From NCBI GenBank assembly GCA_008011715.2, contig CP136508.1, forward strand, positions 4,216,001 through 4,280,000: 64,000 bases of DNA, read 5' to 3'. The DNA comes from [Empedobacter] haloabium (GTDB lineage: Bacteria; Pseudomonadota; Gammaproteobacteria; Burkholderiales; Burkholderiaceae_D). The first letter of the stretch is position 1, and every line of letters begins with the position of its first letter. This document shows, in pieces, positions 1-64,000 of this stretch. The notes under the pieces were generated by a model that had not been told where the DNA came from, searched no databases, and saw only the letters and a list, made by a program, of their open reading frames with translations. The position numbers and the translations under genes were made by a program.

Positions 1-1510
1 CGATCAGTTCGTCCTGCCGGTCCGGCAGCGCCAGCGAGTTGGCATCGAGGGCCTCGCCCACCCACTGCGTGGCGAACACCAGCACCACGTCCGCGTTCGC
101 CGCCACGCTTGCGGCACGGGCGGGTTCGGTGCCGTCGTCGTACGTCACCGAGCCGGTGCCGGCGCGCGCCTGCATCGCCTTCAGCGGCGAAGACGGGTAG
201 TACATGACGGGACCGGGCCAGGTGGCCGGCAGCAGGCCGGGCACGGCGTTGCCACCGATCGGGTAGACCAGCGACGAGCCGCCGCCGGCCAGCACGCCCC
301 TGTCGGCATGACCGCCGACGATGGCGATCTTCATGCCGGGCCGCAGCGGCAGCAGCCGGTCGGCGTTTTTCAGGAGCACGATGCCCTCTTCCGCATCGGC
401 CTGGGTGACGCGGGCGTGCGCATCGAAATCGATGGCACCGCCTTCCTTGACCGGATGGTCGACGACACCCTTGGCGAACATGGTGCGCAGCACGCGCAGC
501 GCCAGGTCGTCCAGGCGGCGCGCCGGCACATGGCCGTTCTCCACCGCTTCCGCCAGCGCGGCACCGAAGTAGTTGGACTTGTCGAATTCGCCCCCGGACT
601 GCTGGTCCAGGCCCGCGTTGGCGGCCGGCACCGTGCTGTGGGTAGCGCCCCAGTCGGACATCACGTAGCCCTTGAAGCCCCAGTCGCGCTTGAGCACTTC
701 GTCCAGCAGCCAGGGGCTCTCGCAGGCGTATGGCCCGTTGACGCGGTTGTAGGCGCACATGAACGAACCGGCATCGGAGTGCTCCAGCGCGATCTGGAAC
801 GCCAGCAGGTCGGACATGCGGGCGGCAGCCGGATCGATGCGGGCGTCCAGCTGGAAGCGGCCCGTCTCCTGCGCGTTCAGGGCGAAGTGCTTCAGGGTCG
901 CGATGACATGGTTCGACTCGATGCCCTTGACCTGCGCGGCCACCATCAGCCCCGCGTGCAGCGGGTCTTCGCCGGCGTATTCGAAGTTGCGGCCGTTGCG
1001 CGGCTCGCGCAGCAGGTTGACGCCGCCCGCCAGCATCACGTTGAAGCCGGAAGCGCGCGCCTCGGCGCCGATCATGCGCCCGCCCTCGTAGGCCAGCTGG
1101 CGGTTCCACGTGGCGGCCGTCGCGATCCCGGCCGGCAGCGCGGTGCGCTCGCGCGGCGTCGTCGTGTACTGCGTCGCCACGCCGATGCCGGCATCCGTTT
1201 CGAACAGGGCCGGCAGGCCCAGGCGCGCGATGCCGGGAATGTAGCCTGCCGAGAACGGCAGCGCCGCCGCGATCTTCCTGCTCTTGCTGGCCGCGTGGTC
1301 GGCACCGAAGTAGCCGTAGGCCCAGTTCAGCTTTTCCTGTTGCGTCATGGCCTGCAGCGCCAGCGCCGCACGCCGGTCCGGATCGAGTGAACGGTCCAGC
1401 CACGGCCGCTGGGCGGGGGCGCCGCCGGCGTCGGCCACGGCAGCCAGCGCCGGCCAGGCCGCCAGCGCCAGCAGGGCGATGCGCGCCGTCGATTTCAACG
1501 GCGTCCTCAT
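1..1510 (-). CDS. Glycoside hydrolase family 3 beta-glycosidase (3' end cut by window)
   Basis: Probably a periplasmic or secreted beta-glucosidase-type enzyme that removes terminal sugars from oligosaccharides. The 503 codons in the window begin with a basic, hydrophobic signal peptide ([24 protein letters not shown]). They then show GH3 landmarks: LKHFALN near residue 200 and [12 protein letters not shown], whose Asp (about residue 286) is the expected nucleophile. The second GH3 domain starts ([12 protein letters not shown]) but is cut; the family is usually 700 residues or more. The ATG overlaps the stop of the upstream permease gene (ATGA), so the two are probably translated together. 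The linkage could be beta-glucosidic or another beta bond; sequence alone does not tell. The family call is firm. Confidence 0.9.
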
Positions 1511-2799
1511 ACCGCCTTGATCTCGTCGATGTACATGCCGGCATAGCGCACGCCGAAGTACAGGATGAACAGGTAGCAGGCGGCCGGCACCAGGAACGAC
1601 AGCTGCAGGCCGATGGCATCGGCCAGGAAGCCCTGCACGAACGGCACGATGGCACCGCCGACGATGGCCATGCACAGGATGCCGGAGCCCTGCCCCGTCT
1701 GCGCGCCCAGCTTGTGCAGCGCCATGCTGAAGATGGTGGGGAACATGATGGAGTTGAACAGGCCGACGGCGATCAGCGCCCACATCGCGAGCGTGCCCTG
1801 CCCGAATACCGCCAGCAGCACCAGCACGATCGTGGCCGTGGCGTTGAACGCCAGCGCCTTGCCCGGGCTGACGTGGCGCATGACGGCGAAACCGACGAAG
1901 CGGCCCACCATGGCGCCACCCCAGTACCAGCTGACGTAGTTGGCGGCGGCCGCGTGCGACAGCCCGGCGATGCGGTCCTCGCCCAGGAAATTGATCAGGA
2001 AGCTGCCGATGCTCACCTCCGCGCCGACGTACAGGAAGATGCCGATGGCGCCCAGCAGCAGATGGCGCTGCTTCAGCACCGAAGTGCGGGCCTGGCCCGG
2101 CAGTTCCGGCAGGCCGTCGTCATGCGTGATCGAGGGCAGGCGCACGACGGCGAACAGCACGGCCAGCAGCAACAGCGCGCCGGCCAGCGCCAGGTAGGGT
2201 CCCTGCACGGCGGCCGCCTCGTTGGCACGGCTGGCGACGGCACCCGGCACCTGCGCCAGGATCAGCATGCCGCCCAGCGCCGGCGCGATCGTCGTGCCGA
2301 GCGAGTTGAAGGCCTGTGTCAGGGTCAGGCGGCTCGACGCCTGGGCCGGCGGCCCCAGTACCGTCACGAACGGGTTGGCTGCCACCTGCAGCACGGTGAT
2401 GCCGGAAGCGAGCACGAAGAACGCGAACAGGAACAGGCCGTAGCCGCTGTTCGCCGCCGGGTAGAACAGCGCGCAGCCGGCGGCGGCGACGACCAGGCCC
2501 GTGACGGCGCCGCGCTTGTAGCCGATGCGGCGGATCAGCATCCCGGCCGGCAGCGAGACGATGAAGTAGGCACCGAAGAAGCAGAACTGCACCAGCATCG
2601 CCTGCACGTAGTTGAGCGTATAGATGCCCTTCAGGTGCGGGATCAGCACGTCGTTCAGGGAGGTCAGCAGGCCCCACATGAAGAACAGGATCGTGATGAC
2701 GATCAGCGGGACCGTATGCGACTGATTTAGAGAAGGCTGCAGGGCGGCACGCGCCGGGGCCGGCGGCTGGTGCAGCCGCGCGGGGGTGGAATGATCCAT
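1507..2799 (-). CDS. MFS sugar permease, FucP/GluP family
   Basis: A 430-residue inner-membrane sugar:H+ symporter of the FucP (fucose) / GluP (glucose-galactose) branch. About twelve hydrophobic segments are visible, beginning with [20 protein letters not shown] and followed by [11 protein letters not shown], a sequence typical of this branch. An in-frame upstream ATG at 2877 would add 26 residues. I chose 2799 because an AAGGAG ribosome binding site lies six bases before it and the extension is rich in charged and polar residues without a membrane segment. It is the first gene of a leftward pair with the GH3 glycosidase. It is transcribed from the left arm of the symmetric promoter at 2848-2922, so it is probably controlled by the divergent LacI regulator. 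Confidence 0.9.
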
Positions 2800-2847
2800 G
2801 TTCGTCTCCTTGGTGGTCCGCGGGAATGCGGACCTTGTTGTGCGACG

Positions 2848-2877
2848 ATTCTGCATGGGCGCCGCCGGGCGGGTCAA
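2848..2877 (-). promoter_or_regulatory. Leftward promoter for the permease-GH3 pair
   Basis: On the minus strand TTGACC (2872-2877) is followed after 18 bases by CAGAAT (2848-2853). The same two hexamers, with the same spacer, recur in mirror image for the regulator gene at 3025-3054, which supports function. The -10 is weak, so an activator may be needed. Not experimentally shown. Confidence 0.5.
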
Positions 2878-2901
2878 ACCCTGCCGCTTTTTTAGGCGCG
2901 A

Positions 2902-2922
2902 GTTTAGCTTCGTTCACTAAAC
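2902..2922. promoter_or_regulatory. Palindromic operator O1 (GTTTAG-N9-CTAAAC)
   Basis: A 21-bp inverted repeat with arms GTTTAG and CTAAAC separated by nine bases, lying 24 bases upstream of the leftward -35. An identical architecture occurs at 2980-3000. The two centres are 78 bp apart, about seven to eight helical turns. Likely bound by the adjacent LacI-family regulator. Confidence 0.6.
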
Positions 2923-2979
2923 AAGCCGTCACTGGCCGGCGCCCGCCCATGCGGTGCCGCGCGCTGCCTCCCCGCCCAT

Positions 2980-3000
2980 GTTTAGTAAATCGGACTAAAC
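2980..3000. promoter_or_regulatory. Palindromic operator O2 (GTTTAGT-N7-ACTAAAC)
   Basis: A 21-bp inverted repeat with 7-bp arms GTTTAGT and ACTAAAC, lying 24 bases upstream of the rightward -35. It matches O1 in outer arms and length. Probable autoregulatory site of the LacI-family gene that follows. Confidence 0.6.
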
Positions 3001-3024
3001 TTTTCGGGAAACGGCGCCGGGGGT

Positions 3025-3054
3025 TTGACCATGGCGCGGGCGCCATGCCAGACT
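3025..3054 (+). promoter_or_regulatory. Rightward promoter for the LacI-family regulator
   Basis: TTGACC (3025-3030), an 18-base spacer, then CAGACT (3049-3054). This mirrors the leftward promoter base for base in spacing. GCACAA follows at 3060-3065, and GCACAA also follows the leftward -10 at a similar distance, perhaps near the transcription starts. Confidence 0.45.
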
Positions 3055-3131
3055 GTGGGCACAATATTGGCGGCCGCCACGTCGTGGCCGACCATAACAA
3101 GATGCTGTTCGGACAACAACGGAGGAGATCC

Positions 3132-3164
3132 ATGTGCAAGCTTCACGCAGGGGTGCGTCCATGA
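3132..3164 (+). other. Ten-codon leader ORF overlapping the regulator start
   Basis: An ATG at 3132 sits five to six bases after a strong GGAGGAGA site and opens a ten-residue frame (MCKLHAGVRP). Its TGA overlaps the ATG at 3161 of the LacI frame as ATGA. The same ribosome binding site could also serve a GTG at 3134 in the LacI frame. It may couple translation into the regulator or may be chance. Confidence 0.3.
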
Positions 3165-4156
3165 CGGCGGCCAGCGGCGCGGTGACGATCCGCGACATCG
3201 CCCGGGTCGCGGGCGTCTCGGCCGGCACCATCTCGCGCGCCCTGAAGAACGAGCCCGGATTGACGGAGTCGACGCGCCAGATGGTGCTGAACACGGCGCG
3301 CGACCTGGGCTACGATTTCTGCAAGCTGCGCCCGAAGCGGCTGCGCCGCCTGACGTTCCTGCTGCATCGCCAGCACAACACCGCCGCCAGCAGCCCGTTC
3401 TACTCGCCCGTGCTGCATGGCGCGGAGGAAGCCTGCCGCAAGCAGGGCATCGTGCTGTCGTTCATGGCCGTCGGTCCGGCCGACGGGCTGGCCGACCAGC
3501 TGCGCATCCACGCGCCGGACGGCATCGTCTGCGCCGGCTTCTTCGAGCCCGAGCTGCTGACCGCGCTGCGCGGCACGGGCAAGCCGATCGTGTTGATCGA
3601 CATGAAGCTGCGCGGCTACAGCTCCGTCAATCCGGACAATATGATGGGCGGCTACCTGGCCGCGAAACACCTGATCGAACGGGGCCGCGAACGGGTGGGC
3701 CTGATCTGCGGCTCGCTCAGCCACTACAGCATCCGCGAACGCGCGCGCGGCTACCGGCAGGCGCTGTTCGACGCGGGCATCCTGGCCGACCCGCGCCTGG
3801 AGGCGATCATGCCGGACGGCGTGGACCTGGAAACGGGCGCGTGGGAAGCGACGGAAAGCCTGCTCGCGCTGCCGAAGCCGCCGGACGCGCTGTTCTGCTA
3901 CAACGACAGCGCCGCGCTGGTGGCAATGCGCTGCTGCCTGGCCAAGGGCCTGAAGGTGCCGCACGATATTTCCATCGTGGGCTTCGACGACATCTCGACA
4001 GCCGTGCTGGGGCACCGGCCGCTGACGACGCTGCGGATCAACAAGAAGGAGTTGGGAGCGATGGGCGTCGAGCTGCTGCTGAACGGCCGCCATGGCGCGA
4101 TCGAAGAGCAGGTCTCGCCGGTGGAGCTGGTGGTACGCGCCAGCACCGTGTGCTAG
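3134..4156 (+). CDS. LacI-family transcriptional regulator
   Basis: A 340-residue sugar-responsive repressor: N-terminal helix-turn-helix at about residues 18-40 (TIRDIARVAGVSAGTISRAL), hinge, then a periplasmic-binding-protein-like effector domain ending with DISIVGFDDISTAVLGHRPL and the usual C-terminal strand. The start is uncertain. GTG at 3134 is spaced properly from GGAGGAGA, while ATG at 3161 (MTAASGAV) is closer to the family's usual N terminus and overlaps a ten-codon leader. It lies between a permease-glycosidase pair and an isomerase-kinase pair. The two palindromes upstream (2902-2922 and 2980-3000) are the obvious candidate operators. The effector is probably a hexose or disaccharide, which is inference from neighbours. 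Confidence 0.93.
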   Translation: MQASRRGASMTAASGAVTIRDIARVAGVSAGTISRALKNEPGLTESTRQMVLNTARDLGYDFCKLRPKRLRRLTFLLHRQHNTAASSPFYSPVLHGAEEACRKQGIVLSFMAVGPADGLADQLRIHAPDGIVCAGFFEPELLTALRGTGKPIVLIDMKLRGYSSVNPDNMMGGYLAAKHLIERGRERVGLICGSLSHYSIRERARGYRQALFDAGILADPRLEAIMPDGVDLETGAWEATESLLALPKPPDALFCYNDSAALVAMRCCLAKGLKVPHDISIVGFDDISTAVLGHRPLTTLRINKKELGAMGVELLLNGRHGAIEEQVSPVELVVRASTVC

Positions 4157-4312
4157 GAGGCCCGGCACGACGATCACGACTACCGCTTTTCAATGCAGGG
4201 AACTCGATGCGACACGCGACTCGGAAGCGTGCCGCACAGGGACCGCTTACGCCTGGAAGCAGGCCATCACGTGGCGCCTGCCAGCGTCACTCATCTCTCA
4301 AACGGAAAATTC

Positions 4313-5518
4313 ATGTTACCAGATTTCCATGCACGTGAAACCCTGTTGCGGCATATCCGCGACACCCGCAATTTCTACGATCCCCGCTCGGTGGACCCGA
4401 GCGGCGGCTTCTATCACTTCTACAAGGACGACGGCGCCGTCTACGACGCGCACACGCGCCACCTCGTCAGCAGCACGCGCTTCATCTTCAACTACGCGAT
4501 GGCGTGGCGCCAGTTCGGCGAGGAGGCCGACCGCCAGCGCCTGCGCCATGGCCTGGCCTTCCTGCGCGACGTGCACCGCAACAGCGCCACCGGCGGCTAT
4601 GCCTGGGAGCTGCAATGGCGGGACGGCGGCAAGACCGTCACCGACGCGACCAACCACTGCTACGGCCTGGCCTTCGTGCTGCTCGCCTACGCGCACGCGC
4701 TGATGGCGGGCGAGCTCGATGCGCGCGCGCATGTGGCCGAAACGTTCGAACTGATGGAGCGCCATTTCTGGGAGCCGGCGCACGGGCTGTACGCGGACGA
4801 GGCCAGCGCCGACTGGCAGGTCTCGGGCTACCGCGGCCAGAACGCCAACATGCATGCCTGCGAGGCGCTGATCGCCGCGTTCGAAGCAACCGGCGAGACG
4901 CGCTACCTGCACCGCGCCGAGACGCTGGCGCGCAACATCGCGCTGCGCCAGGCCGCGCTGGCGGACGACCTGGTGTGGGAGCACTATCGCGCCGACTGGT
5001 CGGTCGATCCGGACTACAACCGCCACGACAGCAGCAACATCTTCCGCCCCTGGGGCTACCAGCCGGGCCACCTGACCGAATGGGCCAAGCTGCTGCTGAT
5101 CCTGGAGCGCCACCAGGCTCACCTGGCCGGACCGTCCGACTGGCTGCTGCCGCGCGCGATCCACTTCTTCGACGCGGCGCTGGACAAGGCCTGGGACCGC
5201 CAGCACGGCGGCATCCATTACGGCTTCGGGCCGGACGGCAGCATCTGCGACGGCCACAAATACTTCTGGGTGCAGGCCGAAAGCCTGGCCGCCGCCGCGC
5301 TGCTGGGCGCCCGCACCGGCGAGGCGCGCTTCTGGGACTGGTACGACCGGCTGTGGGCCTACAGCTGGGAGCATTTCGTCGACCACCAGCATGGCGCGTG
5401 GTACCGCATCCTCGCCGCCGACAACCGCAAGCTGACCGACGAGAAAAGCCCGGCCGGCAAGGTGGACTATCACACCATGGGCGCCTGCTACGAAGTGCTG
5501 AACGTGCTGGAGGACTGA
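4313..5518 (+). CDS. AGE-family sugar isomerase/epimerase (mannose isomerase-like)
   Basis: A 401-residue cytoplasmic (alpha/alpha)6-barrel enzyme of the N-acylglucosamine 2-epimerase superfamily, which includes mannose isomerase (YihS/ManI type) and cellobiose 2-epimerase. Characteristic stretches are GYRGQNANMHACEAL, the HGGIHYGF loop, KYFWVQAESLAAAAL and VDYHTMGACYEVL, which carry the conserved active-site His, Trp and Glu residues. An ORF start at 4193 would add 40 residues with no family match, so I start at ATG 4313 (MLPDFHAR). The ribosome binding site is weak (GGAAAA). A kinase gene follows after three bases. With a fructokinase-like partner, mannose-to-fructose isomerisation is the likeliest reaction, but cellobiose epimerase cannot be excluded. 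Confidence 0.87.
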   Translation: MLPDFHARETLLRHIRDTRNFYDPRSVDPSGGFYHFYKDDGAVYDAHTRHLVSSTRFIFNYAMAWRQFGEEADRQRLRHGLAFLRDVHRNSATGGYAWELQWRDGGKTVTDATNHCYGLAFVLLAYAHALMAGELDARAHVAETFELMERHFWEPAHGLYADEASADWQVSGYRGQNANMHACEALIAAFEATGETRYLHRAETLARNIALRQAALADDLVWEHYRADWSVDPDYNRHDSSNIFRPWGYQPGHLTEWAKLLLILERHQAHLAGPSDWLLPRAIHFFDAALDKAWDRQHGGIHYGFGPDGSICDGHKYFWVQAESLAAAALLGARTGEARFWDWYDRLWAYSWEHFVDHQHGAWYRILAADNRKLTDEKSPAGKVDYHTMGACYEVLNVLED

Positions 5519-5521
5519 CCG

Positions 5522-6436
5522 ATGGACTACCCGGAATTCGTGGCGGCCGGCGAAGCCCTGACCGACCTGATCGTTGCCGATCCGACGCAGCAGCGCTGGC
5601 TCAGCGTGACGGGCGGCTCGACGTGGAACGTGGCACGCACGATGGCGCGCCTGGGCCTGCCCAGCGCCTTCGCCGGCGCCATCAGCCGCGACGTGTTCGG
5701 CGACGCGCTGTGGCGCGCCACCGAGGCGGCCGGCCTGGATACCCGCTTCACGCAGCGCCTCGACAAGGCCCCGCTGCTGGCGGTCGTGCACCGGCTCGAC
5801 CCGCCCGCCTACTTTTTTGTCGGCGACGACAGCGCCGACCTGCATTTCGACGCGGCCCGGCTGCCGGCCGGCTGGCAGGCGCACTGCCGCTGGCTGCACT
5901 TCGGCGGCATCAGCCTGGCACGCGAGCCGCTAGCCGGCAAGCTGCTCGCGCTGGCGCGCCAGGCGAAGGAGGCCGGCATCGGGATCAGTTATGACCCGAA
6001 CTATCGCCAGCTGATGGACGAGCGCTACGACGCCACGCTGCAGGCGATGACGGCGCTGGCGGACGTGGTCAAGGTGTCGGAGGAAGACCTGGTGGGGCTG
6101 TTCCGCCATGCCGATACGGCGGCCGCGTTCGAACGGCTGCGCAGCTTCAACCCGGCCGCGCGCTACCTGTACACGCGCGGTGCCGAAGGCGCGTCGCTGC
6201 ACATGGGTGACGAGTCCTGGCACATGCCGGCACCCGTGGTGGCGGTGGCGGACACGGTGGGCGCGGGCGACGCCAGCATCGCCGCCTTCGTCCACAGCCT
6301 GCTGCGTGAACCGGGCCGCACGCCGCTGCAGCACCTGCAATGCGCGGTGGCGGCCGGCGCCGCCGCATGCCTGGGCGCCGGGGCTACGCCGCCGACGCTG
6401 GCACAGATCGCGCAGCTGATGGCCGGTAGCGCGTGA
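5522..6436 (+). CDS. PfkB-family carbohydrate kinase, fructokinase-like
   Basis: A 304-residue ribokinase-superfamily kinase that should phosphorylate a hexose with ATP. It has the N-terminal substrate region with TGGSTWNVARTMARLG. The C-terminal PfkB signature DTVGAGDASIAAF puts the catalytic Asp at residue 250. It starts three bases after the stop of the AGE-family isomerase, so the two are co-translated; the product of a mannose isomerase (fructose) would be a natural substrate. A perfect-stem hairpin follows at 6443-6495. A second PfkB kinase of similar size lies at 50350-51312 in another sugar operon, with its catalytic Asp also at residue 250. Exact sugar specificity is not readable from the sequence. 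Confidence 0.88.
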   Translation: MDYPEFVAAGEALTDLIVADPTQQRWLSVTGGSTWNVARTMARLGLPSAFAGAISRDVFGDALWRATEAAGLDTRFTQRLDKAPLLAVVHRLDPPAYFFVGDDSADLHFDAARLPAGWQAHCRWLHFGGISLAREPLAGKLLALARQAKEAGIGISYDPNYRQLMDERYDATLQAMTALADVVKVSEEDLVGLFRHADTAAAFERLRSFNPAARYLYTRGAEGASLHMGDESWHMPAPVVAVADTVGAGDASIAAFVHSLLREPGRTPLQHLQCAVAAGAAACLGAGATPPTLAQIAQLMAGSA

Positions 6437-6442
6437 GGCACC

Positions 6443-6495
6443 GGGGACAGGCTCTCTTGTGCGAGTCCACGACTCGCACAAGAGAGCCTGTCGCC
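6443..6495. repeat. 53-bp hairpin repeat, copy 1 (25-3-25)
   Basis: Two 25-base arms around a 3-base loop (CAC), with one mismatch near the outer end. The inner part of the arm ends GCGAGTC and its partner begins GACTCGC; the outer part carries GACAGGC. It lies just after the stop of the PfkB gene. It shares architecture and motifs with copies at 31516, 52889 and 60231. Confidence 0.8.
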
Positions 6496-6542
6496 TCGGG
6501 TTAACACTTATCATACCGGCATAGCCAACCGCCGGAGCCTCC

Positions 6543-7925
6543 ATGAAACCCATCCTCGCCGCCACCCTCGCCCTGTGCGCGAGCGCCAGCCACGCCGCCC
6601 CCGCCACGACCGATGCCACCCGCCTGTACCAGGCCCACTGCGCGCAGTGCCATGGCGCCAACCTGGAAGGCGCGGCCGGCCCGAGCCTGGTGGACAAGCA
6701 GTGGCTGCACGGCCAGCCGACCCGCGCCAACCTGGTCAAGCTGATCGCCCAGGGCGTGCCGGACAAGGGCATGCCCGCGTGGTCGCAGACGCTGTCGCGC
6801 GCGCAGATCGACCAGCTGGCGGCCTATATCGAGCCTGGCGCGCGCCGGCCGGCCGCTGCGCCAAGCCAGCCAGCACCCGGCAGGGACGCCGCCCTGTCCC
6901 GCCTGACCCTGCCGAAAGGCTTCACGATCGCCGTCTACGCCGAGGGGGTCGAATCGGCCCGCTCGCTGGCCGTGTCGAGCAGCGGCATCGTCTACGTCGG
7001 CTCGCGCAAGGCCGGCAAGGTGTACGCGCTGGTGGACGCCGATCGCGACGGCGTGGCCGACAAGGTGGTGACGATCGCCACAGGCCTGAACAACCCGATC
7101 GGCGTGACCCTGCTGAACGGCGCGCTGTACGTGGCGGAGATCGGCCGCGTGATCCGCTTCGACGACATCGACCGCAGCTACGCCAACAAGCCGGCCTACA
7201 AGGTCGTCAAGGATGACCTGCCGGACGACAAATGGCACGGCGAGAAGGTCATCAAGGCGGGACCGGACGGCAAGCTGTACATCCCGGTCGGCTCGCCCTG
7301 CAATACCTGCGACAAGGAAGACCAGGCTTACTCGAAGATCTGGCGCATGAACCCCGACGGTTCGGGCTGGGAAGCCTACGCCGGCGGCATCCGCAACACG
7401 GTCGGCTTCGCGTTCCATCCGCTGACGAAGGAACTGTGGTTTACCGATAACGGCCCGGACGAGATGGGCGACAACACGCCGTCCTGCGAACTGAACGTGG
7501 CGCCGAAGAAAGGCCTGCATTTCGGCTTCCCTTACTGCCACGGCGGCGTGTTCCCCGATCCCAAGTACGGCAAGGCCGGCAGCTGCGCGGCCTACGTGCC
7601 GCCGGTGGCGAAGCTGGGACCGCACGTGGCGCCGCTGGGCCTGGCCTTCTACACCGGCACGCAGTTCCCGGCGCAGTACCGCAACCAGGTGTTCGTGGCC
7701 GAACACGGCTCCTGGAACCGCACGCAGAAGATCGGCTACAAGGTCGTCCTCGTCACGCTGCACGGCAACCAGGAAGTGACGACGACGGACTTCATCGACG
7801 GTTTCCTGCAGGGCGACGACGTCAGCGGCCGGCCGGTGGACATTGCCGTGCTGGCCGACGGTTCGATGCTGGTCTCGGACGACCATGCGGGCCGCATCTA
7901 CCGCGTCACATATAACGGAAAGTAA
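6543..7925 (+). CDS. Cytochrome c fused to sorbosone/aldose-dehydrogenase-like beta-propeller
   Basis: A 460-residue exported oxidoreductase. A signal peptide (residues 1-19, ending SHAA) precedes a class I cytochrome c domain with the haem motif CAQCH (Cys33, Cys36, His37) and a probable Met ligand in KGMPAW. From about residue 115 a six-bladed propeller of the glucose/sorbosone dehydrogenase family (PQQ-dependent type) follows. Landmarks are GIRNTVGFAFHP, ELWFTDNGPDEMGDN and VFVAEHGSWNR. The protein probably oxidises an aldose or aldehyde in the periplasm and passes electrons to its own haem. It is a single gene on its own transcript, between a hairpin repeat and a chemoreceptor. The substrate is unknown. 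Confidence 0.88.
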   Translation: MKPILAATLALCASASHAAPATTDATRLYQAHCAQCHGANLEGAAGPSLVDKQWLHGQPTRANLVKLIAQGVPDKGMPAWSQTLSRAQIDQLAAYIEPGARRPAAAPSQPAPGRDAALSRLTLPKGFTIAVYAEGVESARSLAVSSSGIVYVGSRKAGKVYALVDADRDGVADKVVTIATGLNNPIGVTLLNGALYVAEIGRVIRFDDIDRSYANKPAYKVVKDDLPDDKWHGEKVIKAGPDGKLYIPVGSPCNTCDKEDQAYSKIWRMNPDGSGWEAYAGGIRNTVGFAFHPLTKELWFTDNGPDEMGDNTPSCELNVAPKKGLHFGFPYCHGGVFPDPKYGKAGSCAAYVPPVAKLGPHVAPLGLAFYTGTQFPAQYRNQVFVAEHGSWNRTQKIGYKVVLVTLHGNQEVTTTDFIDGFLQGDDVSGRPVDIAVLADGSMLVSDDHAGRIYRVTYNGK

Positions 7926-8235
7926 GCTGTCGGTCGATTAACTTACTGATTCTTTATTCAATTTTCCGCACGGTCGCTCGCTTTTCTCGGCACCCACGAG
8001 CGACCGGAAATCACTTTGTTATTGCCTTAAAACAATAGAGCTGTTACTCTAACGGCTGAGCTACGGAACCAGCGGCGGCCCCAATCCCTCGCCCGCCCTG
8101 CTGCCTGCGCCCCTGCCGCGCGGGCGCTTCCAGCGCCATCCGCGCCCGATCCCAGCGCACTCGTTGCGATGCCCTACGCGTCGCCCCCAATCACGCGCCC
8201 GGGCCGCCACGGCCCCGCCCAACCGGAACTTTCGC
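7926..8235. other. 310-base intergenic region with a 10-bp inverted repeat
   Basis: No gene is seen. A perfect inverted repeat CGGTCGCTCG (7971-7980) / CGAGCGACCG (7997-8006) with a 16-base loop may end the preceding transcript or bind a regulator; it has no T-run. A weak sigma-70-like pair TTGCCT and TACTCT with 17-base spacing lies at about 8023-8051, upstream of the chemoreceptor gene. No clear flagellar (sigma-28) promoter was found. Confidence 0.35.
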
Positions 8236-9846
8236 ATGCTGTCTCGCTTATCGATTCGTACCCGCCTGCTCGCCACGATGGCCATTCTTGGCCTGCTCAT
8301 CGTCCTGACCGGCGCCGTGGGCCTCTACGGCATCCGCTCCGTCAACGCCTCGCTGGAAGACACCTACAGCGACCAGCTGGCATCCTCGATGGCGATTGCC
8401 GAAGCGAAGAACCACCTGAGCCGCGCGCGCCTGGTGCAGGACCGCGGCGTGTTCCACCCGGACTCGCCGGACCTGGAAAAAGTACTAACCCGTTCCGACG
8501 AATTCCTGCAGAAATCCGACGCCGCCTGGCAACGCTACCTGGCGCTGCCGCAAGGCCCGGCGGAACAGGCGCTGGCCGACGTGGTGTCGCAGGCGCGCAA
8601 GGCGCTGGTCGAACAGGGGCTGCGGCCGATGGCGGCGGCACTGCGTGCCAACGACGCCGCGCGCATCGACCAGCTGGCGATGAAGGACATGCAGAAGCTG
8701 TACACGGCATTCAGCGACAGCTCGGACAAGCTCGACGCCTACCAGCTGGAAGCATCGCGCCGGGAATTCGAGGCCAGCCAGGCGATGTACGGCACCGTGC
8801 AGACCCTCGCCATCGCCGCCATCGCCGGCGGCCTGCTGCTGATCGTGGCGGCCAGCGTCGTGCTGGTGCGCGCCATCATGCGCCCGCTGGGCGAGGCGCT
8901 GGGCCACTTCGACGCCATGTCGGCGGGCGACCTGGCGCGCAGCATCGACACCAGCCGTCATGACGAGATGGGCACGCTGCTGAAGGGCCTGGACGCGATG
9001 CAGCGCCAGTTGGCCGTGACGGTGCACGCGGTACGTTCGGGCAGCGGCGCGATCGCGGTGGCCAGCGCGGAGATCGCCGACGGCAATCTGGACCTGTCGC
9101 GCCGCACCGAGCAGCAGGCGGCCAGCCTGGAAGAGACGGCCTCTTCGCTGGAAGAGCTGACCGCGACCGTGCGGCAGAACGCCGACAACGCGCGCCAGGC
9201 CAACCAGATGGTGGGCTCGGCCTCCAGCGTGGCGCGACAGGGCGGCCAGCTGGTGGCCCAGGTGGTGGACACGATGGGCACCATCACGGACTCGTCGCGC
9301 AAGATCGTCGACATCATCGCCGTCATCGACGGGATCGCGTTCCAGACCAATATCCTGGCGCTCAATGCGGCAGTGGAGGCGGCGCGCGCCGGTGAACAAG
9401 GCCGCGGCTTCGCCGTCGTCGCCAGCGAGGTGCGCAACCTGGCGCAGCGCTCGGCCGCGGCGGCCAAGGAAATCAAGGCGCTGATCGACAGCTCGGTGGC
9501 GAACGTGGACGCCGGCTCGGCGCTGGTCGACCAGGCCGGCGCCACGATGACGCAGATCGTCACCAGCGTGGCGCAGGTGGCCGACATCATGACGGAGATC
9601 ATGTCGGCCAGCAGCGAGCAAAGCGCCGGCATCGACCTGATTCACAACGCCGTCGTGCAGATGGACCAGGTCACGCAGCAGAATGCGGCGCTGGTGGAGG
9701 AAGCCGCCGCGGCGGCGGGTGCGCTGCAGGAGCAGGCGGCGGCGCTGGAGCAGACGGTCGGCGTGTTCCGGCTCGAGCGTGGCGCCGCGGACGCACAGCG
9801 GCGCACCGTGCCGGCGTCTGGCGCACGGCTGGCATTGCAGGGCTGA
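8236..9846 (+). CDS. Methyl-accepting chemotaxis protein
   Basis: A 536-residue chemoreceptor: transmembrane segment near residues 11-32, a four-helix-bundle periplasmic sensor domain of about 160 residues, a second membrane segment ([22 protein letters not shown]), HAMP ([22 protein letters not shown]), then the long signalling coiled coil. The highly conserved hairpin tip reads [20 protein letters not shown]. No CheR-docking pentapeptide is seen at the C terminus. An upstream in-frame start (8164) would add 24 residues; ATG 8236 ([10 protein letters not shown]) gives the standard short basic lead before the first membrane segment. The ligand is not predictable. A second receptor of the same general plan is encoded at 60301-61905. 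Confidence 0.93.
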
Positions 9847-9871
9847 CAGCAACGAGAACCCGAGGGATCTT

Positions 9872-10930
9872 CTACGCCGGCGCCTTGTTCACTTCCCCTG
9901 GCGTGCCGCAGGAGAAGCAGAACCGGGTGAACGCATTGCGCCGCGTCGCGCACGCGCCGCAGCGCTTGAACAGCCCGATGCCGCAATGCGGGCAGTAATC
10001 GAGTGCCGGGTCCTTCAGGTCCACCGGCCGCTCGCAGCCAGGGCACACGCCCTTGCCCATCCGCGTCAGCGCCGCGTCGTAGTCCAGGCTCAGGCTCTCG
10101 CGCCGCTGGTTATCCGGCAGCGCCTCGGCCGCCCGCTGGCGCTCCAGGTAACGCTGCAGCGAGAGGATGGCCTGCCGGCCGACCAGCACGGTGATCAGAA
10201 TGCCGACCACGTAGCGGACGTATCCGCCATAGCTGGGCAGGTAGGGCACCAGCTCGACGAAGAAGGCGAACAGCGCGAAGAAGATGAAACCCCACACGAA
10301 CGGCCACCAGGTGCCCTTGCGCTGGTGCCGCCACAGCCAGCCGGCGACCAGCAGCAGCGGCAGGGTCAGCGCCAGGCGGTAGCCGAACACGCGCAGTTCG
10401 CGCAGCTGTATTGCACGAGCATATGGCTCCTGGGCGCCAGCCTCGAGTGCGTCATGTTGCTGGATGGCCGCCGCATGCCGCTGCTGCGCGTCCAGGTGGA
10501 TCTGCTCCTGCTTCTCGACAGCCGCCAGTGCCTCACGCTCGGCCGCCTTCAGTTGGTCGAGCTGGCGCGTCCTTGCCAGCAGCTCGGTATCCTGCTCCGG
10601 GCGCGCCGTCGCATGGCGCGTTGCCAGCCAGTTATCGAATGTCTCACGGGCGGTCTGGCTGTTGGCGGCGGCGACTTTGTGGCGCTGGCGCGCCTGCTCG
10701 AGCGCGTCGTCGGCTTCCTGCATGACCTGGTACGCTTCCTTCTGCGTCGCATGGGAGGCCGCGTCCTGGCGCGGATCGATGAACTGCTCCACCGTCAGCG
10801 GTTCCTCGACGAGATTGAGGTTCTCGACGACCTTGCCACCCAGCCCGATCAGAAAGCCCGCAAACGCGAACGCCACCAGCCACAAGCCACGCTGGAACCA
10901 CTTTTCGGACAGCCGCATCGCTTTACTCAT
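9872..10930 (-). CDS. Membrane protein with coiled coil and C-terminal zinc ribbons, function unknown
   Basis: A 352-residue protein I cannot assign to a characterised family. Order of parts: one membrane segment (WLVAFAFAGFLIGLG), a long charged helical region rich in Ala, Gln and Glu (probable coiled coil, about residues 50-180), two or three further membrane segments (LALTLPLLLVAGWLW, PFVWGFIFFALFAFFVELV, YVVGILITVLVG), then four CxxC knuckles (CPGC, CPHC, CGAC, CFSC) that should bind two zinc ions. ATG 10930 is used because AAGGAAA lies just before it; the longer frame to 11023 has no better signal. It stands alone and converges with the chemoreceptor gene across a 25-base gap. Confidence 0.75.
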   Translation of the reverse strand: MSKAMRLSEKWFQRGLWLVAFAFAGFLIGLGGKVVENLNLVEEPLTVEQFIDPRQDAASHATQKEAYQVMQEADDALEQARQRHKVAAANSQTARETFDNWLATRHATARPEQDTELLARTRQLDQLKAAEREALAAVEKQEQIHLDAQQRHAAAIQQHDALEAGAQEPYARAIQLRELRVFGYRLALTLPLLLVAGWLWRHQRKGTWWPFVWGFIFFALFAFFVELVPYLPSYGGYVRYVVGILITVLVGRQAILSLQRYLERQRAAEALPDNQRRESLSLDYDAALTRMGKGVCPGCERPVDLKDPALDYCPHCGIGLFKRCGACATRRNAFTRFCFSCGTPGEVNKAPA

Positions 10931-11110
10931 GTCGTTTCCTTTTCTCCAGATTTCTGCAGGCACTATTTGCGAGCGGGCAGCATAGCATCGCTTCGCGGTC
11001 CGGCCTTGCGCCGGCGCAGGCATAAAAAGGCGCTGTGCCCCGGTCCCAATGAACTTTCCGGCACGACCACGATCCTAACCTACAGTTAACTCAACCGGAG
11101 GGGAGCAACC

Positions 11111-11415
11111 ATGGACTCCCGGCAATTCCAGGCAATGCAAGCGCAGGTGCGGCAGATGCTGGTGCAACTCACCGGCAAGCAAGTGGACGAGCTGCGCGAG
11201 ATGTTCGTCCGGTGCACGTCACTGTGGACGAGGTCATTCCCCTCCAGACCGTCAACAGCTGCCACGGTCGGTTCAAGAACTGGCTGAAGCGCTTCAATGG
11301 TGTCGCCAGCAAATACCTGCCCAACTACCTGGGCTGGCGCCATGCGCTCGATGCCGAATGCGTGGCGACGCCGCAGCAGTTGCTGCGCGCGGCGCTGTTT
11401 CTCATCGTCATTTGA
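11111..11415 (+). pseudogene. Remnant of an IS1595 (ISXO2-like) transposase
   Basis: The first 33 codons (MDSRQFQAMQAQVRQMLVQL onward) resemble the start of ISXO2-type transposases. The last 65 codons, in a frame shifted by two, match their conserved C-terminal end, with HGRFKNWLKRFNGV and KYLPNYLGWRHAL. The middle, including the catalytic DDE core, is missing; the junction lies near 11209-11212. So this is an internally deleted, frame-disrupted copy that cannot encode an active enzyme. I could not identify its terminal repeats. It sits immediately downstream of pnp. Confidence 0.8.
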
Positions 11416-11467
11416 GCGCGAGTGTATGCCGGAAGCAAACTTCATTAGGACGAGGGCACAGCGCCAT

Positions 11468-11500
11468 AAAAAAAGCCGCCAAGGCTTGCGCCATGGCGGC
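11468..11500 (-). terminator. Rho-independent terminator of pnp
   Basis: Read on the minus strand, GCCGCCA pairs with TGGCGGC (extended by two pairs past an A-A mismatch) and is followed by seven T. It lies 44 bases after the pnp stop. Confidence 0.85.
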
Positions 11501-11543
11501 CAACAGACCCGGGATCGGGGCCCCGGGCTGTCCGGTGGTCAGC

Positions 11544-13658
11544 TTACGCTGCCGGCGCGGCTTCGTCCGCTGCCTTCATCGACAGCTTCAGGCGGCCGCG
11601 GTCGTCCGTTTCCAGGACCTTGACGCGCACTTGCTGGCCTTCTTTCAGGTAGTCGGCCACGGCGTTGACGCGCTCGTTGGCGATCTGCGAGATGTGCAGC
11701 AGGCCGTCCTTGCCTGGCATGACCTGCACGATGGCGCCGAAGTCCAGCAGTTTCAGGACGGTGCCGTCGTAGGTCTTGCCCACTTCGACCGATGCCGTCA
11801 GCTCTTCGATGCGGCGCTTGGCTTCCTGGCCGGCGGCGGCATCGACGGAGGCGATGGTGACCACGCCTTCGTCGCTGATGTCGATCTGCGTGCCGGTTTC
11901 CTCGGTCAGCGCGCGGATCACGGCGCCGCCCTTGCCGATCACGTCACGGATCTTTTCCGGGTTGATCTTGATGGTGATCAGGCGCGGTGCGAAGTCGGAC
12001 AGTTCCGTCTTCACGTGCGGCATGGCCTTCTGCATCTCGCCCAGGATGTGCTGGCGGCCTTCCTTGGCTTGCGCCAGTGCCACCTGCATGATCTCCTTCG
12101 TGATGCCCTGGATCTTGATGTCCATCTGCAGCGCCGTGATGCCGTTGGCGGTGCCGGCGACCTTGAAGTCCATGTCGCCCAGGTGGTCTTCGTCACCCAG
12201 GATGTCGGACAGCACGGCGAACTTGCCGCCTTCCTTGATCAGGCCCATCGCGATGCCGGCGACGTGCGCCTTCATCGGCACGCCCGCGTCCATCAGCGCC
12301 AGGCAGCCGCCGCAGACGGATGCCATCGACGAGGAACCGTTCGATTCGGTGATCTCGGACACCAGGCGCACGGAGTAGCTGAACTCTTCCGGCGACGGCA
12401 GCGCGGCGACCAGCGCGCGCTTGGCCAGGCGGCCGTGGCCCACTTCGCGGCGCTTCGGCGTGCCCACGCGGCCCGTTTCGCCGGTGGCGAACGGTGGCAT
12501 GTTGTAGTGCAGCATGAAGTCGTCGGTGTACTCGCCCATCAGCGCGTCGATCTTCTGCGAATCGCGCGCGGTGCCCAGGGTCGCCACGACCAGCGCCTGC
12601 GTTTCACCGCGGGTGAACAGCGCGGAACCGTGGGTACGCGGCAGCACCGAGGTGCGGATCGCGATCGGACGCACGGTGCGGGTGTCGCGGCCGTCGATGC
12701 GCGGCTCGCCGTTCAGGATCTGCGAACGCACGACCTTGGCTTCCATGTCGAACAGGATGTTGCCCACTTCGACCGAATCCGGTGCGTCGACGCCTTCGGC
12801 CTGCGCTTGCGCGGCCAGGTCGGCGATCACTTCGTCGTGCATCGAGCGCAGCGCCTGCTGGCGCGACTGCTTGTTCTTGATCTGGTAAGCCTGGTTGATC
12901 TTCGCTTCGGCGAACTGGGCGACCTTGGCGATCAGCGCTTCGTTCTTGGCCGGCGGGGTCCATTCCATTTCCGGCTTGCCGCCTTCTTCCACCAGGGCGT
13001 GGATCGCGTCGATGACGGCGCGCATCTGCTCGTGGCCGTAGACCACGCCGCCCAGCATGACTTCCTCGGACAGCTGCTTGGCTTCCGATTCGACCATCAG
13101 CACGGCCGTTTCGGTACCGGCGACGACCAGGTCCATCTCGGACGTCTTCAGCTGGGTCGTGGTCGGGTTCAGGATGTACTGGCCGTTGGCGTAACCCACG
13201 CGGGCGGCGCCGATCGGGCCGTTGAACGGCACGCCGGCCACGCACAGGGCGGCGGAGGCACCGATCATCGAAGCGATGTCAGGGTCGATCTCAGGATTTA
13301 CCGACAGAACGTGGATGATGACCTGCACCTCGTTCATGTAACCTTCCGGGAACAGCGGGCGGATCGGACGGTCGATCAGGCGCGACGTCAGCGTTTCCTT
13401 CTCGGACGGACGGCCTTCGCGCTTGAAGAAGCCACCGGGGATCTTGCCCGCGGCATAGGTCTTCTCGATGTAGTCGACGGTCAGCGGGAAGAAATCCTGG
13501 CCCGGCTTGGCGTCCTTGCGTGCCACGACGGTTGCCAGTACGACGGTGTCGTCCATCGACACCATCACCGCGCCGGATGCCTGGCGAGCGATCTCGCCGG
13601 TTTCCAGGGTCACGGTGTGTTGGCCGTACTGGAAGGTTTTCGTAACTTTGTTAAACAT
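11544..13658 (-). CDS. pnp: Polynucleotide phosphorylase
   Basis: A 704-residue 3'-5' phosphorolytic exoribonuclease, core of the RNA degradosome and trimeric in the cytoplasm. It has two RNase PH-like domains around an all-alpha linker, then a KH domain ([20 protein letters not shown]) and an S1 domain ([20 protein letters not shown]). Length and domain order are standard. Its start ([20 protein letters not shown]) matches the family. It follows rpsO on the same strand with a terminator hairpin between them. This is the classical rpsO-pnp arrangement in which RNase III and PNPase itself usually regulate the message; whether that holds here is inference. A strong terminator follows. Confidence 0.98.
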
Positions 13659-13815
13659 GGGTAATCCCTTTCTATTTGCCGACAGATTTTCAGGGGCTGT
13701 CGTTCACCTCACCACAGGCCGGCCACCCGACTAGATGGCGGCAAGCCTTTTGCTCCACATATTCTCAAACTGCTTTTAGCTGCCTCATAGCAACAAAACA
13801 ACGGTCCAGAATGAC

Positions 13816-13848
13816 AAAATGCCCGCGTCAGCGAACTGGCGCAGGCAT
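13816..13848 (-). terminator. Terminator/attenuator between rpsO and pnp
   Basis: On the minus strand, ATGCCTGCGCCAG and CTGACGCGGGCAT form a stem with a few mismatches around a TTCG loop, followed by TTTT. This is the expected rpsO terminator with partial read-through into pnp. Confidence 0.75.
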
Positions 13849-13875
13849 CCTGGCTTAAACCGGGTACGGCAAAAA

Positions 13876-14145
13876 TTACTTACGCAGACCGAGCTTGGCG
13901 ATCAGATCGCGGTAACGGTTGGCGTCCTTGCCTTTCAGGTAAGACAGCAGGCTCTTACGACGGTTGACCATCTTGATCAGGCCACGACGGGAGTGGTGAT
14001 CCTTCGTGTGTTCCTTGAAGTGGGAGTTCAGTTCGTTGATGCGTGCGGTCAGCAGCGCAACCTGGACTTCCGGGGAACCCGTGTCGTTCTGACCACGTGC
14101 GTTGTCCGCGATGATCGCGGCTTTGTTGATGTTTTCTACAGTCAT
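13876..14145 (-). CDS. rpsO: 30S ribosomal protein S15
   Basis: An 89-residue primary 16S rRNA-binding protein of the small-subunit platform, full length for the family. The conserved core includes [20 protein letters not shown] and [19 protein letters not shown], with the usual YLK and [12 protein letters not shown] ending. It is the first gene of the rpsO-pnp pair. The roughly 120 bases upstream are less GC-rich and contain a TATACT hexamer on the minus strand (about 14267-14272), a plausible -10. No unusual feature was seen. Confidence 0.98.
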
Positions 14146-14341
14146 GATGAACCTTTCACATGCGATGCACGGAGTCTTGCGCGGCCCTTGCGAACCTCGC
14201 CACCCTGCACATCGTGACTTACGTTATAAATAAAATACCGGACCAGACAGGCCAGACCCGGGAGTATAACTGAAAACGGGTGGAAATTGCGCGGCTTGAT
14301 CCGGGTTCTCGCTACAATCATTCAAATTTGCAGGAGTGACA

Positions 14342-14821
14342 ATGCGACATGCGATCGTTTTCCTCTTCCTGGGCGCGCTGCTGGCCGGCTGCGCCGCCTT
14401 CGGGCCGCCGCCGCAGCCGGGCGAACCGATGGCCGCCGTGCAGGCGAAACTGGGCCGCCCTACCGCCCGCTTCCAGGTCGGGCCGGAGACCGTCGACGAG
14501 TACGGCGCCGGTTACTTCGGCCAGTACACCTGGATGGCCCGCTATGGCGCGGATGGCCGGCTGGTCAGCTTCGAGCAGGTGCTGACGGACGCGAAGTTCG
14601 CCACCGTCAAGCTGGGCGTGGACACCAGGGACACGATCCTGCGCACGTTCGGCCACCCGGCCGAGACGATGTCCCTGCCGCGACGCAACCTGGAGGTATG
14701 GAGCTACCGCTACAAGCAGTCGGGCGTGTGGGATGCGATGATGCACGTGCACTTCTCGCCGGATGGGGTGGTGCGGGAGATGATGAGCGGGCCGGATATG
14801 CTCCGCGAGAAGCGGGATTAA
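14342..14821 (+). CDS. Outer-membrane lipoprotein with BamE/SmpA-like repeats
   Basis: A 159-residue lipoprotein: signal peptide with lipobox LAGC (Cys17), no Asp at +2, so it is expected in the outer membrane. The mature part has two short BamE/OmlA-like modules, recognisable as PGEPMAAVQAKLGRPTAR and LGVDTRDTILRTFGHPAE, each a helix-turn ending in a G-x-P motif. Start ATG 14342 follows AGGAG by six bases; a GTG six bases earlier is too close to that site. TACAAT (14313-14318) may be its -10. It stands alone next to rpsO (divergent). It is not BamE itself, which is shorter and has a single module. Role unknown. Confidence 0.8.
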   Translation: MRHAIVFLFLGALLAGCAAFGPPPQPGEPMAAVQAKLGRPTARFQVGPETVDEYGAGYFGQYTWMARYGADGRLVSFEQVLTDAKFATVKLGVDTRDTILRTFGHPAETMSLPRRNLEVWSYRYKQSGVWDAMMHVHFSPDGVVREMMSGPDMLREKRD

Positions 14822-14829
14822 ACCTGCAG

Positions 14830-15047
14830 CGTCCCGGGCTTGGGGTCTGTCCCCGCAGGGGAGCGGAGCAGGGGTTTAGAGGAGCAAAGCTCCTCGCCTG
14901 CGCAGCGGCACCGGCCTGCCAGCCGGTGCCATGACCCCGGTTCTTATCGAGGCGCATGAGCGGCCTGCGCCGGTTTCACAACAGTACGCTGACGCCGCCG
15001 ACGAAAACCAGGGTCAGTCCCGAAGGGACAGACCCTAAGCCCGGACG
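14830..15047. repeat. 218-bp element with 23-bp imperfect terminal inverted repeats
   Basis: The left end (from 14830, CGTCCCGGGCTTGGGGTCTG) and the reverse complement of the right end (CGTCCGGGCTTAGGGTCTG) agree over about 23 bases apart from one single-base gap and one substitution. The right end also folds on itself: GGGTC.GTCCC GAA GGGAC.GACCC (15010-15034). No ORF is seen inside. The GGGGTCTG/CAGACCC motif links it to the hairpin at 24977. It may be a MITE-like element or two repeat units facing each other, and may end leuA transcription. Confidence 0.6.
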
Positions 15048-15068
15048 TTGTAGCGGTGCGCTACGCCG

Positions 15069-16619
15069 CTAACTACGCTCGGTTTGCGGATTGACCCGCT
15101 CCTTCGAATGCAGCTTGTTCAAGCCGGCCAGGTACGCCTTGGCCGAGGCGACGACGATGTCCGGATCGGACCCCACGCCGTTGACGATGCGCCCCGCCTG
15201 CGACAGCCGCATCGTCACCTCGCCCTGCGACTGCGTGCCGGTGCTGATCGCGTTGATCGAGAACAGTACCAGTTCGGCGCCGCTCTGCGCCTGGCTTTCG
15301 ATGGCGTTGACGATGGCGTCCACCGGGCCGTCGCCCGTGCCTTCGCAGGCGTGCTCGCGGCCGTCCACCGAGAACACGACACGGGCGTGCGGCAGCTCGC
15401 CCGTCTCGCTGCGCTGGGCCAGCGAGACGAAACGGTAATGCTCGCCCTCCTCGCGCTCCTCGGCCGAGACCAGCGCCATGATGTCCTCGTCGAAGATCTC
15501 GGCCTTGCGGTCGGCCAGCTCCTTGAAGCGGGCAAAGGCGGCGTTGACTTCCGTCTCCGATTCGAGCTCGATGCCCAGCTCCTGCAGCCGCTGCTTGAAC
15601 GCGTTGCGGCCGGACAGCTTGCCCAGCACGATCTTGTTGGCGGTCCAGCCCACGTCCTCGGCGCGCATGATCTCGTAGGTCTCGCGCGCCTTCAGGATAC
15701 CGTCCTGGTGGATGCCCGATGCGTGCGCGAACGCGTTGGCGCCCACCACCGCCTTGTTCGGCTGCACCGGGAAGCCCGTGATCTGCGACACCATTTTCGA
15801 GGCCGGCACGATCTGCGTCGTGTCGATGCCGCACTCCAGGTTGAAGTAGCCGGCGCGCGTGCGCAGCGCCATCACCACTTCCTCCAGCGCCGTGTTGCCG
15901 GCCCGCTCGCCCAGCCCGTTGATCGTGCACTCGACCTGGCGCGCACCGCCGATCATCACGCCGGCCAGGGAATTGGCCACCGCCAGCCCCAGGTCGTTGT
16001 GGCAGTGCACCGACCACACGGCCTTGTCGGCATTCGGAATGCGCTCGCGCAGGCGCCGGATCGTCGCGCCGAACAGCTCCGGCACCGCGTAGCCCACCGT
16101 GTCCGGGAAATTGATCGTCGTGGCCCCTTCCGCGATCACCGTCTCCAGCACGCGGCACAGGAAGTCCTCCTCCGAGCGGCTGCCGTCCTCCGGGGAGAAT
16201 TCGATGTCATCGGTGTGCTGGCGGGCAAAGCGCACCGCCAGGCGGGCCTGCTCCAGCACCTGGGCCGGTTCCATGCGCAGCTTCATCTGCATGTGCAAGG
16301 GCGACGTGGCGATGAAGGTATGGATGCGCTTGCGCGCGGCGGGGGCCAGCGCCTCGGCGGCGCGGGCGATGTCGCGGTCGTTGGCGCGCGACAGCGAGCA
16401 GATGGTCGACTCGCGCACGGTGGCCGCGATGGCGCGGATGGCGTCGAAGTCGCCCGGCGAGGCGGCCGCGAAGCCGGCCTCGATGACGTCCACCCGCAGC
16501 CGCTCGAGCTGCCTGGCGATGCGGATTTTCTCTTCCTTCGTCATCGACGCGCCCGGCGACTGCTCGCCGTCGCGCAGGGTCGTGTCGAAGATGATCAGGC
16601 GTTCGCGGGGTATATCCAT
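15069..16619 (-). CDS. leuA: 2-isopropylmalate synthase
   Basis: A 516-residue enzyme that condenses acetyl-CoA with 2-oxoisovalerate, the first committed step of leucine synthesis. The N-terminal TIM barrel carries [16 protein letters not shown] (metal-binding Asp), [15 protein letters not shown] (HxH metal site) and [19 protein letters not shown]. The C-terminal LeuA allosteric domain (from about residue 390) includes the dimer module that binds leucine for feedback inhibition. The length fits LeuA rather than homocitrate or citramalate synthase. It begins 33 bases after pssA on the same strand, so the two are probably one transcript. This pssA-leuA order is common in betaproteobacteria. 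Confidence 0.97.
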
Positions 16620-16652
16620 CAGATCGCTCCTTGAATGCCCGCCAGGGCAGGA

Positions 16653-17501
16653 TTAGCGCCGTTCGCTCTCGTCCAGCGGCTCGTCGTCCACCTGCACGAT
16701 GGAGACCGGCTTGCCCTTGGCGAGCCGCACGCACAGCACGAGGTAGCCGGACAGGCCGTACAGCACGAAGATCGGGAACAGCACCTTGGGCGGGTCGATC
16801 GAGATCAGCGCGAAGAACAGCGCGATCAGGAACACGGCGATGAACGGCACCGACTTCCTGAAGTTGACGTCCTTGAAGCTGTAGAACGGCACGTTGGTGA
16901 CCATCGACAGGCCGGCGAACAGCGCGATCGCCCACGACACCCACGACAGGTAGATGCCCTTGACCTCGAGGTCGACCATCATCAGCACGAAGCCGGCGAT
17001 CAGTGCGGCGGCCGACGGGCTGGGCAGGCCCTGGAAGTAGCGCTTGTCGACCACTTCGATATTGGTGTTGAAGCGGGCCAGGCGCAATGCGGCGCCGGCA
17101 CAGTAGACGAAGGCGGCAATCCAGCCCAGCTTGCCCAGGCCGCGCAGCGACCATTCATAGATGACCAGCGCGGGGGCGGCGCCGAACGAGACCATGTCCG
17201 ACAGGCTGTCGTACTGGGCGCCGAATTCGCTCTGGGTATTGGTCAGGCGGGCGACGCGGCCATCCAGGCCGTCCAGCAGCATCGCCACGAAGATGGCCCA
17301 TGCCGCATGCTCGAAGCGCTGGTTCATCGCCATCACGATGGCGTAGAAACCGCAGAACAGGGCGCCCGTCGTGAAGGCGTTCGGCAACAGGTAGATGCCG
17401 CGCGAGCGCGGCCGGTTGTCGCCCGCCTTGCGGGCGAATCGGCTGAACGGTGTCCTGCGCGGCGCGCCGGTCTTGGGCCGGCGTCGGGGAAATTTTGCCA
17501 T
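16653..17501 (-). CDS. pssA: CDP-diacylglycerol-serine O-phosphatidyltransferase
   Basis: A 282-residue integral inner-membrane enzyme that makes phosphatidylserine, the precursor of phosphatidylethanolamine. The CDP-alcohol phosphatidyltransferase signature is complete: DGLDGRVARL followed by FGAQYDSLSD, which supplies the four metal-binding Asp residues. About eight hydrophobic segments follow in the type II PssA pattern. An upstream start at 17522 would add seven residues; MAKFPRRRPK at 17501 is the usual basic N terminus. It is co-directional with leuA downstream. Phosphatidylserine decarboxylase (psd), which sits before pssA in many relatives, is not in this window. Confidence 0.95.
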   Translation of the reverse strand: MAKFPRRRPKTGAPRRTPFSRFARKAGDNRPRSRGIYLLPNAFTTGALFCGFYAIVMAMNQRFEHAAWAIFVAMLLDGLDGRVARLTNTQSEFGAQYDSLSDMVSFGAAPALVIYEWSLRGLGKLGWIAAFVYCAGAALRLARFNTNIEVVDKRYFQGLPSPSAAALIAGFVLMMVDLEVKGIYLSWVSWAIALFAGLSMVTNVPFYSFKDVNFRKSVPFIAVFLIALFFALISIDPPKVLFPIFVLYGLSGYLVLCVRLAKGKPVSIVQVDDEPLDESERR

Positions 17502-17638
17502 ACGAATCCGTGGTCGTTGCAACGATATTGCTGCGTTATTGTTCTGGCCGGGCGGCCACGTCGTGCGGGCCGCCCGGGTGCGTGCCTATTATAGAGGAGC
17601 GCTACCAGGATCGTCGCGTGCCACGGCTTCGTTCGGGC

Positions 17639-18394
17639 TTACTTGAACCGCACCTTGCCGACCAGGCGCATGTCGAGCGTCGTCTCGCCCGGTTCGAAGC
17701 TCGGTTCGGCCACTTCGGCGCTGTCCTTCATCGCCATGGCGCGCATCGCCATCGGCGCCGCCGCTGCCTCGCGCCCGCCCGCATAGTTGCCGGAGCCTTC
17801 GAAGTCGACCGTGTCCAGCACCGCGTCCGTCACCGGCCGCCCCATCGCTTTCGCCACCGAGGCGATGCGCTCGTTCAGCGCCTTGTAGGTGGCGGCGATG
17901 CGCTGGTCGTCCAGCTTGCGCAGGGACGCCGGCGTCAGGCCGAAGTTGATCGAGTTCAGGGTCAGCACCTTCTGCGCGGCGGCCACCGTCTTCGGCAGGC
18001 CGGCCAGGTTGGTGGTCTTCACCTCGACGTACTGGCCCACGCGCCAGGCGGTCGGCTGGCGCGGCCGGTTCGGCGCCAGCGGCTGCACCGGGCGGTCTTC
18101 CGGATACACGGGATAGGTGTAGTAGCCCATCGTCTTCAGGCTGGCCTGCGGGTCCTGCGCCTTCAGGATGTCCAGGCCCTGCTTCATCCTGGTGTTGACG
18201 CGCGACGCGGCGGCGGCCTTGTCCTTGTCCTGTTCCTCGATCGCCAGCGTGGCGATGGCCTGGTCGTTCGGCGCCGTCACCTCGCCGTTGGCCGGGATGA
18301 TGACGGTGGTGCCGGCGGTCGGCACCGATTGCGCGTGCGCCTGCACGCTGCCCAGCACGAAGGCGGCGGCCAGCAGGTTTTTCAGTACGGTCAT
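17639..18394 (-). CDS. SIMPL-domain (DUF541) exported protein
   Basis: A 251-residue periplasmic protein with a clear signal peptide (MTVLKNLLAAAFVLGSVQAHA). One SIMPL/DUF541 domain follows, recognisable by GEVTAPNDQAIATLAIEEQD near the N terminus and the closing strand DMRLVGKVRFK. Members of this family are related to the E. coli stress protein YggE and are thought to be cell-envelope proteins, but the molecular role is unknown. Start ATG 18394 follows AAGGAGA at good spacing; an upstream in-frame start adds only six residues. It diverges from the PafA-type phosphatase gene and shares its upstream region, so it might also respond to PhoB. Confidence 0.85.
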   Translation of the reverse strand: MTVLKNLLAAAFVLGSVQAHAQSVPTAGTTVIIPANGEVTAPNDQAIATLAIEEQDKDKAAAASRVNTRMKQGLDILKAQDPQASLKTMGYYTYPVYPEDRPVQPLAPNRPRQPTAWRVGQYVEVKTTNLAGLPKTVAAAQKVLTLNSINFGLTPASLRKLDDQRIAATYKALNERIASVAKAMGRPVTDAVLDTVDFEGSGNYAGGREAAAAPMAMRAMAMKDSAEVAEPSFEPGETTLDMRLVGKVRFK

Positions 18395-18486
18395 CGAAGT
18401 TCTCCTTATCAATAGCTTCCGATGAGCGCACTGTAACCGAAATTGCTACAGCCACATGAAGCAGATGGTGAGTGTTTGTAACAGCC

Positions 18487-18504
18487 GTGTCATCATACTG
18501 ACAT
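18487..18504 (+). promoter_or_regulatory. Pho box upstream of the phosphatase
   Basis: GTGTCAT-CATA-CTGACAT: two 7-base repeats spaced by four bases, each differing from the PhoB consensus half CTGTCAT by one base. It ends 51 bases before the ATG at 18556. A poor -10 (CATCAT, about 18515-18520) lies at the distance expected for a PhoB-activated promoter. Confidence 0.65.
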
Positions 18505-18555
18505 CTGGCCGCTGCATCATGGCGGCCCCGACTCAACCATTACTTCCTGGAACGC

Positions 18556-20181
18556 ATGCGTACATCGATCGCCCTGGCCACCTGCGCCACCCTTTTCACC
18601 CTGCACGCCGCCGCCGCGCCCACCGCGACGCCCCAGCAGCCGAAGCTGGTCGTCGTGATGGCCGTCGACGGCCTGCCGCAGGAACAGCTGCTGCGCTACC
18701 GCGGCCAGTTCGGCGAGGGCGGCTTCCAGCGCCTGCTGACGCAGGGCGCCATGTTCGCGGACGCGCACCAGGCGCACGGCACCACCGTCACCGCGGTCGG
18801 CCATGCCGCCATCCTGACGGGCGCCTACCCGTACCAGCACGGCATCGTCGGCAACAACTGGATCGACCGTGCCAGCGGCAAGTCGGTCTACTGCACCGAG
18901 GACCGCCGTTACCAGTACGTGGGCGAGGCCACGGAACCGTCCGACGGTACGTCGCCGGCGAAGCTGCGCGCGGACACGCTGGGCGACCAGCTGCGCTACG
19001 CCACCGGCAACCGGGCCAAGGTGGTCGCCGTCTCCGGCAAGGACCGCGGCGCCATCCTGCTGGCCGGCAAAGGCGGCACGGCGTACATGTACATGGAAGG
19101 CAGCGGCAATTTCGCCAGCAGTACCTGGTACATGCAGCAGCACCCGGCCTGGGTGCAGCGCTACCAGGCCGGCAAGCCGCAGGACCGCTACTACGGCAAG
19201 ACGTGGCGGCCGATGCTGGCCGACGCCGCCTACGCCATGGACGCGGGCGACACGCCATTCGCCATCTCGTACTTCAGCGAGAGCGGCTCGCCCGACGCTT
19301 CGTACTACAAGCGCCTGAAGGAAGGCCCGTTCGTCGACGAACTGACCCTGGAATTCGCCCGCGCCGCCATCGAAGGCGAGAACCTGGGCGCCAACCCGGC
19401 CGGCGTGCCGGACCTGTTGGGCGTGAGCCTGTCGGCGCACGACTACGTCAACCACGCGCACGGCCCGGAAAGCCGCATGTCGCACGACCACCTGCAGCGG
19501 CTCGACCGCATGCTGGCGGGCTTCTTCACGTACCTGGACAAGCGCGTCGGCAGCGACAACTACCTGGTCGTGCTGACGGCCGACCATGGCTTCGCCAACA
19601 GCGCCGAGTTCTCGCAGCGCCAGCACATCGAGGCCGGTCGCGTGGACGGCAAGCCGTTGCTCAATGGCCTGCAGCGCCACCTGGACGCCACCTTCGGTGC
19701 CGGCAAGGTCGCGCTGACGGCCTCGCTGCCGAACATCTACCTGGACGAGGAAGCGCTGGCCAAGGCCGGGGTACGACGCGCCGACGTCGAACAGGCCGCC
19801 ACCCGCTGGCTGCGCGCGCAGACGGGCATCGCCGACGTGTATACGCGCAGCCGTTTCGAGGAAGCCGGCGCCACCGGCACCCGCATCGACCTGCTGCTGC
19901 GCCGCGCCTGGCACCGCCATGAGTCGGGCGACCTGGTCGTCGTGCCGCGCCCCTACTGGTCGTTTGGGTCCGGCAACAGCGGCGCCACGCACGGCACGCC
20001 GTACGCTTACGACACCAGCGTGCCGCTGCTGATGATGGGCAAGCGCTGGATCGCGCCGGGCACCTACACCGGCTACGCGGAAGTGGTCGACATCGCGCCC
20101 ACGCTGGCCTCCATCCTGGGCGTGCGCAAGCCGGCTGCGGCCGAGGGGCGCGTGCTGACGGAGGCGCTGACGCGCCGCTAA
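18556..20181 (+). CDS. pafA: PafA-type alkaline phosphatase
   Basis: A 541-residue periplasmic phosphomonoesterase of the alkaline phosphatase superfamily. A signal peptide (to about residue 20) is followed by VVVMAVDGL with Asp38, then HGTTVTAVGHAAILTG with Thr79 as predicted nucleophile, GNNWID (Asn100), and GKDRGA with Lys162 and Arg164. These positions coincide with the Thr79-Asn100-Lys162-Arg164 active site reported for Elizabethkingia PafA, which supports a calcium-tolerant monoesterase rather than PhoA or PhoX. DYVNHAHGP and TADHGF supply later metal ligands. A Pho box precedes it, so induction on phosphate limitation is likely. It converges with the histidine kinase gene downstream. 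Confidence 0.9.
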   Translation: MRTSIALATCATLFTLHAAAAPTATPQQPKLVVVMAVDGLPQEQLLRYRGQFGEGGFQRLLTQGAMFADAHQAHGTTVTAVGHAAILTGAYPYQHGIVGNNWIDRASGKSVYCTEDRRYQYVGEATEPSDGTSPAKLRADTLGDQLRYATGNRAKVVAVSGKDRGAILLAGKGGTAYMYMEGSGNFASSTWYMQQHPAWVQRYQAGKPQDRYYGKTWRPMLADAAYAMDAGDTPFAISYFSESGSPDASYYKRLKEGPFVDELTLEFARAAIEGENLGANPAGVPDLLGVSLSAHDYVNHAHGPESRMSHDHLQRLDRMLAGFFTYLDKRVGSDNYLVVLTADHGFANSAEFSQRQHIEAGRVDGKPLLNGLQRHLDATFGAGKVALTASLPNIYLDEEALAKAGVRRADVEQAATRWLRAQTGIADVYTRSRFEEAGATGTRIDLLLRRAWHRHESGDLVVVPRPYWSFGSGNSGATHGTPYAYDTSVPLLMMGKRWIAPGTYTGYAEVVDIAPTLASILGVRKPAAAEGRVLTEALTRR

Positions 20182-20193
20182 CCACAGCGGCGC
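20172..20193 (+). terminator. Possible hairpin at the end of pafA
   Basis: GCGCCGCT (20172-20179) pairs perfectly with AGCGGCGC (20186-20193) around a six-base loop containing most of the stop codon. There is no T-run, so it may stabilise the 3' end rather than terminate by itself. Confidence 0.4.
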
Positions 20194-20206
20194 CTGCCAC
20201 CATGGG

Positions 20207-22390
20207 CTACGCCTCCAACGCCGCAAACAACTGCGCCAGATCGTAAGGCTTGGCCAGCAGCCGCACACCCGGCAGGCTGACGCGCCGCTCGGTATGCCCG
20301 GTGGCCAGCACCACCCGTATCTCGGGGAAGCGCTCGGCCACGACTTTCGCCAGCCCGACCCCATCGAGGGTACCCGGCATGACGATGTCCGACACCACGT
20401 GCCGCACCGGGCAGCCCGCTTCCAGCCGGGCCAGCGCCTCGTCGCCGCTGGCCGCCGCCGTGACGTCGAAGCCGGCCACCGTCAGCGCTTCCACCATCGT
20501 CGCCCGCACCAGCGGGTCGTCGTCGACGAACAGGACCGGCCCCGTCGCGCCACCCGCCGTGCCGGCGCCCTCCGGCGGCACGGCGTTCTCGCCAGCGCCG
20601 CGCGGCAGCCGGATCGTCGCCGTCGTGCCGGCGCCGAGGGCGCTCTGCAAGGTGAGCGTACCGCCCGATTGGGTGGCGAAGGCGTAGGCTTGCGGCAGGC
20701 CCAGGCCGGTGCCCTTGTCCAGCGGCTTGGTCGTAAAAAAGGGCTCGAGCGCGCGCGCCAGGGTTTCCGGCGCCATGCCCGTGCCGTTGTCGCGCAGTTC
20801 GATACGCACGTACGGCCCCGGCGCCAGCCCCTGGGTGTCTTCCACCAGCTGCTCGTTGTGCATGGCCAGGTGCAGCCGGCCGCCGTCCGGCATCGCGTCG
20901 CGCGCGTTGATGACGAGGTTCAGCAACGCCAGCTCCAGCTGCAGTGGATCGATCGTCACCGGCCACAGCCCAGGCGCGACGTCCAGCTCCACCTGCACCG
21001 TGCCCGGTAACGCGCTGCGCAGCATCGGCAGCGTGCTTTCCAGCACCCGGTCGGGCTGGATCGTCTCCAGGCGTGCATCCTGCACCGTGCCGAACGCGCG
21101 CATCTGCCCCGTCAGCGTGGTGGCCCGCCCGATCGCCTTCTGGCAGGTGGCGGCGAGCGCCTGCACACGGGCGCGGTCGTCCGTCAGCCCGATCAGCTGC
21201 AGCGCGCCGGACAGGGTCTGCAGGATGTTGTTGAAGTCGTGCGCGATGCCGGCCGTCAGGCGCCCCAGCGCTTCCAGCTTCTGGCCTTGCAGCAGCGCGC
21301 GCTGCGCCCGTTCGGCCGCCGCCACCGCTGCCGCCACGCGCCGCTCCAGGTGCGCCTTGCTGTCGCGGATGCGCGCGCTGGCGTCGGCCAGCGCCGCGCT
21401 GACGGCATCGGCTTCGGCCACGCCCGAGGCGAATGGCGCGACCGGCTCGTCCCGGCCCAGCCGTTCGGCGGCGAGGCGCAGTTGTTCGATGGGGGCGGCG
21501 GTACCGCGCGCGTAGACCCGCGCCGCGCCGACGGCAAGCAGCAGCACGACCGTCACCAGCAGGCCCAGGCCGGCGGCCGCGACGAAGGCCGGGCGGCGCA
21601 TCTCGGCGACCGGCACGCTCATCACGACCGTCCAGCCGGACATCGGCGCGCGGCTGTAGAACGCGAACGTGGGGGTGCCATCCAGCCGCACGCCCTGGTG
21701 CATGCCGGCCGGGCTGGCCGCGATGCTTGCGCGCAGGCCGGGGCTGACCTGGCGGCCGATGTAGCGCGAGGCGTCGCGGCTGCGCGCGATCACGCTGCCG
21801 CGCCGGTCCAGCAGCGACACCACCCAGTTGGCTGGCACACCCTGCTGCCCGAGCAATGGCGCGATGCGCTCGACGGTCATGCCCATCGACAGGTAGCAGC
21901 GCAAGGCGTCGCCGACGAAGACCGGTATCTGCAGCGCCACGTCGTAGCGCTTGCCGACCGGCGCGTGGAACAGGTCGGATACCACGGTGGCATGCGGGCC
22001 GGCCGCCTGGCGCAGCGTCATCAGATTCGAGCGTCCCTGGGCCGGCGGGCTGCCGTAGGGCTGGCGCGTGTTGAACAGCTGGCGCCCGGCCAGGTCGTGC
22101 ACGACGATGGTGCCATCCGCCGGCGGCATCAGAGCGCGCGCGTGGCGGTAGACGGCCGCCAGGTCGCCGGCCTGCATCGCAGGCGAGGCGGCCAGCGTGC
22201 GCAGCACCGCTTCCTTCGTCTGCAGTTCGCGGTCGGCCAGCAGCGCCAGCGCCCGCGCCGCCTCCTGCATGCCCGCCACGTCGGCGGCACGCTGTTCTTT
22301 GTAGACGTACCAGACCGCGACCGACGCGATGGCGAAGGCCGGCACCAGGATCGACAGGATCAGCAACAGCAGACGGTTCCGGATACGCAT
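20207..22390 (-). CDS. Hybrid sensor histidine kinase with receiver domain
   Basis: A 727-residue membrane kinase. First membrane segment near residues 7-27, then a dCache-like periplasmic sensor (about 30-270), a second membrane segment (FVAAAGLGLLVTVVLLLAVGAA), a HAMP-like/coiled linker, the dimerisation helix with the phosphorylatable His in LTAGIAHDFNNILQTL, and a HATPase domain. The HATPase N box is LLNLVINARDAMPDGG and its G boxes read DNGTGMAP and GTGLGLP. A C-terminal receiver (VLFVDDDPLVRA, Asp in SDIVMP) follows. No response regulator gene is adjacent, so its partner is encoded elsewhere or the receiver is the output. It converges with pafA; a link to phosphate is possible but unsupported. 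Confidence 0.93.
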   Translation of the reverse strand: MRIRNRLLLLILSILVPAFAIASVAVWYVYKEQRAADVAGMQEAARALALLADRELQTKEAVLRTLAASPAMQAGDLAAVYRHARALMPPADGTIVVHDLAGRQLFNTRQPYGSPPAQGRSNLMTLRQAAGPHATVVSDLFHAPVGKRYDVALQIPVFVGDALRCYLSMGMTVERIAPLLGQQGVPANWVVSLLDRRGSVIARSRDASRYIGRQVSPGLRASIAASPAGMHQGVRLDGTPTFAFYSRAPMSGWTVVMSVPVAEMRRPAFVAAAGLGLLVTVVLLLAVGAARVYARGTAAPIEQLRLAAERLGRDEPVAPFASGVAEADAVSAALADASARIRDSKAHLERRVAAAVAAAERAQRALLQGQKLEALGRLTAGIAHDFNNILQTLSGALQLIGLTDDRARVQALAATCQKAIGRATTLTGQMRAFGTVQDARLETIQPDRVLESTLPMLRSALPGTVQVELDVAPGLWPVTIDPLQLELALLNLVINARDAMPDGGRLHLAMHNEQLVEDTQGLAPGPYVRIELRDNGTGMAPETLARALEPFFTTKPLDKGTGLGLPQAYAFATQSGGTLTLQSALGAGTTATIRLPRGAGENAVPPEGAGTAGGATGPVLFVDDDPLVRATMVEALTVAGFDVTAAASGDEALARLEAGCPVRHVVSDIVMPGTLDGVGLAKVVAERFPEIRVVLATGHTERRVSLPGVRLLAKPYDLAQLFAALEA

Positions 22391-22586
22391 GAGTAGAAAG
22401 CAAACGCCCGTGCGGATGCATGGGCCAGCCGGGCATTCTAGCGCAGCACTGGAAATGTTGCACAGTTGTCATGGACAAACTCGGCTGTACGCGGTTCACC
22501 GCACCCGGCAACCGGCTGGCCGCAGCGGCCGTGCCCCGGGCAGTCGACCACGCTACATTGTCATTTCATCATTTGAAGGAGCTGCC

Positions 22587-23048
22587 ATGTTGCGCCTGAT
22601 CGCCGTCGCCCTGCTGTCCGCCGTACTGCACCTGCCCACCGCCCGGGCGCAGGACAACCCCCAGGCTGTCGCCGACATCAATGCCGTCGTGCAGGCCTTC
22701 CAGGCCGCCATCGTCGCGCGCGACCAGGCCGGCCTGGAAGCGCTGTTCCTCCCGGCCGACAACAGCTGGCTGGTGGTGGCCAGCGAGGCGCGGCGGGTCG
22801 AGGGCCGGCCGCGCGTGCGCGCGTCCAACTACCGCGATTTCGCGCGCTTCGTCGGCACCACCAAGGCCAAGGTCGAGGAGCGCTTCTACAATGTGCGCAT
22901 CTTCAGCAATGGCAGCATCGGCACGGTCTACTTCGATTTCGACTTCGTCGAGAACGACAAGGTAACCAATAAGGGCAGCGAGTCCTGGCACCTGGTGAAG
23001 ACGGAACAGGGCTGGAAGATCAGTTCGATGGTGTTCTCGCTGGGCTGA
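22587..23048 (+). CDS. Exported NTF2-like (SnoaL/DUF4440) protein
   Basis: A 153-residue protein with a signal peptide (MLRLIAVALLSAVLHLPTARA) and one cone-shaped NTF2-like domain. The fold is indicated by the first helix (INAVVQAFQAAIVARDQAGL), the ARRVEGRPRVRA turn and the closing strands SESWHLVKTEQGWKISSMVF. Proteins of this type bind small ligands or act as lyases and isomerases; nothing here points to a specific substrate. A GAAGGAG site precedes ATG 22587 by seven bases; longer frames upstream have no such site. It ends 18 bases before the LytS-type kinase gene and may share its transcript. Confidence 0.75.
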   Translation: MLRLIAVALLSAVLHLPTARAQDNPQAVADINAVVQAFQAAIVARDQAGLEALFLPADNSWLVVASEARRVEGRPRVRASNYRDFARFVGTTKAKVEERFYNVRIFSNGSIGTVYFDFDFVENDKVTNKGSESWHLVKTEQGWKISSMVFSLG

Positions 23049-23066
23049 CGCGGCTACAATCTGGCG

Positions 23067-24158
23067 ATGTCGCCTCGTTTCGAACCGGCCCGGCTGGCCG
23101 CCCTGCCCTTTCACGTGCCGCTGCTGGCCGGCGTGCCGATCTCGCTGTGCATCGCCATCCTCGGCCTGCCGGACATCGGCCACGGCCACTCGCTGAGCTA
23201 TCGCACGCTGTTCTTCTGCACCTTCCTCGCATGGCTCGCGCCGACCGCCGCCTTGCAGCGGCTGCTGTGGCGGCGCGGCTGGGCCGCCTGGGCCATGACG
23301 CCGGCCATGCTGGCCGCGACCTACCTGATGTCGGCGCTGAACAACGTACTGGGGCAGACCCTGTCGATCCACCTGGGCCGCTACGACCACTACAAATGGC
23401 ACGACATCCTGGCCGGCATGGACGGCTGCTGGCTGCCGCTGATCGCGTTCTGCGCGACGCACGCCGTCGTCGCCTACCACGCCGCGCTGACGGCCGAACG
23501 CGCGCGCGCCGCCGAAGCCCTGGTGGCCCAGCGCGAGGCCGAACTGCGCGCGCTGCGCTACCAGCTGCAGCCGCACTTCCTGTTCAATACCCTGAACGCC
23601 GTCTCCGCGCTGGTGACGACGGGGCGCGACCGCGATGCCAACCGCATGATCGTGCAGCTGGCGGACCTGCTGCGCGCCACCCTGGCCACCGGTCAGGCGC
23701 ACGAACACGCGCTGGCGGACGAGTTGGCGCTGACGGAAAGCTACCTGGAGATCGAGAAGGCGCGCCTGGGCGAACGGCTGCGCATCGCGCTGGACGTCGG
23801 CCCCGGCATCCTCGACGCCCAAGTACCCTGCCTGCTGCTGCAGCCGCTGGTGGAGAACGCGGTCCGCCATGGCATCGCGCCGGCGGCGCAAGGTGGCGCG
23901 CTGGCCTTGAAGATCGCCGCACGCGGCGACGTGCTGCACATCGCACTGACCAATGACGTCCTGGCGGCGGACGCCGCCACCGACTCGCACCGGGTCGGCC
24001 TGCGCAACGTGGCCGAGCGGCTGGCGCGCCTGTACGGCGAGCGCCACCGCTTCCTGGCGCGGCACGAAGCAGGCCGCAGCTACACAGTGGACATCGAGCT
24101 GCCGCTGCGGCGCGACGCCGCCACCGCCACCGCCACCGCATGGATACGCGCGGCATGA
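23067..24158 (+). CDS. LytS/AlgZ-type sensor histidine kinase
   Basis: A 363-residue kinase of the His_kinase (PF06580) type. The N-terminal third holds about four hydrophobic segments and no periplasmic domain. A short coiled coil leads to LRYQLQPHFLFNTLNAVSAL, whose first His is the expected phosphorylation site. The ATP-binding domain shows LLQPLVENAVRHGIAP (N box) and HRVGLRNVAERLARLYG. The stop codon overlaps the ATG of the LytTR regulator that follows, so the two form a standard two-component pair. A TACAAT hexamer (about 23055-23060) lies just before the start, but the gene may also be read from the NTF2-like gene. The signal is unknown. Confidence 0.93.
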   Translation: MSPRFEPARLAALPFHVPLLAGVPISLCIAILGLPDIGHGHSLSYRTLFFCTFLAWLAPTAALQRLLWRRGWAAWAMTPAMLAATYLMSALNNVLGQTLSIHLGRYDHYKWHDILAGMDGCWLPLIAFCATHAVVAYHAALTAERARAAEALVAQREAELRALRYQLQPHFLFNTLNAVSALVTTGRDRDANRMIVQLADLLRATLATGQAHEHALADELALTESYLEIEKARLGERLRIALDVGPGILDAQVPCLLLQPLVENAVRHGIAPAAQGGALALKIAARGDVLHIALTNDVLAADAATDSHRVGLRNVAERLARLYGERHRFLARHEAGRSYTVDIELPLRRDAATATATAWIRAA

Positions 24159-24904
24159 TGCGCGCGCTGGTGATCGACGACGAACCGCTGGCACGCAGCG
24201 GCGTGCTGGCGCGGCTGCGTGGCGTGCCGGATGTGGCAGTGATCGGTGAACATGGCGATGGCGCCAGCGCGCTGGCCGCCATCGCCGCACGGCCGCCCGA
24301 CCTGCTGTTCCTCGACGTCGAGATGCCGGCGCTGGACGGCATGGCGCTGCTGGCCGCGCTGCCGGCGGCGCAACGTCCCGTCACGATCCTGCTGACGGCG
24401 TACGAGCAGTTCGCCGTGCAGGCGTTTGCGCTGAACGTGGTCGACTACCTGCTGAAGCCCGTGGACGAGGACCGCTTCGCCGAAGCGCTGCAGCGCGCGC
24501 GCCAGGCGCTGGCCATGCGCCGGCAGGTCGTGGCGACGCAGGTCGCGCCAGCGCCGTGGCTGGCGCGCTTCACGGTGCGCTACGGCAGCCGCCTGCTGTT
24601 CGTGGCGGTGGAGGACGTGGCATGGATCGAGGCCAGCGGCGACTATGCCACGCTGCACGTGGGCGAGCGCGAATACCTGGTGCGGGAGCCCTTGCACCGG
24701 CTGACCGCCCTGCTCGACCCGTCGCGCTTCCTGCGCGTACACCGCTCGGCCATCGTCCAGCTGGACCTGGTCAGCGAGCTGCGCACGCTGGGCAACCGCG
24801 ACGCCATCCTGCGCCTGCGCGACGGCACTGCGCTGCGCGCCAGCCGCACCTATATCGACGCGCTGCTGGCGGCGCTGGAACGCCAGCAACGCAACCCGGC
24901 CTGA
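24155..24904 (+). CDS. LytTR-family response regulator
   Basis: A 249-residue DNA-binding regulator: receiver domain (ALVIDDEPLARSGVLARL, phospho-acceptor Asp in LFLDVEMPALDG, Lys in YLLKPVDEDRF), then a LytTR domain from about residue 145 with DVAWIEASGDYATLHVGER, PSRFLRVHRSAIVQLDL and LRASRTYID. The start is placed at ATG 24155, which overlaps the kinase stop as ATGA; ATG 24140 or 24158 are alternatives that change only a few residues. With the preceding LytS-type kinase it resembles AlgZ/AlgR pairs. Targets are unknown; LytTR proteins usually bind direct repeats, and none was found nearby. Confidence 0.93.
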   Translation: MMRALVIDDEPLARSGVLARLRGVPDVAVIGEHGDGASALAAIAARPPDLLFLDVEMPALDGMALLAALPAAQRPVTILLTAYEQFAVQAFALNVVDYLLKPVDEDRFAEALQRARQALAMRRQVVATQVAPAPWLARFTVRYGSRLLFVAVEDVAWIEASGDYATLHVGEREYLVREPLHRLTALLDPSRFLRVHRSAIVQLDLVSELRTLGNRDAILRLRDGTALRASRTYIDALLAALERQQRNPA

Positions 24905-24976
24905 TGGCCCGGCCCGTGCCGACATAAGGTCAGGCATTCAGGCCGCTCACATTTTCGCACCCAGAAGCAGAGAGCT

Positions 24977-25003
24977 GGGGTCAGACCCGGCGGGTCTGAC
25001 CCC
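24977..25003. repeat. 27-bp perfect hairpin (12-3-12), GGGGTCAGACCC type
   Basis: GGGGTCAGACCC, loop GGC, GGGTCTGACCCC: a perfect 12-bp stem between the response regulator and ilvC (convergent). The GGC loop is the same as in the 31516 copy, and the CAGACCC motif recurs in the 14830-15047 element. Confidence 0.75.
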
Positions 25004-25043
25004 GGTCTTTGGCTTTGGGTCGAAATATCACGCGTTGGGGGCG

Positions 25044-25070
25044 AAAAAAAACGGCCCCGCAGGGCCGTTT
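25044..25070 (-). terminator. Rho-independent terminator of ilvC
   Basis: On the minus strand, AAACGGCCC and GGGCCGTTT form a 9-bp stem with a four-base loop, followed by a run of eight T. It lies 30 bases after the ilvC stop and closes the ilvBHC operon. Confidence 0.9.
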
Positions 25071-25099
25071 CGTGGTGCAGGGGGCAATCGATTCTGCGA

Positions 25100-26149
<1,050 letters not shown>

Positions 26150-26170
26150 CTATGTGTTGTTGGCGGATGC

Positions 26171-26662
26171 TCAGATCTTGAGGATCCGCTCGCCCCTGCC
26201 GATGCCGGAGCCGCCCGTGCGGACGGTTTCCAGGATCGAGGCGCGGTCGATGGCGTCGATGAACGCGTCCAGCTTGGACTTGGCGCCGGTCAGCTCGATC
26301 GTGTACGTCTTTTCCGTCACGTCGATGATGCGGCCGCGGAAGATGTCGGCGGTGCGCTTCATTTCCTCGCGCTCCTTGCCGACCGCCCGCACCTTGATCA
26401 GCATGAGCTCGCGCTCGATGTGCTGGCCTTCGGTCAGGTCCACCACCTTCACCACCTCGATGAGGCGGTTCAGGTGCTTGGTGATCTGCTCGATGATGTC
26501 GTCCGAGCCGCTGGTGACGATCGTCATGCGCGACAGGGTCGAGTCCTCGGTCGGCGCGACCGTCAGCGTTTCGATGTTGTAGCCGCGGGCGGAGAACAGG
26601 CCCACGACGCGGGACAGCGCGCCCGCTTCGTTTTCCAGCAATACGGAGATGATGTGTCGCAT
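26171..26662 (-). CDS. ilvH: Acetolactate synthase small (regulatory) subunit
   Basis: A 163-residue regulatory partner of the catalytic subunit that confers valine feedback inhibition. The N-terminal ACT domain starts MRHIISVLLENEAGALSRVVGLF and continues into GYNIETLTVAPTEDSTLSRMTIV. The C-terminal ALS small-subunit domain follows (ELMLIKVRAVGKEREEM). The start is put at ATG 26662, one base after the ilvB stop (TGATATG), which implies coupled translation and equal subunit supply. A longer frame adds seven residues with no family match. Confidence 0.97.
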   Translation of the reverse strand: MRHIISVLLENEAGALSRVVGLFSARGYNIETLTVAPTEDSTLSRMTIVTSGSDDIIEQITKHLNRLIEVVKVVDLTEGQHIERELMLIKVRAVGKEREEMKRTADIFRGRIIDVTEKTYTIELTGAKSKLDAFIDAIDRASILETVRTGGSGIGRGERILKI

Positions 26663-26663
26663 A

Positions 26664-28385
26664 TCAGAGGTCCTCCGAGCCAAGCAGCATTTCGGAGAGG
26701 CCTTTGCCGGCCTGCACCATCGGCCAAACGTTTTCGCTCTGGTCGGTAATGAAGTTCATGAACACCAGGCGGTCCTTCATCGCGAAGGCCTCCTTCAGCG
26801 CGCCGTCGACATCGCCCGGTTTTTCGATGCGCATGCCGACGTGGCCATAGGCCTCGGCCAGCTTCTCGAAGTCCGGCAGCGAATCCATATAGGACTCGGA
26901 ATAGCGCGAACCGTAGTCGAGCTGCTGCCACTGGCGCACCATGCCGAGGAAGCGGTTGTTGAGCAGGATGATCTTCGGCGTCAGGTGGTACTGCTTGCAC
27001 GTGGCCAGCTCCTGGATGCACATCTGGATCGACCCTTCGCCCGTGATGCAGGCCACCGTCGCGTCGGGGTTCGCCATCTGCACGCCCATCGCATACGGCA
27101 GGCCCACGCCCATCGTGCCCAGGCCACCGGAATTGATCCAGCGGCGCGGCTTGTCGAACTTGTAGTACTGGGCCGCCCACATCTGGTGCTGGCCCACGTC
27201 GGACGTGATGAAGGCGTCGCCGTTGGTGATCTGGTAGACCTTCTCGACCACCGACTGCGGCTTGATGACCAGGTCGGAGTTGGTGTACTTCAGGCACTCG
27301 CGACCGCGCCATTCGCTGATCTGGCCCCACCATTTCGACAGGTGCGCCGCGTTGGGACGGTGATCGGCCGCCTCCAGCTGCGCCAGGAACTCGACCAGCA
27401 CGTCCTTGACGTTGCCGACGATCGGGATGTCGACCTTGACGCGCTTGGAGATCGAGGACGGGTCGATGTCGACGTGAATGATCTTGCGCGGATTCGACGC
27501 GAAGTGTTTCGGGTTGCCGATCACGCGGTCGTCGAAACGGGCGCCGATCGCGATCAGCACGTCGCAGTGCTGCATCGCCATGTTTGCCTCGTAGGTGCCG
27601 TGCATGCCGGGCATGCCCACCCACTGGTCGGACGAGGCGCGCGAGCCGCCCAGGCCCATCAGCGTGTTCGTGACGGGGAAGCCGAGGCGCTCGACCAGCT
27701 TGTTCAGTTCATTGTGGGCGTTCGCCAGGATCACGCCGCCGCCCGTGTAGATCATCGGGCGCTCGGCCGACAGCAAGAGCTGCACGGCCTTGCGGATCTG
27801 GCCCGAGTGGCCCTTGTCGACCGGACGGTAGGAACGCATCTCGATATCCTTCGGATACGAGTACACGTGCTTGTGCATCGAGATGTCCTTCGGGATGTCG
27901 ACCAGCACGGGGCCGGGGCGGCCGGTGCGGGCGATGTAGAAGGCCTTCTTGACGGTTTCCGCCAGGTCCTTGACGTCCTTCACGAGGAAGTTGTGCTTGA
28001 CGACGGGGCGGGTGATGCCGACGGTGTCGCATTCCTGGAACGCGTCCTGGCCGATGGCATGGCTGGGCACCTGGCCGGAGATGACGACCATCGGCACCGA
28101 GTCCATGTAGGCGGTCGACAGGCCGGTGACGGCATTGGTGACGCCAGGGCCGGAGGTGACGATGGCGACGCCGACCTTCTGCGAGCTGCGCGAATAGGCG
28201 TCGGCGGCGTGGACGGCGGCCTGTTCGTGCCGCACGAGGATGTGCTGGAATTTGTCCTGCTTGAAGATCGCGTCGTAGATATAGAGGACGGCACCGCCAG
28301 GGTAGCCGAAGACGTGCTCGACGCCCTCTTCAGCCAGGCAACGCACGAGGATCTCGGCGCCTGTGATTGCTGCTTCGGTATTCAT
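26664..28385 (-). CDS. ilvB: Acetolactate synthase large (catalytic) subunit
   Basis: A 573-residue thiamine-diphosphate enzyme making acetolactate from pyruvate, or acetohydroxybutyrate with 2-oxobutyrate. Motifs: VFGYPGGAVLYIYDAI; the catalytic Glu in ILVRHEQAAVHAADAYSRSS; the FAD-binding centre; and the TPP/Mg region ITGEGSIQMCIQELATCKQY with ILLNNRFLGMVRQWQ. Size and features match IlvI/IlvB of betaproteobacteria. It is the first gene of ilvB-ilvH-ilvC. A 23-codon ORF overlaps its ATG upstream and a candidate promoter lies at 28702-28730, giving a 5' leader of about 300 bases. No attenuator with runs of branched-chain codons was recognised. Confidence 0.98.
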   Translation of the reverse strand: MNTEAAITGAEILVRCLAEEGVEHVFGYPGGAVLYIYDAIFKQDKFQHILVRHEQAAVHAADAYSRSSQKVGVAIVTSGPGVTNAVTGLSTAYMDSVPMVVISGQVPSHAIGQDAFQECDTVGITRPVVKHNFLVKDVKDLAETVKKAFYIARTGRPGPVLVDIPKDISMHKHVYSYPKDIEMRSYRPVDKGHSGQIRKAVQLLLSAERPMIYTGGGVILANAHNELNKLVERLGFPVTNTLMGLGGSRASSDQWVGMPGMHGTYEANMAMQHCDVLIAIGARFDDRVIGNPKHFASNPRKIIHVDIDPSSISKRVKVDIPIVGNVKDVLVEFLAQLEAADHRPNAAHLSKWWGQISEWRGRECLKYTNSDLVIKPQSVVEKVYQITNGDAFITSDVGQHQMWAAQYYKFDKPRRWINSGGLGTMGVGLPYAMGVQMANPDATVACITGEGSIQMCIQELATCKQYHLTPKIILLNNRFLGMVRQWQQLDYGSRYSESYMDSLPDFEKLAEAYGHVGMRIEKPGDVDGALKEAFAMKDRLVFMNFITDQSENVWPMVQAGKGLSEMLLGSEDL

Positions 28386-28453
28386 GAAACATTCCTTTCA
28401 AGGTCCATAGGAGATTGAACGGATGCTCGAGCCTGGCGAAGTAAGCGTCGCAT
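28382..28453 (-). other. 23-codon ORF overlapping the ilvB start
   Basis: An ATG at 28453 opens a 23-residue frame (begins MRRLLRQARASV) that ends in a TGA overlapping the ilvB ATG as ATGA. It contains three Leu and two Val codons but no dense run of regulatory codons, and no strong ribosome binding site precedes it. It could be a translational-coupling leader or chance. Confidence 0.3.
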
Positions 28454-28701
28454 TGCAGTCACATCAAGCGCCCCCTTCTTTCTGCGGTCACGCCGCCTCT
28501 TCCCCCAACCGTAGTGAGGTGCAAGACGGTCGCTTAACGCAACTCGTTTGGCTTGAGTTTCTGCAACGGTTCGGCTGACCTCTCGCGCTTGTGGCGCGGG
28601 TTAGAGCAAACTGCTGACAAAGAGAAAGCGGGTCGGTCGCCAGGGCGTTGTGTGCCGATAACGAGGGACCAGGGCGCTTCGTGGTGTGCAAAGCGTTCCA
28701 T

Positions 28702-28730
28702 ACGGTACTGCGTTGCACCATTTTGGTCAA
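28702..28730 (-). promoter_or_regulatory. Candidate promoter of ilvBHC
   Basis: Minus-strand TTGACC (28725-28730), a 17-base spacer, TACCGT (28702-28707). The -35 has five of six consensus bases, the -10 three. No better pair was seen between ilvB and the sigma-factor gene. The 499-base gap 28386-28884 otherwise holds only the 23-codon ORF and the candidate promoter at 28830. Confidence 0.4.
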
Positions 28731-28829
28731 GAACAATCGCGTTTTTCGCATGAAGGGCCCATTCCTGGCCGCATTCTGGTGCAAAGGATGGGCCGAAAAC
28801 GTCAAAAACCTGCGGAAACACGGCTTTTT

Positions 28830-28838
28830 TGCTAGGAT
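28830..28838 (+). promoter_or_regulatory. Candidate extended -10 for the sigma-factor operon
   Basis: TGC-TAGGAT, an extended -10, lies 46 bases before the sigma-factor ATG, after a T-tract. No convincing -35 is found at 17 bases. Low confidence. Confidence 0.3.
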
Positions 28839-28884
28839 GCGCAGGTTTAAGACCTCGACGGCGACAACACGCAGCACCACCTCA

Positions 28885-29454
28885 ATGGCAACAGACAAAG
28901 AACTCTCCGACTTTCTCGAAAGCGTCGAGCGGCGTGCGTTCAAGCAGGCGGTGTATGCGGTCCGCAGGGATGAAGTGGCCCTGGACATCGTGCAGGACGC
29001 GATGATCAAGCTCGCCGAGAAGTACGGCGACAAGCCGGCCGCCGAGTTGCCGATGCTGTTCCAGCGCATCCTGCAAAATACCATCCTCGATTTCTTCCGG
29101 CGCGAAAAAGTGCGCAACACCTGGGTCAGCCTGTTTTCCGGGCTTGGCAATTCCCAGGAGGAACATGAAGATTTTGATATACTTGAAAGCTACGAAGCCG
29201 AACACGGCAGCCAGGCGGCGGAATCGAGCGCCGATCAGGTCGAGCGCATGCAAGTACTGCAAGTCATTGAAGACGAAGTACAAAAGCTCCCCGCGCGTCA
29301 ACGGGAGGCGTTCCTTATGCGTTACTGGCAGGATATGGATGTGGCAGAGACGGCGGCGGCCATGGGGTGTTCCGAAGGGAGCGTGAAAACCCATTGCTCA
29401 CGGGCGACTCACACCCTCGCAGCATCGCTCAAAGCCAAGGGAATCAAATTATGA
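28885..29454 (+). CDS. RNA polymerase sigma factor, ECF-like
   Basis: A 189-residue two-domain sigma factor. Region 2 (AVYAVRRDEVALDIVQDAMIKL, then MLFQRILQNTILDFFRREKV) recognises and melts the -10. Region 4 (LPARQREAFLMRYWQDMDVAETAAAMGCSEGSVKTHCSRA, split by a short turn) contacts the -35. A longer open frame back to 28648 has no family match and lacks a start signal; ATG 28885 (MATDKELSDFL) fits. Its stop overlaps the start of the DUF3619 gene. The order sigma factor, DUF3619, DUF3106, RDD recurs in betaproteobacteria as I know them. Its regulon and signal are unknown. Confidence 0.92.
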   Translation: MATDKELSDFLESVERRAFKQAVYAVRRDEVALDIVQDAMIKLAEKYGDKPAAELPMLFQRILQNTILDFFRREKVRNTWVSLFSGLGNSQEEHEDFDILESYEAEHGSQAAESSADQVERMQVLQVIEDEVQKLPARQREAFLMRYWQDMDVAETAAAMGCSEGSVKTHCSRATHTLAASLKAKGIKL

Positions 29455-29861
29455 ACACCGAAGACATCAATTTCGCTTACCGCGTACGGCACGCCCTGAA
29501 CGAAACGCTGGACGACCTGCCGTCCGCCACCACCGACCGCCTGGCCGCCGCCCGCAAGGCGGCGCTGGCGCGCAAGAAGGCCCACGTCGAGGTGCGCGTC
29601 ACGCGCACGGCCACCGCCACGGCCACCGCTGGCGGCGGCAGCGGCATGTTCGCCGACCCGGTCGCCTGGCTGAGCCGCTTCAGCGTCGTGCTGCCGCTGC
29701 TGCTGATCGTGGGCGGCATGGTCGGCGTCTACCAGTACGAACACCAGCAGTCGATCCAGGAACTGGCCGAGCTGGACGCGGCCGTGCTGTCGGATGAGCT
29801 GCCCCTGTCGGCCTACCTGGACCACGGCTTCAACGCCTATCTCGAGACGCGCGAGCAATAA
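29451..29861 (+). CDS. DUF3619 membrane protein, possible anti-sigma factor
   Basis: A 136-residue protein: cytoplasmic helical N terminus (residues 1-75, including FAYRVRHALNETLDDLP), one membrane segment (FSVVLPLLLIVGGMVGVYQY), and a short periplasmic tail of about 40 residues (SIQELAELDAAVLSDELPL). It belongs to DUF3619 by sequence pattern and position. The topology, and translation coupled to a sigma factor (ATGA overlap), are what one expects of a single-pass anti-sigma factor, but the usual zinc-binding ZAS motif (HxxxCxxC) is absent. The role is inference. Confidence 0.8.
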   Translation: MNTEDINFAYRVRHALNETLDDLPSATTDRLAAARKAALARKKAHVEVRVTRTATATATAGGGSGMFADPVAWLSRFSVVLPLLLIVGGMVGVYQYEHQQSIQELAELDAAVLSDELPLSAYLDHGFNAYLETREQ

Positions 29862-29863
29862 GG

Positions 29864-30643
29864 ATGGCGCGAGTTCGCGGTCGCACGTGGGTGCTGGGCG
29901 GCGCCGCCGCTGTTGCGCTCGTCATCGCCATCGGTGCCTGGGTCGGATTGCGCGGCCAGCCGGCCGGCGCGCCCGCGGGCAGCGCCGCCTCGGCGTCGTC
30001 GATCCCGCTGCTCGGCACCGACGCGGCAGAAAAACGCTGGCAGGACCTGACGCCGGCGCAGCAGCGCGCCCTCGAACCGCTGAAAAAGGGCTGGGAAGAC
30101 CTGGGCCCGGTGCGCAAGCAGAAATGGCTGGAGATCGCCGGCCGTTTCGAATCGATGAAACCGGCCGAGCAGCAACGGGTGCACGCGCGCATGCGCGAAT
30201 GGGTGGATCTGACGCCGGAAGAGCGCAAGGCCGTGCGCGAAAACTACGCGCGCGCGCAAAAGATCATGGGCGGCAAGAAGGCCGCGCAGTGGGAGCAGTA
30301 CCTGCTGTTGCCGGAGGAAGAGAAGCGCAAGCTGGCCGATGCCGCCGCCGCCAAGAAGCCGCAGGCCGCCAGGCCGCCGACACCGAAGCAGATCCTGGCC
30401 AAGACGCCGCAGCCGATCAAGCAGCATCCGAGCGTGTTGCCGTCGGTCGTGCCGCCGCCCGTGGCGGCCCAACCCGCCCCCGTGCCGGTGCCCGTGCCCG
30501 TGCCGCCGCCTGCCCCCGTCAGCGCGCCCGCGCAGCCAGAGATCGTCTATCCGCTGGAAGGTGCCGTGACGCCGTCCGCCATCGTCACCCCGCCGGCACC
30601 CACGCCGCCGGCGCAGAACGCTCCCGCCAATGCCGGCAAATAA
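29864..30643 (+). CDS. DUF3106 membrane-anchored protein
   Basis: A 259-residue protein with an N-terminal membrane anchor (WVLGGAAAVALVIAIGAWVGL). The DUF3106 domain (about residues 55-160) is made of repeated W-x-x-L/M helices: WQDLTPAQQRALEPLKKGWEDLGPV, then EWVDLTPEERKAVRENYARA. The C-terminal third is a Pro/Val/Ala-rich tail with a PVPVPVPV run, probably extended. It should face the periplasm. It starts three bases after the DUF3619 stop, and its last 14 bases overlap the RDD gene, so the four genes form one tight operon. DUF3106 has no known function. Confidence 0.8.
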   Translation: MARVRGRTWVLGGAAAVALVIAIGAWVGLRGQPAGAPAGSAASASSIPLLGTDAAEKRWQDLTPAQQRALEPLKKGWEDLGPVRKQKWLEIAGRFESMKPAEQQRVHARMREWVDLTPEERKAVRENYARAQKIMGGKKAAQWEQYLLLPEEEKRKLADAAAAKKPQAARPPTPKQILAKTPQPIKQHPSVLPSVVPPPVAAQPAPVPVPVPVPPPAPVSAPAQPEIVYPLEGAVTPSAIVTPPAPTPPAQNAPANAGK

Positions 30644-31160
30644 CCTGACCGCGCCGGTCGGCGTGCCGGCCATCGGCCGCCGGCTGATCTCGATGGTGTA
30701 TGAACTGCTGCTGGGCTTTGCCGTGCTGTTCCTGCCCTTCCTCGTGTTCGAGATGCTCGTCAAGGCCAGCCATGCGCCGGCCGTCGAGCACATGCGCCAG
30801 GCCCTGGCCTTCCTCGTGTTGGGCGCCTACTTCATCCATCAATGGACCCGCAAGGGCCAGACGCTGGCCATGCAGACCTGGCGTATCCGCCTGCAAATGC
30901 CGGACGGCGCGGCGGTGCCGCCGCGCGTCGCCACCTTGCGCTACCTGCTGTGCTGGTTGTGGGTACTGCCGGCCGCCGCCGTGTGCCTGGCTTTCGACCT
31001 GCACCGCTGGCAGGCCATCGGCGTGCTGGTCGCCGGCGTCGTCGCGTGGTCGCTGACGGCACTGCTGGACCGCGACCGCCAGTTCCTGCACGACCGGATC
31101 GCCGGCACGCGGCTGGTGCAGCTGCCCAAGCCGGAAAAGCGGGTCAAGGCCGCGGCCTGA
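30630..31160 (+). CDS. RDD-family membrane protein
   Basis: A 176-residue inner-membrane protein of the RDD family, with the family's Arg near the N terminus in GVPAIGRRLISMVYELLLGF and an Asp pair in DRDRQFLHDRIAGTRLV. About four membrane segments are visible (LLLGFAVLFLPFLVF, ALAFLVLGAYFIHQW, YLLCWLWVLPAAAVCLAF, AIGVLVAGVVAWSLTALL). Some RDD proteins have been linked to ion or small-molecule transport, but that cannot be assigned here. Last gene of the sigma-factor operon; overlaps the DUF3106 gene by 14 bases. Confidence 0.88.
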   Translation: MPANNLTAPVGVPAIGRRLISMVYELLLGFAVLFLPFLVFEMLVKASHAPAVEHMRQALAFLVLGAYFIHQWTRKGQTLAMQTWRIRLQMPDGAAVPPRVATLRYLLCWLWVLPAAAVCLAFDLHRWQAIGVLVAGVVAWSLTALLDRDRQFLHDRIAGTRLVQLPKPEKRVKAAA

Positions 31161-31197
31161 TCTTGCAAGCGGCTCCAGCTGCCGCCATCTGGAGCGG

Positions 31198-31509
31198 ATG
31201 AAGCGCCCCGACGACAGCCCGACCGAACCACTCTGCCCTTTGTGCGGCCGCCCGCTGGGCACGGAAAACATCGACCGGCACCACCTGGTGCCGCGCACCT
31301 TCAAGGGCAAGACCCAGTTCCCCATCCATAAGATCTGCCACCGCAAGATCCATTCCGTGTTCACGGAACGCGAGCTGTTCAAGACGTATCACACCTGGGA
31401 ATCGCTGCAGGCGCACGAGGAGATTCGTACGTTTATCGACTGGGTGGCGAAGAAGCCGCCGGGGTTTTATACATCGACGGCGACGTCGAATGCCAAGAAG
31501 CGGCGCTAG
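31198..31509 (+). CDS. Small HNH-like zinc protein
   Basis: A 103-residue protein with an HNH-type core: CPLCGR near residue 13, NIDRHHLVPRTFKGK (first His pair), then HKICHRKIHSVF (final Cys/His). Such proteins are annotated as HNH endonucleases, but many lack shown nuclease activity. The central Asn is not obvious; the residues between are FPIHKIC. It starts 37 bases after the RDD gene with GGAGCGG just before the ATG, and ends at a 53-bp hairpin. Function is not assigned; a housekeeping role is possible since the gene is single and free of toxin-type neighbours. Confidence 0.7.
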   Translation: MKRPDDSPTEPLCPLCGRPLGTENIDRHHLVPRTFKGKTQFPIHKICHRKIHSVFTERELFKTYHTWESLQAHEEIRTFIDWVAKKPPGFYTSTATSNAKKRR

Positions 31510-31515
31510 ACCCAT

Positions 31516-31568
31516 GGTGACAGGCACCTATCTGCGGGTCGGCGACCCGCAGATAGGTGCCTGTCACC
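31516..31568. repeat. 53-bp hairpin repeat, copy 2 (perfect 25-3-25)
   Basis: A perfect 25-bp stem with loop GGC: the left arm starts GGTGACAGGCACC and ends GCGGGTC, and the right arm is its exact complement. It lies between two convergent genes. GGGTTT follows, as after the copy at 52889. Confidence 0.85.
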
Positions 31569-31587
31569 GCCGGGTTTCTCTACATTT

Positions 31588-32268
31588 CTAGAACCGCTCG
31601 AAGCCCTGCAGATAGCGCCACTCGCCCACCGCCAGCCCGGCCATCGACAGCCGACCGATGCGCAGGCGCTTCAGCGCGACCGGGGTCAGGCCCACGGCCT
31701 TGCACATCCTGTCGATCTGGCTCGGCTTCGGGCCCTTGACGGCAAAGCGCAGCCGGCCTTCGTTCTGCCAGCTCACTTTCGTCGCGCCCTGGTTCAGCTG
31801 GGCCAGGCCGTTGTCAAAGATCGCGCCGCGCACGTCGACGATGATCTCCTGCTCCACCTTGTCGCCCTCCTCCACCAGTTTGCGCGCCACCCGGTGGTCC
31901 TGGGTGAACACGAACAGGCCGCTCGCTGCGTACTCCAGCGGCAGCGCCTGGGTCAGGTTGTGCACATGGCGCTTCAGGAAACGCTCCTTGGCCGCCTGCG
32001 CATTGCGCGCCTCCGGCAGCAGGCAGGAGAACGGGTCGGCGCCGGCCGGCTTGTGCAGCAGGATCGTGACGGGCGCGATTTCCAGCAAAGTCGCATCCGG
32101 CGCCAGCGCGACTGCCTGCGCAGGCGTGACGCGGGCACCTGGTTCCTCGACGACGACGCCGTCCACCTGGACGTAGCCGCCTTCGATGTACAGCTCGGCC
32201 TCGCGGCGCGAACACGGCACCATGTCCGCCACCCGTTTCGAGAGGCGGATCGTATCGGTATCGCTCAT
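31588..32268 (-). CDS. RsuA/RluF-type pseudouridine synthase homologue with altered active site
   Basis: A 226-residue protein: S4 RNA-binding domain (residues 8-50, IRLSKRVADMVPCSRREAELYIEGG), then a pseudouridine synthase fold (ILLHKPAG, SGLFVFTQDHRVARKLVEEG, KRLRIGRLSMAGLAVGEWRYL). In the family the catalytic Asp sits in GRLDxxxxGL; here the aligned segment reads LPLEYAASGL, so Glu112 takes its place and the preceding Arg is Pro. The enzyme may be inactive and work as an RNA-binding protein, or use Glu. A long open frame to 33240 is a shadow of the aldolase gene; ATG 32268 comes two bases after that gene's stop. Confidence 0.8.
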   Translation of the reverse strand: MSDTDTIRLSKRVADMVPCSRREAELYIEGGYVQVDGVVVEEPGARVTPAQAVALAPDATLLEIAPVTILLHKPAGADPFSCLLPEARNAQAAKERFLKRHVHNLTQALPLEYAASGLFVFTQDHRVARKLVEEGDKVEQEIIVDVRGAIFDNGLAQLNQGATKVSWQNEGRLRFAVKGPKPSQIDRMCKAVGLTPVALKRLRIGRLSMAGLAVGEWRYLQGFERF

Positions 32269-32270
32269 GG

Positions 32271-33277
<1,007 letters not shown>

Positions 33278-33281
<4 letters not shown>

Positions 33282-34171
33282 TGCGCGCTTTCGGCCAGCT
33301 GTTCGGCGTAGAAGCGGTGGCCCAGCTCTTCCAGGCCGACCGTGTGCAGCACTTCCTGCAGGCGCTCCGTCGGACGGCGGCGCGGCAGGTTCTTGTACGT
33401 CGCGATGATCAGTTCATTCTTCATCGAGTGCTCCCAACCGACCAGTTCCGTCACGTTGACCTGATAGCCGTGCGCCTCCAGCTGCAGGCAGCGCAGCACG
33501 TTGGTGACCTGGCTGCCGAATTCGCGCGTGTGGATCGGGTGGCGCCAGATTTCCGTCAGCGCGCTCCTGCCCAGGTCACGGCCCTTGTTCTTGCGCAGCA
33601 CCGAGGCCACTTCGGCCTGGCAGCACGGCACCAGCACCATGTGCTTGGCGCGCTTCTTCAGCGCGAAGTCGATGGCATCGTCGGTGGCCGTGTTACAGGC
33701 GTGCAGCGCGGTGACGATGTCGATTTGCTCGGGCAGTTCGGACGACGTGGTCGATTCGGCCACCGACAGCGGCAGGAACGACATGCCGGCAAAGCCGAAC
33801 TTCGCGGCCAGCTCGCGCGAACGCTGCACCAGCTCCTCGCGCGTTTCGATGCCGTAGATATGTGAGCCGTCGTCCAGCCCCTTGAAGAACAGGTCGTACA
33901 GGATGAAGCCCAGGTAGGACTTGCCGGCGCCATGGTCGACCAGCGACACGGCGCCCTTCTCGGCGCGCACGTCCTGCAGCAGCGGCTCGATGAACTGGTA
34001 CAGGTGATAGACCTGTTTCAGCTTGCGCCGGCTGTCCTGGTTCAGCTTGCCGTCGCGCGTCAGGATGTGCAGCTCCTGCAGCAGCGCGACCGACTGGCCC
34101 GGCTTGATTTCCGGGATGTCGGTCACGGTGCTCGGCAGCGGTGCGGCGGCAGACTTGTTATTGCGCTTCAT
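33278..34171 (-). CDS. SAM-dependent methyltransferase (Methyltransf_32-like)
   Basis: A 297-residue Rossmann-fold methyltransferase. The SAM site reads [19 protein letters not shown] (G-x-G motif in HGAGKSY) followed by [14 protein letters not shown]. Later motifs are [19 protein letters not shown] and [10 protein letters not shown], where the VPCC stretch takes the place of the usual (D/N)PPY. This matches the family containing PF13679, whose substrates are largely unknown; members are often described as class I SAM methyltransferases. The N-terminal 50 residues are a charged helix extension. It lies between iscX (14-base overlap) and ltaE (4-base overlap). Confidence 0.82.
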
Positions 34172-34352
34172 CGATCCAAGCCTGCTGGATGGCCTCGAGG
34201 ATCTTCTCGCCGCCGCGCTTGTGGTCGTCGTCGAAGCCTTCCAGCGTGACGACCCAGTTGTGCAGGTCCGTGAAGCGGATGGACGTCGGGTCCAGGTTCG
34301 GGTACTTGTCGTACAGCGCCTCGGCGATCGCCGTGATGTCGGTCCATTTCAT
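34158..34352 (-). CDS. iscX: Fe-S cluster assembly protein IscX
   Basis: A 64-residue acidic helical protein thought to bind IscS and modulate iron supply and cluster assembly. The whole sequence matches the family: [20 protein letters not shown], the [12 protein letters not shown] core with the conserved Asp-Leu, and [13 protein letters not shown] at the end. It is located where it belongs, directly after fdx (9-base gap), and its 3' end overlaps the methyltransferase gene by 14 bases. Confidence 0.96.
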
Positions 34353-34361
34353 GGCAGCTCC

Positions 34362-34703
34362 TCAGTGCCCGCCTTCGCTGGCGTGATTGATCGTGTATTT
34401 CGGGATCTCGACGACGAGGTCCTCGTCGGCCACGATCGCCTGGCACGACAGGCGCGACTGCGCTTCCAGGCCCCAGGCCTTGTCCAGCAGGTCTTCTTCC
34501 GTATCGGTCGCCTCGTTCAGCGAATCGAAGCCTTCGCGCACGATCACGTGACAGGTGGTGCAGGCGCACGATTTTTCGCAGGCGTGCTCGATATGGATGT
34601 CGTTTTCCAGCAGGACGTCACAGACGGACTTGCCGGCTGGCGTTTCGATCACGGCGCCCTCGGGGCACAGCTTGGCGTGGGGCAGGATGACGATTTGTGG
34701 CAC
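34362..34703 (-). CDS. fdx: ISC-type [2Fe-2S] ferredoxin
   Basis: A 113-residue adrenodoxin-like ferredoxin that supplies electrons to Fe-S cluster assembly. The cluster ligands are in HACEKSCACTTCHVIV with the fourth Cys in SRLSCQAIV, the standard C-x5-C-x2-C...C pattern. It starts with GTG at 34703 (PQIVILPHAKLCPEG); GAGG lies seven bases upstream and no ATG fits. It follows hscA by 36 bases in the isc operon. Confidence 0.96.
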   Translation of the reverse strand: MPQIVILPHAKLCPEGAVIETPAGKSVCDVLLENDIHIEHACEKSCACTTCHVIVREGFDSLNEATDTEEDLLDKAWGLEAQSRLSCQAIVADEDLVVEIPKYTINHASEGGH

Positions 34704-34739
34704 TTGTTACCTCTGTTGTTTTATATGTTGTGGCGACGC

Positions 34740-36620
34740 TTACGCCACCTGGTCCAGCGCCTTGCCGGCCAGCGCGCTGCGCACGCTGCGGTCCATGCGG
34801 CGCGACGCGAATTCCTCGGTGCCGTGCGCCAGCGCTTCCACCGCCGCCTTGACGGCCGTGTGATCCACCGTGCCGGCCTGCGACTGCGCCACGATCTCGC
34901 GGGTGCGCGCCATCAGTGCATCGACGGCGGCGCGTTCCTCGTCCGACAGCAGCGCGGCATCCTCGTCCAGCGCGGCCTGGGTGGCCAGCAGGATGCGTTC
35001 CGCCTCGACCTGCTCCTCGCGCAGCGCGCGCGCCTTCATGTCCGTCTCGGCCGAGGCGTACGAATCCTGCAGCATGCGCGCGACGTCGTCGTCGCCCAGG
35101 CCGTAGGACGGTTTGACCGTGATCGACGCTTCCACGTTCGAGCGCAACTCGCGCGCCGAGACCGACAGCAAGCCGTCGGCATCGACCTGGTAGGTGATGC
35201 GGATGCGCGCCGCGCCGGCGGCCATCGGCGGGATGCCGCGCAGCTCGAAGCGCGCCAGCGAGCGGCAGTCGGCCACCAGCTCGCGTTCGCCCTGCAGCAC
35301 GTGCACCGCCAGCGCGGTCTGGCCGTCCTTGAACGTGGTGAACTCCTGGGCGCGGGCGCACGGGATCGTCGAGTTGCGCGGGATGATTTTTTCCACCAGG
35401 CCGCCCATCGTCTCGATGCCCAGCGACAGCGGGATCACGTCCAGCAGCAGCCAGTCGTCGCCCGGCGCGCGGTTCCCCGCCAGCAGGTTGGCCTGGATGG
35501 CGGCGCCCAGCGCCACCACCTTGTCCGGATCGATGTTGGCGTGCGGGATGGTGTGGAAGTATTCGCCCACGGCGCGCTGCACGTGCGGCATGCGCGTGGC
35601 GCCGCCGACCATGACGACGCCGTCGATGTCGTCCGCGTCGATGTTCGCATCGCGCAGCGCCTTCTTCACCGCGTTCATCGTCTTGGCGACCAGGTGCTTG
35701 GTGATCTCGGCGAACTTCTCGGCCGTGATCTTCAGGTGCACTTCCTCGCCGGAGGACAGGATCGCGTCGACCGTCACTTCCGCTTTCGTCGACAGCAGTT
35801 CCTTGGCCTCGCGCGCCTTGACCATCAGCACGGCGGTGTCCTCGTCGTTCAGGGGCGCCAGCTTCTCCTGCTCGTGGATCCAGCAGAACAGGCGGTGATC
35901 GAAGTCGTCGCCGCCCAGCGCGGAATCGCCGCCGGTGGACAGCACTTCGAACACGCCCTTGGACAGTTTCAGGATCGAGATGTCGAACGTGCCGCCGCCC
36001 AGGTCGTAGACGGCAAACAGGCCTTCGGACGCATTGTCCAGGCCATAGGCGATGGCAGCGGCGGTCGGCTCGGACAGCAGGCGCAGCACGTTCAGGCCGG
36101 CCAGCTGGGCCGCGTCCTTGGTCGCCTGGCGCTGCGCATCGTCGAAATACGCCGGCACGGTAATCACGGCACCGACCAGGTCATCGCCCAGCGCATCCTC
36201 GGCGCGCTGGCGCAACGTGGCCAGGATCTGGGCGGAGGTCTCGACGGGGCTCTTGACGCCGGCCACCGTTTTCAGCTGCACCATGCCGGGGGCATCGACG
36301 AAATCATATGGCAGGTTCTCGGCGTAGGCGATGTCCTTCAGGCCGCGGCCCATGAAACGCTTGACGGAAACCACCGTGTTCTTCGGGTCGGTGGTCTGCG
36401 CGGCCTGCGCCTTGTAGCCGATGTGGGCATGGCCGTTCGGCAGGTAGCGCACCACGGACGGCAGCAGCGGCCGGCCGTCCTCGTCGTTCAGCACTTCGGG
36501 AATGCTGCTGCGCACGGTCGCCACCAGCGAGTTGGTGGTGCCCAGGTCGATACCCACCGCCAGCCGGTGCTGGTGCGGCGCCGTCGACATGCCGGGTTCG
36601 GAAATTTGCAGGAGAGCCAT
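34740..36620 (-). CDS. hscA: Fe-S assembly Hsp70 chaperone HscA
   Basis: A 626-residue specialised Hsp70 that, with HscB, releases the cluster from IscU using ATP. The nucleotide-binding domain shows [49 protein letters not shown] and [15 protein letters not shown]. The substrate-binding and lid domains complete the usual length. The start is ATG 36620 ([10 protein letters not shown]), seven bases after GGAG; the longer frame to 36719 runs through the end of hscB and is a shadow. It follows hscB after 46 bases. It should recognise the LPPVK motif, which is present in IscU here (residues 99-103). Confidence 0.97.
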
Positions 36621-36666
36621 GTGAAACCTGTTCTTGTTGTGGGCGCGGGCGCGCCGTGCCTGGGAA

Positions 36667-37182
36667 TTACGCTTCGATCGCGTCGAAGGCGAAGCGCACT
36701 TCTTCGCCAAATTTTTCAAGGAACATCAGCGCGCGCACGCCCTGCGCGGCGGCGTGGTAGTCGCCGCCGTCCAGCTGGGCCTCGATGACCTGCAGCTGCT
36801 CCTTGCGGGCGGCGCGCAGTTGACCATCCAGCTTGTCGAGCAGGTCGGCATCCTTGCCGGCACGCGCCTCGGCCAGTTCCTCGCGCCACTCCATCTGCTG
36901 CATCAGGAAGGCCATCGGCATCGCCGTGTTCGACTCCGTCTGCAGGTCCACGCCGTGCAGCTCGCACAGGTACTGGGCGCGCTTCTGCGGGTTCTTCAGG
37001 GTCTGGTAGGCCTCGTTGGCGCGCGTGGCCCACTGCATCGCCACGCGCTTCTCGGCATCGGTGGCGTTGACGAATTTATCGGGGTGCACGCGCGACTGCA
37101 CGTCGCGGTAGGCCGCGTCCAGCGCGGCGCCGTCGAGCGCGAAGCGTTGCGGCAGGTTGAAGAGCTCGAAGTGGTTTTGCAC
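36667..37182 (-). CDS. hscB: Fe-S assembly co-chaperone HscB (J-protein)
   Basis: A 171-residue J-domain protein that brings IscU to HscA and stimulates its ATPase. The J domain occupies residues 1-75 with the HPD signature in [20 protein letters not shown]. The C-terminal three-helix IscU-binding domain follows ([16 protein letters not shown]). The start is a GTG at 37182 ([13 protein letters not shown]); no ATG is available at the right place. It lies between iscA (13-base gap) and hscA. Confidence 0.96.
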
Positions 37183-37195
37183 AGTCGTGGCGACG

Positions 37196-37519
37196 TCAGA
37201 TGCGGAAGCTTTCGCCGCAGCCGCAGGCGTCTTTTTCGTTCGGGTTGTTGAACTTGAAGCCTTCGTTCAGGCCTTCGCGGGCGAAGTCCAGCTCCGTGCC
37301 GTCGATGTACGGCATGCTTTTCGGATCGACGAAGACCTTCACGCCATGCGATTCGAAGACGTGATCGTCGTCGGCCACTTCGTCCACGTACTCCAGCTTG
37401 TAGGCCAGGCCCGAGCAGCCGGTCGTGCGCACGCCGAAGCGCAGGCCGATGCCCTTGCCGCGCCGTTCGATGTAGCGGTTGATGTGCTTCGCAGCTTTTT
37501 CGGTCAACGTGATTGCCAT
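37196..37519 (-). CDS. iscA: A-type Fe-S carrier IscA
   Basis: A 107-residue carrier that passes Fe-S clusters, especially 4Fe-4S, to target proteins. The three ligand cysteines are present: Cys35 ([11 protein letters not shown]) and Cys99/Cys101 (DACGCGESF). Length and fold pattern ([12 protein letters not shown]) are standard for IscA of the isc operon rather than ErpA. It sits 43 bases after iscU and 13 before hscB. Confidence 0.97.
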
Positions 37520-37562
37520 ACTTTTCCTCCTGATGCTGACGGGGCCGAGCCGGCCCCACCCT

Positions 37563-37946
37563 TTAGGCCGAGTGCTTGGCCTTGTAGTCCTGCACGGCGG
37601 CCTTGATCGCGTCTTCGGCCAGGATCGAGCAGTGGATCTTCACCGGCGGCAGCGCCAGCTCTTCGGCGATCTGGGTATTCTTGATCGACAGGGCCTGGTC
37701 CAGCGTCTTGCCCTTGACCCATTCCGTCACCAGCGAGCTCGAAGCGATGGCCGAGCCGCAGCCGTAGGTCTTGAATTTCGCGTCTTCGATGACGCCGTCC
37801 GCGCCAACCTTGATCTGCAGCTTCATCACGTCGCCGCAGGCCGGAGCGCCCACCATGCCCGTGCCGACGCTTTCGTCGCCCTTTTCAAAGGCGCCCACGT
37901 TGCGCGGGTTTTCGTAGTGGTCGAGAACTTTTTCCGAGTAAGCCAT
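37563..37946 (-). CDS. iscU: Fe-S scaffold protein IscU
   Basis: A 127-residue scaffold on which IscS-derived sulfur and iron form the cluster. All ligands are seen: Cys37 and Asp39 (APACGDVM), Cys63 ([11 protein letters not shown]), His105 and Cys106 ([12 protein letters not shown]). The HscA recognition motif LPPVK precedes the last pair. A normal scaffold, following iscS by 33 bases. Confidence 0.98.
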
Positions 37947-37979
37947 TTTGATACTCCTGATGTGATTGTGACGGGGCGC

Positions 37980-39245
37980 TTAGTGCGCGGCCCACTGGAT
38001 CGAGTTGATATCGATCCCTTCCTTGAACATGTCCCACAGCGGCGACAGCTCGCGCAGCTTGCCGACCTTGGACTTCATCAGGTCCACGGCGAAGTCGATG
38101 TCCGCCTCGGTCGTGAAGCGGCCGATCGTGAAGCGGATCGAGCTGTGCGCCAGTTCGTCGGAACGGCCCAGCGCGCGCAGCACGTAGGACGGCTCCAGGC
38201 TGGCCGAGGTGCAGGCCGAACCGGACGACACGGCCAGGTCCTTGACGGCCATGATCAGCGACTCGCCTTCCACGTAGTTGAAGCTGACGTTCAGGTTGTG
38301 CGGCACGCGGTGGTCCATGTCGCCATTGATGTAGACCTCTTCGATTTCCTGCAGGCCCGAAGCCAGGCGGTCGCGCAGCGCCTTGATGCGCGCGATCTCT
38401 TCATCCATCTCGACCTTGGCCAGGCGGAACGCCTCGCCCATGCCGACGATCTGGTGCACCGGCAGCGTGCCCGAACGCAGGCCGCGCTCATGGCCGCCGC
38501 CGTGCATCTGCGCCTCGATGCGCACGCGCGGCTTGCGGCATACGTACAGCGCGCCCACGCCCTTCGGGCCATAGGTCTTGTGCGCCGTGAACGTCATCAG
38601 GTCGACCTTCAGGTCCTGCAGGTCGATCGCGACCTTGCCGGTGGCCTGGGCCGCGTCGCAATGGAAGATGATGCCCTTGGAGCGGCAGAAGGCGGCGATC
38701 TCCTTGACCGGCTGGATCACGCCGATCTCGTTATTGACCAGCATGACGGAGACCAGGATCGTGTCCGGCCGCACGGCCTCGGCCAGCTGCTCGATCGTGA
38801 TCAGGCCGTTGTCCTGCGGGTCCAGGTAGGTCGCCTCGAAGCCCTGGCGTTCCAGTTCGCGCACGGTGTCCAGCACGGCCTTGTGCTCCGTCTTGACGGT
38901 GACGATGTGCTTGCCCTTGGTTTTATAGAAGTGCGCCGCGCCCTTGATCGCCAGGTTGTTGCTCTCGGTGGCGCCGGAGGTCCAGATGATCTCGCGCGGG
39001 TCGGCGTTGACCAGTGCCGCCACGTGGCCGCGCGCTTCCTCGACGGCCGCTTCCGCCGTCCAGCCGTACATGTGGCTGCGCGAGGCCGGATTACCGAACT
39101 GCTCGCGCAGGTAGGGAATCATCTTGTCGGCCACGCGCGGGTCGATCGGCGTCGTGGCCGAGTAGTCCATGTAGATCGGGAAGTGCGGCGCGGTGTGAAA
39201 CTCGACCGGGGCCACCTTGGCGACGTTCTTTTCTGGGGCGTTCAT
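37980..39245 (-). CDS. iscS: Cysteine desulfurase IscS
   Basis: A 421-residue PLP enzyme that takes sulfur from cysteine and delivers it to IscU and tRNA thiolation. The PLP lysine is in [14 protein letters not shown] and the mobile-loop persulfide Cys in [17 protein letters not shown], as in IscS and not SufS. An N-terminal extension of about 15 residues ([16 protein letters not shown]) makes it longer than the E. coli protein (404) but is common in relatives. It lies 18 bases after iscR. Confidence 0.97.
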
Positions 39246-39263
39246 CTTGTTACTCCAAAGGGT

Positions 39264-39740
39264 TTATCCGAGGGCGGCGTGGTTGCGGTGCATGACCACG
39301 ACGTTCTGCTCGGCGTTTTTCTGTCTCTGCTGGTCGACCAGGTCCTGCAGCGAGACCGAGTCCAGGTAGTCGACCATCTTTTCGTTCAGCGTGGCCCACA
39401 GCTCGTGGGTCATGCAGCGGGCGCCGGTGGCGTGGTCGGCGCCATGGCAGTTTTCCTTGCCGCCGCATTGCGTCGCATCGAGCGGCTCATCGACGGCGAT
39501 GATGATGTCGGCCACCGTCACCTTGTCGGCGCGGCGGGCCAGGCTGTAGCCGCCGCCCGGACCGCGGATCGACTCCACGATCTCGTGCCGGCGCAGCTTG
39601 CCGAACAGCTGTTCCAGGTAGGACAGCGATATGGCCTGGCGCTGGCTGATGCCAGAGAGCGTGACGGGACCCTTGCCCTGGCGCATGGCCAGGTCAATCA
39701 TCGCAGTCACGGCAAAACGGCCTTTGGTAGTCAGACGCAT
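39264..39740 (-). CDS. iscR: Rrf2-family regulator IscR
   Basis: A 158-residue [2Fe-2S]-sensing repressor of the isc operon. A winged helix-turn-helix (MRLTTKGRFAVTAMIDLAM and ISLSYLEQLFGKLRR) is followed by the cluster loop with Cys92, Cys98 and Cys109. The last spacing (ten residues) is longer than in E. coli (five). ATG 39740 is used because GAGG lies five bases before it; GTG 39743 would add one residue. A near-consensus type 1 IscR box lies upstream at 39826-39850, so autoregulation is expected. Confidence 0.96.
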   Translation of the reverse strand: MRLTTKGRFAVTAMIDLAMRQGKGPVTLSGISQRQAISLSYLEQLFGKLRRHEIVESIRGPGGGYSLARRADKVTVADIIIAVDEPLDATQCGGKENCHGADHATGARCMTHELWATLNEKMVDYLDSVSLQDLVDQQRQKNAEQNVVVMHRNHAALG

Positions 39741-39825
39741 CACAACCTCGGTTGAGTTCAGACGAGCTCAAGTGAACTGTTGAATTCGGGTAAAAACTCG
39801 TGCTCGGCAACCAATCAAAACCTGA

Positions 39826-39850
39826 TTAGTTGATCGATTTAGTCAAGTAT
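39826..39850 (-). promoter_or_regulatory. IscR type 1 binding site of the isc operon
   Basis: On the minus strand the 25-mer begins ATACTTGACTAAATC and ends GATCAACTAA. It fits the type 1 consensus (ATA..YGACT..AGTCR..TAT) except near the AGTC core and last base. TTGACT inside it may double as the -35, and TATACT (39846-39851, minus strand) overlaps its edge. It is 86 bases upstream of the iscR ATG. Confidence 0.7.
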
Positions 39851-39897
39851 AACAGAGTCCTGAAAGGCTTGCCGGAGACGGCCAAGAAGGGGAGGCG

Positions 39898-39931
39898 CCG
39901 GGGACAGGCACCCTCGGGCTTACTCAAGCCC
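39898..39931. repeat. Solitary half-repeat plus short hairpin
   Basis: CCGGGGACAGGCACC resembles the outer arm of the 53-bp hairpin family but lacks its partner. It is followed by GGGCTT-actc-AAGCCC (39916-39931). It sits between the isc promoter and the end of the small Cys-motif gene, and could be a decayed copy. Confidence 0.4.
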
Positions 39932-39971
39932 AACGCGCGATTATATCGGAATCCGCCGATGCCTGCAGCCG

Positions 39972-40388
39972 TCAGCCCCGCCCCAGCAGGTCATGGGCAT
40001 CCAGGATGGCAAAGGCGATCTCGGGACGGCTTTCCAGGCAGCGCCGGATGGCGGCGGGAATGGCCTGGCGCGTCTTGCGGCACAGGCCGGGCACGGTGGC
40101 GATGTCGATGACGAAGCTGCGCACGGTGCGCACTTCGTTCGGGCCCGGTGCGATCGTCACGCGGATGCCCAGTTGCTCCTCCAGGCGCTGGCCGATGCGC
40201 AGCAGCTCGGCATAGCTGGCGATGGCCTCGATGCGCTCGATCAGCCGCTTTTCCTCTTCCCTGGTCAGGCGCAGCACGCGCAGGTCGGCCTGCGGATCGT
40301 CCAGCAACAGCTCGCGGCGGCAGTCGCAGGCGCCGGGCGGGCACTCCTTGCGTATCGGAAATGGCAGCGTGGACGGCGGCGTCAGCAT
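39972..40388 (-). CDS. Hypothetical protein with CPPGACDC motif
   Basis: A 138-residue soluble protein I do not recognise. Near the N terminus it has KECPPGACDCRRELLL (Cys-x4-Cys-x-Cys), which could bind a metal or cluster. An Arg/Glu-rich helix follows (LTREEEKRLIERIEAIASYAEL), then a C-terminal part with FVIDIATVPGLCRKTRQAIPAAIRRCLE. The start is placed at ATG 40388 (MLTPPSTLPFPIRKE); the open frame runs back to 40538 with Arg-rich, non-protein-like sequence. It lies next to the iscR promoter but is transcribed as a separate leftward unit. A link to Fe-S metabolism is only suggested by position and cysteines. Confidence 0.65.
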   Translation of the reverse strand: MLTPPSTLPFPIRKECPPGACDCRRELLLDDPQADLRVLRLTREEEKRLIERIEAIASYAELLRIGQRLEEQLGIRVTIAPGPNEVRTVRSFVIDIATVPGLCRKTRQAIPAAIRRCLESRPEIAFAILDAHDLLGRG

Positions 40389-40604
40389 GGCATCGAAAGG
40401 ATGATCTGGCGTGAGAAAATCGAGTATCCCGCCGGGGCCAGGCCTTGTCAAACGTACACGACAATAACGGCGCTGGACAACGCGCCGGGAAATGTCATGT
40501 TTGACATTCCTGTTGCAGAGTTGCCACGAGGATTGCATTTCGATAAATGAATCGTGTTACACTTTCCGGCGAGCAAAAGCCGCTTCCGTCCTGACCACGA
40601 TCCC

Positions 40605-42383
40605 ATGTCCACTTCCATCGCGCACGCTGCCGTGCCGCTGTCCCGCTTCCTTTGCCTGCGCGGCATGGGGGCGCACGCGCGCGCCCGGGTCATGCGCGCC
40701 TTGGCGTGCGCGCTGGCGGGATGGCTGGCCATCGTGCTGCCGCTGGCCGCGGCGGTCGCGCCGGAGGGTGCGCCGACCGACCGCCGGGTGCTGGTGCTGT
40801 ATTCGCTCGGCGCCGATTCCGTCTCGGTCTGGCAGCGGCTGGTGCACAAGGGCGTGTACGAAGAACTGGGACGCAACAACTGGGCCGTCGGCCCCGGCAT
40901 TTTCGAGGAGCGCTTCGATGCCAACCGCGTCGGCGAGGGTGCCGCGCGCGCCGCCATGGCGCCCTACCTGCGCAGCAAATACGTGGACGTGAAGCTGGAC
41001 GCCGTGATCGCCGAGAACCAGGTCGCGACCCGCTTCCTCAACGACCATCCGGACCTGTTCCCCGGCGTGCCGCGCTACTACGTCAACCACGGCCGCCACG
41101 ACTGGCAGCCGGACGACGGCACCGGACTCGAAGTGCAACCCGACTTCGCCCGTGCCATCGGCATCATTCCGCAGGTCGCGCCGTGGGTGCGCAAGATCGT
41201 CGTCATCGGCGACCAGTCGCCGCGCGTGCGCCAGTGGCTGGCCGACGTGCGCGTGGCCGCCGCGCCGCACGAAGGCCGCATCGCCTTCGAATACCACGAC
41301 CGCGACACGTTCGCCCAGCTGGAGACGCTGGTGGCGGGCCTGGACCGGCGCACCGCCGTGTTCCTGCTGCCAACGGGCCAGGACCCCAGCGGCGCGCGCA
41401 TGCCGCCGCCCGCGCTGGCGCGCCGGCTGGCCGCGGCCAGCAATGCGCCGATCTTCACCAGCCTGCAGTCGCTGGTGCTGCCGGGGATCGTGGGCGGCTA
41501 TGTCGTCAGCGGCGAACGCATCGGCCGCGTGATCGCCCGCATCATGCTGGGCCAGCCGGCCGACATGGGCAACGTGCAGGGCTACCATTTCGACCACCCC
41601 ACCGTGCGCCGCTTCGGCCTGGGGGCGATCCCGCCCGAGGCCACGCTGGTCAACCGGCCCGACAATATCTGGGACCTGTATCGCTGGCAGATCATCGCCG
41701 GGCTGACCCTGATCGTCGTGCAGGGCGCGCTGATCACGGCACTCGTCGTGGCCCTGCGCGACCGCCGCCGCACGCTGGCCGACCTGCACGACGAGCGCAA
41801 CAACCTGGAAGACCGCGTGCTGCAGCGTACGCTGGAACTGCTGATGGCGAACACCAAGCTGGAGCAGCTGGCCACGACCGACCCGCTGACGGGCATCGCC
41901 AACCGGCGCAAGATGACGGACGCCATCGCGGCCGAGCTGGAACGGGCGCGCCGCTTCCAGCACCCGCTGGCGCTGCTGATGGTCGACATCGACCACTTCA
42001 AGCGCATCAACGACACGTTCGGCCATGACGTGGGCGACCGCGCCATCGTGGCGATGGCCAACCTGCTGACGGCGTCCTTGCGCACGATCGACATGGCGGC
42101 CCGCTTCGGCGGCGAGGAATTCGTCGTGCTGATGCCGGAGACCGACGAGGCCGTGGCCGCCGTCGCGGCCGAGCGCCTGCGCGAGGCGGCCAGCGCCATC
42201 CGGCTGCCGGCCGGCGACGGCAGCGACGTCGTGCTGACGGTGACGATCGGCGTGGCCGCCGCGCGCGCGGACGATTCGCCGTCGGCCCTGCTGGTCAGGG
42301 CCGACAAGGCGCTCTACCGCGGCAAGAAATCCGGGCGCAACCGCGTGATCCGCGCCACGCAGCCCTGCGATATCCTGCCTTGA
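40605..42383 (+). CDS. Diguanylate cyclase with periplasmic ABC-binding-protein-like sensor
   Basis: A 592-residue membrane enzyme making cyclic di-GMP. A signal/anchor region (residues 15-55) is followed by a periplasmic domain of about 310 residues resembling ABC substrate-binding proteins of the PF04392 type (RRVLVLYSLGADSVSVWQRL). Then come one membrane segment (IIAGLTLIVVQGALITALVV), a short coiled coil and a GGDEF domain with the active motif GGEEF in AARFGGEEFVVLMP. The inhibitory I-site RTID lies five residues before it, so product inhibition is expected. The start is uncertain: ATG 40605 has no good ribosome binding site, and later ATGs (for example 40665) are possible. Confidence 0.87.
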   Translation: MSTSIAHAAVPLSRFLCLRGMGAHARARVMRALACALAGWLAIVLPLAAAVAPEGAPTDRRVLVLYSLGADSVSVWQRLVHKGVYEELGRNNWAVGPGIFEERFDANRVGEGAARAAMAPYLRSKYVDVKLDAVIAENQVATRFLNDHPDLFPGVPRYYVNHGRHDWQPDDGTGLEVQPDFARAIGIIPQVAPWVRKIVVIGDQSPRVRQWLADVRVAAAPHEGRIAFEYHDRDTFAQLETLVAGLDRRTAVFLLPTGQDPSGARMPPPALARRLAAASNAPIFTSLQSLVLPGIVGGYVVSGERIGRVIARIMLGQPADMGNVQGYHFDHPTVRRFGLGAIPPEATLVNRPDNIWDLYRWQIIAGLTLIVVQGALITALVVALRDRRRTLADLHDERNNLEDRVLQRTLELLMANTKLEQLATTDPLTGIANRRKMTDAIAAELERARRFQHPLALLMVDIDHFKRINDTFGHDVGDRAIVAMANLLTASLRTIDMAARFGGEEFVVLMPETDEAVAAVAAERLREAASAIRLPAGDGSDVVLTVTIGVAAARADDSPSALLVRADKALYRGKKSGRNRVIRATQPCDILP

Positions 42384-42415
42384 TGCGCCTGCCCTGACCC
42401 TCGCGCCGGTCGGAC

Positions 42416-43057
42416 TTACTCGGCGTCCGGTTGGGCCGACGGGTGGGCCGCCTGGAACGCCGGGATGTCGGCGCAGGTGGCGTGAATGCGCGCGACGTTC
42501 GGGTACGGCGCCAGGTCGATATTGAAGCGCTGCGCGTTGAACACCTGCGGCACCAGGCAGCAGTCGGCCAGCGTGGGCGTGTCGCCATGGCAGAAGCGTC
42601 CGGTCTCTCCCTGCGCCAGCAAGGCTTCCAGCGTCGCCAGCCCCGCCCCGGTCCAGTGGCGGTACCAGTCCGTCTTGGCGTCCTCGCCCAGGCCCAGCGG
42701 CCCGATCAGGTGCTGCAGCACGCGCAGGTTGGTCAGCGGGTGCGTGTCCGCCGCGATGGTCAGCGCCAGCGCGCGCACGCGCGCCCGGCCCGCCGCGTCC
42801 TGCGGCAGCAAGGGCATCACCGGATGCATCTCTTCCAGGTACTCGATGATGGCCAGCGATTGCGTCAGCGTGACGTCGCCATCGATCAGCGCGGGAATCA
42901 GGCCGCCCGGATTGACGGCCCGGTAGGCCGGCTGGCGCTGCTCGCCGCCGCCGCGCAGCAGGTGCACCGGTACCGCGTCGTAGGCCAGGCCCTTCAGGTT
43001 CAGCGCGATGCGCACGCGGTACGCGGCCGAGCTGCGGAAGTAGGTGTACAGCTTCAT
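42416..43057 (-). CDS. maiA: Maleylacetoacetate isomerase (zeta-class GST)
   Basis: A 213-residue glutathione-dependent isomerase turning maleylacetoacetate into fumarylacetoacetate in tyrosine/homogentisate breakdown. The zeta-class signature YFRSSAAYRVRIALNLKGL gives the Ser-Ser-x-x-x-(R) active site. VNPGGLIPALIDGD and LTQSLAIIEYLEE follow in the thioredoxin-like domain, then the helical domain. It overlaps the fumarylacetoacetase-family gene by four bases (ATGA), the order expected for the last two steps. A maleylpyruvate isomerase of the gentisate route is a possible alternative, because the upstream dioxygenase is not in the window. Confidence 0.9.
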   Translation of the reverse strand: MKLYTYFRSSAAYRVRIALNLKGLAYDAVPVHLLRGGGEQRQPAYRAVNPGGLIPALIDGDVTLTQSLAIIEYLEEMHPVMPLLPQDAAGRARVRALALTIAADTHPLTNLRVLQHLIGPLGLGEDAKTDWYRHWTGAGLATLEALLAQGETGRFCHGDTPTLADCCLVPQVFNAQRFNIDLAPYPNVARIHATCADIPAFQAAHPSAQPDAE

Positions 43058-44082
43058 GCCTGGCCTTTTTCGCCGTAGGGCCGCACCACCTGGTCGATGC
43101 TGCCGAAGATGCTGTGGCCGGCCGCGTCCTGCATCGCGATGCGCACGCTGTCGCCGAACTTCAGGAACGGCGTCTTCGGCGCGCCACCTTCGATGGTCTC
43201 GTACATGCGCACTTCGGCCAGGCAGCAATAGCCCACGCCGCCGTTTTCCACCGACGAGCCATGCAGGCTGCCCTGCTTGTTCGACACGGTGCCGGAGCCG
43301 ATGATCGTGCCGGCGCCCAGCTCGCGCGTCGTGGCCGCATGCGCCACCAGCTGGGCGAAGCTGAACGTCATGTCCTCGCCGGCATTCGGGCGGCCGAACG
43401 GCTTGCCGTTCAGGTCGACGTTCAGCGGCAGGCGCAGCTTGTTGTCCTGCCAGTGCGCGCCCAGCTCGTCGGGCGTGACGGCAACGGGTGAGAACGCGCT
43501 GGCCGGCTTCGACTGGAAGAAGCCGAAGCCCTTGGCCAGCTCGTTCGGGATCAGGTTGCGCAGCGAGACGTCGTTGACCAGCATGACCAGGCGGATGGCG
43601 CGCGCGGCCAGTTCCGGCGTGGCGCCCATCGGCACGTCGCCGGTGACCACCGCCACTTCCGCTTCCAGGTCGATGCCCCACTCTTCCGACAGCGCGTAGA
43701 TCGGGTCGCGCGGACCGACGAAGCTGTCCGAGCCGCCCTGGTACATCAGCGGGTCGGTGTAGAACGAGGCCGGCACTTCCGCGTTGCGCGCCTTGCGCAC
43801 CAGCTCCACGTGGTTGATGTAGGCCGAGCCGTCGGCCCACTGGTAAGCGCGCGGCAGCGGCGAGTGGCAGGCCGCCTCGTCGAATGGCTGGGCGCCGGCC
43901 GCGTCGCCGGCGTTCAGCGCGGCATAGGCGCGCTCGAGCTGGGGCGCGACGTTGTCCCAGTCGTCCAATGCGGCCTGCAGGGTGGCGGCGATGGCGGGAA
44001 CGGGCTGGCACAGGCGCAGGTCGCGGCTGACGACGACCAGCTGGCCGTCGCGCTTGCCGTTTTTCAGGGTCGCTAATTTCAT
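43054..44082 (-). CDS. Fumarylacetoacetate hydrolase-family protein
   Basis: A 342-residue hydrolase of the FAH family that should split fumarylacetoacetate to fumarate and acetoacetate. The metal site is seen in EEWGIDLEAEVAVVTGD (Glu/Asp ligands) with NDVSLRNLIPNELAKGFG and GAGTIIGSGTVSN further on. It is shorter than eukaryotic FAH (about 420) but typical for the bacterial 330-residue form found with maiA. It is the first gene of the pair; the upstream region is AT-rich and holds a possible operator at 44156-44178. Fumarylpyruvate hydrolase is the alternative reading. Confidence 0.88.
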   Translation of the reverse strand: MKLATLKNGKRDGQLVVVSRDLRLCQPVPAIAATLQAALDDWDNVAPQLERAYAALNAGDAAGAQPFDEAACHSPLPRAYQWADGSAYINHVELVRKARNAEVPASFYTDPLMYQGGSDSFVGPRDPIYALSEEWGIDLEAEVAVVTGDVPMGATPELAARAIRLVMLVNDVSLRNLIPNELAKGFGFFQSKPASAFSPVAVTPDELGAHWQDNKLRLPLNVDLNGKPFGRPNAGEDMTFSFAQLVAHAATTRELGAGTIIGSGTVSNKQGSLHGSSVENGGVGYCCLAEVRMYETIEGGAPKTPFLKFGDSVRIAMQDAAGHSIFGSIDQVVRPYGEKGQA

Positions 44083-44155
44083 CGAAGTGTCCGTAAATGA
44101 GGTGCCGCTATTAAGCCCCCTGCGCGGCTATTACACAAACGATATTTTTGCCGCG

Positions 44156-44178
44156 ATTTATCATACATTTCAATAAAT
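44156..44178. promoter_or_regulatory. AT-rich inverted repeat upstream of the FAH-maiA pair
   Basis: ATTTAT (44156-44161) and ATAAAT (44173-44178) are separated by 11 bases, in an AT-rich island 74 bases upstream of the FAH-family start. A candidate operator for an IclR- or MarR-type regulator not present here. Nothing else was seen in the gap to the ROK gene. Confidence 0.35.
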
Positions 44179-44247
44179 CCCCGTCGCATCCGGTCGCGCG
44201 AACGGCTTCGTGGCAAGCGGTCGGCGCGCGCCGCGCAAGGCCGCCGC

Positions 44248-45492
44248 TCACGCCTCCAGTTTGAGGAACAGCTCCGGGTCCGGTGCGAAATTGGCGTACA
44301 GCGGCAGCAGCGCGCCGCCCAGGGCGCGGGCATCGGAACCGATGATGCCCGCATGCACCGGCGGGCGCTGCACGCCCTCCCAGTTGTAGCGCTCCAGCGC
44401 CTCGCCGAGCGCCGCCATCAGCAGTTCGAGCAGCGCACGGCTGCACGAGCCGTCGACGATCACCCCTTCCGGATCGAGCATGCAGCTGGCGCTGGTGACC
44501 ACCATCGCGATCGCCCCCGCCGCCTGGCTGGCCCAGCGCACGCTGTACTCGGCCCAGGGGGCCTGGGTGGCGCGCTCGTCGTAGGCCGCCGCCGGGTCCA
44601 GTCCCGCCGCCTGGTACAGCCGCTCCAGCCCCAGCAACGAGGCAGTCGACAGCAGTTGCGCTGGCGCGCCGCCGCCCGGCGCCGCCACGCCCACCGGCAG
44701 CGAACCGATCGCGCCGGCGTTGCCGTGCAGGCCGGCATACAGGTTGCTGTCGATGACCAGTCCGCCGCCGATGAAGGTATCGACGAACAGGTACAGAAAA
44801 CTCTTGATGCTGCGCCCCCGGCCAGCCACCAGTTCGGCCACGCAGGCGGCGGCCGTATCTTTTGCGAACATCACCGGCAGCCCGGTATCGGCCTCGATGC
44901 GACGGGCGATGTCGAGCTGCCGCCAGCTGCTGCCCTGCGCTGGCGCCACCCCCATCAATTCCTGCCAGCTGTCCAGCGACAGCGGTGCCGCCACGCCGAT
45001 GCCGAGGATGCGGCTGCGCAAGTCCGGTGCCAGTGCGGCCTGCATCGCGCGGACCTGCTCCGCGATCGCCTGGAACACCGTATCCGGTGCGGGAAACGCA
45101 TAGGCCTCTGAGTAACGCATGCGCACCGTGTTGGCGAAATCGAGCAGCAACACGTCCAGGCTGCGGCGGCCGATCTTGACGCCGATCGAAAACGCGCCAT
45201 CGGGGCGCAAGGCGATCGGCACCGACGGCTGGCCGATCTTGCCGCGCAAGGGCTCGAGCTTCATGACCAGGCCGTCGTCGTGCAGGCGCGCGATGATCAG
45301 CGCCACCGTCTGCGTGCTCAAGGTGGTGAGCCGCGCCAGATCGGCCTTCGGCAGGCTGCCATGCAGGCGGATCGCCTGCAGCACGACGCGCTCGTTGAAC
45401 TGGCGCATGCCGGTCTGGTTCGATCCACGCGGACGTAGATTGTCGGCGACCGCCTCCTGCGAGATGGCGGCGGAGCGGGGTGATTGCTGCAT
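44248..45492 (-). CDS. ROK-family transcriptional regulator (first of two)
   Basis: A 414-residue repressor: an N-terminal winged helix (FNERVVLQAIRLHGSLPKADLARL, then LSTQTVALIIARLHDDGLV) joined to an actin-like ROK sugar-binding domain (IGVKIGRRSLDVLLLDF, FAKDTAAACVAELVAG). The ROK zinc motif CxCGxxGCxE is absent; the aligned part reads HGNAGAIGSLPVG. Start ATG 45492 (MQQSPRSAAI) is preferred to an upstream frame start at 45609 because the extension looks unstructured. It diverges from the sugar ABC operon and is similar in sequence to the ROK protein encoded at 49069-50286. A likely sugar-responsive repressor of that operon. Confidence 0.9.
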   Translation of the reverse strand: MQQSPRSAAISQEAVADNLRPRGSNQTGMRQFNERVVLQAIRLHGSLPKADLARLTTLSTQTVALIIARLHDDGLVMKLEPLRGKIGQPSVPIALRPDGAFSIGVKIGRRSLDVLLLDFANTVRMRYSEAYAFPAPDTVFQAIAEQVRAMQAALAPDLRSRILGIGVAAPLSLDSWQELMGVAPAQGSSWRQLDIARRIEADTGLPVMFAKDTAAACVAELVAGRGRSIKSFLYLFVDTFIGGGLVIDSNLYAGLHGNAGAIGSLPVGVAAPGGGAPAQLLSTASLLGLERLYQAAGLDPAAAYDERATQAPWAEYSVRWASQAAGAIAMVVTSASCMLDPEGVIVDGSCSRALLELLMAALGEALERYNWEGVQRPPVHAGIIGSDARALGGALLPLYANFAPDPELFLKLEA

Positions 45493-45659
45493 AGGTACGG
45501 CTCCTGCGTGGCGCGATGAGTGATGGTCTGGCAAGACGCGAGTCTGCACGAACGGCCCAGGGTTGGCAATGTCGGGGCAGCCAGCGGACCAGCACGGCGG
45601 CAACGGCACAAATGCCGAGCTTGCTGTTGTTGCAACGCGACGCTGGAGCCCGGCGACTA

Positions 45660-45699
45660 AATAAGAGAACTTGATTTATTAATTACAGCGGCATATATT
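45660..45699 (+). promoter_or_regulatory. Promoter and possible ROK operator of the sugar ABC operon
   Basis: TTGATT (45671-45676), a 17-base spacer and TATATT (45694-45699) form a good sigma-70 promoter. Over its -35 lies an inverted repeat AATAA (45660-45664) / TTATT (45676-45680), similar in AT-rich character to operators of NagC/Mlc-type ROK repressors. The island stands out from the GC-rich surroundings. The remainder of the gap 45493-45766 shows nothing else. Confidence 0.6.
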
Positions 45700-45766
45700 T
45701 TGGTCAGCGCTTGCGCGCACTGCCCGGCTCGATCCGGGCAGCCCCTACAAAAACCAGGAGACCCGC

Positions 45767-46762
45767 ATGACCGCAAAGCACAGGCTCGCCATGGCCCTGA
45801 TCGCCTCCCTCGCCGCTACTGCCAGCGCCGCCGGCGAACCCGTCGTCGGCCTGATCACCAAGACCGAAATCAATCCCTTTTTCGTCAAGATGAAGGAAGG
45901 CGCGCAGCGCGCCGCCAAGCTGCAAGGCGCCAGGTTGCTGACCGGTGCCGGCAAGTCCGATGGCGACAATGCCGGCCAGATCGCCGCGATCGAGAACATG
46001 ATCGCGGCTGGCGCCAGGGCGATCCTGATCACCCCCAGCGATTCGAAAGCCATCGTGCCGGCGCTCAAGCGGGCGCGCGACCAGGGTGTGATGGTGATCG
46101 CGCTCGACAGCCCCACCGACCCGGCCAATGCCACCGACGCCCTGTTCGCCACCGATAACTACAAGGCTGGCCTGCTGATCGGTCAGTACGCGAAGGCGGC
46201 GCTGGCCGGCAAGGCGGCGAAGATCGCCACCATCGACCTGTTCCCGGGCCACCCCGTCGGCATCGCCCGGCACAACGGCTTCCTGGCGGGCTACGGCGCG
46301 GCCGGGATCGGGCCGAAGACGGTGGAACTGGCGAAAAGTCCCGATGTCGTCTGCATGGCCGACAGCTTCGGCGACCAGGGCAAGGGGCAGACCGCGATGG
46401 AAAACTGCCTGCAGAAAAATCCCCACATCAACCTCGTCTACGCCATCAACGAGCCGGCCGCGGCCGGTGTGTACAAGGCGCTCAAGGCGGCCGGCAAGGA
46501 AAAGGACGTGCTGATCGTCTCCGTCGATGGCGGCTGCGCCGGTGTGCGCGACGTCAAGGCCGGCGTGATCGCGGCCACCGCGCAGCAGTACCCGCTGAAG
46601 ATGGCCGGGCTGGCAGTCGAGGCCGGCGTCACCTATGCCCGCACCGGCAAGAAGGCCAGCGGCTATGTCGATACCGGCGTCACCCTGGTCACCGACCGGA
46701 AGATGGCGGGCGTGGACAGCCGCGACACCGCCTTCGGCCTTGGCGCCTGCTGGGGCAAGTAA
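45767..46762 (+). CDS. frcB: Sugar ABC transporter substrate-binding protein (fructose type)
   Basis: A 331-residue periplasmic binding protein. Signal peptide MTAKHRLAMALIASLAATASAA; the mature protein begins EPVVGLITKTEINPFFVKMKEGAQ, which is very like FrcB of the rhizobial fructose system. Type I periplasmic-binding-protein motifs follow (GDNAGQIAAIENMIAAGARAILITP, ALDSPTD, VYAINEPAAAGVYKAL, IVSVDGG). AGGAG lies eight bases before the ATG. First gene of the operon, behind a strong promoter. Fructose is the best guess from similarity and from the fructokinase downstream; ribose or mannose are alternatives. Confidence 0.85.
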   Translation: MTAKHRLAMALIASLAATASAAGEPVVGLITKTEINPFFVKMKEGAQRAAKLQGARLLTGAGKSDGDNAGQIAAIENMIAAGARAILITPSDSKAIVPALKRARDQGVMVIALDSPTDPANATDALFATDNYKAGLLIGQYAKAALAGKAAKIATIDLFPGHPVGIARHNGFLAGYGAAGIGPKTVELAKSPDVVCMADSFGDQGKGQTAMENCLQKNPHINLVYAINEPAAAGVYKALKAAGKEKDVLIVSVDGGCAGVRDVKAGVIAATAQQYPLKMAGLAVEAGVTYARTGKKASGYVDTGVTLVTDRKMAGVDSRDTAFGLGACWGK

Positions 46763-46809
46763 CCGTGGGGCGGCGCGCCGCCCTCCTCCGATCTCGCTAT
46801 AGGAATCCC

Positions 46810-47838
46810 ATGAACGCCCAACCGAATCCCGCGCTGGCGCCCGTCGCGCCGCCCTCCACCCCGGCCACGCCGCCGGCTCGCCAAGCGCGCTGGCAGGATG
46901 TGCTGCCACCGGCCGCCATCCTCGGCCCTTCGATCGCCCTGCTGGCCGCCGTGATCTTCTTCGCGACCCAGTCCGAGCGTTTCCTGACCGGACAGAATTT
47001 TTCGCTGATCCTGCAGCAGGTCATGGTGGTCGGCGTGATCGCCATCGGCCAGACCCTGATCATCCTGACGGCCGGCATCGACCTCTCCTGCGGCATGGCG
47101 ATGGCGCTCGGTTCCGTGGTGCTGACCAAGTTCGCCGTCGACCACGGCATGGATCCCTACGCCGCGGTGGCATGCGGCATGGCGGTGTGCGTGCTGATCG
47201 GCTATGTCAACGGCGCGCTGGTCACGTCGATCAAGCTGCCGCCGTTCATCGTCACGCTCGGCACGATGAATATCGCCTTCGCCATCACGCAGATCTATTC
47301 GCAGGCCCAGACCGTCACGGGCCTGCCGGAAGCCATGACGTTCTTCGGCAATACCTTCCGCATCGGTGCGACCAGCATCACCTACGGCACCGTGCTGATG
47401 CTGGGCCTGTACCTGCTGACCTGGCTGTTCCTGCGTGAGACCGCGCCGGGACGGCACGTCTACGCGGTCGGCAACAACCCCGAGGCGGCGCGCCTGACCG
47501 GCATCGCCACCTCGCGCGTGCTGGTCGGCGTATACATGGTCGCCGGCCTGTTTTACGGCATCGCCGCGCTGCTGTCGGTGGCGCGCATGGGCGTGGGCGA
47601 CCCGCAGGGCGGCCAGACCGACAACCTCGACAGCATCACCGCCGTGGTCCTGGGCGGCACCAGCCTGTTCGGCGGACGCGGCTCGGTCGTCGGCACACTG
47701 ATCGGCGTACTGATCGTCGGCGTGTTCCGCAACGGCCTGACCTTGATGGGCGTGCCCTCGGTCTACCAGATCCTGGTGACCGGCATCCTCGTCATCCTGG
47801 CGGTCGCCACCGATCAACTGACGCACAAGAAGGGCTGA
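46810..47838 (+). CDS. frcC: Sugar ABC transporter permease (FrcC/RbsC type)
   Basis: A 342-residue inner-membrane permease with about ten hydrophobic segments. The conserved BPD_transp_2 stretches are VMVVGVIAIGQTLIILTAGIDLS near the N terminus and AVVLGGTSLFGGRGSVVGTL near the C terminus, typical of ribose/fructose transporters. The start is ATG 46810 with AGGAA upstream; an in-frame start at 46765 would add 15 residues. It lies 47 bases after the binding-protein gene and three before the ATPase gene. Confidence 0.88.
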   Translation: MNAQPNPALAPVAPPSTPATPPARQARWQDVLPPAAILGPSIALLAAVIFFATQSERFLTGQNFSLILQQVMVVGVIAIGQTLIILTAGIDLSCGMAMALGSVVLTKFAVDHGMDPYAAVACGMAVCVLIGYVNGALVTSIKLPPFIVTLGTMNIAFAITQIYSQAQTVTGLPEAMTFFGNTFRIGATSITYGTVLMLGLYLLTWLFLRETAPGRHVYAVGNNPEAARLTGIATSRVLVGVYMVAGLFYGIAALLSVARMGVGDPQGGQTDNLDSITAVVLGGTSLFGGRGSVVGTLIGVLIVGVFRNGLTLMGVPSVYQILVTGILVILAVATDQLTHKKG

Positions 47839-47841
47839 ACC

Positions 47842-48624
47842 ATGACCACGCACGTATTGGAAGCGCGCGGCCTCGTCAAACGCTATGGCGGCGTGACCGC
47901 GCTGGACGGTACCGATTTCGACTTGCGCGCGGGCGAGATCCTGGCCGTCATCGGCGACAACGGCGCCGGCAAGTCCTCGCTGATCAAGGCATTGTCCGGT
48001 GCCGTCGTGCCCGACGAGGGCCACCTGCGCCTGGACGGCGAACTGGTGCACTTCAAGTCGCCGATCGACGCACGCCGCCATGGCATCGAAACGGTCTACC
48101 AGGACCTGGCCGTGGCGCCGGCGATGACGATCGCGGAAAACCTGTTCCTGGGGCGCGAAATCCTGCGTCCCGGCCTGCTGGGCAAGTGGCTGCGCCTGAT
48201 CGACAAGAAGCGCATGCTGGCCGAGGCGGTCGGCCACATGCAGGACCTGAAGATCGGCATCCGCTCGATGCAGCAGGCCGTCGGCACCCTGTCCGGCGGC
48301 CAGCGCCAGGGCGTGGCGGTGGCGCGCAGCACGGCGTTCGCGAAACACGTCGTGATCCTGGACGAACCGACCGCCGCGCTGGGCGTCAAGGAAGGCAATA
48401 TGGTGCTGGAACTGATCCGGCGCGTGCGCGACCGCGGCCTGCCCGTCATCCTCATCAGCCACAACATGCCGCACGTGTTCGAGATCGCCGACCGGATCCA
48501 CATCCAGCGCCTGGGCAAGCGCGTCGCGGTCGTCAATCCGAAGCACATCAGCATGTCCGACACCGTTGCCGTCATGACCGGCGCCAAGGACCCACGCGAG
48601 CTGCCGGAGCTGGCCCATGCTTAA
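47842..48624 (+). CDS. frcA: Sugar ABC transporter ATP-binding protein (FrcA type)
   Basis: A 260-residue single-domain ATPase. Walker A is GDNGAGKSS, the signature motif LSGGQRQGVAVARS, Walker B VVILDEPTAALGVKEG with switch His in LISHNMPHVFEIADR. The single ABC domain distinguishes it from the double-domain RbsA and agrees with FrcA. Its end overlaps the RbsD/FucU gene by eight bases. Confidence 0.9.
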   Translation: MTTHVLEARGLVKRYGGVTALDGTDFDLRAGEILAVIGDNGAGKSSLIKALSGAVVPDEGHLRLDGELVHFKSPIDARRHGIETVYQDLAVAPAMTIAENLFLGREILRPGLLGKWLRLIDKKRMLAEAVGHMQDLKIGIRSMQQAVGTLSGGQRQGVAVARSTAFAKHVVILDEPTAALGVKEGNMVLELIRRVRDRGLPVILISHNMPHVFEIADRIHIQRLGKRVAVVNPKHISMSDTVAVMTGAKDPRELPELAHA

Positions 48625-49072
48625 AGGCCTCGATCCCCTGCTCAGCCCCGAGCTGCTGAAGGTGTTGGCGGAAATGGGCCATGGCGACGCGGTCGCCGTC
48701 GTCGACGCCAACTTCACGGCGATGACGCTGGCGCGCGGCAAGCGCGTGATCCGGCTGCCTGGCGTCGGCCTGGAACGGGCCTGCGCCGCCGTATTGTCGG
48801 TGCTGCCGCTCGACCTGCCCGGCCAGCCCGTCGCCTTCATGGCCGTGTGCGACCGGCCGGCCGATTACCGTTCGGCGCTGCAAGGCGAGGTGATCGCGCT
48901 GTGCCACGCAGGCGGTGGCGCGGCGCCGGCCCGGTGCGAAGCGGTCGAGCGCTTCGCCTTCTACGAGCAGGTCAAGCAGGCGTATGCGGTCGTCCAGACC
49001 GGCGAATTGCAGCCGTATGCCAATTTCCTGTTCCGCAAGGGGGTGCTGACTGGGCCGGCGGACAGCCGATGA
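48617..49072 (+). CDS. RbsD/FucU-family sugar mutarotase
   Basis: A 151-residue enzyme interconverting sugar ring or anomeric forms. The family's catalytic region is in LLKVLAEMGHGDAVAVVDANF (His near residue 22, Asp near 29), and the closing motif is ELQPYANFLFRKG with conserved Tyr. The length is nearer FucU (140) than RbsD (139, with a different end), so fucose-mutarotase-like is as good a name as pyranase. In an apparent fructose operon it may speed pyranose/furanose exchange so the kinase gets its furanose substrate. It overlaps its neighbours on both sides (8 and 4 bases). Confidence 0.87.
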   Translation: MLKGLDPLLSPELLKVLAEMGHGDAVAVVDANFTAMTLARGKRVIRLPGVGLERACAAVLSVLPLDLPGQPVAFMAVCDRPADYRSALQGEVIALCHAGGGAAPARCEAVERFAFYEQVKQAYAVVQTGELQPYANFLFRKGVLTGPADSR

Positions 49073-50286
49073 CGCCGGACGGTGCCTGGCTGCGCCCGTG
49101 CGGCTCGAGCCCGAGCGGCATGAGCCATTTCAACGAGCGCGTGCTGCTGCAGGCGATCCGCCTGAACGGCGAATTGCCGCAGGCCGACCTGGCGCGCGTG
49201 ACCCGGCTCAGCACGCAGGCCGTGGCGCTGATCGTGCGCCGGCTCGCGGCCCAGGGCCTGGTCGCCAGGGGCGCGCCGCGGCGCGGCCGGGTCGGCCAGC
49301 CATCCGTGCCGATCGTGCTCGATCCGGACGGGGCCTATTTTATCGGTGTGAAAATCGGGCGCCGCGGCGTCGATCTGTTGCTGGTCGATTTTGCCGGCCA
49401 GGTGCGGGCCCGCGATTCGATCGGCTACCGCTATCCCGATCCGGAACTGCTGTTCGGGCAGATCGACGCCGGCCTGCGGGGCTTGCGCGGGCAGCTCGGG
49501 CCGCGCCAGGCGGCGCGCCTGCGCGGCATCGGTGTCGCCGCGCCGCTGAGCCTGGGCGGCTGGCAAAGCCTGTTGAATGGCGATGCGCAACAGGCCGGCC
49601 GCTGGAACCGGATCGATATCCGCGCCCGGGTACAAGCGTGCAGCGCGGTCCCGGTCGTGTTCGCCAAGGACACGGTGGCCGCCTGCGTGGCCGAGCTGGT
49701 GGCCGGGCACGGCCGCAGCCTGCGCAGCTTCGTGTACATCTTCGTCGGCACCTTCATCGGCGGCGCGCTGGTCCTCGACAGCAGCGTGCATGCCGGGCTG
49801 ACCGGCAACGCCGGCGCGCTGGGGTCCATGCCGCTGGCACGCGGCGACAACGCCGCCGTGCCGGCCCAACTGCTCAGCACGGCATCGCTGTTCGCGCTGG
49901 AGCGACGCTACGCCGCCGCCGGCCTGGACGAGCGGGCCGCCCATGATGCGCGCGCGCTGCAGCGGCCCTGGCTGGCGCATACGGAAGCGTGGCTCGAGGA
50001 CGCGGCGCGCGCGATCGCGTTGGCGACATGCAATGCGGCCTGCCTGGTCGACCTCGGCCATGTCGTGCTCGACGGTTCCGCCCATCCCGCGCTGCTGGGG
50101 CGCCTGCTCGAACGCAGCACGCGGGCCCTGTCGCACTATCGCTGGGACGGCGTGCGCCAGCCCACGCTGCTGGGCGGCATGGTCGGCGCCGACGCGCGAG
50201 CCGTGGGCGCGGCGCTGCTGCCGCTGCACGCCCATTTCGCGCCCGACCGCGAGCTGTTTTTGAAGATCCTGAGCGCGGCCGCGTAG
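49069..50286 (+). CDS. ROK-family transcriptional regulator (second of two)
   Basis: A 405-residue ROK repressor closely resembling the one encoded at 44248-45492: FNERVLLQAIRLNGELPQADLARV, LSTQAVALIVRRL, FIGVKIGRRGVDLLLVDF, FAKDTVAACVAELVAGHGRS. The ROK zinc motif is again missing (TGNAGALGSMPLA). It begins at ATG 49069, overlapping the mutarotase stop as ATGA, so it is made with the transporter. A long open frame upstream (48847) is a shadow. Being inside the operon it offers feedback control; having two such paralogues around one transporter suggests different effectors or heterodimers. Confidence 0.9.
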   Translation: MTPDGAWLRPCGSSPSGMSHFNERVLLQAIRLNGELPQADLARVTRLSTQAVALIVRRLAAQGLVARGAPRRGRVGQPSVPIVLDPDGAYFIGVKIGRRGVDLLLVDFAGQVRARDSIGYRYPDPELLFGQIDAGLRGLRGQLGPRQAARLRGIGVAAPLSLGGWQSLLNGDAQQAGRWNRIDIRARVQACSAVPVVFAKDTVAACVAELVAGHGRSLRSFVYIFVGTFIGGALVLDSSVHAGLTGNAGALGSMPLARGDNAAVPAQLLSTASLFALERRYAAAGLDERAAHDARALQRPWLAHTEAWLEDAARAIALATCNAACLVDLGHVVLDGSAHPALLGRLLERSTRALSHYRWDGVRQPTLLGGMVGADARAVGAALLPLHAHFAPDRELFLKILSAAA

Positions 50287-50349
50287 CCGCTGCTCACGAC
50301 TATTTTTGGACAACCGGCCGCCACGGCGGCCGATATCAGGAGACATGAA

Positions 50350-51312
50350 ATGGTAGTGACATTCGGCGAAGCATTGGTCGACATGATAGAAATGCCGGAC
50401 GGCCGCTTTGCCGCGGCGCTGGGCGGTGCGGTGTGCAATTTCGCGATCGCCGCGGCGCGGCAGGGGCTGGACGTGACGTATCTGAACCCACTGTCGCAGG
50501 ACAGCTTCGGCCAGCGCTTCGTCAACCTGCTCGAACAGGAACGCGTGCACCTGCCCGGCGCCGTGCGCAGCGCCAGCCCCACGTCGCTGGCCATCGTGAC
50601 GCTGGACGCCAGCGGCTCGCCCAGCTATGCGTTCCACCGCGAGCGTGTGGCCGACCGGGACATCACGCCGGCGCGGGCGCGCGCGGCACTGCCGTCCGGC
50701 ATGCGCCTGTTCCATACGGGCGGGCTGGCGCTGGTGCCGGACGAGATCGACGCGACGCTGGAGGTCATCCAGGCCGCGGCGGCGGCCGGTGCGCTGGTCT
50801 CGGTCGATGCCAACCTGCGCCCGCTGGCGTGCGCCGACCTGCCGGGCTACGCCGCCGGCGTGCGCCGCGCGCTGGCGCGGGCCCACCTGATCAAGGTCAG
50901 CGAGGAAGACCTGCACCACCTCGGCTATGAGGGCGTGGCGCCGCTGGCGGCCGCGCGCACGTTGCTCGACACGGTGGACGCGCAGCTGATCGCGTTGACG
51001 CTGGGGGCGCAGGGCGCCGTGCTGCTGTCGCGCCGCGCCTGCGTCACGCTGGCCGCGCCCGCGGGCATCGAGGTCATGGACACCGTCGGCTGTGGCGACA
51101 GTTTCCTGGCCGGGCTGGTGAGCAGCCTGGCCGCCGGCGGCAAGCTGTCGGTCGCCGCGCTGGCCGATGCCGATGCGGCCGTGCTGGGGCCGGCGCTGCG
51201 CCATGCCGTCGCCACCGCCAGCCTGAATGCGATGCGCGTCGGTTGCCAGCCGCCCGAGGCGGCCGACGTCGCGCTCTACCTGCAATCGGGCGCGGTGGCG
51301 CAGCCTTCGTAG
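50350..51312 (+). CDS. PfkB-family carbohydrate kinase, probable fructokinase
   Basis: A 320-residue ribokinase-fold kinase. The N terminus is VVTFGEALVDMIEMPDGRFA, followed by the GGAVCNFAIAAARQGLDV substrate loop. The C-terminal signature is MDTVGCGDSFLAGLVSSLAAGG with catalytic Asp250. The start is ATG 50350, after AGGAG; an ATG at 50345 in another frame stops after three codons. Last gene of the sugar ABC operon, 63 bases after the second ROK gene. Together with FrcBCA-like transport this predicts import of free fructose followed by phosphorylation to fructose 6-phosphate. Confidence 0.9.
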   Translation: MVVTFGEALVDMIEMPDGRFAAALGGAVCNFAIAAARQGLDVTYLNPLSQDSFGQRFVNLLEQERVHLPGAVRSASPTSLAIVTLDASGSPSYAFHRERVADRDITPARARAALPSGMRLFHTGGLALVPDEIDATLEVIQAAAAAGALVSVDANLRPLACADLPGYAAGVRRALARAHLIKVSEEDLHHLGYEGVAPLAAARTLLDTVDAQLIALTLGAQGAVLLSRRACVTLAAPAGIEVMDTVGCGDSFLAGLVSSLAAGGKLSVAALADADAAVLGPALRHAVATASLNAMRVGCQPPEAADVALYLQSGAVAQPS

Positions 51313-51378
51313 CCTTCAGGGTGGCGCGATGGGATATCATAGAAAGGGTCTCTCAACAGCCATTTATCAGTATCTTCA

Positions 51379-52278
51379 ATGAATCCTACCCTGCGCCAGA
51401 TGCGTGCCCTGGTCGCCGTCGCCCGCACCGGCAGCTTTACGCAGGCGGCGGCGCTGCTGCACCTGACACAGTCGGCCCTGTCCGGCCAGATCAAGGAACT
51501 GGAGACGCTGCTGGGCGTAAAGGTGGTGGAACGCAGCACGCGGCGCGTCGAGCTGTCCGACGTCGGGCGTGAGCTGGTGCCGCTGTTCGACAAGATGCTG
51601 CAGGACCTGGACGGCGCGCTGGCCGACATCGCCAGCCGCAAGGCATTGCGCCGTGGCGTGGTGCGGGTGGCGGCGCCGCAGATGATGGCCTGCACGCTGC
51701 TGCCGCAGGCCATCGCCGCCTACCGCGCCCAGTATCCGGACATCCAGGTGCTGCTGGTCGATTGCCCGGTCGACAACGTGGCGCAGCGGGTGTTCAGCGG
51801 CGAGGTGGACATCGGCGTGGGACCGGAGCGCGACGCGCTGCCCGACATCGAGGCGCAGCTGCTGTTCGAGATGCCGTTCGTCGCCGTCTGCCCGCCCGGC
51901 CATGCGCTGGCCGCGCAGGAGACGGTGCGCTGGGCGGACCTGGGCCGCCATCCGTTCATCGCCTTGCAGGGCCAGTTCACGGAACGCCTGCTGCGCGACA
52001 TGAAGCGCGGCAGCCTGGCCGACCCGCTGCACCCGTACAGCGAAGTGACGTTCATGACAACGGCGCTGGCGCTGGTCGCGGCCGGCCAGGGCGTGACGGC
52101 CTGCCTGCCGTACGCCGCGCCGATGGTGCGCCTGCACGGGCTGGAGATGCGGCCGCTGATCGAACCCGAGCTGACGCGCAAGTTCCATATCCATACCAAG
52201 ACCACGCGCTCGCCGTCGCCGGCGGCAGCCAGCTTTGCCGCGTTCCTGGCGCGGTTCGTGCAGCGCCCCGGCCTATAA
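51379..52278 (+). CDS. LysR-family transcriptional regulator
   Basis: A 299-residue regulator with the usual N-terminal winged helix (NPTLRQMRALVAVARTGSFTQAAALLHLTQSALSGQIKELE, in parts) and a C-terminal co-inducer domain (VVRVAAPQMMACTLLPQAIAAYRAQYP; FVAVCPPGHALAAQE; ALVAAGQGVTACLPYAA). No divergent gene: the preceding kinase gene runs the same way and ends 66 bases before it, so its targets are unclear. The final bases of this gene contain TATAAT, which may be the -10 of the next gene. Confidence 0.92.
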   Translation: MNPTLRQMRALVAVARTGSFTQAAALLHLTQSALSGQIKELETLLGVKVVERSTRRVELSDVGRELVPLFDKMLQDLDGALADIASRKALRRGVVRVAAPQMMACTLLPQAIAAYRAQYPDIQVLLVDCPVDNVAQRVFSGEVDIGVGPERDALPDIEAQLLFEMPFVAVCPPGHALAAQETVRWADLGRHPFIALQGQFTERLLRDMKRGSLADPLHPYSEVTFMTTALALVAAGQGVTACLPYAAPMVRLHGLEMRPLIEPELTRKFHIHTKTTRSPSPAAASFAAFLARFVQRPGL

Positions 52279-52279
52279 T
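52274..52279 (+). promoter_or_regulatory. Possible -10 for the cyclotransferase gene
   Basis: A perfect TATAAT overlaps the stop codon of the LysR gene, 28 bases before the next ATG. The -35 region is poor. Confidence 0.35.
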
Positions 52280-52307
52280 CGCGGTTCCGTCACTTCCCGG
52301 TTCGCCC

Positions 52308-52880
52308 ATGTCGCACAACACCATCGAGATCAACCGCGCGATGGATCGATTCGACGGTCACCACAGCGTGTGGCTGTTCGGCTACGGCTCCCTGATCTGG
52401 AAAGCCGATTTCCCCTACCTGGAGCGCAGGAGCGCCAGCATCGCCGGCTGGACGCGCCGTTTCTGGCAAGGCTCGCACGACCATCGCGGCACGCCCGAAG
52501 CGCCGGGCCGCGTCGCCACGATCGTCCCTTGCGAAGGCGCCATCTGTCACGGCATGGCGTATCTGGTCACGCCGGAGGAGTTCGCCCACCTGGACCATCG
52601 GGAAAAGAACGGCTACCTGCGCGTGGCCATCGACATCCGTTTCGACGACGGCGGTGTCGAGGAAGGCCTGGTCTACGTGGCGCGGCACGACAACGCGGCC
52701 TACCTGGGCGAAGCTTCCGAGCTGGAGATCGCGCGCCACATCGCCGCCGCGCGCGGGCCGAGCGGGCCGAATGCGGAGTACCTGCTGCACCTGGCACAGG
52801 CGCTCAGGGAGCTGGGGCATCGGGATGAGCATGTGTTTGCGATCGAGGATTACCTTGTCGAACTGAGTCGGTCGCGTTGA
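52308..52880 (+). CDS. Gamma-glutamylcyclotransferase, ChaC type
   Basis: A 190-residue enzyme that cleaves glutathione (or another gamma-glutamyl compound) to 5-oxoproline. The substrate-binding loop is VWLFGYGSLIWKADFP, and the catalytic Glu is Glu99 in LDHREKNGYLRVA. ChaC-like length and the GWTRRFWQGSHDHRGTPEAPGRV stretch support glutathione-specific activity. The start is ATG 52308 (MSHNTIEINR); the longer open frame upstream is a shadow of the LysR gene. A hairpin repeat follows nine bases after its stop. Confidence 0.9.
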   Translation: MSHNTIEINRAMDRFDGHHSVWLFGYGSLIWKADFPYLERRSASIAGWTRRFWQGSHDHRGTPEAPGRVATIVPCEGAICHGMAYLVTPEEFAHLDHREKNGYLRVAIDIRFDDGGVEEGLVYVARHDNAAYLGEASELEIARHIAAARGPSGPNAEYLLHLAQALRELGHRDEHVFAIEDYLVELSRSR

Positions 52881-52888
52881 TGACCCAT

Positions 52889-52941
52889 GGTGTCAGGCAC
52901 CTGTTTGCGAGTCTCCGACTCGCAAACAGGTGCCTGACACC
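52889..52941. repeat. 53-bp hairpin repeat, copy 3 (perfect 25-3-25)
   Basis: A perfect 25-bp stem with loop TCC: the left arm starts GGTGTCAGGCACC and ends GCGAGTC. It lies between two convergent genes. Flanks CCCAT before and GGGTTTCT after are shared with copy 2. Confidence 0.85.
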
Positions 52942-52977
52942 GGGGGTTTCTACCACCGTCCCGAAACCGCGAGCGAT

Positions 52978-54135
52978 CTAGAACAACTCCATCTGCCCCG
53001 CCCGCGCCGCCGCCTTGGCGCGCGTACCCGCCGGGGGCGCCACGAGCGGCCGCTTGAACGATGCGCAGTCCAGGTGCTTGAAGCGCATGCCGCGCCCGCC
53101 GCCCAGGTCGTAGCGCACGATGGCCTTTTCCACCCGTTGCCGGATCAGGTCGGCCCAGATGCCTTCGCCGTGCATGCGGCTGCCGAACGTGGCGTCGTAG
53201 TCCTTGCCGCCGTGCATTTCGCGCACCCGGTTCATCACGCGCTGGGCGCGGTCGGGGAAATGCGCCTCCAGCCATTGCTGGAACAATGGATTGACCTCCC
53301 ATGGCAGCCGTAGCACGACATAGCTGGCCGCGATCGCGCCGGCGTCACGCGCCGCTTCCATGATCTTTTCGATTTCCGGCTCCGTCACGAACGGGATGAT
53401 CGGGGCGATCGAGACGCCGACCGGAATGCCCGCTTCCGTGAGCGTGCGGATCGTGCGCAGCCGGCGTTCCGGCGCCGCCGCGCGCGGTTCCAGGGTGCGG
53501 GCGATCTTCGGGTCCAGCGTTGTCAGGGTGATCGACGCGGCGGCGAGGCGCTTCGCCGCCATCGGCGCCAGGATGTCCAGGTCGCGCTCGATCAGCGACG
53601 ATTTCGTGATCAGCCCTACCGGGTGGTTGCACTCTTGCAGCACCTCCAGCACACGGCGCGTCAGCTTGTAGTCGCGCTCGCACGGCTGGTAGGCATCCGT
53701 GTTCACGCCCAGCGCGATCGGCTCGACCTGGTAGCCCGGCTTGCACAGCTCGCTGCGCAACAGTTCCGGCGCGTTCACCTTGGCATACAGCCGGCTTTCG
53801 AAATCCAGGCCCGGCGACAAGCCCAGGTAGCTGTGCGACGGCCGCGCGAAGCAATAGATGCAGCCGTGCTCGCAGCCCCGGTATGGGTTGAGCGATACGC
53901 CGAATGGAATATCCGGCGACTGGTTACGGCTGAGGATGGTTTTCGCCATTTCCTCCGTCACGTGGGTGCGCCAGATCCGCGGCGCCTCGTCCTCGCTCTC
54001 CCAACCGTCGTCGAACGCCTCGCGGCCGTTCACCTCGTAGCGCCCCTGGATGTTGGCGACAGCGCCGCGCCCCTTCAGCGGCTGCAAGGGACGGGGCGGC
54101 AGCATTACCTGGCCTTCATACTGATCATTACGCAT
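52978..54135 (-). CDS. PA0069-family radical SAM protein, predicted SOS gene
   Basis: A 385-residue radical SAM enzyme related to the spore photoproduct lyase group. The [4Fe-4S] motif is GCEHGCIYCFARPSHSY with Cys88, Cys92 and Cys95. Later family blocks are GVNTDAYQPCERDYKLTR, VGLITKSSLIERDLDIL, SITLTTLDPKIARTLEPR and APIIPFVTEPEIEKIM. The start is ATG 54135 (MRNDQYEGQV), just after a LexA-type box at 54150-54165; a longer frame to 54195 would run through that box. The reaction is unknown; DNA damage repair or nucleic-acid modification is suggested by family and regulation. Confidence 0.9.
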   Translation of the reverse strand: MRNDQYEGQVMLPPRPLQPLKGRGAVANIQGRYEVNGREAFDDGWESEDEAPRIWRTHVTEEMAKTILSRNQSPDIPFGVSLNPYRGCEHGCIYCFARPSHSYLGLSPGLDFESRLYAKVNAPELLRSELCKPGYQVEPIALGVNTDAYQPCERDYKLTRRVLEVLQECNHPVGLITKSSLIERDLDILAPMAAKRLAAASITLTTLDPKIARTLEPRAAAPERRLRTIRTLTEAGIPVGVSIAPIIPFVTEPEIEKIMEAARDAGAIAASYVVLRLPWEVNPLFQQWLEAHFPDRAQRVMNRVREMHGGKDYDATFGSRMHGEGIWADLIRQRVEKAIVRYDLGGGRGMRFKHLDCASFKRPLVAPPAGTRAKAAARAGQMELF

Positions 54136-54149
54136 CGACTCACCGATAA

Positions 54150-54195
54150 CTGTATATGCATACAGTATTGTAGGCCGATCCGCCCGCCGCTGCAA
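54150..54195 (-). promoter_or_regulatory. Promoter with LexA (SOS) box before the radical SAM gene
   Basis: CTGTATATGCATACAG (54150-54165) is a full palindrome of the CTGT-N8-ACAG type. On the minus strand TTGCAG (54190-54195), a 17-base spacer and TACAAT (54167-54172) form a promoter, so the box covers the start site, 14 bases from the ATG. Confidence 0.8.
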
Positions 54196-54320
54196 CGCGC
54201 ACGTGGCAATTGTGCGGCTCTTGTCATACCGCCAACGCGGTCCCTGCTGGTATCATTCGCCATTCCGCAGGTCGGCGCCGGTACACGGCACGCCCGACCC
54301 AACCCAATATCAAGAGCAAA

Positions 54321-54893
54321 ATGAGCACATCGAACAATCTGCCGTCGTTCTGGAGCCGGATTCCCCTCGCCTTCAGCGCCTTCTTCAAGACCCTCGGCGA
54401 CGCCGAATTCGCCGCCCGCATCCAGCAGGGCCCGGCCCCAGTGCCGGCCGCCGCGCCGGTGACGCCGGCGCCGGCGCCTGCACCGGCGCCGGCGCCGGCC
54501 CCGCTGCGCGAAGCGACGCCGGATGCGGCCCTGCAACTGCTCGCACTGCTGCAGCGCGAAGCGCGCCTGATCGACTTCACCCAGGAAAGCCTGGCCGGCT
54601 ATGCCGACGCCGACATCGGCGCGGCCGCCCGCGTCGTCCACGAGGGCTGCGCCAAGGTGCTGCGCGAGCACTTCACCATCGAACCCGTGCGCAGCGAAGC
54701 CGAAGGCAGCCGCGTGACCCTGGACGCGGGCTTCGACGCCGCCGCCGTGCGCCTGACCGGCAACGTCGTCGGCCAGCCGCCGTTCAAGGGCGCGCTGAGC
54801 CACCGCGGCTGGCGCGCCACCAGCGTGCGCCTGCCGAAGCTGGCCGAAGCGCATGACGCCAAGATCCTGGCGCCGGCGGAGGTGGAACTGTGA
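54321..54893 (+). CDS. DUF2760 protein of the twin-Hsp70 operon
   Basis: A 190-residue protein. The N terminus contains an amphipathic helix (FWSRIPLAFSAFFKTLGDAEFAARI, in parts), then a low-complexity Ala-Pro linker (PAPAPAPAPAPAP, about residues 42-62). A compact DUF2760 domain follows (ALQLLALLQREARLIDFTQE, VVHEGCAKVLREHF, PPFKGALSHRGWRA). It is probably soluble; function unknown. It is translationally coupled to the first Hsp70 gene (GTGA overlap), and this gene order is known from other proteobacteria, so it likely serves as a partner or client adaptor. An extended -10 (TGG-TATCAT, 54248-54256) is the only promoter-like signal. Confidence 0.82.
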   Translation: MSTSNNLPSFWSRIPLAFSAFFKTLGDAEFAARIQQGPAPVPAAAPVTPAPAPAPAPAPAPLREATPDAALQLLALLQREARLIDFTQESLAGYADADIGAAARVVHEGCAKVLREHFTIEPVRSEAEGSRVTLDAGFDAAAVRLTGNVVGQPPFKGALSHRGWRATSVRLPKLAEAHDAKILAPAEVEL

Positions 54894-56737
54894 GCGATCC
54901 GCGCTACGCCATCGGCATCGACCTGGGCACGACGCACAGCGCCCTGTCTTATGTGGACCTGGCCGGCAGCGACGGCGAGAAGACCCGGCAGGCCGTGCTG
55001 GGCGTGCCCCAGCTGACCGGTCCCGGCACCGTTGAGGACCTGCCGCTGCTGCCCTCCTTCCTGTACCTGCCGCACCCGGACGAGATGGCCGCCGCCGAAC
55101 TGGCGCTGCCATGGAACGCCAGCGGCACCGGCCCGGTGGCGGGCGAGATGGCCCGCGCGCGCGGCGCCACCACGCCGATCCGCCTGGTCTCCAGTGCCAA
55201 GAGCTGGCTGTGCCACCCCGGCGTGGACCGGCGCGCCCCGATCCTGCCGAACGACGCGCCGGAGGAAGTCACGCGCGTGTCGCCGCTGGAAGCCTCCACG
55301 CGCTACCTGCAGCACCTGCGCCAGGCCTGGGACACGGCCCACCCGGACGCGCCGTTCACGCAGCAGGCCGTGACGGTGACGATCCCGGCGTCCTTCGACC
55401 CGGGCGCGCGCGAGCTGACCGCCGAGGCGGCGCGCAACGCCGGCTATGAAGCCGTCACCTTGCTGGAAGAACCGCAGGCCGCGCTGTACAGCTGGATCCA
55501 GGGCAGCGACGGCCGCTGGCGCAAGGACGTCAAGCCGGGCGACATCATCCTGGTGGTGGACGTGGGCGGCGGTACCAGCGACTTCTCGCTGATCGCCATC
55601 ACCGAGCGCGACGGCAAGCTGGAGCCGCACCGCGTGGCGGTGGGCGACCATATCCTGCTGGGTGGCGACAATATGGACCTGGCGCTGGCCCACCTGGTGG
55701 CGCGCAAGCTGGCCACCAACGGCACGCAACTGGACCCGTGGCAGCTGCGGGCGCTGACCTACGGCTGCCGCGCGGCCAAGGAAAACCTGCTGGCCGACGC
55801 CAGCGCGGAAAGCTGGCCGATCGTGGTGCCGAGCCGCGGCTCGAAGCTGATCGGCGGTTCGATCCGCACCGAACTGACGCGCGCCGAAGTGACCACCTTC
55901 ATCACGGACGGCTTCTTCCCGAAAGTCGAAGCCTCCGCGCGCCCGGCCGTGCGCACCCGCGCCGGCCTGACGCAACTGGGCCTGCCGTACGCGCAGGACG
56001 CCGCCATCACCCGCCACCTGGCCGCCTTCCTGGCCCGCCAGGTCGGCGCGACGGCCGACGTGCCGGGCTTCGCCGAGCGCCAGAACCCGGAGCACACCTT
56101 CCTGCATCCGAGCGCGGTGCTGTTCAACGGCGGCGTGTTCAAGTCGGCCCTCTTGGCCCAGCGCGTGATGGACACCATCAACGACTGGCTGTACATGGAA
56201 GGCGCCGAGCCCGCGCGCATGCTGGGCGGCGCGGACCTGGACCTGGCCGTGGCGCGCGGCGCCGCGTACTACAGCTACGTGCGGCGCGGCGCCGGCGTGC
56301 GCATCCGCGGCGGCACGGCCCGTTCGTACTACGTGGCCGTCGAGTCGTCGATGCCGGCCATCCCAGGCATGGAGCCGCCGATCCAGGCGCTGTGCGTGGC
56401 GCCGTTCGGCATGGAGGAAGGCAGCGAGCTGGAACTGCCGGGCCAGGAGTTCGGCCTGGTGGTCGGCGAGCCTGTACAGTTCCGCTTCTTCGGCTCCTCC
56501 ACCCGTCGCCAGGACCAGATCGGCGACGTGCTGGACTTCTGGGGTCCGGAAGAGCTGATCGAGATGAACGAGATCCAGGCCAACCTGTCGCCCGAAGGCC
56601 GCCAGGCCGGCGACGTGGTGCAGGTGCGCCTGCACGCGCGCGCCACCGAGGCCGGCACGCTGGAACTGCTGGCGGTGGCCCGCGACGGCCAGCGCTGGAA
56701 GGTCGAGTTCGACGTGCGCGCGCAGGACGCCCAATAA
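54890..56737 (+). CDS. Divergent Hsp70-family protein (first of pair)
   Basis: A 615-residue Hsp70 relative. The ATPase domain has the phosphate-1 motif AIGIDLGTTHSALSYV, phosphate-2 LVVDVGGGTSDFSLI and an adenosine-type segment HPSAVLFNGGVFKSALL. Unlike DnaK, the C-terminal 170 residues form a beta-rich domain without the EEVD-like tail or the clear helical lid. HscA and DnaK are about 620 residues but differ in these parts. It starts with GTG 54890, overlapping the DUF2760 stop. It lies before a larger Hsp70 with DUF3731. It probably works with DUF2760 and the second Hsp70; the client is unknown. Confidence 0.9.
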   Translation: MSDPRYAIGIDLGTTHSALSYVDLAGSDGEKTRQAVLGVPQLTGPGTVEDLPLLPSFLYLPHPDEMAAAELALPWNASGTGPVAGEMARARGATTPIRLVSSAKSWLCHPGVDRRAPILPNDAPEEVTRVSPLEASTRYLQHLRQAWDTAHPDAPFTQQAVTVTIPASFDPGARELTAEAARNAGYEAVTLLEEPQAALYSWIQGSDGRWRKDVKPGDIILVVDVGGGTSDFSLIAITERDGKLEPHRVAVGDHILLGGDNMDLALAHLVARKLATNGTQLDPWQLRALTYGCRAAKENLLADASAESWPIVVPSRGSKLIGGSIRTELTRAEVTTFITDGFFPKVEASARPAVRTRAGLTQLGLPYAQDAAITRHLAAFLARQVGATADVPGFAERQNPEHTFLHPSAVLFNGGVFKSALLAQRVMDTINDWLYMEGAEPARMLGGADLDLAVARGAAYYSYVRRGAGVRIRGGTARSYYVAVESSMPAIPGMEPPIQALCVAPFGMEEGSELELPGQEFGLVVGEPVQFRFFGSSTRRQDQIGDVLDFWGPEELIEMNEIQANLSPEGRQAGDVVQVRLHARATEAGTLELLAVARDGQRWKVEFDVRAQDAQ

Positions 56738-56747
56738 GCCCGCGCGC

Positions 56748-59591
56748 ATGAAGCCGAGCCACGGCCAGTACCTGGTCAGCATCGACCTGGGCACCACCAA
56801 CACGGTCCTGGCGTATGCCGCGCCGGGGTCGCGCGACATCGAGCTGTTCGCCATCGAGCAGCTCACGGCGCCCGGCGAAGTGGGCGCCGCCACCCTGCTG
56901 CCGTCCGCACGCTACCACCCGGCCATGGGCGAACTGGCCGCCGGCGACCTGCAACTGCCGTGGCGCGAGGCCGACGTGGCCGGCGTGCCGGAAGTCGTGA
57001 TCGGCCGTTTGGCGCGGCGCCTGGGCGCGCAGGTGCCGGGCCGCATGGTGGCCAGCGCCAAGAGCTGGCTGTCGCACCCCGGCGTCGACCGCACGGCGCC
57101 CATCCTGCCCTGGGGCGCCAGCCACGAGGTGGCGCAAGTCTCGCCCGTCGCCGCCAGCGCCAGCTACCTGGCACACCTGCGCGGTGCCTGGAACACCCGC
57201 TTCCCTGCCCACCCGCTCGAGCGCCAGCAGATCGTGCTGACGATTCCCGCGTCGTTCGACGAGGGTGCCCGCGCGCTGACCCTGGAAGCGGCCCGCCTGG
57301 CCGGCCTGGCCGACGTGCGCCTGCTGGAGGAACCGCAGGCCGCCCTGTACGACTGGCTGTACCGCCATCGCGACACGCTGGCGGCCGACCTGCACGACAC
57401 CCGCCTGGTCTTGGTGGCGGACGTGGGCGGCGGCACCACCGACTTCTCGCTGGTGCGGGTGGATATCGAACATGGCGAACCCGTGCTGACCCGGATCGGC
57501 GTGGGCAACCACCTGATCCTGGGCGGCGACAATATGGACCTGGCGCTGGCGCACCTGGCCGAATCGCGCCTGCCGGCCCAGCAGGCGACTGCAGAAGCGG
57601 CCCCGGCGCGGCTGACGGCCGGCCGCCTGGCGCAGCTGACGGAACGCTGCCGCGGCGCCAAGGAGGAGCTGCTGGCGCAGGATGCGCCGGCGCAGGTCAA
57701 CGTCACGCTGCTGGGCAGCGGCTCCAAGCTGATCGGCGGCAGCCGCACCGTCACCTTGACGAAACAGGATGTCGAAGGCATCGTGGTGGACGGCTTCTTC
57801 CCGCTGAACGCCGGACAGGAAGGCGCGCGCCGCGGCCGCGGCGCCATCGTCGAATTCGGCCTGCCGTATGCCAGCGACGCGGCCGTCACGCGCCACTTGG
57901 TCTCGTTCCTGCGCCAGCACCAGGTCGCCGCGCACGCCGCGCTGGGCAGCGAAGGGGACAGCCTGCCCGTGCCCGATACCTTGCTGCTGAACGGCGGCGT
58001 GTTCCGCGCCGATGCGCTGGCGCGCCGTCTCGAGGCCACGCTGGACGGCTGGCGCGGCGCGCCCGTCAAGGTACTCCACAACGACAATCCCGACGTTGCC
58101 GTGGCCCGCGGCGGCGTCGCCTACACGCTGGCGCGGCACGGCTTCGCGCCCGCCATCGAGGGCGGCTCGCCGCGCAGCTACTGGCTGCTGCTCGATGGCG
58201 ACAAGGCGCCCGGCGTGGCGCGCCGCGGCGTCTGCATCCTGCCGCGCGGCACCCAGCCGGGCCGCGAGGTCAGGCTGACCGACCGCACCTTCGCGCTGCG
58301 CGTGGGCCGGCCGGTGCGCTTCCACCTCGTCTCCACCGTGGCCGATGCCGGCGAACGCGCCGGCGACGTGGGCGAACTCGATCCGGCCGACTTCATCGCG
58401 CTGCCGCCGATCGCCATGGTGCTGCAGCTGGCCGGCAGCGCGGCGCGCAAGGAGGTGCCGGTGCAGCTGGCGGTGGCACTTTCCGAGGTCGGCACGCTGG
58501 AGGTGCACTGCGTCGAAGCGGGTCGCGCCGACGGCCAGCGCTGGCTGCTGGAATTCCAGCTGCGCGGCCAGGAAGAGGAAGGCGCCGAGGTGCAGGAAGA
58601 GGCGCCGCCGCCGCGCTTTGCCGATGCAGTCGAACGGATCGAGCGCATCTTCGGCGGCCGCGCGCAGCAGGTCGACGTCAAGGAAGTACGGCAGCTGCGC
58701 GGCCAGCTCGAGCAGCTCCTGGGCAGCCGCGAACGCTGGGCCACGCCGCTGCTGAGGCGCCTGTTCGACGCGCTGATGGAACGCGCCAAGGGGCGGCGCC
58801 GCTCGCCCGAGCACGAGCGCGTCTGGATGAATCTCGCCGGCTTCTGCCTGCGCCCCGGCTTCGGCCATCCGCTCGACGACTGGCGCATCGGCCAGCTGTG
58901 GGCGCTGTTCGAGAGCGGCGTGCAGTACCAGAAGGAGCGCCAGGTGCGCGCCGAATGGTGGACGTTATGGCGCCGCGTGGCCGGTGGCCTGGACAAGGAC
59001 GCGCAATTGCGCCTGCTGGACGACTTCGCGTTCAACCTGCAGGCCAGCGGCGAGGAGCGCAGCCGCCGCCCCGTGACCCTGGTCGAGGGCGCGGAGGAAG
59101 ACATGCTGCGCCTGGGCGCCGCGCTGGAGCGCATCCCGTCCGCCTACAAGGCGGAGATCGGCAACTGGATGCTGGGCCAGATCGTCGCGCTGCCCGCTGC
59201 CGGTCCCAAGTTCGACGCCAAGGCGGCCGCCGCCTTCACGCGCTACCTGTGGGCGCTGGGCCGGGTCGGCGCGCGCCAGCCGTTCCACGGCAGCGCGCAC
59301 GAAGTCGCCCCCAAGGCCACCGTCGAGGAATGGCTGCAGGCCATCCTGCAGCTGGACTGGAAGAAGATCGAGCCGGCCGGCTTTGCCGCCGCGCACCTGG
59401 CGCGCCGCACGGGCGACCGCTCGCGCGACATCGACGACACCTTGCGCGCCGAGATCGTGCGGCGCTTGACAAGCGTGGGCGCCCCGCCCACCTGGGCGGC
59501 AATGGTGCGCGACGTGGTGGAACTGGACCACGCCAGCGAACAGCGCATGTTCGGCGAGGCGCTGCCGCCCGGCTTGAAGCTGATCGGCTAG
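56748..59591 (+). CDS. Large Hsp70-family protein with C-terminal DUF3731
   Basis: A 947-residue protein: ATPase domain with SIDLGTTNTVLAYA, LVADVGGGTTDFSLV and PDTLLLNGGVFRADAL; a beta-rich middle region (about residues 470-620); then a helical C-terminal part (about 640-940, DUF3731-like) with VWMNLAGFCLRPGFGHPLDDWRI and EWWTLWRRVAGGLDKDAQL. ATP-binding residues look intact. It starts ten bases after the first Hsp70 gene, and their ATPase domains are clearly related (SAKSWLCHPGVDR versus SAKSWLSHPGVDR). Its TAG stop shares a CTAG with the stop of the convergent DTW gene. Confidence 0.9.
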   Translation: MKPSHGQYLVSIDLGTTNTVLAYAAPGSRDIELFAIEQLTAPGEVGAATLLPSARYHPAMGELAAGDLQLPWREADVAGVPEVVIGRLARRLGAQVPGRMVASAKSWLSHPGVDRTAPILPWGASHEVAQVSPVAASASYLAHLRGAWNTRFPAHPLERQQIVLTIPASFDEGARALTLEAARLAGLADVRLLEEPQAALYDWLYRHRDTLAADLHDTRLVLVADVGGGTTDFSLVRVDIEHGEPVLTRIGVGNHLILGGDNMDLALAHLAESRLPAQQATAEAAPARLTAGRLAQLTERCRGAKEELLAQDAPAQVNVTLLGSGSKLIGGSRTVTLTKQDVEGIVVDGFFPLNAGQEGARRGRGAIVEFGLPYASDAAVTRHLVSFLRQHQVAAHAALGSEGDSLPVPDTLLLNGGVFRADALARRLEATLDGWRGAPVKVLHNDNPDVAVARGGVAYTLARHGFAPAIEGGSPRSYWLLLDGDKAPGVARRGVCILPRGTQPGREVRLTDRTFALRVGRPVRFHLVSTVADAGERAGDVGELDPADFIALPPIAMVLQLAGSAARKEVPVQLAVALSEVGTLEVHCVEAGRADGQRWLLEFQLRGQEEEGAEVQEEAPPPRFADAVERIERIFGGRAQQVDVKEVRQLRGQLEQLLGSRERWATPLLRRLFDALMERAKGRRRSPEHERVWMNLAGFCLRPGFGHPLDDWRIGQLWALFESGVQYQKERQVRAEWWTLWRRVAGGLDKDAQLRLLDDFAFNLQASGEERSRRPVTLVEGAEEDMLRLGAALERIPSAYKAEIGNWMLGQIVALPAAGPKFDAKAAAAFTRYLWALGRVGARQPFHGSAHEVAPKATVEEWLQAILQLDWKKIEPAGFAAAHLARRTGDRSRDIDDTLRAEIVRRLTSVGAPPTWAAMVRDVVELDHASEQRMFGEALPPGLKLIG

Positions 59592-60202
59592 CCGCGCGCC
59601 GTGGCCAGCGCCTGCTGCTGGCCGACGAAGCCGTCGAACGCGTTCAACAGCGGCGCATAACGCCCCGTATCGTCTTCCAGCTGCGCCAGCGCGTGCACGG
59701 CCGCTTCCAGCGTCGAAAGCTGGCCGGGCGCGTGCGCCTTGCGGATGTCGTACCGCGACGGTGCCACGTCGCGCAGAGCCAGGCGCGGCAAGGCCTGCAA
59801 TGCCGGATTCAGGTACAGCATCTTGCGGCTCTTGCGCCATGTCGCATCCAGCACCACCAGCAGCAGATTGGCCGGGTCAATCGCCCATGCCGGCTCGAAC
59901 GGCGGTGGCGGCGCGATGCCCAGCGACGCGTCACCGGGCGTATCGGGGTACAGCAGCACGGCACGGCGCGGGCCGGCCAGCAGGGTTTGCAGCGTGCTGG
60001 CCGCGAAGGTTTCGCCGATGACCAGCACGCTGCCGGGCAGCGACAGGTGCAGCAGGCGGGCGCTGTTTTTCGCGTTGTGCACTTCAAGCGGGTGCTGCAG
60101 CAGCAGGACACCAGCACGCATCGGAGTTGGCGTGATCCATTGGCAGATGCAGGTGGTGGCTGGGCGCAGGCAGGTTGCGCACGTGAGGCGTTTCGAGGTC
60201 AT
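59588..60202 (-). CDS. DTW-domain protein, tRNA aminocarboxypropyltransferase (TapT-like)
   Basis: A 204-residue enzyme of the DTW family, which adds an aminocarboxypropyl group from SAM to uridine in tRNA (acp3U). N-terminal zinc-type cysteines (CATCLRPATTCICQWI) are followed by LLLQHPLEVHNAKNSARLL and the family motif here as LVVLDATWRKSRKMLYLNP (D-x-T-W). SRYDIRKAHAPGQLSTLEA completes the active site. ATG 60202 (MTSKRLTCAT) is preferred; the longer frame would run into the hairpin repeat at 60231. The stop codon overlaps the end of the Hsp70 gene on the other strand. Confidence 0.87.
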   Translation of the reverse strand: MTSKRLTCATCLRPATTCICQWITPTPMRAGVLLLQHPLEVHNAKNSARLLHLSLPGSVLVIGETFAASTLQTLLAGPRRAVLLYPDTPGDASLGIAPPPPFEPAWAIDPANLLLVVLDATWRKSRKMLYLNPALQALPRLALRDVAPSRYDIRKAHAPGQLSTLEAAVHALAQLEDDTGRYAPLLNAFDGFVGQQQALATARG

Positions 60203-60230
60203 CGGGGCATTGTAGCTGCTCGAGACGCCT

Positions 60231-60283
60231 GGTGTCAGGCACCTGATTGCGGGTCGCAGACCCACAATCAAGTGCCTGACACC
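60231..60283. repeat. 53-bp hairpin repeat, copy 4 (25-3-25, two wobble changes)
   Basis: The left arm starts GGTGTCAGGCACC and ends GCGGGTC; loop GCA. The right arm pairs throughout except for two positions, both C-to-T type changes that still allow G-T pairs in one RNA strand. It lies downstream of the chemoreceptor gene and upstream of the DTW gene. Confidence 0.82.
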
Positions 60284-60300
60284 GGTGGGTTCGACAGCGC

Positions 60301-61905
60301 TCAGGCCGTCAAGCGCGGCACCACGGCCCGATCGTCACGCCGCCGCGCCGGCCGCTCCCCATCGACACCGACGCGGAACACGGCCACGGCATCGGCAAGG
60401 CGCGAGGATTGTTCCTGCATCGCCTCGGCGGCTGCTGCCGCCTGCTCCACCAGCGCCGCGTTCTGCTGCGTTACCTGGTCCATCTGCGTGATGGCCTGGT
60501 TGACCTGTTCGATGCCGCTCTGCTGCTGGGCGCTGGCATCGGCGATGCGATCCATGATGGCCGTCACCTGCTGGATCGCGCCGACGACTTCCTGCATGGT
60601 CGCGCCGGCGCGGCCCACCAGCGCGCCGCCGGCCTGCACCTGCTGGGCCGATTCGCCGATCAGCGCGGCGATCTCCCTGGCCGCGGTGGCCGAACGCTGC
60701 GCCAGCGCGCGCACTTCCGAGGCGACCACCGCGAAACCGCGTCCCTGTTCGCCGGCGCGGGCCGCTTCCACGGCCGCGTTCAGCGCCAGGATATTGGTCT
60801 GGAACGCGATGCTGTCGATGACGCCGACGATGTCCACCACCCGGCCGGACGACGCGCTGATGGCGTCCATCGTACGTACCACGTCGCCCACGACGGCGCC
60901 GCCCTGCACGGCCGTCTCGACGGCCGCGCGCGCCAGTTCGCGCGCCGTGCGCGCGTTGTCGGCGTTGAGGCGCACGGTGGAGGTCAGCTCGTCCATCGAG
61001 GACGCCGTCTCCTGCAAAGAGCTGGCCTGCTGTTCGGTGCGCGACGACAGGTCCAGGTTGCCGGCCGCGATTTCGGTCGAGGCGGTCGTGATCGTCTCGG
61101 TGCCGTTGCGTACCTGGCCGACGATCGTCATCAGGCTGCCATTCATCTTCTTCAGCGCCTGCATCAGCTGGCCCATCTCGTCGCGCGCCTCGCCGTCGAT
61201 GATGCTGGTCAGGTCGCCCGCCGAAACCCGCTCGGCCACCGTTACCGCCTCGTGCAACGGTTGCGTGATCGTGCGGGTGATGCGCCAGGCCAGCAGCATG
61301 CCCGTCGCGATGGCCAGCAGGCCCAGCCCCAGCAGCAGGTTGCGGCCGCTCTCGTACGTGCGCTGGATCTCGGCCGCCGTGTCGTCCAGGGCCTTCTGTT
61401 CGGTGCGCAGCAGCGCGCCCAGCGCGTCCAGGTAGGCCACGCGGCGTGTTTCCAGTTCCGTCGTGTACAGCCGGCGTGCGCCGGCGGGATCGTTGGCCTT
61501 GCTCGTCAGGACGGTCTTGCGCGTGGCGACGTAGGCCTTGCGGGCCGCCAGCACGGCGGCGTGCGCGGCACGGGCGGACGGTTCGGTCAGCTCGCGGCCG
61601 AGCAGGTCCTGGATTTCGGTGGCGCGCGCCGAGGACTGCGCCATTGTCGCCTCGATGGCCTTCTGCTCGGCGGGATCGACTGCCAGGAAGGCGGCGCTGG
61701 CGCGCGCCGCGTTGACCTCGATGATCTTGGTCCACTCGGCCATCAGGCGCTCGTTGCGGGCATGCTCGGCAACGAGCCTTTCCGTCATGCGGCTGGCCTG
61801 CTGCATGCGCAGCACGCCAAACAGGGTCATCAGGGCCAGCAGCGCCAGCACCACCGCGAAGCCGAACCCCAGCCTCGTGCCGATTCGAAGATTGCGCAGA
61901 TGCAT
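60301..61905 (-). CDS. Methyl-accepting chemotaxis protein (second)
   Basis: A 534-residue chemoreceptor: membrane segment ([21 protein letters not shown]), a four-helix-bundle periplasmic domain with [20 protein letters not shown], a second membrane segment ([18 protein letters not shown]), HAMP ([20 protein letters not shown]), then the signalling domain with [20 protein letters not shown] at the tip. No CheR-docking tail. Start ATG 61905 ([14 protein letters not shown]) is used; an upstream frame adds 19 residues of no receptor character. It is separated from the ClpV-like gene by 68 bases on the same strand. Confidence 0.93.
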
Positions 61906-61973
61906 CGTCCCTCCCGGAGCGTACCGTACGGCCAGTCTGCCGCCATTGCAGAGAGAATGCAAGCGTGCCCGCT

Positions 61974-62627
61974 TCAGGCCGCGCGCAGGCGCTGCGGCAC
62001 GGCGATCGGGCGATCGACGGGATAGAACGGCACCAGCTGCAGCCGGTCCAGCAACGGCGCGCCGAACTGGCGCACCAGCGCTGGCCGGATCAGCAGTTCC
62101 AGCTCCAGCGGCGCCGGCAGCGCCGGGCCGGCGCGGCCACGGCAGGCCTGGGCGATGGTCTGCACGCCGATATCGGTGGTGGCCATGACGATGGCCTGGC
62201 GCACGTCGGCGCCGTCCAGCGTCCCGTGCGCCAGCACCTGGCGCAACAGCGTGAGGGTGGCCGGGTGGGCCCGTTCCAGGCGGTCCAGCAGCAGCACGCG
62301 GTGCGGATCGCGGCGCAGCAGGTCGGCCAGCACATGCCGCAGCGCCAGCACTTCATGCTGCCGGGTGCATGCCGCCATGTCGACGGCGATCAGCGCATGG
62401 GCGCCGCCGTACACCAGTTCGGCCAGCGCCAGCGCCGTGCGCGTGCGACCGGCTTCGCCCGGACCGACGAACAGGCCGGACGCCAACGGCCCGTCCGGAT
62501 CGCCCCGGCCGGCACGGGCGGCACGCAGGCGCTGCGTCACGGTGGCGATCGCGTGCAGCTGGCCGGGCACGCGGTCGTGCAGGCGCAGGTGCAGGTCGTG
62601 CGGTATCGTGGTTGCAAGACTCATCAT
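61974..62627 (-). CDS. Truncated, degenerate ClpV-like AAA+ protein
   Basis: A 217-residue protein that aligns by eye with the large subdomain of the second AAA+ module of ClpV (TssH), normally about 880 residues. Matching stretches: [83 protein letters not shown]. Walker A has Arg61 instead of Lys (GEAGRT), and Walker B reads LLLDR with Arg116 instead of the catalytic Glu. The pore-loop region is also shortened. It is thus probably unable to hydrolyse ATP. Start ATG 62627; ATG 62624 is an alternative. It lies downstream of hcp beyond a terminator. It may be a regulatory or scaffold relict, or a decaying gene. Confidence 0.75.
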
Positions 62628-62641
62628 GCTCGGTTCTCTCG

Positions 62642-62668
62642 AAAAAAAGCCGCGACGAACGCCGCGGC
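62642..62668 (-). terminator. Rho-independent terminator after hcp
   Basis: On the minus strand, GCCGCG and CGCGGC form a stem with an eight-base loop followed by seven T. It lies 18 bases after the hcp stop and 15 before the ClpV-like ATG, so that gene depends on read-through or its own start. Confidence 0.8.
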
Positions 62669-62686
62669 AAGCGTCGCAGACGCAGC

Positions 62687-63178
62687 TCAGACAATGCGGT
62701 TGGCGGCCAGGTCCCAGCCGCCGGAGGTGTTGCCGCCGGCGCCGCCAGTGATCTTCTGCTGGGTGTAGCGCCAGCGCACCTTGGAGAACTTCAGCGCCAC
62801 CGATTCGGTCAGGATGTCGCCTTCCTTCACTTCCGGCGTGACCTTGCCGATCAGGACGTTCTCGATCTCGATCTCGTAGTACTTGATGCGCTCGCCCATC
62901 GCGTCGGCGCGCATGAATTCCAGCTTCGCTTTCGGGATGGTCTTGCCCGCGGCGCATGTCTGCAGCAGCACCGGCGAGGACAGGTCGGCCAGCTTGGTGA
63001 TGAGAATGTCCTGGTGCTCGCAGCGCTCGGCCGTGTGGCCGCCGCCGGTGGAGGCGGTGGCGGACTTGGGCTGCAGCACGCCCCAGCCCACCGATTTGCA
63101 TTCGATCCATTCCTTGTGTTTTTCGTCCGTGGACTCCCCCTTGATGCCGTCAATTTGCAAGTAGACGTCGATAGCCAT
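62687..63178 (-). CDS. hcp: Hcp, type VI secretion tube protein
   Basis: A 163-residue protein of the Hcp family, whose hexameric rings stack into the inner tube of the type VI secretion system. The sequence begins MAIDVYLQIDGIKGESTDEKH and has the family's CKSVGWGV, LADLSSPVLLQTCAAG and YYEIEIENVLIGKV strands. It ends in a Gly-rich tail (GGAGGNTSGGWDLAANRIV). Length is normal, without an added effector domain. It is preceded by a lipoprotein gene on the same strand and followed by a strong terminator. Other T6SS genes probably lie beyond the window's right edge. Confidence 0.95.
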   Translation of the reverse strand: MAIDVYLQIDGIKGESTDEKHKEWIECKSVGWGVLQPKSATASTGGGHTAERCEHQDILITKLADLSSPVLLQTCAAGKTIPKAKLEFMRADAMGERIKYYEIEIENVLIGKVTPEVKEGDILTESVALKFSKVRWRYTQQKITGGAGGNTSGGWDLAANRIV

Positions 63179-63253
63179 CGTGTGCTCCTCTCGTTGGTGG
63201 ATGAAAGATCGGGTTGGTCGTGTGCCGCCGCTCCGCGACCAGTCGGAGTGAAA

Positions 63254-63853
63254 CTACTTCAGCGCGCCGAACGGATCGGCGCCGCCCGACTGCGAGGTCA
63301 CGGCCGTCGTCGGCGCGCGCCCCTGGGCGCCACTGTTGACGGTGACCGCACGGGGCTTGGCGACCGGCCGGATCGGCTTCTGCACCGCCGGCACCAGCAC
63401 GTCTTCGCCCAGGCTGCTGCGCAGCAGGCCGGCCAGGTGCTGGGCCTCGGTGCGCAGCGGGCCGCCCAGATGGTTCTGCTTGCTCAGGTCGGCCAGGGCC
63501 TTGGTCGACAGGCGCAGGCCGCCGACGGCCACGATGCTGTTGCCCTGGCGGTCGTTTGGATCGCGCTGCAAGCCCGCCAGCGCGGCGCTGATCGCCTCGC
63601 CGTAGGCGCCCCGGTCGAACTTCAGTTGCGCGAGCTGGATCAGCGGCGCCTTCTCGGCCGGGAATTTCGCGCTCGCCCCACGCAGGATCGCGTATGCGCG
63701 CTCGACGTCGCCGGATGCGACGCTGCGCTCGGCATCGGCCAGTGCGGCAGCCACGGTCGGGGCGCCGGCGCCGGTGGCGGGATCGGTCGCGCATGCACTC
63801 AGCAACAGCAGGCTCGTCACGAGTGGCAGGACGGTTCGTACAGTGTTTCTCAT
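63254..63853 (-). CDS. Lipoprotein with TPR-like helices, next to hcp
   Basis: A 199-residue lipoprotein: lipobox LLSAC with Cys21, followed by Ala-Thr (no Asp at +2, so outer membrane expected). A helical region of about 100 residues has the look of degenerate TPR repeats (AAALADAERSVASGDVERAYAIL, APLIQLAQLKFDRGAYGEAI). A low-complexity Pro/Lys/Val tail ends it. Start ATG 63853 is used because AGGAG is six bases upstream; ATG 63859 is too close to it. It lies 75 bases before hcp on the same strand, so it is probably a T6SS-associated lipoprotein, though it is not TssJ by sequence. The 147 bases to the window end show no gene. Confidence 0.75.
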   Translation of the reverse strand: MRNTVRTVLPLVTSLLLLSACATDPATGAGAPTVAAALADAERSVASGDVERAYAILRGASAKFPAEKAPLIQLAQLKFDRGAYGEAISAALAGLQRDPNDRQGNSIVAVGGLRLSTKALADLSKQNHLGGPLRTEAQHLAGLLRSSLGEDVLVPAVQKPIRPVAKPRAVTVNSGAQGRAPTTAVTSQSGGADPFGALK

Positions 63854-64000
63854 AGTCATCTCCTAGCGGGCGGGGTGGAGGCATTATTCAAGAGTTACCC
63901 CGGCCGTCGATTGCGTTGACGCAAAGGGCGGGAACGTGCGGCGCAGGCGGCTTCGTGGCGTTTGTGACGCCGCAAGGGCGCCCGGGAGTGCCTTGGGTTA

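Follow-up and report, generated by a model that had tools for sequence, protein, structure and literature searches.

A conserved proteobacterial operon encoding two divergent Hsp70-type proteins and a DUF2760 protein

Three prokaryotic Hsp70 types, DnaK, HscA, and HscC, are distinguished in a passage of a 2021 review, in which HscA is described as an Hsp70 variant existing beside DnaK in bacteria (PMC8215388). At positions 54321 to 59591 of the DNA analyzed here, a stretch of 64,000 nucleotides from [Empedobacter] haloabium (the window), there is one tight operon of three genes encoding a DUF2760 protein and two Hsp70-type proteins, A and B. It resembles the DnaK-DnaJ-GrpE system in having the Hsp70 ATPase domain, with the catalytic residues complete in both A and B. 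It differs from that system in the combination of two unequal Hsp70s with DUF2760, in altered J-contact residues, and in the lack of a DnaK substrate or lid domain detectable with profiles. An earlier note on this DNA had also pointed out that no J-protein or exchange factor is adjacent, and neither DnaJ nor GrpE was found among the window neighbors scanned with Pfam.

With the HscA-HscB system, the operon shares that HscA models are the top NCBIfam match for both A and B. The scores of 74 to 80 bits are, however, far from the HscA cutoffs of 620 and 708.55 (TIGR01991, 79.7 for A and 74.4 for B against 708.55), as they are for DnaK (TIGR02350, 53.7 and 47.5 against 822.55), and the operon partner DUF2760 is not a J-protein by profile. 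A full-length Hsp70 gene, hscA, lies elsewhere in the window (34740 to 36719, minus strand), and a J-domain match located some 0.25 kb past the start of hscA is taken to be hscB; the usual kind of Hsp70 is thus separate, as the earlier note had it.

The YegD type (PRK11678, which we take to be YegD) and HscC are likewise divergent bacterial Hsp70s found beside DnaK. Against PRK11678, A and B reach only 25.9 and 30.6 bits, respectively, compared with 331, and they are longer and paired; the window genome has its own 419-amino-acid protein of this kind, apart from A and B. No HscC model was among the profile matches of A and B. The eukaryotic Hsp70-Hsp110 pair likewise combines two Hsp70s of common descent, of which one is extended at the C terminus. 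This likeness is an analogy only, and the extension of B does not match the DnaK lid. Full-text literature searches for DUF2760 and DUF3731 returned no paper. Passages of PMC3706606, PMC4943939, and PMC6413534 name "DnaK-related" proteins that could not be linked to the A/B family, and two further literature hits matched by number alone and were unrelated.

The operon and its Hsp70 ATPase domains

All three genes are on the plus strand. The first (54321 to 54893) encodes the DUF2760 protein of 190 amino acids, which matches PF10816 over residues 67 to 189 (189.5 bits against a cutoff of 25; E value, 2.1e-56). The gene for A (54890 to 56737; 615 amino acids) has a GTG start and overlaps the DUF2760 stop by 4 bases; in its product, the Hsp70 ATPase domain is followed by a C-terminal domain some 150 amino acids long, and DUF3731 is absent. 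B (56748 to 59591; 947 amino acids) is a paralog of A across about 610 residues and additionally carries DUF3731 at residues 686 to 945 (58803 to 59582; PF12531, 320.2 bits against a cutoff of 25; E value, 1.6e-95). The open reading frames and the Pfam results therefore agree with the twin Hsp70 operon claimed in the earlier note. By Pfam, the upstream neighbors are radical SAM, ChaC, LysR, and PfkB proteins, and the downstream neighbors are DTW, MCP, AAA_2, and Hcp proteins. A promoter scan gave no site.

PF00012 matched residues 129 to 340 of A (59 bits) and 130 to 319 of B (53.7 bits; cutoff, 20.6 for both), which is the ATPase part only and places both in the Hsp70 superfamily by this domain. 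The alignments comprised 97 rows for A (one of them in fact a fragment of B) and 89 rows for B. The equivalents of the DnaK catalytic residues D8, T11, K70, E171, D194, G196, T199, and D201 are invariant in all ungapped rows of both proteins, so that the ATP motifs are indeed intact. A and B are ancient paralogs.

J-protein contacts

A and B could be specialized Hsp70 paralogs that use the J-proteins and GrpE of the host, with DUF2760 merely a client adaptor or membrane recruiter. The window genome contains six J-domain matches, and HscA, in the passage cited above, shows that bacterial Hsp70 variants do occur beside DnaK (PMC8215388). From the same source we took the J-contact positions R167, E206, E217, and Q378. 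Among the ungapped A rows, R167 has given way to T in 79 of 96, E206 to A in 89 of 97, E217 to H in 76 of 97, and Q378 to Y or F in 95 of 97. The hydrophobic linker string, present in 31/31 DnaK rows, is found in 0/96 A rows. In favor of host J-proteins, B retains R167 in 76 of 89 rows, and 57 of 88 B rows have an LLLD-like string, so that B may still see a J-protein; its E206, E217, and Q378 are mostly replaced. The loss of Q378 and, mostly, of E206 in both families speaks against this explanation, as does the additional loss of R167, E217, and the linker string in A. At the equivalent of N170, presumably another J-domain contact, all ungapped A and B rows have E. J-contact replacements are thus more extensive in A, and the evidence for B is mixed.

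A tblastn search with four J-domains of the genome, those other than HscB and the fifth, recovered dnaJ as a control and gave matches in 3 of 98 operon loci, none of them adjoining the trio. When 82 flanking open reading frames from 21 loci (of 227 picked at 28 loci; picking in GC-rich DNA is approximate) were scanned with Pfam, no family occurred at more than three loci, the commonest being GGDEF with three. DnaJ and GrpE were not among the 25 families listed of 117, single occurrences being unlisted, and the J-domain gene of locus L114 is among the 82 reading frames. We consider this explanation, in which A and B use the host J-proteins and GrpE and DUF2760 is no more than an adaptor or recruiter, rather unlikely.

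C-terminal domains and the DUF2760 protein

The earlier note had described the C-terminal parts of both Hsp70s as unlike DnaK, and this was borne out at the profile level. Using hhalign, we found no match of the DnaK SBD-beta to A or B and none of the DnaK lid to DUF3731; the profiles are of low diversity (Neff of about 2 to 3), and a missed match to the substrate domain is therefore no proof of its absence. The full-length profile alignment of A with DnaK spans the whole of A and so passes through the substrate domain, although the isolated SBD-beta found no match. The C-terminal domain of A (residues 470 to 612; 56297 to 56725) gave only a subthreshold OB-fold match in Pfam (E value, 0.048). 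In PDB sequence searches, the best E values for the alignments of DUF2760, DUF3731, and this domain were 1, 0.42, and 0.46, respectively, and DUF3731 of B thus had no significant match among solved structures.

Family alignments divide the DUF2760 protein into a variable membrane-type N terminus, a linker, and a C-terminal domain that is conserved (residues 67 to 190; 54519 to 54890) and ends in the conserved tail APAEVEL, a layout that is new here. Residues 8 to 25 (54342 to 54395) form a candidate amphipathic membrane helix, with a hydrophobic moment of 0.44 compared to 0.23 for shuffles (P = 0.024). The signal is moderate in the family (median shuffle P = 0.036; 68 related rows of 98). N termini are amphipathic in most beta-type members and strongly hydrophobic in the Vibrio-type, f30-type, and Bradyrhizobium members. 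The hydrophobic segments are followed by basic residues, and the positive-inside rule would accordingly place the DUF2760 domain in the cytoplasm. The protein is probably membrane attached, and we read it as a putative membrane tether and cofactor of the A/B pair. The Ala-Pro-rich linker (54423 to 54518) that the earlier note had pointed out is present in the window protein, but relatives have VEK repeats or other sequences instead. It is incidental; the informative parts are the N terminus and the conserved domain.

An apparently membrane-bound partner and C-terminal parts without a substrate-binding domain match would also fit non-chaperone ATPases of the ASKHA fold, like MreB, YegD, or EutJ; A and B would then form assemblies or act in signaling at the membrane, anchored by DUF2760. 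MreB profiles do match the ATPase part, albeit weakly, but the family models matched best are those of HscA and DnaK rather than of actin-like proteins, and the DnaK profile alignment covers all of A. We therefore regard a non-chaperone function as unlikely.

Conservation, spread, and a possible function

We investigated the distribution of the three genes within Pseudomonadota. DUF2760 and full-length A occurred in the same 15 of 200 genomes with no orphan seen, and DUF3731 was present in 14 of them; in the fifteenth, the contig stops just past A. Thirteen further DUF3731 genomes all had DUF2760 too, in collinear arrangement. Overall, DUF2760 and DUF3731 are collinear in 26 of the 27 genomes having both, so that gene order is conserved outside this strain, one of the points on which the earlier note had staked its proposal, and the co-occurrence counts indicate an association beyond chance. 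A scan of genome contigs retained the best 80 among 570 relatives, which form a narrow circle. At 80 named loci, A follows DUF2760 in all 80 (contig ends truncate two), and B was found in 76 (two truncated). DUF2760 and A are separated by -10 to 150 nucleotides in 94 of 95 loci measured, and A and B by -60 to 150 nucleotides in 81 of 88. In a Comamonas genome where B does not adjoin A, a DUF3731 match is still present. Genes between A and B at some loci, porin-like on reading the sequence in L030, L120, and L123 and a SPOR-domain coiled-coil gene in L121, look like lineage-specific inserts.

Two conjugative Bradyrhizobium plasmids carry the whole trio, in one case some 1 kb upstream of groES-groEL. 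On pTs485, a DUF2760-A pair lies among genes annotated as anti-phage and B is absent from the record; B may therefore not be essential. That the operon is a mobile accessory cassette for stress or defense and not a housekeeping machine, as these plasmids and the patchy spread of DUF3731 (26 of 398 genomes) might suggest, is very improbable given the few plasmid records (11 of 72,556), the absence of matches in 50,697 phage records, the window copy on the genome's single 6.5-Mb contig, the lack of a recurrent neighbor in the flanks scanned, and a sole, weak PADLOC match (PDC-M61B) that, like two PHROGs matches, covers the ATPase domain only.

These results support the view that the three genes form a conserved unit distinct from dnaK and hscA, inherited together and in some cases carried on plasmids. 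With a probability of about one-half, we propose that the products of the operon form a self-contained Hsp70-type machine on the cytoplasmic side of the inner membrane, with DUF2760 as tether and cofactor of the unequal A/B pair. The DUF2760 domain, facing the cytoplasm, would hold A near the membrane, and B via A or directly, and may take on some of the J-protein or nucleotide exchange factor work done for DnaK. A and B would be an unequal ATPase pair, in which the larger B may act as a regulatory or exchange partner, loosely as Hsp110 does beside Hsp70. Clients may be membrane-proximal or newly inserted proteins. More tentatively, and with considerable doubt, the operon might represent a fourth bacterial Hsp70 kind, a membrane-anchored, J-independent heteropair with DUF2760 in the role of the J-protein and B as an Hsp110-like exchanger for A, acting on membrane-proximal clients.

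The "dedicated, undescribed chaperone machine" of the earlier note is thus partly supported, as a conserved separate unit whose DUF names are absent from the literature searched, with the reading of the Ala-Pro linker modified. The operon occurs in tractable hosts: the trio is present in Massilia and Janthinobacterium, and the DUF2760 protein in Vibrio natriegens, among the matches listed by protein searches that showed 120 from at most 8,000 candidates. From the "DnaK-related" annotation, the gene numbering, and DUF2760 proteins in the species, we infer that VC1373 to VC1375 of Vibrio cholerae are probably the same operon. What many proteobacteria carry in this uncharacterized three-gene unit looks, on the present comparisons, like a chaperone machine distinct from DnaK and HscA, with A and B far below the curated cutoffs of both and a partner that profiles do not identify as a J-protein. 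Should it indeed prove to be an Hsp70 machine that is tethered to the membrane or independent of J-proteins, it would show a second way of driving the Hsp70 cycle.

Gene order and genomic setting

The positions proposed earlier for the three reading frames, all on the plus strand, agree exactly with ours: a gene for a DUF2760 protein (54321-54893) overlaps by 4 bases the gene for an Hsp70-type protein, A (54890-56737), which is followed after 10 bases by the gene for a larger one, B (56748-59591), ending in DUF3731. A radical SAM gene lies upstream on the opposite strand, and a convergent DTW-domain gene downstream shares 4 bases with the end of B. The host genome is a single 6.48 Mb contig. 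Among the matches listed, B has 97% identity to a protein named Pseudoduganella armeniaca. As the earlier note held, the usual Hsp70s are separate, with dnaK and hscA at other sites, and no J-protein is adjacent: the closest of the genome's six J-domain matches is about 17 kb from the operon, about 0.25 kb beyond the hscA start. A third separate Hsp70-like gene is one that we take to be YegD-like. Elsewhere in the window, on the minus strand, a type VI secretion Hcp gene (62687-63178) adjoins a gene for a short AAA_2 protein (61992-62645) that, in our reading, resembles part of a ClpV-type ATPase.

In 200 genomes spread over the Pseudomonadota, DUF2760 was found in 15, a full-length A-like protein (at least 45% identity) in 15, and DUF3731 in 14. 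The carriers are identical apart from one genome without a DUF3731 match, G026, where the contig stops about 85 bases past A, so that B would be out of view. Seven other genomes gave partial-length matches to A (E 2e-18 or weaker), which we took as DnaK or HscA proteins; the two that were checked (G008 and G022) coincide with DnaK-model match sites. DUF3731 was found in 26 of 398 genomes and 11 of 212 genera; of these 26 genomes, 13 were new, and each of the 13 has DUF2760 upstream on the same contig and strand. Over both samples, the two domains are collinear in 26 of the 27 genomes with both, and gene order is kept outside this strain; the sole exception is G053, where they lie on two different contigs. 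In that genome B is broken into two ORFs (L044:8011-10801), by a frameshift or an assembly error.

Eighty named loci were found via DUF2760 (the best 80 of 570 relatives, mostly close kin of the window and not independent). A follows DUF2760 in all 80, and B was found in 76. Contig ends truncate A at two loci (L118, L122) and B at two others (L090, L116). The four loci without B are L118, L122, L120, and L124, the last two in genomes with a DUF3731 match at another site; in L120 (Comamonas) it would be about 22 kb downstream of DUF2760, provided that contig C1 is the contig of the locus. In an Accumulibacter genome, a coiled-coil-like SPOR-domain protein is encoded between A and B (L121:8612-10054). 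In a Competibacteraceae genome, a gene for a protein with a C-terminal J-domain (L114:2844-3458) lies upstream of the trio, and the two are separated by a gene for a response-regulator-like protein on the opposite strand.

The operon is also mobile. Of 72,556 plasmid records, 11 match DUF2760, and the same 11 match the Hsp70s; in 10 of them the match to B spans 80% or more of the protein. The eleventh, Thiodictyon pTs485, carries DUF2760 and A (L125:8327-10845), and DUF3731 was not found on this plasmid record. The pTs485 pair is near genes annotated as anti-phage. The whole trio is present in unlike surroundings on two different Bradyrhizobium conjugative plasmids (L126 and L127), and on one of these groES-groEL follows it after about 1 kb.

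The Hsp70-type proteins

Window A and window B share 45% identity across the whole length of A; with B proteins from 12 other loci, window A shares 34 to 41%. A tree built from 55 ATPase domains, to which the tool's long-branch warning applies, groups the A proteins into a single clade (SH-aLRT 97); B as a single clade is not supported (two changes, open fork). Since the same lineages come back within A and within B, the duplication probably predates their split.

The intact ATP motifs reported earlier are borne out: both families retain the equivalents of DnaK D8, T11, K70, E171, D194, G196, T199, and D201. DnaK aligned along the length of A in HMM-HMM comparison (probability 99.8). The C-terminal parts are, as was claimed, unlike DnaK at the profile level, the isolated domains giving no match to SBD-beta (E 0.47 for A and 0.67 for B). 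DUF3731 alone did not match the DnaK lid (E 0.83), and no significant match to these parts emerged from PDB or Pfam. Judged from sequence, A and B belong to the Hsp70 superfamily through the ATPase domain, and by curated cut-offs they are outside DnaK and HscA.

J-domain contacts described for DnaK include R167, Q378, E206, D211, E217, and the linker (PMC8215388). A has T at R167 in 79 of 96 ungapped rows, A at E206 in 89 of 97, H at E217 in 76 of 97, and Y or F at Q378 in 95 of 97; the hydrophobic linker string is in 0 of 96 A rows versus 31 of 31 DnaK rows. B has R at R167 (76/89), K or R at E206 (57/89), T or S at E217 (66/89), and Y or F at Q378 (84/89), with an LLLD-like string, more distant from the ATPase domain than that of DnaK, in 57 of 88 rows. 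At N170, which we assume to be a further J-domain contact of DnaK, all ungapped rows of both proteins have E. By these counts, which cover four of the five listed residues and the linker, most of the J-contact surface is gone from A, and B is a mixed case.

The DUF2760 protein

The final 120 or so residues of the DUF2760 protein are its conserved part, and the tail APAEVEL or a close variant is kept also where A has no overlap with it. The N-terminal part, judged by eye and by Kyte-Doolittle value, varies by lineage. Members of family f15, here termed the Vibrio type and matching Vibrio-named entries, have one hydrophobic segment; those of family f30 and Bradyrhizobium have two, and most of the beta type have a short amphipathic stretch. 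The mean Kyte-Doolittle value over 19 residues exceeds 1.6 in 13 of 97 rows; the maximum in the window protein is 0.94. The beta-type motif is in 68 of 98 rows, with a mean hydrophobic moment of 0.43 versus 0.24 for shuffles (median p 0.036). The Ala-Pro linker noted before is present in the window, but Vibrio- and Comamonas-type members have VEK repeats instead. Since such unlike N-termini have one common property, the simplest reading is that they would serve as a membrane tether.

Published traces and overall reading

No paper mentioning DUF2760, DUF3731, or their Pfam numbers was found in the literature searched, which most subscription papers lie outside. By annotation, Vibrio cholerae VC1375-1373 is probably this operon. 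The VC1375 promoter is described as activated by HapR in vivo and in vitro (PMC10328515). VC1374 has one scoring in a screen for biofilm-repressed genes (PMC9201469) and appears among the transcripts by which a vc1639 mutant differs from the wild type (PMC5636140); a study of riboflavin and iron lists VC1373 (PMC5816637). These listings suggest control by cell density.

DUF2760-A-B is a real, widespread Hsp70-type unit and apparently an uncharacterised one. Its A and B proteins may be chaperones that work independently of J-proteins, and the three proteins would form a complex that may be tethered to the membrane.
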